Origin: Batrachochytrium dendrobatidis JAM81
Lineage: Eukaryota; Chytridiomycota; Chytridiomycetes; Rhizophydiales
Direction of reading: 5' to 3'
Assembly (NCBI RefSeq): GCF_000203795.2
Contig: NW_006281110.1
Coordinates: forward strand, 459,854 to 523,853
Length of the DNA: 64,000 bases
Positions 1-64,000 of this stretch are shown piece after piece. Made by a program: the position numbers and the translations under genes. The notes under the pieces are model-generated. The model did no database searches and was not told where the DNA came from. It was given only the letters and a program-made list of their open reading frames with translations. Position 1 is the stretch's first letter, and every line of letters starts with the position of its first letter.

Positions 1-3000
1 CTTTAAGGTCCCGCTTTTGCTCCATATTTTTAATCCAGCTGTTTGCTTGGCCTTGTGGATCAATCATAAGTGGCCAGCGACGACCGCGAGTTACAATAAT
101 ACCATTTTCTGCTGAAAATGAATCGCTGGGCAATCCTTGGATGCTCCACTCTCGAATATCCGTAGCCTTTCCAATAAACTTGTCAAAGGAAAATTCAGCG
201 GTAAATGGAATTTCTAACGCTTTAATCTGTGCAAGCCAAATACCATTAGAAAGGGACTGACGATAAACACTATTGAATGGTCCAGCATATGATAAAAATG
301 CTGCTGCAAGCAAGCAGTCTCCCGGAAGACAGCAAAGCGCTTCTTCATACTGCTGAATGCTTTTTTCCCAACGATCTCGCTCTCCAGAAAGACCTGAAAC
401 TAGTTTTTCAGCTCTCGATAGTTTCACTTCTGTTTGCTCAGATTCCTGTCGCAACTTTTCTTTCAACGTCACCTTTTCGTCATATTGAGTCTTGAGCTCT
501 ACTAGCTTATCTTGAATCTCTTGAAGCTTAAACTTTGCTTCTCGCAAAGTTTTTTGCTTTTTTTCCAGCGTCTCCTGTGCAACGCGAAGTTTTTCTTTTT
601 TAGGTGCAACCTGTCGAAAAATGGTTCCTATCAATCATTAAAAGTAATATTTAGCTACAAAAAAGCTAATCGGATTAACAATAACTAGAATGTACAAACC
701 ATATGTTTCCATTGCTCGAACCCACATGCACAATGATTTAGATGCACCAGAAACTCTGCCAACAATATCAGGCTGAAAGTTTTCATCTGCACAGTATTGA
801 GAAATGCGTTTGAGAATCTTGTCAGAAATGTTATCCTTGTCAAAATTGACCAGCTGCTTGATAAAATATGGATTTCCAAGCTGCCTTTTTGCCTCTTCCC
901 ATGTCGGTTCACATTTTTTAAGTACCATTACGCCCTCCATGACCTTCTCGACCAATGGTGGCGGTTTGCCATAGGATCTAATTTCGTTCAAATCCTTTTT
1001 GTTAATTGCCTCTAGTGCCTTGACTGCAGCATTCAACGCAGGTATTGCTTGATCGAGATCTGCTTGTGCGGCTTCGGCTACAGCACGCACTTCCTCCTCC
1101 TCAACTCCCAATTTTTCGGCCTTGGCAGAAACGCTTTTTGCTTGTTCATCCGCCTCACGTTTCTGTTGAACAATAACAACCAAGTAATCTTCGCATTGTT
1201 TTTGATATTGGGATACTTGTTTTTTGGACACCTCAAGCTCTACTGATATTTGTTCTACGTTTTGGCGAGTATCATCGAGTTTACTAAGACCACTTTGTAG
1301 TTTTTGTGCTGAATTGCCAATCTCGCGACGTTTTTGCAAAAGAAGTTCTTTATAGCCAGTGACTAGTTCCAAATAGTTTGTTGGTGTGACAAAGTTGTAG
1401 CGTTTGAGTTCAGTTACCATTTTTGCAGACATTTCTACAACAGATGTGTGCATTGCCACGAATATTTGTGATATGGCACGCTTGGTTTGTTCTGTTCCAA
1501 GATTTACATCCGCCAAAAAACTGAGTGCTACATCTTGGAGAGCATCTTCTGGCCATTCTGAAAACCAGTCAATAGTAGTACAATTTATGAGTGAAGGAAA
1601 CATTCGAAGTCTATTTCGAAAAGCATCTCCAACAGGACTCATGCACAGTACTACGTGTAAATTTCGTCTTACTCGCTCCATAAAAGTGGTATACAGTGCA
1701 TCGCCCGTGTCGCCAGCTTTACACATGGGTAGTATACTTTGCTTTATATCCAGAAGCTCCTCGGGAGAAAACATATTTGGCACCTATAGTCACAAGTTAG
1801 AAAAATGGTTTGGATATACTTTGATCATTTGTATGAGTGCATACTTGGCAATTATAATACATACCTCTCCACTACTTAAAATGTTACTCATGTCCTCCAA
1901 AAAACTAGAATTGATTACATGTGCATCTGTAAATAAAAATGTGGTTGGTTTGTTATCCAAACCTGTTGTGCGATAAAGCTTTTTCAAATCCTCGCGAAAG
2001 TCAGCATGGCGGTAGTGTTTTGAAATTTCAATCTGAAATACTGCTGTATCAACAATATAAGATGCCACACGAGCAAGCGATTGTCGCCCTGAACCCCCAA
2101 CACCAATTAAAAGCACATTTCCACACGGCTGTCGAAGAACTCTTGTGATTCTACAAATATGCTCAATTGCGTCAAAAAACAATACAAGATTGGCTTGCAC
2201 AAAGCCCGACTCGCTGTTGTATTCTAAAAGTTTTTCTTGCATGAAATGCTTTAGCTTTTCATGATCACTGATTTCTTCGTATAGAAAGTTGTCGGCAGAA
2301 ACATTAAGAAAATCTCCAAAAATAGATTTGCGCTTTGGACCACAAAGCTGCTGCAATGAAGTGCTGAAATGAGAGTTTAGTTTGTCATCAAGCAGTTTTG
2401 AAAAATAGTCCCGATCAGGTTTGTCTACAAGACGATCATTAAACACGCGCATTATTTCGTGTACCCATAGTTTTGTCATTGTTTCGCGGGAATCATAGTA
2501 TTCACGATTGGCTCGGAGTATGCCTTGAAATACTTTGGAAATATCACGTAAATTAAATAAATAGTGGATTTTGGCTGGTGTTGGAAGCAGCTGAGATACA
2601 ACCGCATTATAGATTTCAATGGTGGAATGAGTAATTATATCTCCAAGTGGTTTAACGTCCTCTTCAAAATCTTGCAGCTTTTGATTAACTATGGAGGAAA
2701 AAATTCGGAAAACCGAAGTTTCACTAGGAAGAGTCATATTGAGAACATTGAAGCGAGCTTGAATTCGTGGACTTAGAGAATTACGACCACCACCAGGTGG
2801 ACCCATGGCAGCAATCACAAATATATCGTTCAAATACTTGAGCGTTTGCTTTTGACGATCATAGCAGAATCCATAGTCCATCCAGTGGCGAATAAACTCC
2901 AATGGTGGCTGTGATCCAAAGTCATCTTTCATTGGCATATTAAAGTCGTCAATAAACATGAGCAAGCTTTTTCCGCCAATAGGAACAAATATGTTTTTGG

Positions 3001-6000
3001 TTCGCTTTTCAAGCTTTCCTTCAATGTAGCCTTGTAACCTATCAGACGAGGTTTGAGCCGACATGTTTACTACTAGCTGACTATATCCGGTCTCAGATGT
3101 CAAAATAGAATTTTGAATAAGTGAAGTCTTGCCTGTGCCGACATCACCAACCAAAAGAACGGGACTACGCTTATTGACCAGCGATTTCAGAATAAACTCG
3201 TTACGTATGGTATCAATCGAGGGCACAAATATTTTATAAAACGGAAGGCTACTCGAGTATCGCCAGCCACTTTGAAGCTTGTCTTCCCAATGGCCCCATC
3301 CTTTGGACTGCTTATCAACATAGTACTCAAAAACAGTATCTTTGCTAGAAAACTGGCCTTCGATTTCTCTTAAAAACGAATCAAATTTCTTTCTACTTTC
3401 ATCTGTCAATGAGCCTCCAATAGACCAAATTACCGAGAAAAGAAACCAAAGCTCTAGCATGCGATTGTAAGTGTCTGGATCTTCTGGATTTACTCCATTT
3501 TCTATCAAAAATAGCAATGTTTACAATTAAAAAATCATCATACATTACAATAAAAAGTTTGAAAAATTACCCATGGTTGCTACACAGTCAAACAATTTGC
3601 AAAATGACTTGATTGCGCTTGATTCAGGTACTGGAACGATTTCCATGCAAGTTTTACGAATTTCCAAAGTTTGAGCAATGTACTTTTCAATGAGCCTACG
3701 AAGGATTTCAGCCGACTGGTCGTCACCCCTTGAAAACACCCATGATTCCATAAAAGGTTTCCATCCAAGATCCTCATAATCCATATAAATCATTCCGCAT
3801 CGGCTGACAGTAGCTGGAGACGCGGTTGAAAGATTCTCCACTTCAAATAGCAATGATACCTGCTCTGGCAAAGCAATTCGTTCCCCATTGATCAACGTGA
3901 GAACTTTGTTGTCGTCAAGAACAGTATTCATTGATTCAATCCAAAGAGTATCAACTGGGCCATCTAAAACAATCCATTTTTGATCTCTACGCTCATCTGA
4001 GCATGCACTGCGCATCAAATTGGATAGAACACCATCGCTCCATTCGTTTGTGGCAATGTTAAACTCGCCATACAATTCTTCAAGGGAAAGCGCTTTTGGG
4101 TTTAATAAAAACGTTTTTACCGTGGAATAGCGCTCTGGAAAGGTTTTCTCCAGTCGTCCAAACATGCCCTGCAGTGTTTTCCAAACTGTGGATTTTCCTG
4201 AGCCTGTATTTCCGACAATCATAACTCCGTGTCTGCTGACTTTGGTTTCAAACAATTGAATTACTTTTGATATTATACTATCAATTTGCACCATATTTGA
4301 ACTTTTCAACTCTTCAGAAATTGCATTTCTCAGCTCTGTAGAGTCTATAGGCGATGCCTCTACACCTGGGAATAGATCTGAAAGAATACCCAAAAATAAC
4401 GGGACATCTTCGGCAGTAAGCTTTGGGAGACTGCTGTCACGCATTGCTAAATACAAGACTGCATCGTCAGGAGCGTTTAAATCTAGTCTTTTTCGTGTAC
4501 CGGCACTTTTGAGTGCAGATGTTAAAGCGCGAAGACCAAAATCATAATGATCTTGCTTTGACAGTTGCTGAATAGCTAGCCGATATAGCGTTTCAACTTT
4601 TTTGGAAAGAACACGAGTGTTTGAAAACCCTTCTGCAAACAACATGATCTCAGCAATCAATGCAGAGTCTGGAACCATCATAGAAACTGGGCGGAAAAGT
4701 GATTTTAAATTGTCTGGAAGTTCTACTCGACCGGCATACCCCTTTAAATGAATTATAAACAGATACGTTAGTAACTGAAACAACTAGAGAATATGTACTT
4801 TTAAAAAAAGCATTTAACCTACTGGATTCATAGTAATGAATATACCACACGATGTATCTAATCGAATTTCTTTACCCTCAAATACAAATATTTTGCTGTT
4901 GCGAGAGATGGCTGTTAGTATGCACGAGATTTGCAGAGCAACAACACTTAAAACTTCGATATCAATGCGATTGAATTCGTCAAAGCAGCCCCAAGCACCA
5001 GTCTGTGCTAACCCACTAAACATTCTTCCAATCGACTTGTAATCCAAAGCCTTTGAACAGTTTTGGACAATTACAAATTTCCCAAGTGCTTTTCCAAGAT
5101 CTTTGACTGTCTCTGTTTTGCCAGTTCCAGCGGGCCCTTGAGGACTTCCTCCACGAAAAAGGTGCAAAGCCGTTGTCAAGGTCATGTAGCAACGATCAGT
5201 AAGTGGTGTGATAACAAGGCGGCCACTATTTCCTAAATACTCGTAACCAAAGCGAAAGTGTGTGTTGATTTGACGGATATAACAATCTTCATCGTCCTTT
5301 CCTTCCTTTTCCCAATAGTAGCGAAGTTGACTTAGCCATTCAAAAGCATTAGTGCTACTACATCCTGTTTTAGCCATTTTGTCAATAACATCTCGCGAAT
5401 GAACCTCGACTGTAATGAGCGCAATCAACTTTTTTCTGTCAATGCGACCAAGTGGGCAGCGAACTAGATCTGCCAAACGCTTTAAGCTTGATGCTTGCTT
5501 TTTTTTCAGATTCTTTAAAGCAGACTTTTCTCCTTTTTCAATTTCTTGCAGCGACTTGGTGCAGTCAGAAGTCCACGAAATTAGTCCAGCTGTGATTAAG
5601 AGCATTCCTGCCCAATCCTTTAGCCACTTGTCACGCTTTGCCTTTTTAAGACTATTTAGACATTGTGGGAGTAGTTTACGCAAAGTTGTTCGCATTGCGC
5701 TTTCAATCTCGACAAGCCACATTTCAATAGGACCTAAAGTTGCCAATAACATTCTAGTTTTTATCTATTCATTATAGACAACCAATATATCATAATTAAA
5801 TCCATGTATTTACTACTCTACCTTCAACTATAACTGGAGAACTAAACTGAACATATTCGCCGTCTCCAGAATACATTCCAAGTGCTTCGTTATGTCGATG
5901 CCCATCTACGCCTGCCATGACGAGTTCAAGTTTATGAATATTATCAAAACACTTTTTCAAGTGCGACTGCACCGCATTCGGATCTTTTGCTTGGCCAAGG

Positions 6001-9000
6001 ATTTCCAGCAGGTCATCGTTTGAAAGAAAATAGAATCGCGGAAATGCCTGACGTTTTGTTTCAAGATACATATCAAGCGATTTTTGAATCTTCTCTAGCT
6101 GAGCATTCATTTCGATAAGCGACTCAAGAATTTTCGGAGAATGTGTTGCTCGTAAAGCGTTTCTATCATGATGAATTTGCCGTAACATATCCGCCCACGC
6201 GGTATTGACACTGTCAAACACTGCAGATTCCTTTGGTAGCTGTTTTCGAATATCTTCAGTGCCTACAAATATATTTTCTAGATAAATCCATTGACGCTGA
6301 ACTAAAAGCAGTATTTCTACAACTTCTACCACATGAGAAAGTGTGCGTTCCCAGTGATCGACTTGGGCTTGGAATGAAGAGAAAAACTTTGATGCTTTCA
6401 TAGATGAAAGAGTTACCTGGTTATCTTCTAATAACTCAAACAATGTCTCAGTACTTTTAATTTTATAATATCCGCGATCTTCTTTGTATAAAACCAAATC
6501 AAGATCCATCACAAGCCAGGAATCATTAATGGTGGCCAAAGCCTGCTCAATTGACAACTCTTTTGTTGCTGCAGTTGAAAGAATGGAAATAGCTTCAGTG
6601 TGTTGATCTAAACCAAGTTCAAGAATTTTATCAAGAGTAAAATCACTGTTTTGAAAATTGAATGATTTTCCAATCTCGTCCATAATTTGACCCCAGTGAC
6701 GATCTCGCATGGCAGGGTTGCGTAGATCCAACAACAGTGGAATGGTGCGTTTTGTTTGATTTATGCTTTCTTTCAAACTAGTAAAGACATCCCAGTCCTT
6801 CATTTCCTTGCCCATTTTGCCAAGCTTGCGAATAAACTTTTGCACGGTATCCTCAATTTCGCTACTATCAAGAGAGAGAAAAGGATTCCATCTCCAGCCA
6901 TCATAGATCTGGTTCCACTCCTGTGTGGTTTGCCATATTTGAAACAGTGAATCAAGATCAGCAGCTATGCTTTCCATGTCCTTTGAGGGAGGGTGCTCGA
7001 TTTTAAAAACTGCGAGTCCTTTTTTGAGGGATCTTTCTTGATTTGCAGCCAAGGCTAAAGCAGAGCGGTAGTCTGTAATTGCTCTAATGGCACGGTCAGC
7101 CCCAATACTAGACAAAAATGGCCCCTTTGTTGCAAGATCGTCTCGCATACTTGCAGTTTGTTTTGAAAATTCATCAATTGCATTGAGTAGTTCCGTTTTG
7201 AACTTTGATTTTGACTCATGAAGCCGATGCTCCGATTCAGAAATGGTTTTCAAAAATGCGGCCCAAGTTTCTGGAAGAGATTCTAGCCGTGCTTTTTCCT
7301 CATCATTAATATGCACTTCGTATTTTTCCAAAACGTCATACATTTCATGTATAGGTGCAAATTGCGCTTCGATTGTAGGAGAGTCCAGTTGAAGCTGTGC
7401 CAAAAGTGAAAGGCTTTCGCTAAGCTGTTCAAGATCTTTTGGCGGAGAACAAAGCTTGTCAGTTTTCTTGACAAACATGTCATAAAGATTGTTAAGTTCT
7501 GCTGCTGCATTCGCGTTTAATAAAGCCGTAAGTTTGTTTTGCCATGCACTACAGTGTGAAACAAGTTCATGTTTCAGCAGCGAACAATCTAATCGAATAA
7601 AATTGACATTTGTCAGTGTTTCCTCCTTTTGTGTGTTATTGGCTACCTCATTGTATCGATTTATATCGGCATCAAAAGTAGAAAGAGCCGGTTTCAATTT
7701 TGCATATCGACGAATAAAAGCATCTTTGTTGATTTCCCAAATTTCACGATATGAATCCCAGTTTCGCAAGTATGCCTGACATTTGGTGGCATTGCTTGAC
7801 ATTCCCACCTGAATACCAGAAAGAATCTTGATAATGTCTTCTTCACTAGAAATAACATTGTAAGCACTGCTCCTGTTGCTGTGTAAAGCATCCGTTATAA
7901 GCAATTCAGCCAAGCGAGGAATGACTTTGACGGTGGAAATCATATCTTGTGCAAACCTATTGACCGTGTCTTCAAGTCGTTGAAGAGTTGGGCTAAAATC
8001 TACTTTTTGTGTATCAAGTATCACATTGACTTTAAACAATGGGTGAACTTCACATCCTCCATCTCGATTTTTGCCTTCTCCGTTGATAGCTTTGGATATT
8101 TCTAAAAGAGAGCGGCGTACAGCGGATCGTAAGGCATCTTCTAGCTTGGTATCAATACTTTCAATGTAACGAATCCAGTGAGAATAAACATCCTTTCCGT
8201 CGTTTCGAAATACCTCATAAGCTTGCTCCAGTGTGCTTTTTATCTCCTGACATGCACTGCTCAAGCGCTCCTGCATTATAGCTTGATGATTCTGCTGTAG
8301 CTGTTTAAATGTCTCGAGATCGTAGATACGCTTGTTTTCTATTTGCCATAGTGAAGTTTGAGCAATTGTCTGGCAGTGCATATGAATACGCTTGTCGGCT
8401 TCCAGAAAATCAGATACTGTTCGTTGAACATCATGGGAATGACGGCGGCATTCCTTTACAAAAAACTCGGAAATTCCCTTGGATGCCCTACAAAAAAATA
8501 ATTAACAACACGCATAATTTTCCAAGTGTAGTTAATATAAACAGCACTTACCAGGTAAGGCTTGTCACCCCGGGGTTTATCTTGCGATCTAAAAATCTAA
8601 TCCGTTCTTTAAAGATCCAATGCTGCTCTGGTGTAATAGTCTCCATAATGGTATTGTAGTCGCGAATTACAAGAAGCACATTTTCTTTTAGAATGCGAAG
8701 CTCTTCTTTTTTACTGTAGATTTCTTGGACGTGGAATGGAATATCACATTTGAGTTTTTGGAAATACGTTATTTCAGAAAAAAGCCTTGAAAGATCCTTG
8801 TCAAACTTCATCTCAAGTCGTTCACCCGGCTTGTGTGTCATCAACACTCCTTCAAGCTTTTCAGCCAGTGCGGTGCCTAGACTTGCAACCCATTCGGTGT
8901 GTGTTCGTGAAATATATTCTTCGAGTGACGCAGCAAGAGGCTCAAACTGGGCCTTGGCCTCTTCAGATAAAATAGTGTACGGTAGATAATATGCATTTGA

Positions 9001-11207
9001 AAGACAGCCCATAGACACTTGAATGCGTCGAAGTAGGGCACGTGCCCAATAGGCAGAGCCAGCATAGTCTGGTTGAGATCGTAATACATCTGGCGTTTTT
9101 CGATGCGTTTCAAACTCGATCTTTACAATATTCAATTCCTGTAAAAGAATCTGATACACATCGGCATTCTTTTTTTCGACGGTTCTCTTTATAGCCTCTC
9201 TCTTGGCCAGATGGTGGAAAATATCGAGAAGCTCTACTCCAGTTTCAACTGTCATGGCATTCTCAAAAGCTGATATAATGACATTTTGCATCATTACCTC
9301 TAAATCTTTTACCCCTTGCTTAAAGCTGTTGTAGTCATCGTGCCAGCGAGTTGCTTTTACATTCAAAATATGCCATCTTATATCCCAAAGGTTTGAAAGC
9401 AGTTTTTCAAAAGCTAGTTCAATATCCTCAAGACTATAAATGCGTGCAAAAAGTTAATACAAACCAGCTACCATAAATCCATGAACGAGCAAGACATGCA
9501 ATTGTGAATATCAGTTCCAACCAAGCAAAAAATGGTTACTGACCTTTTGGCAATTTCGGAGCCATGAGAACCTCCAAAAAAAGGAATGGGTGCTTTTTCA
9601 CCTCCAGATAGCTTTCTTGCAAACTGGATCTGGCCTTCACATACTTCTAATAAATCACGACAACGCTGAACAAATGCATCAATCTGAGCAAAAATGCTAC
9701 TTTGATCCAAATCCCAACTGCCTTTGGAATACTTGGCAATATGGTTGCAGGTGCGCTTATATATTTGCTTCCATGATTCGCCACATACTATGCTGTCTTG
9801 AAGACTCGACATGCTTGTTTGAACATCTCCATGGAATATATCCTCGAGAGAAATTTTGACGCAGCATCTTCGAATAATTTCATTGCTGACTTTCCTCATT
9901 AGACTAGTCATGCGCTCTTTGGTATTGTAGTATTTGGAGTTTGCCCATATTAAACGAATGCAGTTAAGCAGCTTGGGGAGAATTTCGGGAATGTTTTTAG
10001 GCTCGGCCTCTGCAAGCAGTTGGCAAGGTTCCTGAAGCGTCGACAAAAACTTTAAATTGTCTTGAGCTTGAATAGTTCCCTCATGAATTAGATTAGACAA
10101 TCGCAGAAACTGTTCCAAATAGGACGACTTGGCCATTTCTAAGGCACGGATTATCTGCTGCACATCTGGACGATCAAGCTGTTTTGAGATTCCTGAGAGA
10201 TCATCGCACCGACTGCTCCAAAACTGAATCTCTTGCAAGGGACCCGAATTTTCAGTAGTTTCCAGAGTATGTTGATTGTTGACAACATCTTTGATTTGGC
10301 GAGTCCAGTGGATCAATAATGACTCGAGACGTTGTACTACATCATTACTTTTTAGAGTAGTCTCAGAAACTGATAAATCTTCTTTAGGTACGTAGAGAAC
10401 TGTGTGTCCTTTCATTTGAAAAGTAGTGTCTGTTAAAAACGCCATGAATTTATGTAGCTGACTATTGAACTCCTTGCGCACGCTATCTGGCCATCGCTTA
10501 TTTTCAAGAAACACAGGCACATATACACCCTGCATTAAACGTAGTAAACCATCAGCTGCATTTTTGGATACACTGCCGTACTGCACCTTTTGCTCAAAGT
10601 TTGTTTTGGTTAGAATCTCACCATCAATCAGAGAATCGCGAATAAAGTACATGAGTTCCTTAAAGTGATTGGAAGTGGTTGGAAGTGCCGCTTGTACAAT
10701 AAACTGTGGAGAGTTGTTAGCCTCGTCCATAAACATGACAACCTTGGATAAGCTGGGCGAGCAAATAAACTCGCGAAGGGTATTTTCATGCTCAGGCGTC
10801 CACATCTTTTCATCGTAGTTTTCCAAGGTAATAACCTTTTTTATCCTTTTCAAGCAATCAAGAAAGCAAGCATCCGTATAAGAAATAGCACTAGTTTTGG
10901 AAAATCTTGACTCGTTTTCTACCAGTGCATCATCCTGGATGGGCGCTTCTTCAGACACGTTCAATGAATGACGCGAGTTTTCAGTTGCGTCGAAAGTCAA
11001 TAATGCAGTCGAAGCCTGCTTACTTTCAGTGAGCTTTTTAGCCAAGTATTTCTCAGAACCCTGCTCTGATTTTGCTAGAGTTGGAGATACTTCATTTGGA
11101 GTGTTGGAGTCCATATTATCATTTAAAGCAGTATTTGATTCGTTTAAAGGCTGTTGTTCTAGATCTGCACCAGACATTTGATTTTCAACATTGTCAAGTG
11201 CTAACAT
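1..11207 (-). CDS. axonemal dynein heavy chain (inner-arm, DNAH2/I1-beta-like), 3' end missing
   Basis: Motor subunit of a flagellar dynein arm. Eight exons: 11207-9544, 9433-8552, 8487-5822, 5733-4823, 4741-3571, 3501-1866, 1783-700 and 627-1, with seven in-phase GT-AG introns of 64-110 nt. They give 3,547 residues before the window edge; the usual length is about 4,400, so AAA5 onward is mostly missing. Order: N-terminal tail, linker (roughly 1,150-1,700), AAA1 with GPAGTGKT near 1,940 and CFDEFNRI after it, AAA2 with GNTGSGKS near 2,220, AAA3 with GDVGTGKT near 2,550, AAA4 with GVGGSGRQS near 2,900, coiled-coil stalk with microtubule-binding tip (about 3,050-3,450), then the start of AAA5 (WPLMIDPQGQA). 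An in-frame stop lies just upstream of the start ATG. AAA2 and linker wording looks closest to DNAH2, but this subtype call is from memory and less sure than the family. Confidence 0.96.
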
Positions 11208-11762
11208 TGTAGTCTATGCAGCACAGGGTAGTACTGGTAAACTAATTAATGAAACAATAATAATTCTAAAGTATGCAAAGCGTTATAAAAGTGGATTTAT
11301 ATATCAGTAAGAATCTGACAGATGTGATATTGCCAATATCTACAGTATAGCAGTATCTTGACAAATACAATAAACCTGATATCCCGACAACTATAATAAC
11401 AACACGTAAAATACCTGCAAGTTGTTCACGACCACGTTCAAGTGTATAGTTTCCAGTAACCAACTCAAAAGAACAATACTATAGTCAAGTTTTTGGTAAT
11501 AGGAAAAGGTTGAATTATGAGAGCGTATCGTCAGTTCAAGCGGTTTCCAACATTCAACTCCGCGTTTTAGTATTATTGCACTGGACTGGAATAAGTGGTC
11601 TTGCACCCATTCAAGCCGAAACCTCTTTTGTATGTTCTCGATCTAAACCACAAGTCTTATCTGTGTATGTGATGTTCACCCATATCAAGGAAAGCACATC
11701 TTGAAATTGGTTGTCAATGCAATTTGTATTTCCTTCTGCTTTCAACTTTATTCGTTCTGGAA
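11208..11762. promoter_or_regulatory. shared divergent promoter region, dynein heavy chain / PRP16
   Basis: These 555 bp separate two genes transcribed away from each other and must hold both 5' untranslated regions and promoters. No convincing coding frame, repeat or RNA gene was seen; the short frames here do not resemble a protein. The region is AT-rich like other spacers. Confidence 0.5.
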
Positions 11763-17202
<5,440 letters not shown>

Positions 17203-17730
17203 GCAATCTGGATTGACAGTAATTCAAGCTACAACTATACAGCCATGACTATCTGATGTATGCTATATGCATGCCTGTACTCTGTTGATCTTGATTTTAT
17301 TTTCTAAAAAGCAACGCAATGGCGATCTGAATGTTAAGCAATGACACAGATTGAATGCTAGAATATAGGAATGAACTTTGATGATTGTTGGAGAATACAT
17401 GGACTGGATTCTTTATTGATAATACTCGATGATTTCATAGATCTGTATTGGACGCGCCGAATGAATAGAATAGAAACGACAAGAGTTGGCATAAAGATTA
17501 AAGACAGACTCAAATCCATCAAGTGTGATTGCAAGAAGAAATGCAAGAACAGATTGAACACCAAGATTGCAATTGCTGTCAATAGAAATGAACAGTTTGA
17601 TCTTGAACTCGCTTTGATCAACTTTGCTACTCGACACAAGTGTTCTTTACGTTTATACACTAGCCTCGAGCTATCTTTTATTGTACTCTGTAGACCTTGC
17701 TTTATTCTTCTACTTGACTTCTTTCTGTAA
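17203..17730. other. spacer between PRP16 and DHH1
   Basis: 528 bp between genes on the same strand. An open frame of 119 codons (17371-17730, +) and one of 127 codons (17358-17741, -) overlap almost exactly, and neither resembles a known protein. The plus frame ends directly against the DHH1 ATG. Both are probably chance, so the stretch is taken as PRP16 3' and DHH1 5' flanking sequence. Confidence 0.5.
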
Positions 17731-20173
<2,443 letters not shown>

Positions 20174-20310
20174 TTTCTAATACTGCAACGTTCTAGCTAA
20201 ACTTTGACTACTTTCATATTTGTGTCGTGCTGCGATGAAGCCTGCGTCATTGCGACGGGCTGACCATCAGATACAATAAATATGTGGCTGTCGACTTATT
20301 TTTATTGTGC

Positions 20311-22626
20311 CTATTCCGTTGTGGACGCTCCCCATACTTTAACTGTCTTGTCTCCACACCCAGAAATAAGACAGCCTGCCCCAGTAGCAAGAGAGTGAAT
20401 GTAACCCTGAAAACAAAGTTTCAATGCAAAAAATCAGTTTTGCCAATGCGTTATTGAACAAATAAAAATGCATATGATAGAACCCAAGATCTCATAGGAA
20501 GCAAATGCAACATGATACCTTGTGGCCAGTTAAATCCGCCGTAGATCGAAATGATCGGATATCCCAACGCTTGATGGTGTGATCGTGACTGCCGCTAAAT
20601 AGTACGTTTGAAGTATATTTCAACTGCCACACCTCCCAACGATGACCCGTCATTTGTCCTGCGCGCAAATAGCTATTCAAATCATAGGCAGTGATATTTG
20701 CATCAAGTGTAGATGCAAACAGCATACCAGAACCAAATGTAACGTCCAATGCATCACTTGGTAGATGAGAAATATGTCCTGTGGTTTGGCAAGTGTTCAA
20801 ATCCCAGATCTAAAGCAAATAAATAAAACCATATATTTTACAAAGGTAATTTTGACTTGAGGATATTGTTTTGTCAGTCAAGATACCTTGATGGATTTAT
20901 CGCTTGAAACACTAGCAAGTTGGTCATGAGGCAGCAAGCATATTGCATTCACGCCTGCTTCATGGCCAACAAGAGTTCCTGTGCACTCTAGAGTGTGGCG
21001 ATTCCATAGTCGAATAGTCTTGTCCGAGGATGCAGACACCAAAAACTCTCCGTACATAACCAAGGAATATACTTTTCCATGGTCAGCCTGAATCAAACCG
21101 GCCAAAACTAGCTTGCCATTATCCTGAATATTCCACGCCTATAATATATTTTCAGCCCATTTTGTTGTAGGGATGAGTCAAAAAAGTGGTAGAACTCTAC
21201 CAATAGATTCGACTCGTCATCACATTATTCTAGTCTCAAATACCTTTATAAATCCATCAGTACCAGAACTGTATATTTGTTTTCTTGAAGGATCCACTGC
21301 CAAAGACCAAACTGAAAGACTATGTCCATCCACCGAATCTAGAAGCTCTCCTGATTTCATTATATATGACTACAATAAATAATTAGTCTAAATTACCTGA
21401 AAATCCAACAGCTGAAAATATCAATTAGTCTGCCTACCCTAATCTTCCCATCATACGCCCCGACATACAGTTTATCTCCAGCATATGCAACAGAAGTCAC
21501 GCCTGATCTACCGCTAGAAATTGTATTCTTACACAAAATATCGCCATTTGGCCATGGATCCTAATAAAAACAGTTAAATCGGAATAAAGACTAGGTTTGA
21601 ATTACCAGATATAAACAAGTATAAAATCATCACGTACAATGATATCAGGCATTTCATGTGTCCTATCAGATAAATAGTCAAGATGAACTCTTGTATTCTC
21701 ACTGGGCTTCTATTAAAATCGTTAGCAATCAAGCAGGTGTCGATTCATAAAACAAGCTCTCAAATCTAGAGTATGTCTAGAAAGCACTTACAATCGTAAC
21801 AGAATTTGTCTTGACACTTTGAGCTAATGGATTTGCTAAAAGAAGACTATTGATTTGAGCAGACTGTGCATGCACTAGAGATTCCAAATCCGATATACGT
21901 TTCTCGACGGCAAGAATAAATGGGTTCAATCTTTGGTAAGGGCATGATTGCTGATGAAGATCAACACTTGTTGCAGATCCTACCAGATAGCATTGAAATG
22001 GTTTAACAACTGCCAATCAAATCATCCCTCCATATATTGTAACACACCTTTAAACTCGCATCCGTGTATGTAACTAGAGCATTTTTGTGGTGAATAGTTG
22101 CAATGCTTTAAATGAGATGCATAAGAGTCCATACGCAGATGTTCCATGCATCCATCGTCGAAATATGCACAAAAAACCAAGAGCTCTCCAACAAGACCTG
22201 AAAGGGCAAGATTTGGATGAAGATCTGCCAAAATGATTTTTAAAGCATTGTCAGTTGGATTGACTGTAACACATTGCCAGCTTGGCAAATCAATGGAACG
22301 AATTTGGTCAACTAGTTATGAATCAAAAAGTAGGTAACCTCGCTGTGATAAACGCCCGCGACAGAGAGGGCATTGCTGCTCCAGCTCAAGACTTTGATTG
22401 ATACAGTTCAAGCAAAAAGAATGGTGGCATCCATTGGTAATCACAGGATCCAAATAAACATCTTGGCAGCTGTAAACGATCAAGCATGACCAGTGATAGA
22501 ACACAAAGACAAGTTGTATGAATTAGAACTAATTGGCAGTGCACACTTTATACGAGTTCAAACATACATTGGACAGAGCAGCGATGCAGATGGAGACTGT
22601 ACAAATTTATACTGAAAACCGTCCAT
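20311..22626 (-). CDS. TRAF7-like protein: RING, TRAF-type zinc finger, coiled coil, WD40 repeats
   Basis: Probable E3 ubiquitin ligase. Exons: 22626-22568, 22469-22354 (or to 22339), 22311-22048, 22009-21792, 21709-21638, 21560-21438, 21369-21244, 21138-20887, 20809-20519, 20406-20311; about 538 residues. The RING (CPICQDVYLD ... CHHSFC ... CPLC) spans residues 18-56 and is rejoined across intron 1. A TRAF-type zinc finger region (Cys/His-rich, ending HQQSCPY) lies near 110-165, a short coiled coil (LAVEKRISDLESLVHAQ) follows, and about seven WD40 repeats fill the C-terminal half (for example SASSDKTIRLWN, SGSHDHTIKRWD). This is the domain order of animal TRAF7. Two introns are tiny: 22010-22047 (38 nt) and 22312-22353 (42 nt, or 27 nt with the other donor). 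It is convergent with DHH1, 137 bp away. Confidence 0.85.
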
Positions 22627-22854
22627 AGGAAATATAATCGACACTATATATCCTGAAGGAGCAATCCAATGGACTAATTATCAGTCTGCAATATTGGTTG
22701 GCAGATTTCAAGCGAACAATTTCTTGTTCAAAATTTGGCCTCAAATATTCATACTATTGATATTGATCCGATTATTCTTTTGTGCAATACAAGAGCTCTG
22801 CCAGCAGTGCTTTGAGAAAGCTTGACAGTACTATCTTGAATATAGTTTTTTCTT

Positions 22855-23291
22855 ATGCCCAAAGTCGTTAGTCGTGGAGTAGTTAGCGAGTATGACCCTG
22901 ACAATGACAAGGACGGTCTCAATGTATATTACTGCTCATTCTGTGGTGAGTACGTTCTTATATTAGATACTCTCATTGAAAAGGTTCCACAGAGGAAAAC
23001 AGATAAAGCCTATATTCTGGATGAGGATCAGCGGGTTGTGCGGTTCCACACTGTTCCAGGAAACACCATATTGATTCAGAGGTATGTCCAAGTGCGTTGT
23101 AACTAGACTACATTCATACTGGAACTGACTTGCTGCATCATCATTGTCTATCCAACGTTAGGTCTACTGCTTTTGAACGACAACAACGCCAAAATTGTCC
23201 TGGCTGTGGACTGACTGTTTGCTATACTCCCAACGATAGCTCTAAATACGTATATGTGCTAGATGGAGCATTGACCCTTCAGCGTAAATAG
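22855..23291 (+). CDS. STEEP1: STEEP1-domain (CXorf56/UPF0428 family) protein
   Basis: Two exons, 22855-23081 and 23162-23291, give 118 residues. The N-terminus MPKVVSRGVV and the block LNVYYCSFCGEYVLILD are the family signature; a second Cys pair (CPGCGL) in exon 2 probably completes a metal site. In animals STEEP1 helps STING leave the endoplasmic reticulum; the role in fungi is unknown. The protein stops at the end of the conserved domain and lacks the charged C-terminal helix of the roughly 220-residue animal protein. Its start lies 228 bp from the divergent TRAF7-like gene, so the two probably share a promoter. Confidence 0.85.
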
Positions 23292-23309
23292 CAGGCAAAT
23301 GATAAGATA

Positions 23310-23700
23310 TATCGATTATGCCAGTCACTGTCCATTTTATTTTTTACAGCCATATCCACGTAAAGTACTAAACAGGTGCCAAAATACATAATAAACTGCC
23401 AATCTCATGAAATGATGAGCCTCAATTCATTGAACAGCAATTCCCTCTAAACTTTTTAATTGACTGGTCTCCTGGAAATTGTACAACGCATGACTACCAA
23501 GAGAAAAGAGATCATTTCAAAACTAGTGGTTACGAGTATCATGATGGACGTACTATTGAGGAATTGAAAATATCTACTCAAGCCAATCTCTAATAGAAAA
23601 ACGCAACAAATATTCAACCATTATTTATTTTGAAGAAATCATCGTTGCAAGATAAATATAAGTGTTCCATTTTACGTGAATACAGCTGTAAAAAAGCTTC
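23310..23700. repeat. dispersed non-coding repeat, copy A
   Basis: This stretch aligns by eye in the same orientation with 56460-56925. Matching blocks include the run around 23375-23420 (ACTAAACAGG, then AATAAACTGCCAATCT) against 56495-56545. A second block around 23600-23690 (TATTCAACCATT, then CCATTTTACGTGAATA) matches 56846-56920. No coding frame fills it. It lies between the 3' ends of the STEEP1-domain gene and RVB1. Confidence 0.6.
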
Positions 23701-23719
23701 ACAAAATTCAAATCTCATT

Positions 23720-26073
<2,354 letters not shown>

Positions 26074-26460
26074 GATTATAATTTTCTTGGTTCGAATTCA
26101 ATATTCAGTCGGGACTTGAATGTCATCTCAAGCAATCACGTGGATAGATTGGACTCGACATTGATGAAGACTGCGACTGGTTTGTGCAAGAGCCCAAGGA
26201 CACGTTTGTATTAGAACAGTCTGCTCATATAGTGAGTCTCGTATTTTCAGTCAAAACCCAGTCAAATCAAAAATCACCAAATATAATCGCAGGTATTTGG
26301 ATGAGTGCACTTTTCTTGCGAGGTATTAGAGATGGCGGAAGTGCACGTACACTTGACATTGGGCTTTAAAGTACAAACGCATTATTTATTAGCTGATTTC
26401 TGTTCAGTCACGCTTCAACTGAATAACAAGTGTATCAATCCAAACTTGGGATTCGTATAT
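26074..26460. promoter_or_regulatory. shared divergent promoter region, RVB1 / DAW1
   Basis: 387 bp between the start codons of two genes that both serve flagellar dynein assembly or transport. An open frame continues upstream of the DAW1 ATG to 26305, but it does not resemble the family N-terminus. No repeat or RNA gene was seen. Confidence 0.5.
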
Positions 26461-28539
26461 ATGACAGATACAATCTCGGCACTCACAACAGAGCCCGCAG
26501 CAACAAAATTAAAGCGGCTACTTTTACGGTATTATCCACCAGGTATTCTCCTTGAATATAAACAGGCAGATGTACTTAAACTTCGAGCTATTAATTTGCT
26601 CGACTTTCATCCACAGTAAGCAGTCATTGGTGTAACAGTTTAATCTGTTGAATTGGAGATAAGTTAACAAGTCAACCAAACTGCTATTTTCTTGACAGAA
26701 GCGACATTGACAAAGTAACGCAGGATATTATTGCATCTGAAAAAATGATTCCGTCTTCAAAAGCAGCCCAAGTGTATGAGCTTTTATCAAGTAAGCTCCT
26801 CGAGTTTTGTCAATTGGGATATTCGGCCAAATTATTGACAGATACACAACACCCTGCTGCAACTGATTTGTACAGGAGTGCGTGACAAGCATTCTGTGGC
26901 TCGTCTGCCTAAATACGAACTGGTAAAAACCTTACGGACGCATTTGATGCCTCTAACAAACTGCGTATTCACCAAATCAGGCGATCGATTTATCACTGGA
27001 AGCTATGATAGGTTGTGTAAAGTTTGGGACACGGAAACTGGCCTCGAGTTGCAGAGTTTAGAGGGCCACAAGAATGTGGTGTACGCACTTTCATTTAATC
27101 ATCCTTTTAGGTAGGTGATCTTGTTGATTCACATGGCCACCATTTGAATACCTTGTATTGCTAACGAATTGCACGATTCAGTGACAAAATTGCAACTGGC
27201 TCATTTGATAAAACGGCAAAGGTGCGCAACGAGTCACCTTTGAGATTGCTCAGAATCTTGCAACCAAACTATTGAAGCTCTCCTATTAATATCCATCACT
27301 CTCCAGAAATGGAGATCCTATTGTAATTTCTAGTATATATTGAAGCAGTAGTATTTTATTGATATAACTTTTCACATCCATCAACTTCATTAGATCTGGG
27401 ACTCATATTCAGGAAAATGTCTGCACACTCTTGGTGGGCATTCGGAAGAAGTAGTGTGCTTGACTTTTAATCCAAATAGTACGCTACTGGCCACTGGTAG
27501 CATGGATAGTCTTGGAATTCTTTGGGATGTTCGATCGGGGAATGAAATCAGACGATTCAAGGTTGAGTTTGCAAAACAAATATGTTTGATGAACTCTTGC
27601 ATTTTATTACACACTTGATGATTTCTAATTACATTACCTTCAAAAGGGACATTCAGGAGAGATAGTAAGCATTTCATTTAATCAAGAAGGAAGTTTGGCG
27701 TTGACAGGATCTTTTGATTCTACTTTAAACATATGGGATATGCGAAGCAATTCGTATGTTATTGAATACACCTATATATTTCATTGTTTTTGTAAAAAAG
27801 GCTTACTGATTCCTTTTACGTGTCTTGTATACTGATACTCTTGTGGAATTTAGCCCTGCAATGACACTTATTGGGCATCGTGCAGAGATCTGCAACGCGC
27901 AATTCAACTTTGCTGGATCGAACATATTAAGCGGCTCAATCGATAGCACAGCGAGAATTTGGGATATAACTTCTGGAAAATGCTTGCATACGATAATGTA
28001 CTTGACTTTTTAGGGCTAATGTTGTAATTAAACACTGTACATGTATTGATAAACAATTGTTTTTGTTATAAGTGGGCACACTGATGAAATTCTAGATGTA
28101 GCATACAACCTTACGGGGAGTCAAATTGCAACCGCATCAACTGATGGAACTTCACGGCTATACAATAGCAATTGTATTTTGGAATGCAAAGTACTTAAAG
28201 GCCACACGGGTGAAATTTCAAAAGTAGGTTACATCTTTAATGTTTATTACAGTTTATGGATAATTCCAGCCAAGTTTTGAACAATGGAAAAGTATATGTA
28301 ACTAATCAAAGCGATACGCCTAGGTTGTATTTAATTCTATGGGGTCTGTTCTCATGACATCTGGTAGCGACGGGACTGCCAGACTTTGGGATACATCGTC
28401 TGGTGAATGCATACAAAAGCTGGGAAATCACAGCGATGAGATATTTAGTAGTGCGTTTAGCTACGAAGGCGATCGTATTGCTACAGGCTCCAAAGATAAT
28501 ACAATCAATCTTTGGAAGGCGAATTATTCAAGCATGTAA
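26461..28539 (+). CDS. DAW1: dynein assembly factor with WD repeats 1 (DAW1/WDR69/ODA16)
   Basis: Adaptor that loads outer-arm dynein onto intraflagellar transport. Nine exons: 26461-26615, 26699-26790, 26876-27110, 27182-27221, 27394-27561, 27647-27753, 27854-27997, 28073-28223, 28324-28539; 435 residues (the animal protein has about 415). The N-terminus has the DAW1 signature [18 protein letters not shown]. Eight WD40 repeats follow, for example [39 protein letters not shown] and [12 protein letters not shown]. The ATG at 26461 was chosen because the family signature begins about 20 residues after it. The last 16 bases of the coding sequence overlap the end of the gene on the other strand. 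Confidence 0.95.
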
Positions 28540-29837
28540 TCTCGAAGGTCTTCTGAACTTAAATGATTTGCCCATTCAAATAATACACCAAAGTCGTCCT
28601 CGATATCTTTGTCTTTTTCAGCTACTATAGACTTTTGTGCAGGTCCCATACTTGCAGATACGTTGTTGATTAAATTACCCGTTACAGCACCTGGTCTTGC
28701 AATAGCTGCTCTTGATATTGATTTTAGACCATTTTTACCTGTAATACTTTGTCTTGCTTGAATTCGTCGATCATAATGCAAAGACTGTCGTGCAAAATCT
28801 GCAAGATATTTAATTACAATTTGTTGTCAAACAATTTCAACCATAATAACTAGAAAATCTTACTTGTGTCTATCAACTCTCTCCATCCATTATTTCTACC
28901 CCCGTTATGCGGAAGGTGGTCATCAAAGGAGTTCATAAGCTGCGGATTTATATTGAGATTAGCATCAATTCAACTTTTAGCCAATCATCATTTATAAACA
29001 AATCAAAGGTGGAATGATTTCAAATGGTGTTTGTAGCAAACCTGAACAAACTCCATTCTATCAGTGACTTCGTAATAGCGTCCAATAGGGTGGATGCCCA
29101 GCTGTTCATCAATCATTAATCGTTTTTGATAAGCGCGCTGACCCATTACTACACACGCATCTGTTGCTGCCTAGTAGATTGAATCGACCAAAGCATGTTG
29201 ATAAGTGATCTAAAAACACACTTGATTCATTTTTAAATATTTACCTGAGTACCAGGGGATATTAATTTATATCCACTCATATACTGGACTCCCATTCCCT
29301 TTGTAAATATTTTGTACATGATTTTAGGTGGAAACGAGATTCCACCAAATCTAATTATATCAGAAAATATGATAAACAACTCGATGTATTAAAAGAAAAC
29401 ATCGAGTATGAAACTAAACAAATTGATTCATTCACCTGGGCAACATACCGAAATCTAACCCTTGGGTGAAAAACACTGTCGTTTAGCAGCTTTCCTTCAG
29501 CCGGAGATAATCTTTTTAATATATCTACAGACATTGAGCGCTCCTATTTCAATTTTTACAGATTAGAATACAGCATATTTCATGCAAAACAGACACTGAC
29601 AGACAAACATACTGCAGTATAAATATCACTTTTCATGACTTTAAATATTTTGCGTTGAACATAGGATTTCCAAGCTCTTTGTATAGTAGCTGCAGAAATA
29701 GAGAGTAGCTTACTACCATACATATTTTTAGATTCAGAATCAGGAGTTGCATGTTTAAGCTTTTGAGCGCCATTTGCCACAGTCCAATCTTGGTTATCAA
29801 AACCAAAAGAATTCATATTATGTTTATTTGTATTCAT
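28524..29837 (-). CDS. IQ-motif protein, C11orf65-like
   Basis: Exons 29837-29613, 29543-29449, 29350-29245, 29170-29042, 28939-28864, 28798-28524 give 301 residues (human C11orf65 has 313). An IQ motif ([15 protein letters not shown]) lies near residues 50-65, followed by the family block [19 protein letters not shown] rejoined across an intron, and [10 protein letters not shown] further on. The animal protein has been linked to mitochondrial fission control; no function can be inferred here beyond probable calmodulin binding. The frame stays open upstream of the chosen ATG to about 29990 without another ATG, so the start may lie in an unseen upstream exon. The 3' end overlaps DAW1 by 16 bp, tail to tail. 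Confidence 0.8.
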
Positions 29838-31900
29838 GCAGAAATCATGGATCTGATTAGCTTTTAGAAATACGCTTGGTTTGGAAGTCTGGTAAAATCG
29901 GTCATCATTGAATAGTGAATATTCATTACTATCACGTGATTTAATGTTAGATTGTTGAACACTCGAGCACTGAGAATGATGAATCGCAATCTAGCCAAAG
30001 CTAGTCTAGTCTAAAAAGTATATCAGATACAAATGAAACATTAATATGCATTTCTATATCAGTAATATTTGATTACATTAGAATTTTGCAAGTATTTTCC
30101 AGCCGAGTGTATATTTTATTCAAAATCAGCAATCATTGATACTTTTGCGAATCACAAACAAAACTGCGATTTAAAATGGATACGTAGAAACACCATTGAT
30201 ACACTGATTTTCTTGATAGCTTGATATTTATTGAATTTAGTCGCTATAATATAACTCTCGTAGTAAATTTTGACAATTGGGGTAACAGCTGTTGTATCAT
30301 TCTATCAGAAACAATAATTGCGATAACAAGGACAAAGAATTGGAGTAGCTGGTAAAAAATATCATCAATTGAGTTGGAAATACTAAAAATGACAATCAAA
30401 TACTATCGTCAACAATATCGATAGATAATGCATGTGATTTCTTGAAAAAGATCATTGAACCACTTTTAACGAACCATGAAACAGTAATCTAATACTTTTG
30501 ACTAGCTTCTTTTGTCCAAGTATCAATTGATCAGGTAACTAAGGTGAGTTTCAATATCTTTGATGTTTTGATCAACCTTAATTCAGTCTCATCTACATCA
30601 TCATTGGATATACGATCCCATCTTGAGCGCAATACATATACTTTTTGGTTTGATAATCATTCTTTGTCCAACATATACCTAATCTGATTGTATTTAGACC
30701 GACTGTTCACGTAATCGAGTTGTTGGGTCTGCTGTTTAGTGTCAAATTGGCAATGTTTAAATATTTACCATTGATTTGTTCAATTGGTTGTTCATTTCTA
30801 ATGTAAGTATTTGCTAGTTTAACCAGAGCTCTTGGGTTTCATTTTTCCATGTAAAGTGTTGATTAGCAGAATTTTTGACAATAGTTTCAATTGAGATAGT
30901 TTATGCTTGGACTACGGGTGAATGATGATATAACTAACATTTGGCTATACCATTATAAAATAAATTTACAGAGTTAGTAAAATGGCATCCAAACCAAACC
31001 TGCCTTGCACAGATACAATGTAAAGTTTCTTGTATTTTGCCAATCAAATGGCTTCTACTGTGAAATGGTATGTTGATTCAACGGAATAACTACTTTTAAT
31101 AATTTTGTAAGAAATATCTTGATAATCATAAATGATAATTTTAAACAATTTAACAAAAAATTGAATATTTAAAACCTATAGCTAGCAACAATGGGATGAA
31201 AACAGGAGAAAAAGTATATTTTTGGTTATATAGAAAACTCCACTTTGATCATGTTTGGAACCATTCAGATAGTATCAAGCAGACTGCTGTTGCAGCATTT
31301 TAAAAACAAGTTTTGGTTTGTAAAATTGCACAATCAAGTTAATGTATAGACTATATAGGTGGACCGCCAAAACTCTCGCGTCAAAACAAAGCCAACACCA
31401 AGATCAGTAAGCATCCGCCGTCGCACCAAGTGAGTGACGTTGTCCTATATAAATGATGAGATATCATTGTTCAAGCCTCAACAAATACTAGCATTTTGAA
31501 GCATATTTTGACTATTTTCCAAATTATTCAAGAAAAGCTTTTCCCGAAATGACAAAACTTTAGGTAAAGTTCCGAATCAACGACTGTACTCAAGTGTCTA
31601 CTGAAGAACGTTGATTTTAAAGTGGTTTGCAAAAAGTTCTTTGCACTCTTGCAATTATGCGCTTGTTTTCAACTCTCTTTCCACTACTGGTAGTGGAGAC
31701 TCGCTTCTTCTAGATCTTAAACTCACTGATATCCCTTTTTAGCCTGGCTATTCCAAAAATTAATGTCTTTGAATTTTATACAAAAGCAAGCAGATATTTG
31801 ACATTTTTCATAGAAATAGTTATCAAGTGCCTGATTTTATCATTGCTTGTGAATATCATACGACTCTGGTGAATGAAACAAAGAAAGATTGAACGGAAAC
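29838..31900. other. gene-free stretch upstream of the C11orf65-like gene
   Basis: About 2 kb of AT-rich DNA without a frame longer than about 60 codons that resembles a protein. A slightly less AT-rich patch near 31360-31440 reads as an Arg/Lys-rich peptide in one frame, which is too little to call. The first 200 bp are presumably the promoter of the gene at 29837. Confidence 0.5.
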
Positions 31901-31922
31901 TGCGACTAAACCATCTGCCATC

Positions 31923-32207
31923 GTGTTCATAGACATTCTTCACTTGGTTGCCATCGTGGCTGCAATCACAAACAGGGAAACTCTTGCAATGATTGGGGAA
32001 TGTGTTTCCATCCATCATCACAAAAAGCACGCTGGAATGAAAGATTCTCGTGTTTATGGCATTTATTCTACGAGCTCCTTCTGGAAGTTTGTTTTCATTG
32101 ATAAGAATGAAACACCGTCTAGCTTACAAAAGTATTACTTGAATGCTAAAAACTATGTTAAAGAGTGTCCTTATTTACCGTCTTGTCTACCATGTAAAGA
32201 AATCTGA
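31923..32207 (+). pseudogene. open-frame remnant, family not identified
   Basis: A 94-codon frame with protein-like wording (AGMKDSRVYGIYSTSSFWKF, then a basic tail) and no partner exons with good splice sites. The block SRVYGIYSTSSFWKFVFID recalls the core of nuclease-like domains seen in Crinkler-type and similar proteins, but this is an impression only. Another short coherent frame follows at 32599-32841. Both look like pieces of a broken gene. Confidence 0.35.
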
Positions 32208-33189
32208 CATCAATCATTGGCATTTTCTGCGTCTTCAGCATCTATCAATCAATAGAGGTAAAACTTTCAATAATGTATTGGTCTAGTCGAAAAAGCTGAT
32301 TTAATGTTTACTTGATAAACAGTCCAGTTAAAAGGACAATTGTAATGCTAGTTTACTACAAATGTCTGCACAGCTTAGTCTAAATTAAAAGAGTTTTTGC
32401 TCTTAACTATACATATTTAAAAGGCGTAGATTGATCAACAGGGGTTTACTTGATATATTTACTAGGACAGGCAGTTCACTGCTTTTTATTGGAGTCTACA
32501 CTTATCGCCATTAATCCAGAAACACTATTGATCTCTACTCCTTATGCAGTCAGTTCTCATGGATGCCAATACTAGAATCAAAGTATTAACCAGACGAATT
32601 GCTATCTATAAGTCGAAGCTACCTAGCAAGAATCGTAGATGGACCAATGCCAAAGTATTTACAAATCAGACAATTGATTGGACAAGATTTGGTTGCTTTC
32701 CAATTCAAAAATCATTCAGAAATTATGCTTTACAAGCGTTCAAGTAAAGCCATGAAATGTAACATTTATAAATTAACTAGTATTAGTTCCTCGACGACCA
32801 TCCGGTGTTTATTCTATCTTGCCTTGAACTACGAATCGTAATGAATGTACTCGCTGGAGATGGATGGATAGCGATGAAAAGGTTCGCCTGCATTAGATTA
32901 TACGTCGTCTTTATCCTGGGAAGGAGTTTTGCTTCCATATTGGGAAACTCAAAATGTACCAAACAAATCTCCATCTAACTTTCATTATTTCAAAGATACC
33001 CAAAATGGAGCTGAAGTTGAGTGTAAAATAACCATTCCTACAAGGTTAAGCAATTCAAACATTATTTTAATTCTTTTTGCCAAGTTTCTTGTATTTTAAT
33101 TTTTAGAGTGCCAAAACAGTGACGTTTCTATTTAATTACTGCAATTATCAAATAATAGAATATGTGGTAGATGTATAAATGAGTGGGAT

Positions 33190-33400
33190 CGATGAAATAA
33201 TAATCATCCAACACACAATTCAGATGGGTCTAAAGTGCATAGTGTGCCTAGAATTGGTGTATTCTTTATTTTATCAATGCAATAGTAGACTGCACTTTGC
33301 CTGTTTTGTTATGCTAAATTACGATCAGATGCTTGTCCATTTTGTAGACAGCATGCTTTTCAAAAGCAAGTTATTGGAATTAAAAGAATACCTAACAGAA
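33190..33400 (+). pseudogene. broken RING-finger fragment
   Basis: One frame reads CIVCLE ... YQCNSRLHFAC (the first two Cys pairs and the His of a C3HC4 RING). The last pair, CPFCRQ, occurs at about 33332-33350 in a different frame, so a frameshift splits the domain. Downstream (33500-33550) a frame contains a Cys/His-poor relic that could be a TRAF-type finger. There is no intact start or gene. Confidence 0.5.
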
Positions 33401-33649
33401 TGCTATTGAAAGCACTATCTGATGGAATCTGATCAATCACACTGATACTTGTATCTATGCTTTATCAAACCACTTTTTTGCGAGATTGTAGTGAAAGCAC
33501 AAGGTTTCAAGAGCCATACAACTACCCAATGCAAACAATTGGAATGGACTGAAAAAACCAAAAACTCGCTTGAATTACTGTCGCACTTGAGATGGCAATG
33601 TAATAGATTCAAACTAATCAATACACATCAACTATCACTAGTTTTGTAG

Positions 33650-35500
33650 TTATTTTGAATGAAATGCTGTTGCCAGCAAAAAGTGAGCAAGAAACAAACG
33701 GTAGTGGTCATTTTATCAAGCTCCTTTCAGACTAATATTTGAAATACAAAAAATTGACAATAGACTGATTTACGACTTGTAAAGAGCTACCACAGTCAAA
33801 ATAAACAATCTGCTTACTACTTGATGTACATAAGGTTGAATTCGTACAACGTGTAGTTGATAATAAAGATTTGGAATCACTTTCAGGTGAAAATGCATTT
33901 TTCAATCGACTACTTCAAGAGCCGGTTTAAAACTGTTTCCTTTTGAATGAGTTGTTTAGACAATAGGTCTAACAGCTTAGATTGTAATTGCTTTTTATCA
34001 AGTATTGGTAAATACAACACATCATAATTCTTCCAACTCGATTCGAGTCTTTCAGAATTGCTTCAGTGAGCCATTTGTATTTGGATGGTCAAGTGATTGT
34101 TCAGGTGAGCAACTTTATCTTTCAACTCTGCAGTCCTATACTTTATCAAATAAGGGGAAACTACTTTTGTCATAATACTGCTGTTTGCGCGTTTTTCTTG
34201 GTGATGTATTTGAAATCATTGTAGAACCAAGTATGGCTTGATTGATTGGAGTATTACAGATAAACCTGAAACGTAGAGAGCAGCTTGAATAATCAGCATC
34301 TGTTTTATAATTTAAGATAAATAGAAATTTCCACAATTCAACTTGAAATCATTTGAAAAAGAATCCAAACTCGTCTTTAATCTTTTTGACAATGTAAAGT
34401 TGTCTATTCCGTTCAAATCTAATTGTTCCAATGAAATACTGACTAACTTTTGTAAAATGGCCCTCGTACTTTTCAAAGTTGATTAAATATTTAAAACCCG
34501 ACTCTATATTTATTGGTTTCAAATACAACACAATAAATGTTCATAATTAACAAGTTAAGTTTCATATCTAATCAAAAATTTCAAGCCAAAATAATTTGAG
34601 CACAAAGTCATCATTGATGAACAACTACTGGCAAGAAAGTCAAGTATGGCAGCAAAAAAATTATTTTAAAAGTTATTTTATTTTCTTTGAATGTATATTA
34701 TCAAATTCAGCACAAATGAATAACATATGAATCAAAATAAACAAAAATAAGGACTCTGGTTAGATTTTATAAATTAAATGTTGAAATTAACAAGACTTGT
34801 CAACTACAAAAAAGGATTGCTATTTTGCTGAAAAAACACAAATAGGACCAAGAGATAAAAATTATTTAACAGCACGTACAAGAATTTACTAGCAGATTAA
34901 ATGGAGCAAGCTTATTTTTAACTCGAGAAATTTCAAAAAAATAAGTCGACTGTTTATCAGACATTACATCAAAAAGCATTTATTCAACCATCATTTAAAA
35001 CAATCAAGTAATCATGGTATTTGTATATTGATGTTGACAAACCTAGACGTAATATCATTGATAATTATCATCAAACATTTCGATATTGGTCCATCTAGTA
35101 AGCTACCAGATTTTATCAAATACAGCAAATACACTGTTTCATTTTTGATGTTGCAAACAATGTGCCTTTAGTATTATTTTGCATATCATAATATCAAAAT
35201 TTAAGACTAGACATACTACAAAGCAAATGTTACCAAGAGTTGCTTTGGCGTGATTATTCAAGAATTAACAGACCGAATACTGTTTCTGCGTTGGCATCAA
35301 TGTTTGCAAATTCAATGAAAATAAGCTGTGGCAAAACGGCATTCAAAAAACTACACTGGTTCCATTATATTTTTGAATATATACTGATTTAAACCACAAT
35401 CTTCAAATTCAAATACATTGAAACAAAATTAAGATACTCGACAGCTTTTAAGCGTCAGTCTCATTTGAAACAAAGAATCGAAGACATAGTTTATTCCAGT
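33650..35500. other. gene-free AT-rich stretch
   Basis: No frame longer than about 65 codons with recognisable content. Short runs look protein-like in places (around 34349-34531 on the minus strand) but are too decayed to assign. Probably worn mobile-element or intergenic DNA leading into the Maverick/Polinton remnant. Confidence 0.4.
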
Positions 35501-35699
35501 TGAACATAGCCATAGTCTTGACAAATGAAATATTGTCAAAAACTATACTCGAGCTACTTGGATTTCTTTGAATTAGTAGGTGAGCTCAAAGATGAAAAAA
35601 TAAAAGTGGTAAGAGCGCAATTGATTGGCTTGGCATACTTGCTGTATATGGCTTCAATAGTTGATCATACGATATTAACATCATCAAAAAATATCTATC

Positions 35700-37930
35700 A
35701 CAAGTGTCGATGAAACATTTAATGAAACATGGTAATATATTCAGAAGTGAGAAACTTTGGATTCGTTCAATTGAAGAATGGGTCGTAACATTGAACAAAG
35801 CAAAAGAATTGAACGATACAATGCTGGCGGTTACAATGCAGAAGCAAACAGTATGGATTCAATGGATGCTTTTTTCACGGTTGTAAGTGGTATCATCCAA
35901 ATAATATTAATCCATTAACAGGAGATGGAATAAACGTGCTGTATGAAAAAACTATACGAAAGAAAGCAAACTTGAAGCAGATGGACTACAATGTGAAAGC
36001 TGTTTGAGGTTGTGAGTTTAGAGCAACAACGAATAATGAGGTTAATGACATTATCAAGTGCAACAATAAATACAGAATGATATCTAATGGTTCATTTGCA
36101 ATCAAAGATATTCTCGTGTATCTGGCTCTAAACACTTTAAATAAGCTTTTGAAAATATTTGATATTATAGTCTAAAAGGGAATATTTCCGCACAAAGTGA
36201 CCCAGAACACAACAGAATACGTTGATGAGCATCAAGAATTAAAGCAATATTCTGGTAATACCATTCAAGTTTTTCAGACATTCACCTATCCCACCCAAAA
36301 AATGGGTTTATAACAACCTAAAACAGAAATTTATACGGCTTGTTCAAAGACTGCTACAATTTGAATATAAAACCAGGCGTGGAAGCGACAAAGAAGTTTG
36401 GTAATTTCTTTGAATCACTGAATTTTGACATGCACAAAGATAGCATTTTCATTCCTGGACTACTTTTAAATATTTGATCTACAAAAGACAAGGATTGTGA
36501 ATTCTAATTATTCAAGGGAAATAAGAAGTTGTATCAAAGTAGAGATAGTTTTGTTAGTGGTCCAAATATCGTGCTCCATCACTATCACAAACAAAATAAA
36601 GCAATAATACAAAGAGGTAAGCCCTGCTAGAAAATTCTTGGGTACAATGCCAATTCGTTGTATCTTTAGGCTATAAGTCAAGATATGCCATGCAGTGATT
36701 TCAAATAATTCCAATGTATCCTAATATTTTTAAAGATGCTATGAATAGATGCTTCTTTGAACAAATAGAGCGTGGTATTGTAGTGCTAAACGATCTGAAA
36801 GAATACCATGCATCCAATATACAAAAATATACAAATACCAGACATAGGCTCTGAAACAAGCACAAGTTAAACCAAATTACACGAGCAAGAAATTCGTCGG
36901 CAGTTTATTTGGAAAAATAATGATATATCCTACTGAGCTACTCAAATGACATCTTGAACACAAATTGAGGTATCGAATACTACCTATGCGGTAAGATATG
37001 AACATAGAGCATATTTCAGGTCATTTGCTAAGCAATTATCTAATGAATAAAGAGCCAGAGATGCAAGTCCTGATTATAAATTACGCGGAGAAATGATGAA
37101 GTTGATGGGAAGCTCTTCATACGACAAATGCATTACAGATTTCTTGAAACACGAGACAGTAAAGATTGTTGGTCGACTATAACAAGAATACTGAGACGAT
37201 AAACCACTGGGTCATCAAGACTTGAATCAAGTATGAGTTTTATTCCAACAAAACACTGTCCAAATAAAGTCTGTCAGTCCACGCTGGTTCCAAGTGTACT
37301 GATTGGCAACGTTACAAATATTTCTGTTTTATTATGATTTTATGGATTGTTACATTGACTGGCATGACTTTCAGTACTGTGTAATGGATACAAATTTGAC
37401 ACATTTTGCTATCTCGGGACATTATTTGAAGCAAATAGTAAAACCACATCTATTTGATTAATTCAAACTGACAATACTCGACACATTGTGTGATGGCAGA
37501 ACACCTGGTTTGTTCAAACCAGTGTACAAAAGTGATTATATCATACCACTGGCAAGTAAAATGTACTACTGTGATGCAAGCAGGTTTAGTTTAAACCGAA
37601 TCAACAAGAAACACAATGCCAAACCAAACCAAAACTATCTGGATGTATTAAACAGAAAGGTTACACAATAGTGTCAACAATGCATTCAGAGTCAAGAACA
37701 ATCAAATGAATACGTACTCGTTAACCAAGATGGGATCAAGTTGTTTAATGACAAACGATCCAAAGTGCGGTTTGACTTTAGCACGGAAACTATATCTGAA
37801 ACTCGGCAAACAAGCTACAATGTCACAATCGAAGCTTTTCTTGAACAGCGACAGGTCTATCAGCTTTATAAACAATCACGTCAAATATCAGCATATAGTC
37901 TCATCACTGTGTATTTTGCTAACGATCAAC
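35700..37930 (+). pseudogene. broken family B DNA polymerase (Maverick/Polinton type)
   Basis: Recognisable blocks in order: the N-terminal nuclease-like block GCFFHGCKWYHPNNINP (from about 35864), CEFRATTNNEVNDI (about 36010), and the palm block LRGEMMKLMG (from about 37081), where the family motif B NSxYG has decayed to SSSYD. The catalytic motif C follows (YCVMDTNL, about 37375-37398), with DTDS decayed to DTNL. Then come the thumb blocks TPGLFKPVYKSDYII (from about 37501), INKKHNAK and YLDVLNRKVTQ. In-frame stops and at least three frameshifts interrupt the reading, and both key active-site motifs are damaged. It is dead as an enzyme. Confidence 0.8.
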
Positions 37931-37933
37931 AGC

Positions 37934-38712
37934 CAATGGCAAATTGATTTGGTCGACCTTTCTAAATATTCAACATGCAGTGCTGCATACAAATATTTGT
38001 GTGGAATTGATGTGTTTAGTAGGGTATCTAATACTACAGATGCAATCGGATTGATACTTGATGTTCAATAGCATATTGTTATTCAATTGACAGCAATCGA
38101 GTCTGCTAGCCATAGATTTCAAGTCTGTCACAAGCAAAAGGTGTTTGCCATGTCACTGTCAATGTTGGAAATCACAACATACAATGTTTGATTGAAGGAT
38201 TTAACACGTCATTACAAAACATCATTGCATTTTATCAAGAATATACTAAAACTAACCAATACGTTAATGTCTTGCAATATATTGTGTTTGACTACAATCA
38301 CATCCATCATTGTGCAGTTGGTGATATTGCTGAATCAAGATATGAAAGTGATCCATCAAGTGGTTCAATTAAACAAACGCTCAAACCATTCAATCAATGT
38401 TGGACATTGTGTTGGAATACTGAACGGACAAAACTTTGAGTAAAATACAAGTCAATATACAGTAATGCTGTGTATACTATGTATACTGTGGTTAGTGGAA
38501 ATGATTACTCGTATCCAATTTCAGATGATGATCAAATAATTCAGACTTGCAAGTATTATGAATTTGAACACATCCAAATTGCTGAAACGTTTGTTACTGA
38601 ATCTAGAAACCCAGATCCAACAATGACAAATAAGCAGCGTCAAAACAGAAATCAATTGGATGCATTATCAACAATTAGTGAACATGAAAACAACAAAACA
38701 TATGACATATGA
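37934..38712 (+). pseudogene. broken integrase (Maverick/Polinton, retroviral-type DDE)
   Basis: The catalytic-core start QWQIDLVDLSKY ... YKYLCGIDVFSR is seen at 37934-38030. The core end FNTSLQNIIAFYQEYTKTNQ ... VFDYNHIHH appears at about 38197-38320 in the next piece. The C-terminal SH3/chromo-like tail VYTMYTVVSGNDYSYPI ... YYEFEHIQIAET lies at 38468-38590, followed by DPTMTNKQRQNRNQLDALST. Stops and frameshifts separate the three pieces. The middle region with the second catalytic Asp is unreadable. Confidence 0.78.
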
Positions 38713-38762
38713 CAGGACATTTCAAACAACTTGTTTTCTAGAGCAACTATAAATGCCATTCA

Positions 38763-39216
38763 TTGACTCGATCAAAAACTACAACAATTACTTGCAATGC
38801 ATTCAAATTGGCATCCATATTTGACATCCATATCCAGTTCAACAACAGAAAGCGTCAAACAAGTGGTATCATGATTACTATTCACAAAACAAGCAAATTG
38901 GACAACAGCGCTGTCGCAACTATTATGCTTCAAACTCGGAATCAGAAACGATGCAACTGAAAAAAGTACACAAAGTCGACGAGTATAGTTTATTGAATCA
39001 TTCAACACCAATATCGTGTACTTGAAAATCAATGACATCAATTCCACCATCTACCAGAAACATGTTTGTTGCGGTGTGTTATTTGATGTGAATTTTGCAC
39101 CAGTATGTTCATGTCTGATACAATTCATGGCTGTTATTGGACTTTGTACGACTGAACCATTGTTCAAATGTGATGATGTTTATGCCACTGTTGTAAATCG
39201 AATGGGTGCATATTGA
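38763..39216 (+). pseudogene. decayed open frame downstream of the integrase
   Basis: One frame reads almost continuously from about 38765 to 39216 with one or two stops and protein-like content (for example YQKHVCCGVLFDVNFAPV). It keeps the orientation of the polymerase and integrase pieces and may be another gene of the same element. The family was not recognised. Confidence 0.35.
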
Positions 39217-39220
39217 AATA

Positions 39221-40166
39221 CACGATATTGTTGTAATAGATTGTAGTATGTCTTGTATGCAAAATACGACAATCTCTCGAGTTTGAATGCATTGTAAATA
39301 TACACCAGACACTCATCAAACTGAACCTTTTAGTATTTTTGCTTGCTTGAAATAGCTCCAGCAAACAAACAAGCGTTTCTGCAATGCACATTGTGTATGC
39401 TACACCAACAACATCATTGATGGTCAATACACACAAGTATTGTTGATGTAAACTTTGAGTTCCAAGGCTATATTTTTTGTAGCGGGAAAGTCGTGGGAAA
39501 GCTGCACATTGAGTTGCACTGTTTTGAGTTCCACTTTAAACATCTGATCAGTAATCAGTTCATACTTTTGACAAACTCATGTATGAATGATGGTTTATCA
39601 GTGTTTTTATCAAGACACGGTAAATTGGTTTATGATCAATGATTTGAGTTGGTTACAATGTTACTGCATTGATGACATTGAGTGTATCTGAAACAGCAAC
39701 ATCATCACTTGATTCGAGTTTCAAACGATAATTATTGACTGTGTTGGTCAAACTGCAGATTCACTGCTATTGGATTCAGACTCTGTAGCAAGACTTTCTG
39801 TGTGATGAAACAGCATTTGAAACTGCACCAATCGTTTGATTTCCAATAGTATGAGCATCGTCCATAATAATATCATCAGCGGTTTGTGGTTCAGCATTTA
39901 CCATTATACGAATCCAGTGAATATGTTGATTGTAGGTTTGTAAACAGAAACTACAAGCCAGCAGTGACATCGTTTGCAGACTTTTGATTTTGAAAGCATT
40001 CATAATTTCTGATATGTTACTATCATACAGCAAGGCACATTGCAGTTGCTCAATTTGTCGACTTTTATTGGCAGCCTATTATGTACCAGCCACAAATCTG
40101 ATATTGCAGACTTGTAGATGCTTAAAAATGGGTTTTTAAATTGACTTTTAAGTTTGAGGATTGTGA
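39221..40166. other. spacer between the transposon remnant and the inverted repeat
   Basis: About 950 bp with only short frames on both strands (longest 85-90 codons, minus strand, no recognisable motif). Nothing functional could be assigned. Confidence 0.4.
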
Positions 40167-40420
40167 ACATATGATGGCATATTGATGGTTGTCATTATTG
40201 TCAAGTGTGTTGCAGTTGATTGAAGACACAAAAGAATGAATCAATATTCGATTGTGTTGTTTATTAACAAGAAAGTGAGTGTGTTCATAAGATGGAAGAA
40301 ACCAAGAAAGTCATGTGAATTCCAGTTCAAACGTCATTGTTGATGGTTTTTAATTGTTAAACTATTCAGAAATGTCTCACATTCACACACTACTAATGTC
40401 TCACACAATGCAAGTCAACA
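40167..40420 (+). repeat. left arm of a 254-bp inverted repeat
   Basis: The reverse complement of 48227-48480 aligns with this segment over 254 bases without gaps; I count about seven differences by eye (about 97% identity). Weak similarity continues some 15 bases further out (GATTGTGAACATATG against GATCGTGGACATATG). The inner end lies 195 bp before the start codon of the Crinkler-like gene. A third, more diverged copy lies at 43482-43830. Confidence 0.9.
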
Positions 40421-40457
40421 CTCTCACACTAGTAATGTCTCACATTAATGAGACATT
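40371..40457 (+). promoter_or_regulatory. cluster of AATGTCTCAC motifs upstream of the Crinkler-like gene
   Basis: AATGTCTCAC occurs at 40371-40380, 40395-40404 and 40434-40443. An inverted copy of its core (GAGACATT, 40450-40457) makes a near-perfect palindrome around 40445-40460. The first two copies lie in the inverted repeat, so they also stand upstream of the ARM/DUF4246 gene in the right arm. Spacing from the ATG (160-245 bp) would suit a promoter element; this is inference. Confidence 0.4.
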
Positions 40458-40615
40458 AATTCTGGTGTAAATTTGACTAATTTCCAAATATTTAAATCGT
40501 GTGAATTGTCTTGAAATATCCCAAAATTTTGTTATTTTGACTCGATTAAAAAGTCGATTTTTGTTTTACAATTTGACAAATAAATTGCTTTTTTACTCTT
40601 TTTTCTTTTGATAAA

Positions 40616-42361
40616 ATGCCAAAACGATTCCTCAATGTTGAATATGACACTATTTCTACTGAAATCGATGTGACAGACTTTGAAGACCCGAGTGACGTTC
40701 AGGATGCTATCAAGGCAGAGTATGGTCCTGCTATGGCTGACATTGATGCTCCTCAACTCCAACTCTACACCGACAGTAACAAGGACCAACTAATCAACAC
40801 CTGGGCTTTACTCGACTCTCTTCCTCAAGAATACTTTACTCAAGATGGTTCTTGTGTTGTTATTGATATTTCATCACCCACCAGGAAACCAAGCAAGAGT
40901 GCCATTTTTGATGCAGGTTCTACTTCTTTATCAACAGCAAACCATCAAGACTTTTCTCCTAAACGACAACGTACTGAACCCAATGTTTTGACAACCCAAT
41001 TCAAGTCGTTTGCAAACGCCCAGCTGGTCGATGAATGTATACAGTCGACAGATCATGTCCTTTTCCCATACACCCAAGACAAAATACAAAAACTATATGT
41101 TAGAGAGTGCTATCATGATGTGTTTGGCTTGCTTTTGGATCAAATTGATTGTGGCATGGAATCATTTGCAATATCTGGAACATCAGGCATCGGAAAGTCA
41201 CTGTTTTTTGTCTACATATTGCATCGCTTGATCGATGACTTTACCACGAAAACTCTGTCCTTGAAGCCAAACCGGATTGTTTATCAAGTGGGATCCTCGT
41301 ACAAATGCTTTGACTTGCAGCATAAAATCGTCACAGAGCTTGGACTTGAAGTGGCCAATATTGTTTGGAAACAAGACACATTGTATATTGTTGATGGACA
41401 TACGACTCCAAGATCATCATCTTGTATTGTATTGTTCATGTCATCTCCTCAGTCTGAAGGATACAAGGAGTTCGTCAAACAAAAGATGGCAAGGCAATGG
41501 TATTTTCCTGTTTGGACTTTGGACGAGTTACAGGCTTGCCGACGTCATTGCTATCCGGATGTACCCATTGAGACTATCAATGAGAGATATCGCATGTATG
41601 GTGGTGTAGCTCGTTCTGTCTTTGATATTGTATCAAATCCAATGGAGAAAGCTTTGGCTGATGTTGATGCAGTCAAAGGGGTACGAAACATTGGATTCAC
41701 AATCAAAATATCTGCAAATACTCATACCTTGCTTCATACCATTGTGTCGGACGACGGACAGTACAAATTCCTGCATGTTGATATTGCTTCAAGATATGTT
41801 GGAGAACAACTCTGGCAACGTCATTCTGCTCAAATGATTACCAATCTGCAGCAAATGTTTGATGGTATTCCAACCGAGATTTCAAGACATTTGTTTGAAA
41901 TATACGGACATGTGATTTTTTGTACTGGTGGACAAACTCTCAAATGCAGATGCCTGGAAGATGGTAAAGCAACAAAGATTACTTTGGATGCACTCAATGG
42001 CCAACGAATTACATTTGGAATAAATACTATCCCTACTGCAGCAGCACTTGATGGCAACTATTACGAACCGACAGATGACGATAATTTTCCAGCAATTGAT
42101 TCACTCAGTCGACAGGGAATGTTCCAATTTACAGCTGTTGCTGAACATCCTATTCGCGAAGTTGATATTCTTACAAAACTGTGCAATTTGTATGATGAAC
42201 CCAAACTTTATTTTGTGGTTCCACCTCACCAGTTTAAAGGGTTCAAAAAGCAGAGTTTCAAACCAATTGATGGCACAGAGCAGGTACAACCCATTCATGG
42301 ATTGAAGCAATACGTTATACAACTCCCACTAATACAACCAGATTTGAAGAGTAGAAAGTGA
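40616..42361 (+). CDS. Crinkler (CRN)-like protein with P-loop NTPase and nuclease-like C-terminus
   Basis: A single exon of 581 residues with an intact frame. The N-terminal about 95 residues form a header like that of chytrid CRN proteins (DAIKAEYG ... IDAPQLQLYTD). The NTPase has Walker A SGTSGIGKS near residue 187-195 and a likely Walker B in DTLYIVDGH. It continues with the CRN/RHS-type blocks CIVLFMSSPQSEGYKEFVKQ and WYFPVWTLDELQACR, then YGGVARSVFD. The C-terminal blocks (DNFPAIDSL ... MFQFTAVAEHPI ... LYFVVPPHQFKGFKKQSF) match the PD-(D/E)XK-like part of such proteins as I recall it. No signal peptide or membrane segment is seen. In CRN families these proteins are proposed effectors or NTPase-nuclease modules; the function here is unknown. 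The gene lies in an inverted-repeat-bounded segment. Confidence 0.85.
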   Translation: MPKRFLNVEYDTISTEIDVTDFEDPSDVQDAIKAEYGPAMADIDAPQLQLYTDSNKDQLINTWALLDSLPQEYFTQDGSCVVIDISSPTRKPSKSAIFDAGSTSLSTANHQDFSPKRQRTEPNVLTTQFKSFANAQLVDECIQSTDHVLFPYTQDKIQKLYVRECYHDVFGLLLDQIDCGMESFAISGTSGIGKSLFFVYILHRLIDDFTTKTLSLKPNRIVYQVGSSYKCFDLQHKIVTELGLEVANIVWKQDTLYIVDGHTTPRSSSCIVLFMSSPQSEGYKEFVKQKMARQWYFPVWTLDELQACRRHCYPDVPIETINERYRMYGGVARSVFDIVSNPMEKALADVDAVKGVRNIGFTIKISANTHTLLHTIVSDDGQYKFLHVDIASRYVGEQLWQRHSAQMITNLQQMFDGIPTEISRHLFEIYGHVIFCTGGQTLKCRCLEDGKATKITLDALNGQRITFGINTIPTAAALDGNYYEPTDDDNFPAIDSLSRQGMFQFTAVAEHPIREVDILTKLCNLYDEPKLYFVVPPHQFKGFKKQSFKPIDGTEQVQPIHGLKQYVIQLPLIQPDLKSRK

Positions 42362-43440
42362 TAGTTGTATTTTACAACTGATATGACATATTTTCAACCA
42401 TTCCAACCATTCCAATTATTTGATAACTCAATGTTGTTAATACAACTGGCATCATACAATTGTGTCCATTCAAGGGATTGAGATGCATTTAGCATGGAAA
42501 GTCCAAATTCAAGTTTACTATTGTAACATACGCTTTTTGACAAATAATGGCTCTGTTGACACATCCTTGTACCATCTAATCGTGTCCGATTGAAGCATCA
42601 AGTATGAGTTTGGCAGACAACTTGCAACTTTAATCAACTTGTATACGGTAAGCATTTTGATAATGTCGGCATTTGTCAGGATATCACACCTGACAACTTT
42701 GAATCGAATTTAGCAGTGATTATAGGTGAAAATACCAATCTAGCACATCAACAATTCCAAACAATTCCAGACGATCCGATTCTGATTAGTTCTAAAACCA
42801 GAACTCATATTGTAACCACAAACCAAATGCGTTCAATATCAATCACAATCATCATGGACGAATGTATCAAAGTATGTCGTCAACTTTTGAATATTTTAGC
42901 AGTCTTGCTTAAAACAAGTGGTATCATCCAGTGCACTACATATACTACTCATGGTCATTGACAACTGATTGTGTAGCAATAGTGTTAGTGTATTGTGAGC
43001 AAAGTATTGATGATGGAATAACACACATTTTGGGTATGATACTAGAAACACACAAACTTCAAATAACTGCGCAACTATATGTTCAAACTCTGCTCCAAAT
43101 ATATGTTGTTGTATACAGCAAACCTGGTAAAATGTTGTATTTTGTCATGGCTGCATTGTTCCGAGACATAATTCAAGGCTTGTTACAATGGGTTACTGGA
43201 TTTGATATCCAATAGGTTTGATAAAAGTGTTGCAATTGACATTTATGTTTGTGGATAACAATATTTTGGAATCAACTCGTTCAATTTGGAAATCAGTTGG
43301 ATTTCTTGCTGATATCAATATCAATGTCAGTTCAACTCAGTTGATTGGAGTAGCACTCGAGTGCTTGCAGTATTGACTTTGGTTCAAACGGTAATACACA
43401 GTGACACTGATTATCATTTCAGTGAAAAATGATACAGAAA
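42362..43440 (+). other. decayed open frames between CRN and the central repeat copy
   Basis: Plus-strand frames at about 42640-42960, 42931-43215 and 43240-43370 can be read one after another with frame changes (for example QQFQTIPDDPILISSKTRTH, then LVYCEQSIDDGITHILGM, then STRSIWKSVGFLADIN). They look like one former protein of 250 or more residues broken by stops. The family was not recognised. A structural gene from the neighbouring mobile element is possible but unproven. Confidence 0.4.
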
Positions 43441-43481
43441 TGATCATTCCCAAAACAAGGAATCTGAATGACTGAAATGTA

Positions 43482-43830
43482 GATTGTGAGCATATGATGG
43501 CATGTTGATGGTCATCATTATTGGCAAGTAGATCAAAGGCATGAAAGAATGATCCAATAAACTAATTGCGTTGTTTATTAAAGAACGGGAAGTGTGTTTT
43601 ATAATATGGGAGAGCGATGAACAATACCAGAAGGAAGGAATGTATGCGAGCCATCGTTCAAGCATCATTGTTGAGGATATCTGATTGCTATAGATCTTCC
43701 ATCCGAGGTGACTGGTGATCACAACTGATGATCACATCCCAGATATATACAAAGGATTCACTCAGTGCAAATCAACAGACTTGACATCTCAACACTCTCA
43801 CATTACAATGACATATGTATTAATTGACCA
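43482..43830 (+). repeat. third, diverged copy of the inverted-repeat sequence
   Basis: Same orientation as the left arm. GATTGTGAGCATATGATGG at its start matches the outer end of that arm, followed by TTGATGGTCATCATTATT, TTGTTTATTAAAGAA and, near the inner end, CAACACTCTCACATTA. It has many substitutions and gaps, so it is older than the pair at 40167 and 48480. No intact gene follows it. Confidence 0.75.
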
Positions 43831-44780
43831 ATGGTATTTGGTGTGTTGGGCGATGATATCAACCTGTAGTCAAGGTTTGACTATCTGAACATGTCGGTGA
43901 CTTTTTACCAACTGTGTGCAACTCGATGTCCAATATCGAGTCATGTCATTGGTCAATTGATTGGTTCAATTCATCAGTGGGTTTGCTGGATCCATATGGT
44001 GTGTAGCACTTTCAAGAGTATGTTGAATCTGTTGCAGTATTGGAGCTTTGTAAACGGATCAACATACTAACCTGATCATGATTGTGGTGGTTATTGCAGT
44101 CGAGTCGTAAAGCTTATTCTGGCAATCATTGATGGTTTGGACAATCGTTTGAATAATTGTTTGGATGTCAGGTTACGGTATTCTGATTGACAACTCGACT
44201 CGGATACAACTTATTTGGACAATTACTGATCGATGGATTGGACAATGAACTAGCAATCAATCAACACATTGACAGATTTACCATCCCAAATGGAAACAAC
44301 GACAATCCAGTTGTAATCCATATTGAGCCTTGAATTCAAACAGTCGTGAATCAAATCATTAATAAACTACAAAAACAGTCCAATATGCCAACTCGCATTT
44401 ATCCATGACTCAATATGTGATGTTCAAATGTCTAATATTCAGACTGTACTGATTGCAATTGTGGTTGTAATTGTGGTTGTGTGTAAATATCAATCCAATA
44501 CTCGATTCAATACTTGATTCAACTTGAGCATGTACAGTTTTGTAGTAATCCATTTGATCACATTGACAGAATCAAGCAATGATCTGATTCAACAACACCG
44601 AATGATGCATCCATATCACTTGTATCAATCAATTGTACAATCAGTCAATATAATCAACAGTCACTGTCATGATTGACATGATTGATTCAATTCATTCAAT
44701 TTATTCGATCCATTTAATTGCATAGATCTGACTGACATTGCAACTCATTGTTGTATAAATCACAACCTCACAATCAATTA
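43831..44780. other. gene-free stretch with a decayed frame and simple-sequence runs
   Basis: A plus-strand run at about 44196-44335 reads coherently (YNLFGQLLIDGLDNELAINQ, then HIDRFTIPNGNNDNPVVIHI) and then hits stops. It stands downstream of the third repeat copy, where the other two copies each have a gene, so it may be the remains of a third gene. Near 44440-44740 the DNA is rich in ATTCA/GATTG-type simple repeats. Confidence 0.4.
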
Positions 44781-47700
44781 TCAATGATCAAGATTATACT
44801 TCTGTTCATATATGTATTCGTTGTATGCTCTTGTGATTTGAGTTCGGTCACTTGTCAATTCATCTCGATAGTGTTTGGCCTCAGCTGGTGATTGAACACC
44901 TTGAATATACTGCGTGGCATCATTCCACAGTTCAGGCGGTATGGGTGTCTTGTCAAGACTCGAGTTGTACCATTGTGGTTGTTGCGGAGCCACATGCGCA
45001 GTCGAAACAATCCGACGAGATGGATTCACTACAAAAAATGTCAAAATCTTGCAATGTCCTGGTTGAGTTGGATCTGCAAGTTCAAATGATTGTTCTTTGT
45101 GTTGATATCGATTGGGATAAACTACACATCGACCATTTGATGCTTCAAGCGATCCTATATACTGATTCTGTGGTGATTCTCGATCAATTCCATACACATC
45201 TTCCCAATACATATTAGATGCTATTTGGTATTCAAACCGATCAACAGCCACGCGGAAATCGAGTTTGGGTGTGGTGATATTTTCCACGTCGTAGTAATAC
45301 AGTCCAATCGCAACAATCGATTCGTTAATTGGACCTTCAATGTTCCAGTTTCCCTCGTCGTATTTAGGTTTGGATGGTGTCAGTTGAATGTTGGTGAGTT
45401 TGACAATGACTTGTAGATTACGACCACGCAGTGACACTGGTTTTGCTGATTCATAATCGGGTTCAAAATGTTCCGGAAGTGTTGGTACATACACGGGACG
45501 AGTGACTTGAGTGTCTGGTTCCATATCATCATGATCTGATTGGCTTGGTGGTTCATATCCCTTTGTGCGATTGCAAATATCAATATACTTGAACACTGGA
45601 TGTATCGTTCTGAACAGACTTTCAAACATTGGGACAAAACATTTGAATATTTTGGCAATGCACTTGTACATGTCTCGATGCCATATCGGATTCAGATTGT
45701 TGATGTATGAGTTGATGGTCACACTGCCATCCTGTTCGACACGAAATTCACTCGGAAGCCATTGGAACTTGCGTGATATAAACTCGAAATCGCCTTCAAT
45801 GATGGGCGTATCTGAAACAAGTCGAGTCGATAACAATATATCGCATGGTACCATTGTGGTGTATTTGAGTCGTATATTCAGTGGTGAAATCATCGTTTGT
45901 CCATATACAACACTGTACATTGATGCATCAATCAGATTGTGCACCATTTGACCAGTGTTGTGATTTGATCCATGTTCAATATCCGATACATTTGTCATCA
46001 ATCGCGTGTATATATTGTCAGGTATGCCATTGTCCAGTATATACGTCAGTTCAACAGGTCCTGGGACAATTGTGCCCAATCCATCACTGCCACTACAAAC
46101 AAGCTGTTTGACAAAAAACTCGAGTTGTTCCAATGCAAGATTAAATGTTGATGGCAATATATTCTGATCGAGTGAGTCAGCCCTCCATTGCTCCACAATA
46201 TGCTGGTTTGTGATATCGATCCACCACATGGGTTTGCAAAGTATAGATTGCAAATACTGGATATACCGTATTTCGACAAGTGTGCGTGCCTTTCCATGTG
46301 CATACCCAGCCATTCCAGAACTCATATCAATTTTGGCATTGTCGTTGTATGGCTGAATATCCGAGCTAGCAGTGTAAGCCCGATGCTGGAAACACGTTTC
46401 AATGATTTGACCAGCAATCCTCTTGTTTCTGTAGTCGGTATCATCCGATTTTACAATAGCCGTTAGATTTTCAAGTATCCCGCCTTGATCCAACTCGGTA
46501 CGTATTGAACTGTCGGAATGATTGTCGGCAAGATCAACAAGTATTTTGAGTAGTTTTACAATACTAGTGTCACCACTATCATAACCATACAAGCGTATAT
46601 TTCTACGTGAAAGAATAGTGTTGAGTTGCTTCACAATTCCATAGTCTTGAAACGCCTTGATCATCTCGGCCTTGTTTGTAGATTTCTCAATCATGTTGTT
46701 GACATAATCAAACATGCGCAAAGAGTAACCCATACTGAGATTGCACATCGATATCGTCAATTGCTCAAAAACCAACGATCGTACAAGCGATACAGGAAAG
46801 TCGCGCATATTGGATGCAGCAGTTCCTGCTACCTTGATTATGCGTGTTTTTAGTTCAGAGTCGTTGCTGTATTTGATACACAAGTCGTTCAGTATTTGAA
46901 TTAAACCCGACCTTATAAACTCGGCTGAAATCACTTCACAATCTGCATAGTTGCAAAAACTCTGAATAGTATCAATACTTTCATAAATCACTTCTTGATC
47001 GACACTCCTGTATTCATGTCATGTCAATCCAACCATATCAAATTTACCAATTGTGATGACTGGACACACATTCATGCATAACACCACATACCTGAGCGTA
47101 TTGACCAGTGCTGGAATGATGCCACATTCCACTGCTTTTACTGGCTTATGGTAATAAATATTTAAAAATATGGTTTGAAGATTTCTGATAAGACCAACAG
47201 CAACTGAACCATTGGATGATTCCAGTCGTGAGACAAGTCTTGATACCACGATGCTAAACTAATGATATTGTTCAATGTCAAGTATACAATCAGATCAACA
47301 TGACAAGACACTGACCAAACTGATCCAATATTGTATCATTGTAAACATACATTTTCATCGTCAATATCATGACAAGCTTTCAAAAACAGGCCAATCGCCA
47401 ATGTGAGCACTTGTTGATCAGACTCGTGAACAATAATCTCAACCATAGGCTTGATGTCAAATCCATCCTCCTCACTCCAGCGTTTATATTTGTACAACTC
47501 TGTATGTGCGTTTATCGCCTATATGCATATCGACACTAGATGAGTTGAATGTCAATCATTTGGTCAATATCAATCATGACTTGCCATCATTTTGACTTGA
47601 CGGTTTGATGATTGCATGAGTTGTGAGAGTTGGTTGTTTAATCGATGTGATACTTTGAAATGATAATCACTATGTACAATACCCAAAAATGCTGTAGTAA

Positions 47701-48084
47701 ACTTCATTACTTTGATCTACAACACATGTTGATTAGTTTAGTCATGAACAATCCATTATTGTTATAATATATGAATACCTGTAAACTGGGTTGATTATAC
47801 TCCAAATGCTCGGTTATGATATCTTCCAGTCCAATCCTCTGTAAGCGCTGCACTGCATATGTAGACTCTACCATTTCAAACCAACACAAAGTCAGCAACA
47901 GTTTGAATTCATCAATAACACAATGGCTATTAAGCTTACTGTAATCATATTCTTTCAGCTCCAATAGCAATACAAGCAGTCTGTCCCATATTTCATCAGC
48001 CTTGTATAGTTGAGCATCTGTTGTTAACAGTTTCAAATCTTCCATATGTTTGATCAACTCTTTCATGATATCATCCAACTCCAT
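44781..48084 (-). CDS. ARM-like repeat protein fused to a C-terminal DUF4246 domain
   Basis: Five exons: 48084-47779, 47716-47678, 47518-47351, 47258-47092, 47007-44781; 968 residues in frame. The N-terminal about 430 residues are helical and repeat-like in the manner of ARM/HEAT proteins (blocks such as CGIIPALVNTLR, SGLIQILNDLC, DYGIVKQLNTILSRR, QGGILENLTAIVKS). The C-terminal half matches DUF4246: RGRNLQVIVKLTNIQLTPSK, then EGNWNIEGPINESIVAIGLY near 775-795, and YQHKEQSFELADPTQPGH near 860. DUF4246 is thought to be 2-oxoglutarate/Fe(II) dioxygenase-like. Where I recall relatives reading W-H-V-E-G, this protein has W-N-I-E-G, so a metal-binding His may be lost. It starts 142 bp inside the right arm of the inverted repeat and faces the CRN gene. 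The second intron donor (after 47678) was chosen for phase. Confidence 0.8.
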
Positions 48085-48226
48085 GTTTGATAAAATTAGT
48101 AAAGTTGAATTTTGATGACAATTTCATTTATGCGAATGTCCAACAATTACCAATTGTTTGTTTGGATTGTTAAACATTGATAGTGTATGTACTTGTATAT
48201 GATTTGGAGTGTTTGAATGTGCAGTC

Positions 48227-48480
48227 TGTTGACTTGCATTGTGTGAGACATTACTAGTGTGTGAATGTGAGACATTTCTGAATAGTTTAACAATCAAAAA
48301 CCATCAACAATGACGTTTGAACTGGGATTCACATGGCTTTCTTGGTTTCTTCCATTTTATAAACACACTCACTTTCTTGTTAATAAACAACACAATCGAA
48401 TATTGATTCATTCTTTTGTGTCTTCAATCAACTGTAACACACTTGACAATAATGACAACCATCAATATGCCATCATATGT
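48227..48480 (-). repeat. right arm of the 254-bp inverted repeat
   Basis: Inverted partner of 40167-40420. It contains inverted AATGTCTCAC motifs (48242-48280 region). The short plus-strand frame that crosses it is not taken as a gene. The outer flank (48481 onward) does not match the outer flank of the left arm beyond about 15 bases. Confidence 0.9.
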
Positions 48481-49721
48481 CCACGATCTTCAAGAAATGT
48501 GTTGCGCAAAATGGTCCCAATTGTCCAACTTGTAGCACTAGTTCAACGTTGTTTAATAATCAACTTGACAATCAACTTGAATTCAAAGCTGTAAATATTC
48601 TTGTTGTTCGATCAAGATATTGCAGTGTGACGCTGATTTTCATTTAAAGGATTGTGAGTATTCACCACACAAATGTCTTTTGTTCTAGTATTGCTACATG
48701 TGATGCGTATACAGAGCATCTTAAACAAGAATGTCTTGACTTGTAACACAACGAAATGAAATGGTTACAAACTACTGGAAAATAAACTTCGAGATCAATC
48801 AACTTGACATTTCAAAAGCTTCATCGTTTGGTTTCCAAATCAATCTTTTGGATCTCCAATTAAACTTTGCTATTATAAAAAATGATAATTTTATTGTCAA
48901 CAACCAAAACCGCTGGTTGGTACTTTGCATCCATTCAAATAAAAGAGCGTGTATAGATATTTATACTGCATTCATACGACAACAAGTTTACAAAAGTATT
49001 GTTATTACAAACCTAACATGTTGTCATTCAGTCAAATATACACATCAGATTGCAGAATTACCAACACCATCACTATGTACATTAGTCGTTGGCGTTGTAT
49101 CCCTTCCGAGAATTCGTTTGTTTGACTTTGGTGATCTCAATGATTTAAAGTGATTACTTTGCCAATGCAGTTGTTGCATAAAATATTCAATAGTTTGGTT
49201 TGGAGTCGCTGTTGACCAACCATCATAGAGTGTAACAGTTGATGAAAATATTGATGCTCAAACAAAGAACCAGAAACTTCAATAAACCATTGCTTTCAAA
49301 TTGTAAAAAAATGATAGTCATGTACAAGTTGTTATATTGCGATTCAAGTATGTTGTAAATCTTGTCTGAATAATTGTTTCAAATTACTATAAACCACTGT
49401 ATGGAGTTTATGAAAATTTAAAAAGCGGAATCGCATTTTCAGAATACTTCTCAAGACTAGAATGCTTAACTATATAGTTTGTCAAGTTTAGAGTTACTCG
49501 AAAAAAATTGTGATTTGGTGTCAAACGTTTTCAAGAACATGCTCAATTAAGTATTTGGTGATTGATATGCCATAATATCATTAATGCAATTCAAACTTGT
49601 ATTGAAATAACAAGATCTTGACGGTATAAAATAAAATGCGCTTTATTAGTATCGCAATATTGACTCTGTCAAGCAAATGACAGTTAGATTTAATGTGAAG
49701 TGCATTAGGCTGAAATTAGTA
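48481..49721. other. accessory/core boundary stretch with one unassigned open frame
   Basis: A 130-codon plus-strand frame (48761-49153) is the only sizeable one. Its product has no recognised motif and the stretch lacks good splice partners, so it may be chance or a relic. Near 48652 the string GGATTGTGAG resembles the outer edge of the inverted repeat. Nothing else was seen up to the end of the CCDC81 gene. Confidence 0.35.
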
Positions 49722-52600
49722 TCAACTATTATGTTCAAGCTCAACGCTAAGCTTGCGTTTCCATAAGACCTGATCTGCCCAGTATGATTCAAGTCCTTTT
49801 CGAGCAAATACTTTTCCCTGTTTTATCGATTGAAGATCTTTCTCAAGTCTAAAAAATATCAACATACATAATGAGCCCGAATGTTTGTAAATTCAAACCA
49901 ACTAGATAGAATTGCTAAATTTAAAACCGCCCAAACATACTCTTTTCGTGATATTGCAAGACGATCCAAAGAGTGTCGTTTTTCAATTTCAGTAACTTTA
50001 TGAGCATACTCGCGTCTTTGGCGCACAATTGCCATCTGCTCTTGATATAGTTGCTTTGCCTTTTCTTTCTGATACAAAACCATTAAACTTTCGCTTCTTG
50101 CAAATGGATTATCAAAAACCACATTTTCTAATGGGTCTTTGTCGGACTGGCGTAACCGAATTTGCTCTGATAGTGCTTTTTGTTGAGCCATGCAGCGTTT
50201 AGATTTTTCCAAATGATTTTGAAGCTCGGCTGCTTTAATCCTGCATGAATTTGCATATATTTTACAGAGATTAGCACAGTGCCATTTATTTAAGAGAATC
50301 GAGCATGGGTCTATCCAAATCACATACTCTTTAATAAGAGTATCGTTGCTAATTCGATCCTCCAATTCTTGTTGAGCATGCAAATCCAATAATCGAGCCT
50401 GCTTGGATTCCAGCTATATATTTGGTAAGTTTGATGATCTGCCAATATACATTCAAATGATTTGACAATCAAAACTATTAGTGCTATAGTATATACCTGT
50501 TGTTTAAGATCTAAAGCAAGAGTTTGCTGAAGTAGAATTGGGTCTCGTTTGACTTCGCGATTTTCAAACAGATTGCCTACTGGAAGAGTCACTCGTTGAT
50601 AAAATTCTTGACGTTTTTCCATAGCTTTCAGGTGATTATAATGAGCAGTACTAATTGCATTCTTCAATTTTGTGCGCTCCGCATCCTATGATTATTATTA
50701 GAAACGTGCATGAATGAATAACGTAAATACTTGTTATGTAGTTGCATCTAATTCATGTGTAATACCTTTTTTGTTTTGATGAAATCTTTATCAAGTTCAA
50801 GAGATAAGTGTAGTAGCATTCTATCATGCTCCTGTTCAGTTTGTCTTTGAATGTCACGGTTTTTTTCAAACGAGATTTGTTTTGTGCGACAGATTGGACA
50901 TTTGTGGTTTGTCCAGAGTCTATTTCCCGAGTGGCTATGTGTATGAGTCAACACTAACATGGCGTATGTTAATACAATTTTAAAATAGTTGTTGGAAATC
51001 TACAGGTTTACCATTTCTTGAATCAATTGAAAATGTCTTGTCAATAAGCTCTTCCAATTTTTTCAACTTGCACGCAGCCTCATCAAGCTCATCAGTAGCT
51101 GCAGAAATATCAGTATTTGGAAACGTTTCATTGTCTGTATAAATTAATTACATCAAAAGTCGTGTTGAATAAACCTAAACAGAATTCAGCAATTATCCTA
51201 TACAAAAGGCATGATAACAAACCACAAGACTCTGTCTGTTGATTATGAGCGTTGATGGCACCATTGATGGGGTATTCTGACTTTCCAGCCAAGTTGTCAT
51301 ATGAGGATGGTGTTTCAATTGATAATGTATTGGCAGCAGCTATTCCCGCGTTTACTGGCTGTGAGGCTTCGTTCACTGTAGTCATTTCTAACGTGCGCAA
51401 CTTTGATGCCTCTGGTAGATCTGACTGAGGTCTACTTGTACCAGATAGCATTGAAATCGCATTGTTTTCTGATGTATCTACTTGGCTAGATAATGGTAGA
51501 GTGGATTGCACCAAAGAATTGGATGATGGATCCAGACTGCGTGTCTCGGTAGGAGAATGTCTGCCTGGGAGTATGGGCTCAAGCTTTGGTTGGCTACCAG
51601 AAGCCATAGCATTTAGATTTTGATGTGGGGAGCATCTATAAAGTAGTTTCTATGAAAATTAGGGTTGAATTGAAACCAAAGCTATCAAGCAAACTGGAAT
51701 CATGGGCAACATTTACGTTGAGTTTAAATGGCTCTCAGTTTTGTCGTCATTAAGTGTTTTGAGAATTCCTTGAGAAAATCTACAGAAACAAAATGAGCAA
51801 TCTATAATTTCAATAATAAATCCCTGTAAACCTATTGGTTACCGAAATTTGATACTGTGGCTTTGCATGCTCATCCGACCAAGCTGACCAAATGCAAGAT
51901 TTACAGTAGATCCTCGCTTGAGCACTTTAAAAAGTCCATGAACTATATCTTTTAAACCTGCCTCAATAAGATCTCTCTGAAAACCAGTTAGCTGCGCGAC
52001 CAAGGAGAAATTCATAGACTCTGCAACACAGGAACCTAGATTACAATGTTGAGAATCAGAGTAGAGCAAAAAAGAATCAGTAGAAATTTATGGATTATAG
52101 CGGTATGAGATCAAGATAAACATGTTCAATGGAATTTAGACATATATTATACCTGTTGAAGCGATTTGATTCAATCGAAGTCCTGTAATCTTGTTCCATG
52201 ATCGTGATGGAGAAAAGTAGACATGATATCCAGGCGATTCAATATTTTTTTTAATAAAAAAGCCTCCAATGCCAGGAATATTCGTAGACTGTGATCCGAT
52301 TTAGTTAGTATTACAATCTTGCTATAATAGATTAAAAAGCCATTATGTGCTAGTTTCCAACCAACCTTTTTGATGATAAGCTGACCAGTGATATACCGAG
52401 ACATGCCTTTCCATAGATCACAAAGCTCTAATCATTAGATATGCGTTAGTTGTTACGACATGCATAGCATGGAAATATGGTAGTGAAAATCAATATTATG
52501 TTCGAGGTTTACCTAAATGAGATAGTTCTGAAAAGCGCTTATTTTTGGAAATTGATTCACAGACTACCTTGATCACATCGTCTAAATCAAGTATGTCCAT
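49722..52600 (-). CDS. CCDC81: CCDC81 homologue (HU-like domains plus coiled coil), flagellar/centrosomal
   Basis: Twelve exons: 52600-52513, 52427-52366, 52288-52153, 52035-51843, 51779-51717, 51635-51223, 51134-51012, 50953-50766, 50685-50497, 50413-50328, 50240-49941, 49848-49722. They give 655 residues, the length of human CCDC81 (652). The N-terminal part holds the two CCDC81-type HU-like domains: LCDLWKGMSRYITGQLI then IPGIGGFF near 30-80, and STVNLAFGQLGRMSM near 140-155. A Ser/Thr-rich linker follows (about 185-320), then a CPIC block and a long charged coiled coil to the end (KGLESYWADQVLWKRKL). In animals CCDC81 is linked to centrosomes and ciliated cells, fitting a zoospore gene. 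The reading frame is continuous across all splice joins. Confidence 0.85.
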
Positions 52601-53182
52601 ATTATCTATTTTAATGCGCAAGGTGCACTTTTGATGAGCATCTGATGTTTATATTCAAGATTGGCTTTCGAGAGGGTTTCTACCTACTTGAGCCAGAGAA
52701 ATGTGTATGCTTGTAATAGACGATTTACTATAGCGTGGGTTTTTCAAAAAAGAACCAGGAAATGTAATTGGATGATTTTGTGTAAAGTAAAAAATCACAA
52801 TAGCAGGTGTGGAGGGTGCTGCAATAAGGTTAGAAAGCTAATTTTTGTGGATGGCAATTTCGCGTGATGATTGATAATATCCACCTTGTAGTCTACTTTA
52901 CTGAAAAGCAGAGTATACGCAGCGCTTTAAACATGTAGGCACCATAAATGCGTGTGTACACGAGTCGGTTGCATCGATCCGGTAGTGAGAAAGATCTTGT
53001 CACCATGGTTTTAATATAAGATTGTATAGCAAGATGACCAACAATTGGCACTATTAGCAAGATTTCATCTCTGTCCAGCACACTGTCTGGTTGGACAGGA
53101 TTCGAGCAAGTCGGGTTTTTAGTAGCGAGTCTTGCCGATTTTTCAACTTTTTAAAACTTTGATTAAAATCTATCCAAGTACA
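52601..53182. promoter_or_regulatory. divergent promoter region, CCDC81 / IWR1
   Basis: 582 bp between the starts of two divergent genes. Only frames below 70 codons occur and none looks like protein. No repeats or RNA genes were seen. Confidence 0.45.
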
Positions 53183-54843
53183 ATGGCTTCAATAGGGAGT
53201 GACATAAAACAGGATTTAACAAAGTATAATGAGAAGCCTTCAACAATGATGCTTCTTCGGATAAAGCGCAAGAGAAACGAAGACCCTATTGATACACTGC
53301 TTGTTGCACACTCGGGCAAAGATAAGCGACTCAAAGCAGTAGCAGGTATTTGTCCAGGTTGAATTTATGGATACGGTTTACATGATTCAAAAGAATGTAG
53401 ACTGTTCAGAGTAGAGTTGGATAAGCAAGTCATTGTACTTGAATACTGACTTGTGTTTTGTAGATGCTCGAGTCTTTAAACTATTGGATTCAGTCGAGTC
53501 GGATCATCTTGATTTAAAACAGTCTACGACGAATGACTCTACCCCACTAACGGTATGTTTATACGCTTGTGTTCAATACACTTTCTTAGGTTGAAGAGTC
53601 CTAATAGGTGCTGTAATGATCAGAACACCATCGAGAGGCTTGCATCAAGGTTACGAAACTCTCCAAAACATGCTAGTGTATCGGCTTTGGATCGCAGAAA
53701 AGAAGTCTTGGTATCATCTAAGTTGGCCGAGGCCAAAGCTGCTCGCTACCGAATTGTTGAACAGAATAGAAAGTCATTTATGAATGGCACCTTGAATGTA
53801 AGAAATGGTTCTTACTAGCTGCTCATAATAATATTGATATTTATTTTTGAAATTTTAGGTGATTGATATTCATAAAGACACTGATGAGTGAGGACTATTT
53901 GCATGCAATATATCCAAGTTTGCTTTTGTTCAACCATGTTTAAAGTTCTAATAACTAGTATTAATCTATATATAGTAACATGCGCGATGAGATAGTTTGC
54001 AACTTATTGCCTATGGTTAGAGAGTATTTAAACCTTTCCGAAGGATCAGAAGCAGCAAAGTCTGCCAATATTCCTTTACAGGCAGACTATACAGTCCAGG
54101 AAGATGATGTATACGATCTGTACTATTACGATGAGGGAGGTCGTGTCGGCACTGCTCTTCAGTCCAGCAAAGTGGCAACTTTGTAAGTACAATTTCTTTT
54201 ACAATCTTTTTGTTCTTGTTACAGCCATTTATAAAACAAAACACGATTCTGCAGTCTGCTTTGTGAGACAGTGGTTGAATTCCACTGCGTTTCCTATTAC
54301 AAATTGACTTTAGACATTCTCAACTCAGACAGCGTCCATCATGACACAAACTATAGTTTTGAATTGAAACCATCTTTTTTGAATTTGCTATACAAAAATG
54401 AGGAGACTGGCACCAACCGTTTGCGTTTGATGAGACTGGAGGTTTATTATGCATTCTGTTATTTACTCTGCGTTTTATTTTATGTGAATACTATTGTAAC
54501 ATATGATGACGATCCGTGACATATTTCAGAGGGGTGGAAAACGGAGATCTTTTAGACCTTTTTACAAACGATGACCATTCCGAGTCCGATACTGATTTAG
54601 ACTCGCAAGACTCAAATGGTAGCGTGTTTTCACTAAAGTATTTGTTTCCTATAGTTTTGTGCATATTCTAACCTCAACCCTTTAGCTGAAGACTACTATG
54701 CCAACGACTATCCAGACGAAGACGAGGGCTTGCACTATGAAGATACTGCAAGCGATGATGAGGATAGTGACAATGAATTTTATGACGAGTACAGTGTCAG
54801 AGACAGGTGGAATGCCCACGAACTACCTAGCGATGATTTGTAA
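53183..54843 (+). CDS. IWR1: IWR1 / SLC7A6OS homologue, RNA polymerase II nuclear import factor
   Basis: Adaptor that binds RNA polymerase II in the cytoplasm and directs its nuclear import. Seven exons: 53183-53345, 53464-53552, 53624-53797, 53859-53887, 53976-54182, 54530-54618, 54686-54843; 302 residues. The family signature LLRIKRKRNEDPIDTLLV lies near 25-42, and the core block VQEDDVYDLYYYDE follows near 190. The acidic C-terminus carries AEDYYANDYPDEDEG and ends in D/E-rich sequence. Exon 4 is only 29 nt, and the intron before exon 6 is 347 nt, long for this window. The gene is convergent with the MMTAG2 homologue, with 82 bp between their ends. Confidence 0.92.
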
Positions 54844-54925
54844 AATCATTTTTGCACTAACTAGATTATGATAAGCTAGAGCCAAACGTATCTACTGTTG
54901 AAATGAATTATGCTATTTTTAGTAA

Positions 54926-56119
54926 TTAATTTCGGGGGGTTTCACGAGAATCATCATAATCGTTGCGCTTTCTTCTGTTCTCAGAGGAGCGTTTGTCCAA
55001 CCTATCATCCGTAGAATGCTGTTCGCGGACACGCCTTGACGAGTGATCTGAGCGATGGGATTTGATTGAACGAGATGACTTTTCTTTTTTGTGAACCTTG
55101 TCCTTTTTATGCTTTTTATCCTTCTTGTCACGCTTGTTTTTAAACTCCAAATGAACATCCGAGGTCAAAGAGTGAGATGGCTGCGTAAATGTTTTGCCAT
55201 TTCTAGCTTCTTTGACAGATCCGCCATCAACTGGTGCTGATGCCAATGAGCCACTGCTGATATTTGTAGAATCGAGCACCAATGTGCTGCGAGCCAGTCC
55301 TTGCATGCCAGATCTATTGTTGCGTCAATATTTCAACTTAATATTGAGATATACTTTGCTGACTATATACCTAGTCTGCAGATGTTAATCAGAGATGGTT
55401 AAACTATAATCAACTTACCCTCCAAAGCCAATTCCGGAAATCTTGTCCTCAACATCTGCACTTGGTCCTAGGTCTTTTGGAATGATTCGCTGGAGTTCTT
55501 GTCGGGACATGTGGAGTTCTTTTTTCCGGTAGACCCGGCCTCCCAAAGCCTCTGTCAAAGCCTCCTCTTCCAACCGCTTGATCTCTGCTAGCTCACTCTG
55601 TTGTACCTCTGCAGAGTTTGGGTCAGAGTTTCTACTGTACCAGTCCAAGGCTATATGTAAAGAAAATGTATTTTTAGAATAGCAATATTAGGAATTAAGC
55701 TACCCTATCAGATAAAACTGAGTCTGAAATAAACCCACGACTGTGACTAAACCTTTGTTATTTTGCCATCTGATAACATGCACATATAATAATGACAATT
55801 TAAAAAGCGTCAGCAACAATTCATAGTTTGATCCCAAAGCAATCCATCACAAAGTATCCAAACTTTTGTATCATATTTCTACTGAAAATATATACTGAGA
55901 TAAAGGTTGAAACTTGCCTTCCAACCGACGCTTTCACCGAATTACCAAGATAGTTTTCTCGATGCTTGTCATCCTTGACATCTAGCTTCAAAAGTTCAAA
56001 TTAGTATTATTGCATAAACCAATATAGTATTATCATGTATATCAACAAGACAGCCACCCACCATCCCATTTAAACAGTCCTTGTCCTCCTCTGTTTCCTT
56101 CTCGAATGGGATGGAACAT
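54926..56119 (-). CDS. MMTAG2: MMTAG2 (kinase phosphorylation protein domain) homologue
   Basis: Small nuclear protein of unknown function, a substrate of kinases in animals. Five exons: 56119-56062, 55981-55918, 55769-55753, 55650-55419, 55313-54926; 252 residues. The conserved N-terminal domain reads IREGNRGGQGLFKWD, then HRENYLGNSV, VGRWQNNKALDWYSRN and EALTEALGG. The C-terminal third is a Lys/Asp/Arg-rich tail (KNKRDKKDKKHKKDK, then RS/RE-rich), as in the human protein. The third exon is only 17 nt, and the intron before it (55770-55917) begins GCAAGT. Only the combination of both features restores the family sequence VGRW...LDWY. Confidence 0.88.
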
Positions 56120-56459
56120 CAAAAGTTTGTTTAAAAAAGTTGAAGTTTCTTCCCAAGCCAAAAAATCATCCAAGTATATGGTCATGTGATGACAGTAATA
56201 TTATAGCATATTTATTGAAATTGGCCCAACATGGCAATGTATCAGCAATGAATAGACTGTTTCTGGTGCTGTCTTGGAAAAACATGATTCAATTGTTCCA
56301 AGTCTTATATTTCAAATGATGAGCAGGTTTAACAAGGTAGTTAGTTGGAAGATTTAAATGTTTTCGACTTTGATCCTGATTTGCGGTGAATCCGAGATCG
56401 AATTGGCTTGTTCTACAGAAAGTTGATTGTAAACATTTAAACAATTTCAATATCAATAT

Positions 56460-56925
56460 CAATTTGCACTGTCGTCGTATTGACGTAAAATGGACAACTA
56501 AACAGGGATGCCAAAACGTATAATAAACAGCCAATCTTATGGAATGACTGATAGAATTCACTGAACAGTATTGGTGTTGAGCATGAAAACAGCTACATTC
56601 CCAAGACATACAATCATTGTTCTTTTGAACTAGAGCGCAAATGTACAAGATTCCAAGATACAACAGATACGAGTTTTTTGAAAACAATCAAACCCAATAT
56701 CTGAATTGCAATGAATGTTTCTGGTGATCATATAATGCATGACTAAAAAAGAAAAAGGATATGGCTTGATTGTGTGTGCATCATATGATGAGCATTGTGT
56801 TTAAAAGAATTGAGAATGCCCATTAAAGCCAATTTTTAGTAGGGAATATTCAACCATTGTCTATTGCAAAAGAGAGGCAGTCACAGAGATACAAGTATTC
56901 CATTTACGTGAATATGATTAATAAA
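56460..56925. repeat. dispersed non-coding repeat, copy B
   Basis: Partner of the repeat at 23310-23700, same orientation. Shared blocks include AATAAACAGCCAATCTTATGG, GCATGACTAAAAAAGAAAA, TATTCAACCATT and CCATTTACGTGAATA. It fills most of the spacer between the MMTAG2 start and the RRP6 stop. The 132-codon minus-strand frame at 56289-56687 crosses into it and is judged spurious. The rest of the spacer (56120-56459) holds nothing recognisable. Confidence 0.6.
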
Positions 56926-56926
56926 A

Positions 56927-59824
56927 TCAACGTACCCTTTTTGTTACAATTTCACCAAAGGGTGAGTAGACCTCTTGAGGACGAGATTGCTTGTGAGTGG
57001 TAGCAGAGCTAGCTTCATTTACACTGTAATCAAAGGGAGTAAATGCTTGCTTAACATCATCAGTCTCAACTGCACTCTTTCTTTGTCTTTTGTTGGTCTT
57101 GTTAGGTTTTGAACGAGCCACTGTTAGTGTATCCACATTTGCAATATCCAGGGTGTGATCATCTACGTTGGGTGCTGGTGCATCAGATTCAATTGGATCA
57201 GTTTTGGGATCAGACGAATCAACTGTAGCAGTCACAACTGCAGCTTTCAATGAAGGGGTGTCCGGTTCAAAAGGTTTTTTGGGAGTTGCTTCTGTATATG
57301 CAGGCGATTGCAAAACAAGCCGCGAACGGATTCTAGCTGCGTGATCTATAGCCAATGCGGACTGGCTGGATAGATTACCAACATCAACTGGCTTGGAAGT
57401 AAACAGACGCGAATTTTTTGTAGCATGTACAAGAATTGAGCCATGAGATCGTTTTTCGCAAGATAATTGTAAATGTGTATTCATAGGACATAAAGTAGAC
57501 GATTCTGGGCAAGTAAGATCTATGTTGCTAGCAGTATTATCAGACTTGGCATCTGATTTTGCCAAAGAAGTCTGTGGATAGATGGTTTGTTTAGTAACAG
57601 TATCGTCAAATCGAATATGCACAGGTGCTGCAGCAGTATCAGATTCGCTAGTAGCTTGAGATAAGATATTTTTTGCCGCATTGTTTTTCATCGTAGTTAG
57701 TTGTCGCACGGTGTTCACAGTTTGAAAAATAAGATGAGCAAGCTCTTTGGAGTAGAGACGGACAAGCGATGGAGTTGGGGAGCAGCATGCAACAACAGCG
57801 GGTCCATCTGTGGGCATTACTCGAGACAGAGTTTGCAACATGTGGTTGGGAAGAACAAATCGTAAGGACTCGTCTTCTTTTCGAGCAATACGATCCCTCC
57901 ATTCATGGATGGCCTTGAATACTGCCAAATTCTCCTCATTGAATGAAATTTTGAGTCGATTAAGCAATGACCTCCACCCATTTGGGCTTAGACCATCCTT
58001 ACAGTAAGGCGCTTTTTGATAAGTGTTCAAGGAGGTTAATCCAGAACGCTCTAAAGTAACATGCATTAGATTGTGAGTTTCGGGATTCGACTTGTTCAGC
58101 AGTTCGTTTCGCATTCGGTCAAAAATGTAAAGCAAATAGTGCGTATCCATGCGAGCATAATGAACCATTTCTTTTGGAAGGGGACTGAGAAGCGTGCCAT
58201 TTGAGATCGATAGTACATATAGTAGTGTTAATACATACACGACGGATCTCTGTCAAAATACAGACTTTGGTGCCCAAATATTCAGTCACTTACCGTATAC
58301 GCCAATCAGCCAATTGATATCTTTTGTCAGTAACTACATCACAATAATACTTGAGGAGAAAGGCTAAACTATGGCCCTCTAGCTCCAATGCATGGGATGC
58401 GTGATATGTATCAAAAAGATCAACTACATAAACGCCAAAATCTCTTTGAAGCCATTGAATATCCATTTCTGCACCATGAAACACCTAAAATTATCATCAT
58501 GGCGTTAGCATATAATTGACAACACATCTATTTGAGAGTATTTCATTTCACTCAAGCCCACACCTTTACTATCTGAGGATTTGCAAAGCTTGTATTCAAT
58601 GCATGCAGCGAGTTTCGAAGAATCAAGGTATCCACTAAAAAGTCTTCAGTTCTTGTCGAAATCTGCATTAAACATGTAAATCCCTGGTAGGATCTAAAAT
58701 CATGATGCTATTCACGATACATTTGTTAAATATGGACAGAGAATATATACAATCACAGTCAATGGACATTCCAACATTGTATACACATTGATAATAGTAC
58801 CTCCAAGTCGACTGCAAATTCTGTAACACCTTCTAGGATACTGCACAGTGTTTCGAGTTTGTCTGGTGTGTCAATCCATGTAAGCGGAGTGGACTCCAAG
58901 GATCGATAGATCTCTTCGGGATGCTGTTTAAAGTATACCACAGGGTACTGAATAGTTTCAATTTCAGATCGATAAGGATGCTGCACACTTGATAAGAGCA
59001 TTTACAATGTCAGCACGGCTAAAAGTCACCAAACATTGAATATACAGAGATAATAAATCGCAGTAAATACAGCATACCAATAAAGTTGATTTTCATGACT
59101 ATCCACAGAGTCTTCGGATTGAAATTTTAAATTGGAAGAACTGATTGGTGCCTTGACCAAGGTCAAATCAAGCGGGATTTTTGCATGAGGTTTATATTGA
59201 ATTCGAGGAATAAATGGAGCAAATGAATTGTCGATTTTATCTTGAAAACCAAGTTGAGGACGATGATTTCCATAGGCTTTTGGTAAAGCAAATGAACTTG
59301 TAGAGTTTCCACTTGGATTGGTTGAGATTGTATTGGAGGCAGACTCGAGTATACTTTTGGGAGTCTTTTTAAGAGTATCCAAATAAACATCCTAAAATTC
59401 AAATATGTAATGAATAAAGTTAGAGTCCATTGTATGTGGTGCATCATCAATCTAGTAGAATAGCAGATTAGTTTGCTCTTCAAAAATCGAAAAAACATAC
59501 CGTTTTCTCCAACAAATCGTCAATCACATCTACAATCAAATCAAATCGATCAATGACATCTTCTCCCGAGAGTTGAGGTTTTTTAGCATGCATTGGGTCA
59601 TCTTCAGAGGGCAGAGCAGAAAGACGTGCATATGCAGTTGTCTGTTTCAATGCACTTAGTAGTGCATTTGAAGTTGCATCTATCGAGTTTGCAATGGAAT
59701 TTGAGGATGACCTAAGAAACATAACATCTGCTGGATTAACAAACTGGGAGGCCTTGGTTAAACGAGCCAGTGAGCTCAGAAGATCCTGTTGTTTTTTAGC
59801 AAAGTCTTCATTGTCAGACCCCAT
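56927..59824 (-). CDS. RRP6: nuclear exosome 3'-5' exoribonuclease RRP6 (EXOSC10)
   Basis: Exonuclease of the nuclear exosome, trimming and degrading rRNA, snRNA and other transcripts. Six exons: 59824-59501, 59391-59078, 58987-58801, 58707-58564, 58484-58294, 58184-56927; 805 residues (human 885). An N-terminal PMC2NT-like region (about 1-120) comes first. The DEDD-Y exonuclease follows: Exo I FAVDLE near 270-275, Exo [15 protein letters not shown] near 324-336, and Exo [17 protein letters not shown] near 396-409, including the Tyr. An HRDC domain lies near 470-550 ([20 protein letters not shown]). The long C-terminal tail is low-complexity. The acceptor of exon 4 (CAT CAT at 58707) restores the family HHDFRSYQG. 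All catalytic residues are present. Confidence 0.95.
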
Positions 59825-60176
59825 AATGTTACTGATTGCAGAGTTGGGTCAACTTTTTTCCAGCAATTTTTCCAAAAACTTCAGCCAGCAATAAAAAAAT
59901 AAAAGATGCAAACGCTTGTCTGATTTGTGTAGATAACATTGCACTATTCTTGACTTTAGTTGAAAGGTCAAACTCACTGTTTTCATACTGAATTGGCAGA
60001 CTGATGACATTCTATACACTCGAGTTTGAGTGATTTGCCAGAATTCATTTCAACAATTCGAGAATATCGAGATTACAATTGTTCAAACACGAAATCAAGT
60101 TTATTCTCGACTATCAACTGTGTTTTTGATTCTTAAACACCAAGAATATCCATTAAACTCAATTGTTGTTTATAAT
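59825..60176. promoter_or_regulatory. divergent promoter region, RRP6 / TOGARAM-like gene
   Basis: 352 bp between divergent start codons. The downstream frame stays open upstream of the ATG at 60177 back to a GTG at 60030, but no other ATG lies in it. No repeats or RNA genes were seen. Confidence 0.45.
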
Positions 60177-63100
60177 ATGCAACAGGCTATTCAACTCGCT
60201 GAATCTGCCAGTTTTGCAAAAAATCATGCTTACCTTTCTATTCCATTTGATACCAAACAGCCACAGTCCAAGCTAGTTTCAATAGTGCCTGCCATCTCCA
60301 AAAAAAATACCTTTGGTCAGTTGAATCGTGACCATTGCAAGTTTTCTTCGTCTATATGTCCATTGCTAGATTCTTCAAGTCTTTCTACAATTCACACGGA
60401 TTCTACCATGTCTTTCAACCATGCAAAAAACCCTATTACTGTCGAGGAAACAAAACGTCTTTCATCATTTGATTTTTCTACTTCAAATACACAGTCCATC
60501 TCATTTGGATTTGCTTCATCTATTAATATTTTGCAGTTGCAATCGCCAGAATCTAATTGGAAAGTGCGGCTTGTAGCAATGGAATCAATTCTCGCCTCAA
60601 CCCAGCTTATTCATGTAGATACATTTTTACCTCATATTCAAGCATTTATTGAATTTGTGATTCCCTCACTGTGTGACGACAATTTCAAGGTCATTCTTAC
60701 TACGCTTTATGTCATTGAGCAAATGTTAAAGGTGGTCGGTGCAAATATTCAAGCCGCAGTTTCAAAGCTATCGGTATCTCTAGCACACTTACTAACTGAT
60801 ACTAGAGCTATAATCCGTCAAACCTGCAGAAAACTGTTGATTGAATTAATGCGTGCAACCTACCCCATGTTCGTGTATGAGTGTATCTTGCCACTTTTGA
60901 GTGATAATAACCCGCGAGTCAGAGAAGAAATCATCACAATGCTGATTATATCGCTTTTTACATTTCCAAATCAAGATTTAAATATTCCATTCTTGGCACA
61001 GTGTTTAGCACCCGTTTTCAAAAATGCCCAAGCAAAAGTCAGGTTTGTTGCTGTAGAAGCATGTGCGGTTCTTGCCAGCAAATCCAGCCAATCGCTAATT
61101 ATCTTGGCATTAAGTACTCATGGTGTTGATCCTGATTCGCTCCAGCTACTTGAAATGCGATTTTTAGACAAACAACTACCCTTTTTAACGAGCGATGGAA
61201 CAGTTAAACATATATTTTCACAAAATTGTTTAGGTACTGCAGACCGTAATCCGTTGAATAAGATCGATCAGATCATTTCAAATGATTTTGTGCAGAAAAA
61301 ATCAGAGTCTGATATACCATGTTACAAAATCTCAAGACTGAGTGAATCCCCAGTTAAATCAAGTCATTTTCCAATCAAGGAGCTACCGTATAATCAAAAT
61401 GAACAAAAGGCTGATCACATTACGTCACGTATTTTTTTTGACAATCAAGAATATAAATATCCACAGAATCAAGGTAATTTCCAGTTCATTGTCTTGAAAT
61501 ATACTCTGGGCGTGTCGAGTAAATTGATCATGCGTACCAATTGCTTACCTTATCGTGCACATTTTCAAACTAAATCATTGCCTTTCATATAACAGCCTTC
61601 AAACACAAGCCGCGCTCTCTCAGAGCAAGATTAGAACCAGAAAATGATAATTTTGGATTGCAAATGTCTAACGACCAATCCATTTCCTTGGCTATTGAAG
61701 ATTTGCTAAAAAAAGCTGCTGTGCTTGAATCAACCGAGATTTTAGTCTCGGATCCAAATACTATCAATTTAGCTCCAATGACCAATGTTTCATCTGAGCA
61801 TCATTCAGCAAGAGATGATAGATTAAAATCAGAGTCAGAATCGACCGGCTTTCAAAGAAAATCCAAAACCACTACACTATCAACAGATTCGCTCATTTCT
61901 TGCAATGCAGCGAGTCCAATAAATAATCTTACATCTGCATCCAACATGGACACTACACTTCAGATATGCACAAAAGTCACATGCGACAACTTGCCCGAAA
62001 AGCCGATTACAAAGCAAATTAGTTTGACACAAACGGACAAAAATATATCACCCAACGAAACTTTGACGGTCATACCCACAGCATCCAAGTGTGCTGACAA
62101 TGTATACAATTCACCCGAAAAGTCTATTCAAAAAACCAAAACAAAGGTATCTCGATTTTGCGAAAGCGATCTAAAGCATTTGATTTCAAAACTACAACCT
62201 TCGCAAGATTGGTGCGATATTGTCGATGCAATGAATTTACTTCAAACTGCCTTTTCGGATCATCCCGCTGTGTTTACAGCAAACAATCGAGATATTTTGC
62301 TAGTTTTATTGGCAAATTTGCAAAACTTGCGCACCACCGTATCAAAACTGGCTATTCAATGCATTTTAAAAATTTATCAGCTTGCATCCAAAACGCTGGA
62401 GCCCCATTTGGATGGAACAATAAGCAGTTTATTACGAAAGATTGGTGAAGGAAATCAGTTTATTATTGAAGAAATAGACCATGCATTACTAGCGTTTTGT
62501 GAAATTATTCCTCCAGCAAGACTTGCCGTTGCCTTGGTTGCAAATGCTAGTCATAAAAACTCACTTATTCGACTGCGTGTATCGCGATTGGTCCATCAAG
62601 TTTTAAAGAAAATGTCAACGTCTCAGCTGTGTCATGTTCTTCAAAATATCCGAGACACTGATAAGTTGCTTCCAGCACTAGCCCAGCTCATGAAGGATGG
62701 GCTTGTAGATACTCGAAATTCTGGGAAGCAGGCTATGCAGATTCTATATCAATGTCCAGAGTTTGATCGCGCCATGGGTAGATCATTGAGTATTTCACAG
62801 ATTGCTGAAGTCCGCGAAACGCTCAATAAATTGATTAAAAAGTCGAGTTTTGCAGTAAAGAATCAAGATCTGGTAGACGAATCTGTGTCTAGTGAGAATC
62901 TGATACAAGGTATACTATAGCTATCAAAGTAGCACTTTTGTATTTGTATAGTAAAATGCATTTTTGGGTTTGAAGTTTATGCGCCAAACTAATACCTCCA
63001 ATTAGTCAAGACATTGCCGACTTTTAAATCCAAACCAAAGGGAAAATCTGTTGCAAGTCATAGTGAGCATTCAGATACTTTGAAAGAAATTTTGAAAGAA

Positions 63101-64000
63101 ACTACTGTTCATGGTAAGCGATACTGCTTTGTATTTTAAACTGAAAGATTGGGTTTAATTACATTGTGTTTTGTGGTTTAGATTGGAATGGCCGTTATCG
63201 ATCCATGGAGAAACTGTGCAAATATTTACACGATCAACCCACGTTGCTTACCGATCGTGGGTTGATGCAGCTCGTTTTGGATGTTTATTGTGATAGATGT
63301 CGTGATGGAAATAGCAAAGTCGGGATACTGTCTCTCAAATCATTGACTGATTTGATACCACGCTTCAATGTAAGAGCCTGCATAGATTTGCACTGTGTTT
63401 TGCCCATGATTTTGAGCCCATCCGTATTTATCAATAGTCATCCATTTCACATGACAGTCATCCTCTATCAACAGTGCAATACCCGCTTTGGTATCTATGA
63501 TTACAAATCAATTTGCTTCAACACATCCAGCTATACAGAATGCCGCTATCAATGCAATCGACGCACTTTTACAAATAGCAGATGATGCCATTATCTTGCC
63601 TGCACTGATAACGATTATCCACTACGGAACAAATTCAAAAGTCAAGGTGCAAATTGTAGATATTCTCTGTTGTAAGTTGAAGTTGTTTTAATGTAGGCTT
63701 GTGGATTTCATGTCAGTGTAAAATACAATCAAATAGCGTTTTAATTTATATGTTTTGTGTATGCTGAATCAAATTCAACATGATGCAGCCTCGATCAAAG
63801 CTGGCCATTTGAAACTATCAAGTGCGATTCGAAAGCATATGGTTCCATGCTGTGTGAAACTTTTCGAGGAAAATCGAAGTGATATGTGTCATCATACCAA
63901 CAGGCTCATTCTCGAGTTGCAGGGTCTTATGGGAGATAAGCTTTTTGATGCCATGGTGGCTGATAGTAAAAAGGCAGACATACAGCATAAATTGGCTACT
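60177..64000 (+). CDS. TOGARAM/crescerin-like TOG-array protein, 3' end missing
   Basis: Tubulin-binding TOG-domain protein; crescerin/TOGARAM proteins regulate ciliary microtubules. Exons: 60177-61473, 61596-62909, 63006-63113, 63182-63369, 63458-63671 and 63789 to the window edge; 1,111 residues visible, in frame throughout. First TOG domain near residues 120-320 (NWKVRLVAMESIL, LLSDNNPRVREEIITML, KVRFVAVEACAVLA). A Ser/Thr-rich linker follows. Second TOG near 625-860 (DWCDIVDAMNLL, NLQNLRTTVSKLAIQCIL, RKIGEGNQFIIEEIDHALLA), whose wording is closest to TOGARAM. A third begins near 910 (DWNGRYRSMEKLCKYL) and reaches the edge. CLASP-type proteins are the main alternative. The ATG at 60177 is the first in the frame. 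Confidence 0.82.

What the first reader, a model, noticed from the sequence alone, without database searches (positions are those of the whole stretch)
40167..48480. 254-bp inverted repeat bounds an 8.3-kb block holding a Crinkler-like gene and an ARM/DUF4246 gene that face each other
The arms at 40167-40420 and 48227-48480 align without gaps, with about seven differences by eye, although they are 8 kb apart in a region otherwise full of decay. Each arm lies just upstream (142-195 bp) of an intact gene reading inward. Either the block is a mobile unit with terminal inverted repeats carrying effector-like cargo, or the two genes acquired the same promoter module by duplication. Both would explain how CRN and DUF4246 families spread and stay co-regulated in chytrids. 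I know of no description of such a unit.
Basis: partly seen in the sequence, partly recalled or inferred. Interest (0 to 1): 0.82.

Follow-up and report, generated by a model that had tools for sequence, protein, structure and literature searches.

The report
Shared promoter cassette of Crinkler genes
The two matching arms are not the ends of a jumping gene but two copies of a short stretch that sits in front of a large Crinkler gene family in the frog-killing chytrid fungus and has been swapped in front of a few unrelated genes, one of them here.

Summary
The inverted repeat is real: 254 nt, 7 mismatches, no gaps, extending to 267 nt. It is not the terminal repeat of a mobile 8.3-kb block. 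All 42 Crinkler starts found by pattern have it about 450 nt upstream. Between Crinkler loci with unrelated upstream flanks (44% identity) and differing bodies (62%), module and leader stay 96-97% identical. DUF4246 genes normally lack it (6 of 6 read); 3 of 67 DUF4246 matches have it upstream, and in the window the native DUF4246 promoter stops at the module's 3' end. Chimeric modules point to exchange inside the module; one joins a Crinkler upstream flank to a gene with a signal-peptide-like start. Best reading: a promoter-proximal cassette exchanged by ectopic recombination or gene conversion and captured by DUF4246. The mobile-unit idea fails; the promoter-module idea is supported in structure; promoter activity and co-regulation are untested.

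The parts
38121..40153 (+). Upstream flank of the left module, shared with other Crinkler loci (class A flank)
   Evidence: Anchored homology of 2046 nt at 96.6-97.6% with at least 8 other loci
40155..40444 (+). Crinkler-type module (contains the left arm 40154/40167-40420); TATA-like TTCATAAG at 40284-40291
   Evidence: detected at 1.7e-40 by a profile made from non-Crinkler modules only. 3' end by comparison with the ends
40445..40615 (+). Leader between module and Crinkler ATG, 96-99% conserved across Crinkler loci
40616..42361 (+). Crinkler (CRN) gene, 581 aa, MPKRFLNVEY N-terminus, P-loop-like GTSGIGKS
   Evidence: ORF; homologues named Crinkler; N-terminal motif as printed in PMC5364385 (passages)
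43478..43833 (+). Second (M-type) module, related to the arms, pointing at the 3' flank of DUF4246; no gene assigned
43834..44780 (-). 3' flank of the DUF4246 gene, cut off at 43834 at the end of the M-type module
   Evidence: 33 of 39 other scored hits start at this point; 12 of 12 loci read continue with other sequence
44781..48084 (-). DUF4246 gene, split by introns (exon borders not determined); ATG at 48084
   Evidence: ORFs 44781-46808 and 47707-48084, PF14033 E=3.1e-93
48085..48171 (-). Remnant of the native DUF4246 leader; native homology ends at 48171
48168..48492 (-). Module in front of DUF4246 (contains the right arm 48227-48480/48493): Crinkler-type for about 267 nt, then a 3' part like other modules; TATA-like TTTATAAAA at 48355-48363; its last bases AACA (48168-48171) overlap the native DUF4246 leader

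Best explanation
The two arms are copies of one cassette that lies just upstream of a whole Crinkler subfamily and very probably holds its core promoter and 5' leader. Shown: a module with sharp ends plus its leader is nearly identical across Crinkler loci whose upstream flanks and coding bodies are unrelated; it belongs to a wider dispersed family of modules, some of them in front of genes with signal-peptide-like starts; in the window it stands where DUF4246 genes normally have another promoter; and chimeric modules carry the flank of one gene family and the gene of another. Inferred: it acts as promoter and 5'UTR (CCAAT-like/TCAAT and TATA-like words at a near-fixed distance from the ATG), and it is the stretch of homology at which dispersed loci recombine or convert each other, so that flanks and genes are exchanged at its edges. 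The inverted pair in the window is then a composite: a Crinkler duplicon that ends in an M-type module lies tail to tail with a DUF4246 duplicon that had acquired a Crinkler-type module. It is not a transposable unit.
For: 42 of 42 Crinkler starts found by pattern have the module: 40 with the arm core 447-478 nt upstream, the other two on reading. Identity between 6 of 11 class A and all 5 class B Crinkler loci: upstream flank 44.2%, module 96.0%, leader 97.1%, header 89.3%, body 61.6%; single cases. Six of six native DUF4246 upstream regions have no module, and homology to the window starts at 48171 for the four tested and for 38 of 39 other scored hits, the last one starting further in. L018 joins 760 nt of Crinkler flank and a Crinkler module to a DUF4246 gene by another junction. 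L045 switches from Crinkler flank and Crinkler-type module to another module type and a gene with a signal-peptide-like start (0 of 500 permutations). Modules precede signal-peptide-like starts also in L060, L061, L066, L068 (by eye).
Against: No expression or transcript-start data. Within one flank class the module (96.8%) is no more conserved than the flank (97.4%), so selection on it is not shown. Loci are related by segmental duplication, so counts are not independent events. Eight of the non-Crinkler modules read (L063, L064, L065, L067, L070, L072, L073, L074) show no clear gene within about 1 kb. Gene conversion and reciprocal recombination are not told apart. The hybrid nature of the window DUF4246 module rests on 6-7 informative sites to the right of the break.
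Confidence: 0.74

Rival explanations
1. The 8.3-kb block is a transposable unit whose terminal inverted repeats are the arms, with Crinkler and DUF4246 as cargo.
For: The arms are convergent, 96-97% identical and near the two ATGs.
Against: The arm core is at 71 pattern places; left homology continues 2046 nt outside the arm; the outer flanks of the two arms do not match each other and show no duplication on reading; no other inverted pair of Crinkler-type arms within 15 kb; the Crinkler 3' end plus M-type module recurs at four C1 loci and the DUF4246 3' flank at 33 other scored hits.
Confidence: 0.03
2. The module is the remnant of a transposable element, for example a solo LTR, that landed in promoters and was kept.
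For: Sharp ends: TG at the 5' end in 14 of 14 modules checked and an AACA- or (once) GCA-type 3' end in 11 of 14, next to differing flanks; a retrotransposon gag/integrase ORF lies near one Crinkler locus; many dispersed copies, some without an evident gene.
Against: No target-site duplication in any of the 11 modules with both ends (compared by eye); no terminal inverted repeat in 7 modules tested; no ORF over 131 aa in the 3.3-kb loci L030-L036; Bd is reported to have almost no LTR/Gypsy (PMC9926174 passages); module and Crinkler start are linked in 42 of 42 cases. The 3' ends were sought with the expected motif, so the 11 of 14 is not an independent test.
Confidence: 0.15
3. Plain segmental duplication: Crinkler loci were copied whole and recently, and the module is similar only because everything is.
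For: Many loci share 2-4 kb of upstream flank; 24 of 42 Crinkler starts lie within 60 kb of a contig end against about 17% expected.
Against: Between classes A and B only the cassette is conserved while flank and body are not; L021 and L056 share 93-98% in module and leader with bodies at 42-58%; modules of the same family stand before other gene types.
Confidence: 0.08

Closest known systems
mimp MITEs in promoters of Fusarium oxysporum effector genes (PMC3599309, passages)
   Same: Short repeats upstream of effector genes of different families, usable to predict new candidates; one effector pair there is also flanked by inverted repeats.
   Different: mimps have ~27-bp terminal inverted repeats, lie at varying distance up to 1.5 kb and proved dispensable for expression; here there are no terminal inverted repeats and the module with its leader sits at a near-fixed distance and includes the presumed core promoter.
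BatrLINE-1/2/3 and BatrREP repeats flanking M36 metalloprotease genes in B. salamandrivorans (PMC9926174, passages)
   Same: Repeats linked to the expansion of a virulence gene family in the sister species.
   Different: Those upstream repeats are LINE-type and flank M36 genes; the passages seen do not mention Crinklers or promoters (0 occurrences of each term).
Crinkler N-terminus / C-terminus shuffling in oomycetes (recalled, not looked up)
   Same: A conserved start of the gene is combined with varying bodies.
   Different: Here the conserved part is non-coding promoter and leader, better conserved than the N-terminal coding part.
upsA/B/C upstream classes of Plasmodium var genes (recalled, not looked up)
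   Same: A conserved upstream sequence class shared by members of a shuffled, partly subtelomeric family.
   Different: As recalled, ups classes stay with one family; here the module also fronts unrelated families.

Membership tests
Transposon with terminal inverted repeats (the 8.3-kb block) | Inverted repeats form the outer limits of the unit | tested here: not met
   Left homology runs 2046 nt past the arm
Transposon with terminal inverted repeats (the 8.3-kb block) | Further copies of the whole unit | tested here: not met
   No other inverted pair of Crinkler-type arms within 15 kb among 73 module places
Transposon with terminal inverted repeats (the 8.3-kb block) | Target-site duplication outside the arms | tested here: not met
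   Outer sequences at 40100-40166 and 48481-48540 compared by eye, none seen
MITE (mimp-like) for the module alone | Terminal inverted repeats | tested here: not met
   Best 14-mer match 6-9 of 14 at the ends of 7 modules
Solo LTR for the module alone | TG...CA ends | tested here: met
   5' TG in 14 of 14; 3' ...CA motif found in 11 of 14
Solo LTR for the module alone | Target-site duplication | tested here: not met
   0 of 11 modules with both ends (by eye)
Solo LTR for the module alone | Paired copies around reverse transcriptase elsewhere in the genome | not tested
   The own genome could not be searched by profile and was not available as a file
Crinkler (CRN) family, B. dendrobatidis class 1 | MPKR[YF]LNVEY N-terminus | tested here: met
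   Window ORF begins MPKRFLNVEY; motif from PMC5364385 passages
Crinkler (CRN) family, B. dendrobatidis class 1 | Homology to proteins named Crinkler | tested here: met
   Homologues named Crinkler in Bd, Rozella, Aphanomyces; several other homologues bear PF20147. No Pfam Crinkler model matches the window ORF itself at E up to 1
DUF4246 family | PF14033 above cut-off | tested here: met
   313.5 bits against a cut-off of 26.7
Promoter | Transcription starts in it | not testable with these tools
   No expression data; only near-fixed spacing to the ATG and TATA/CCAAT-like words, named from recall

The most novel reading that the evidence does not exclude
Batrachochytrium dendrobatidis carries a superfamily of discrete promoter cassettes that move between unrelated, mostly effector-like gene families (Crinkler, several families with signal-peptide-like starts, DUF4246) by recombination inside the cassette, so that new genes are enlisted under one stage- or infection-linked control and a gene's regulon can be read from its cassette instead of its protein.
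Probability: 0.35. Interest if true: 0.78.

Novelty: new variant of a known kind. Interest (0 to 1): 0.56.

Why it matters
How Crinkler genes multiplied in the frog-killing chytrid and how they are controlled is open; PMC5364385 calls them enigmatic (passages). One cassette in front of every Crinkler start of one class that was found here, and present in front of DUF4246 and secreted-type genes, makes the question testable: it predicts which genes should be co-expressed, gives a sequence handle for finding further candidate genes, and shows promoter capture at defined junctions.

Tried and rejected
Terminal inverted repeats of a mobile block: rejected. MITE: rejected, no terminal inverted repeats. 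Solo LTR: kept as a rival only; the ends fit but no target-site duplications were seen. Origin of the right arm from the left arm by local conversion: not resolved; the right arm's best match is the left arm at 97.2%, tied with L011 at 97.2% (40 arms of full length compared). Convergent pairs as a rule: of 14 neighbour pairs under 15 kb 8 are convergent, 5 tandem and 1 divergent, but 5 of the convergent ones (C3, C11, C15, C31, C33) pair a Crinkler module with one other subtelomeric module type. A whole-genome profile search of the module was not possible, and DNA searches score at most 40 candidates, so the number of modules is a lower bound; one of the 71 pattern matches (C31:1055181) may be chance.

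Literature: searches for Batrachochytrium+Crinkler+promoter, DUF4246+Batrachochytrium (no paper), Batrachochytrium/subtelomeric/Crinkler, five terms on promoter and transposable elements, shared promoter/gene conversion, two-speed genome and homogenization showed no description of this cassette in their listings. Only passages of PMC11797018, PMC5364385, PMC12595416, PMC3599309 and PMC9926174 were read; supplements were not available.
Full report
What was claimed and what is there. The inverted repeat is as described: 254 nt, seven differences, no gaps, extending to 267 nt at 96%. The genes are an uninterrupted 581-aa ORF at 40616-42361 and a DUF4246 gene on the other strand with its ATG at 48084. 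The first protein begins MPKRFLNVEY, the N-terminal motif that PMC5364385 gives for one class of B. dendrobatidis Crinklers (31 genes there; passages), and its homologues include proteins named Crinkler in B. dendrobatidis, Rozella and Aphanomyces. Contig lengths listed with JAM81 homologues (1082576, 561733, 4429270, 1484462) equal those of contigs C33, C9, C1 and C27, so the window is most likely from B. dendrobatidis JAM81.

The arm is not special to this block. The whole-genome DNA search lists 40 scored copies out of 70 candidates at 93-100%. A 21-nt core pattern with up to three mismatches matches 71 times, 43 of them exactly, against none for the reversed pattern. Of 22 arms read first (20 fetched loci plus the two window arms), 17 are followed by a Crinkler frame opening 191-195 nt after the arm, three more (L010, L012, L020) by a Crinkler start found by pattern whose frame is interrupted early, and two by DUF4246 (window, L018). 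Of a second batch of 20, 16 have the whole module plus a Crinkler start; the other four are L037 (DUF4246), L038 and L039 (arm joined to a DUF4246 3' flank; near-identical paralogous loci) and L045 (secreted-type gene). Of the 19 regions of the third batch, chosen mostly from diverged matches, three (L058, L059, L062) are Crinkler.

Seen from the gene side: a pattern for the Crinkler start finds 42 places (control 0). Forty have the arm core 447-478 nt upstream, start to start, on the same strand; the other two were read and also have the module, altered in the core. That is 42 of 42. By contrast 3 of 67 DUF4246 matches have it within 3.5 kb upstream of the domain; some of the 67 are pieces of one gene.

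The module. Aligning Crinkler arms, the third window copy (43478-43833; genome hits) and non-Crinkler copies gives a 391-position profile from 21 seeds. The ends are sharp: TG at the 5' end of 14 of 14 modules checked (2 of 16 named loci were dropped by the length filter), and the expected 3' motif in 11 of 14, ten ending AACA and one GCA, next to differing flanks. The alignments show CCAAT-like words (TCAAT in the Crinkler type) and TATA-like words in fixed order (names recalled). The homology is not circular: a profile from 15 modules that are neither Crinkler nor DUF4246 nor L045 finds the window Crinkler module at 1.7e-40 and the window DUF4246 module at 3e-60; the reversed window gives nothing at E up to 1, and one other stretch of the window a weak 0.3. 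Each of the 15 is found at 1e-40 or better by a profile of the others with near-duplicates left out, though on the common alignment. The window holds three copies: 40155-40444 (+), 43478-43833 (+) and 48168-48492 (-).

Cassette, not plain duplication. Two groups of Crinkler loci have unrelated upstream flanks. Comparing 6 of 11 class A loci with all 5 class B loci gives 44.2% identity upstream, 96.0% in the module, 97.1% in the leader, 89.3% in the first ~70 codons and 61.6% in the body; within class B the bodies agree at only 52.2% although the flanks agree at 96.3%. Single comparisons show the same: L021 shares 95, 98 and 94% in module, leader and header but 42-54% after that; L013 shares 96 and 99% in module and leader, 63% in the header and 96% at the 3' end of the body. 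So flank, cassette and body have been exchanged independently. A caution: within class A the flank is as similar as the module (97.4 and 96.8%), so low divergence alone is no evidence of selection on the module.

How DUF4246 got it. Native DUF4246 genes have another promoter: none of 6 upstream regions read (four fetched for this, one of them partly masked; two lying in earlier loci) contains a module. The homology of four native upstreams to the window starts at 48171; in the genome search 38 of 39 other scored hits start at query base 56, which is 48171, and one at 74 (40 of 57 candidates scored). The module ends at 48168, so its last four bases, AACA, are shared with the native leader. L037 has the same junction. 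L018 has a different one: 760 nt of Crinkler flank, a Crinkler module, then about 500 nt of other sequence before the DUF4246 leader. The window's DUF4246 module looks like a hybrid: Crinkler-type for about 267 nt, then a part that resembles other modules (0 of 500 permutations with each of its three best partners of 13, but only 6-7 sites lie right of the break; L037 gives 1-2 of 500). On the other side of the gene the DUF4246 3' flank breaks at 43834, at the end of the M-type module; 33 of 39 other scored hits start at the same base or the next, and 12 of 12 of them that were read continue with other, mutually similar sequence. L038 and L039 show the same breakpoint, joined to a Crinkler-type module.

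A telling chimera. L045 carries the class A Crinkler flank and about the first 92 nt of a Crinkler-type module, then another module type and a gene starting MRYLNFSILATFF, which looks like a signal peptide (translated and judged by eye). Its breakpoint test reaches 0 of 500. L060, L061, L066 and L068 also place modules before signal-peptide-like starts, and L069 before a charged, coiled-coil-like one (by eye). Not every member of such a family has it: in the Crinkler loci six related secreted-type ORFs were found, without a module detected next to them at E up to 1e-3. Other modules (L063, L064, L065, L067, L070, L072-L074) show no clear gene within about 1 kb; either these genes are decayed or spliced, or the module is not only a promoter.

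Why not a mobile block. The left arm is not an edge, the right outer flank is single-copy apart from repeats of 75-91 nt, no other inverted pair of two Crinkler-type arms lies within 15 kb, and the halves occur apart: the Crinkler 3' end plus M-type module at four C1 loci, the DUF4246 3' flank at many loci. Convergent pairs at 8.43-8.45 kb on C3, C15, C31 and C33 combine a Crinkler module with another module type near contig ends.

Mechanism, with status. Shown: positions, junctions, chimeras, homogeneity. Inferred: promoter function; exchange by ectopic recombination or gene conversion within the module; co-regulation. Not excluded: an origin as a transposable element, since the ends look like TG...CA, though no target-site duplication (0 of 11, by eye) and no terminal inverted repeat (7 modules) was found, and LTR/Gypsy elements are reported as almost absent in Bd (PMC9926174 passages).

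Novelty. Repeats in effector promoters are known (mimps, PMC3599309 passages), and repeats flank M36 genes in the sister species (PMC9926174 passages). A cassette that includes the presumed core promoter and leader at near-fixed distance, homogenised across one Crinkler class and captured by unrelated genes, did not appear in the listings of the seven searches named under Tried and rejected. I rate it a new variant of a known kind.

Noticed in passing
43478-43833: A third, diverged module copy inside the block with no gene of its own; it stands between a Crinkler 3' flank and a DUF4246 3' flank.
   Followed up: yes
Contigs C3, C15, C31, C33 near their ends (also C11 at 14.1 kb): Pairs of convergent modules 8.43-8.45 kb apart, one Crinkler-type and one of another type (CATATGACGACATATTGATGT core), probably one subtelomeric duplicon; no long ORF found behind the second type in L057.
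   Followed up: partly
17 places, e.g. L009:6368-6134 (-): A further module subtype with an identical 30-nt word (AACCAATGAGTTAATTGTGTTGTTTATTGA) at 17 places; in L009, L016, L022 and L026 it lies about 1.5 kb upstream of the Crinkler module. L022 also holds a gene starting MENRQFYIQYL, like the second Crinkler motif of PMC5364385.
   Followed up: partly
Whole genome, 67 matches: DUF4246 is a large family here (67 PF14033 matches, some of them pieces of one gene); no paper in the library holds both DUF4246 and Batrachochytrium.
   Followed up: no
P0003, P0006, P0095: B. dendrobatidis proteins 62-94% identical to this Crinkler are named 'squalene synthetase-like protein' by a source, probably a misannotation.
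   Followed up: no
L010:1-2007 (-): LTR-retrotransposon-type gag/integrase ORF in a Crinkler locus (Pol_BBD, rve, gag_pre-integrs).
   Followed up: no
Crinkler loci L013, L021, L056: Header and body of Crinkler genes vary independently of each other and of the promoter, as if recombined.
   Followed up: partly
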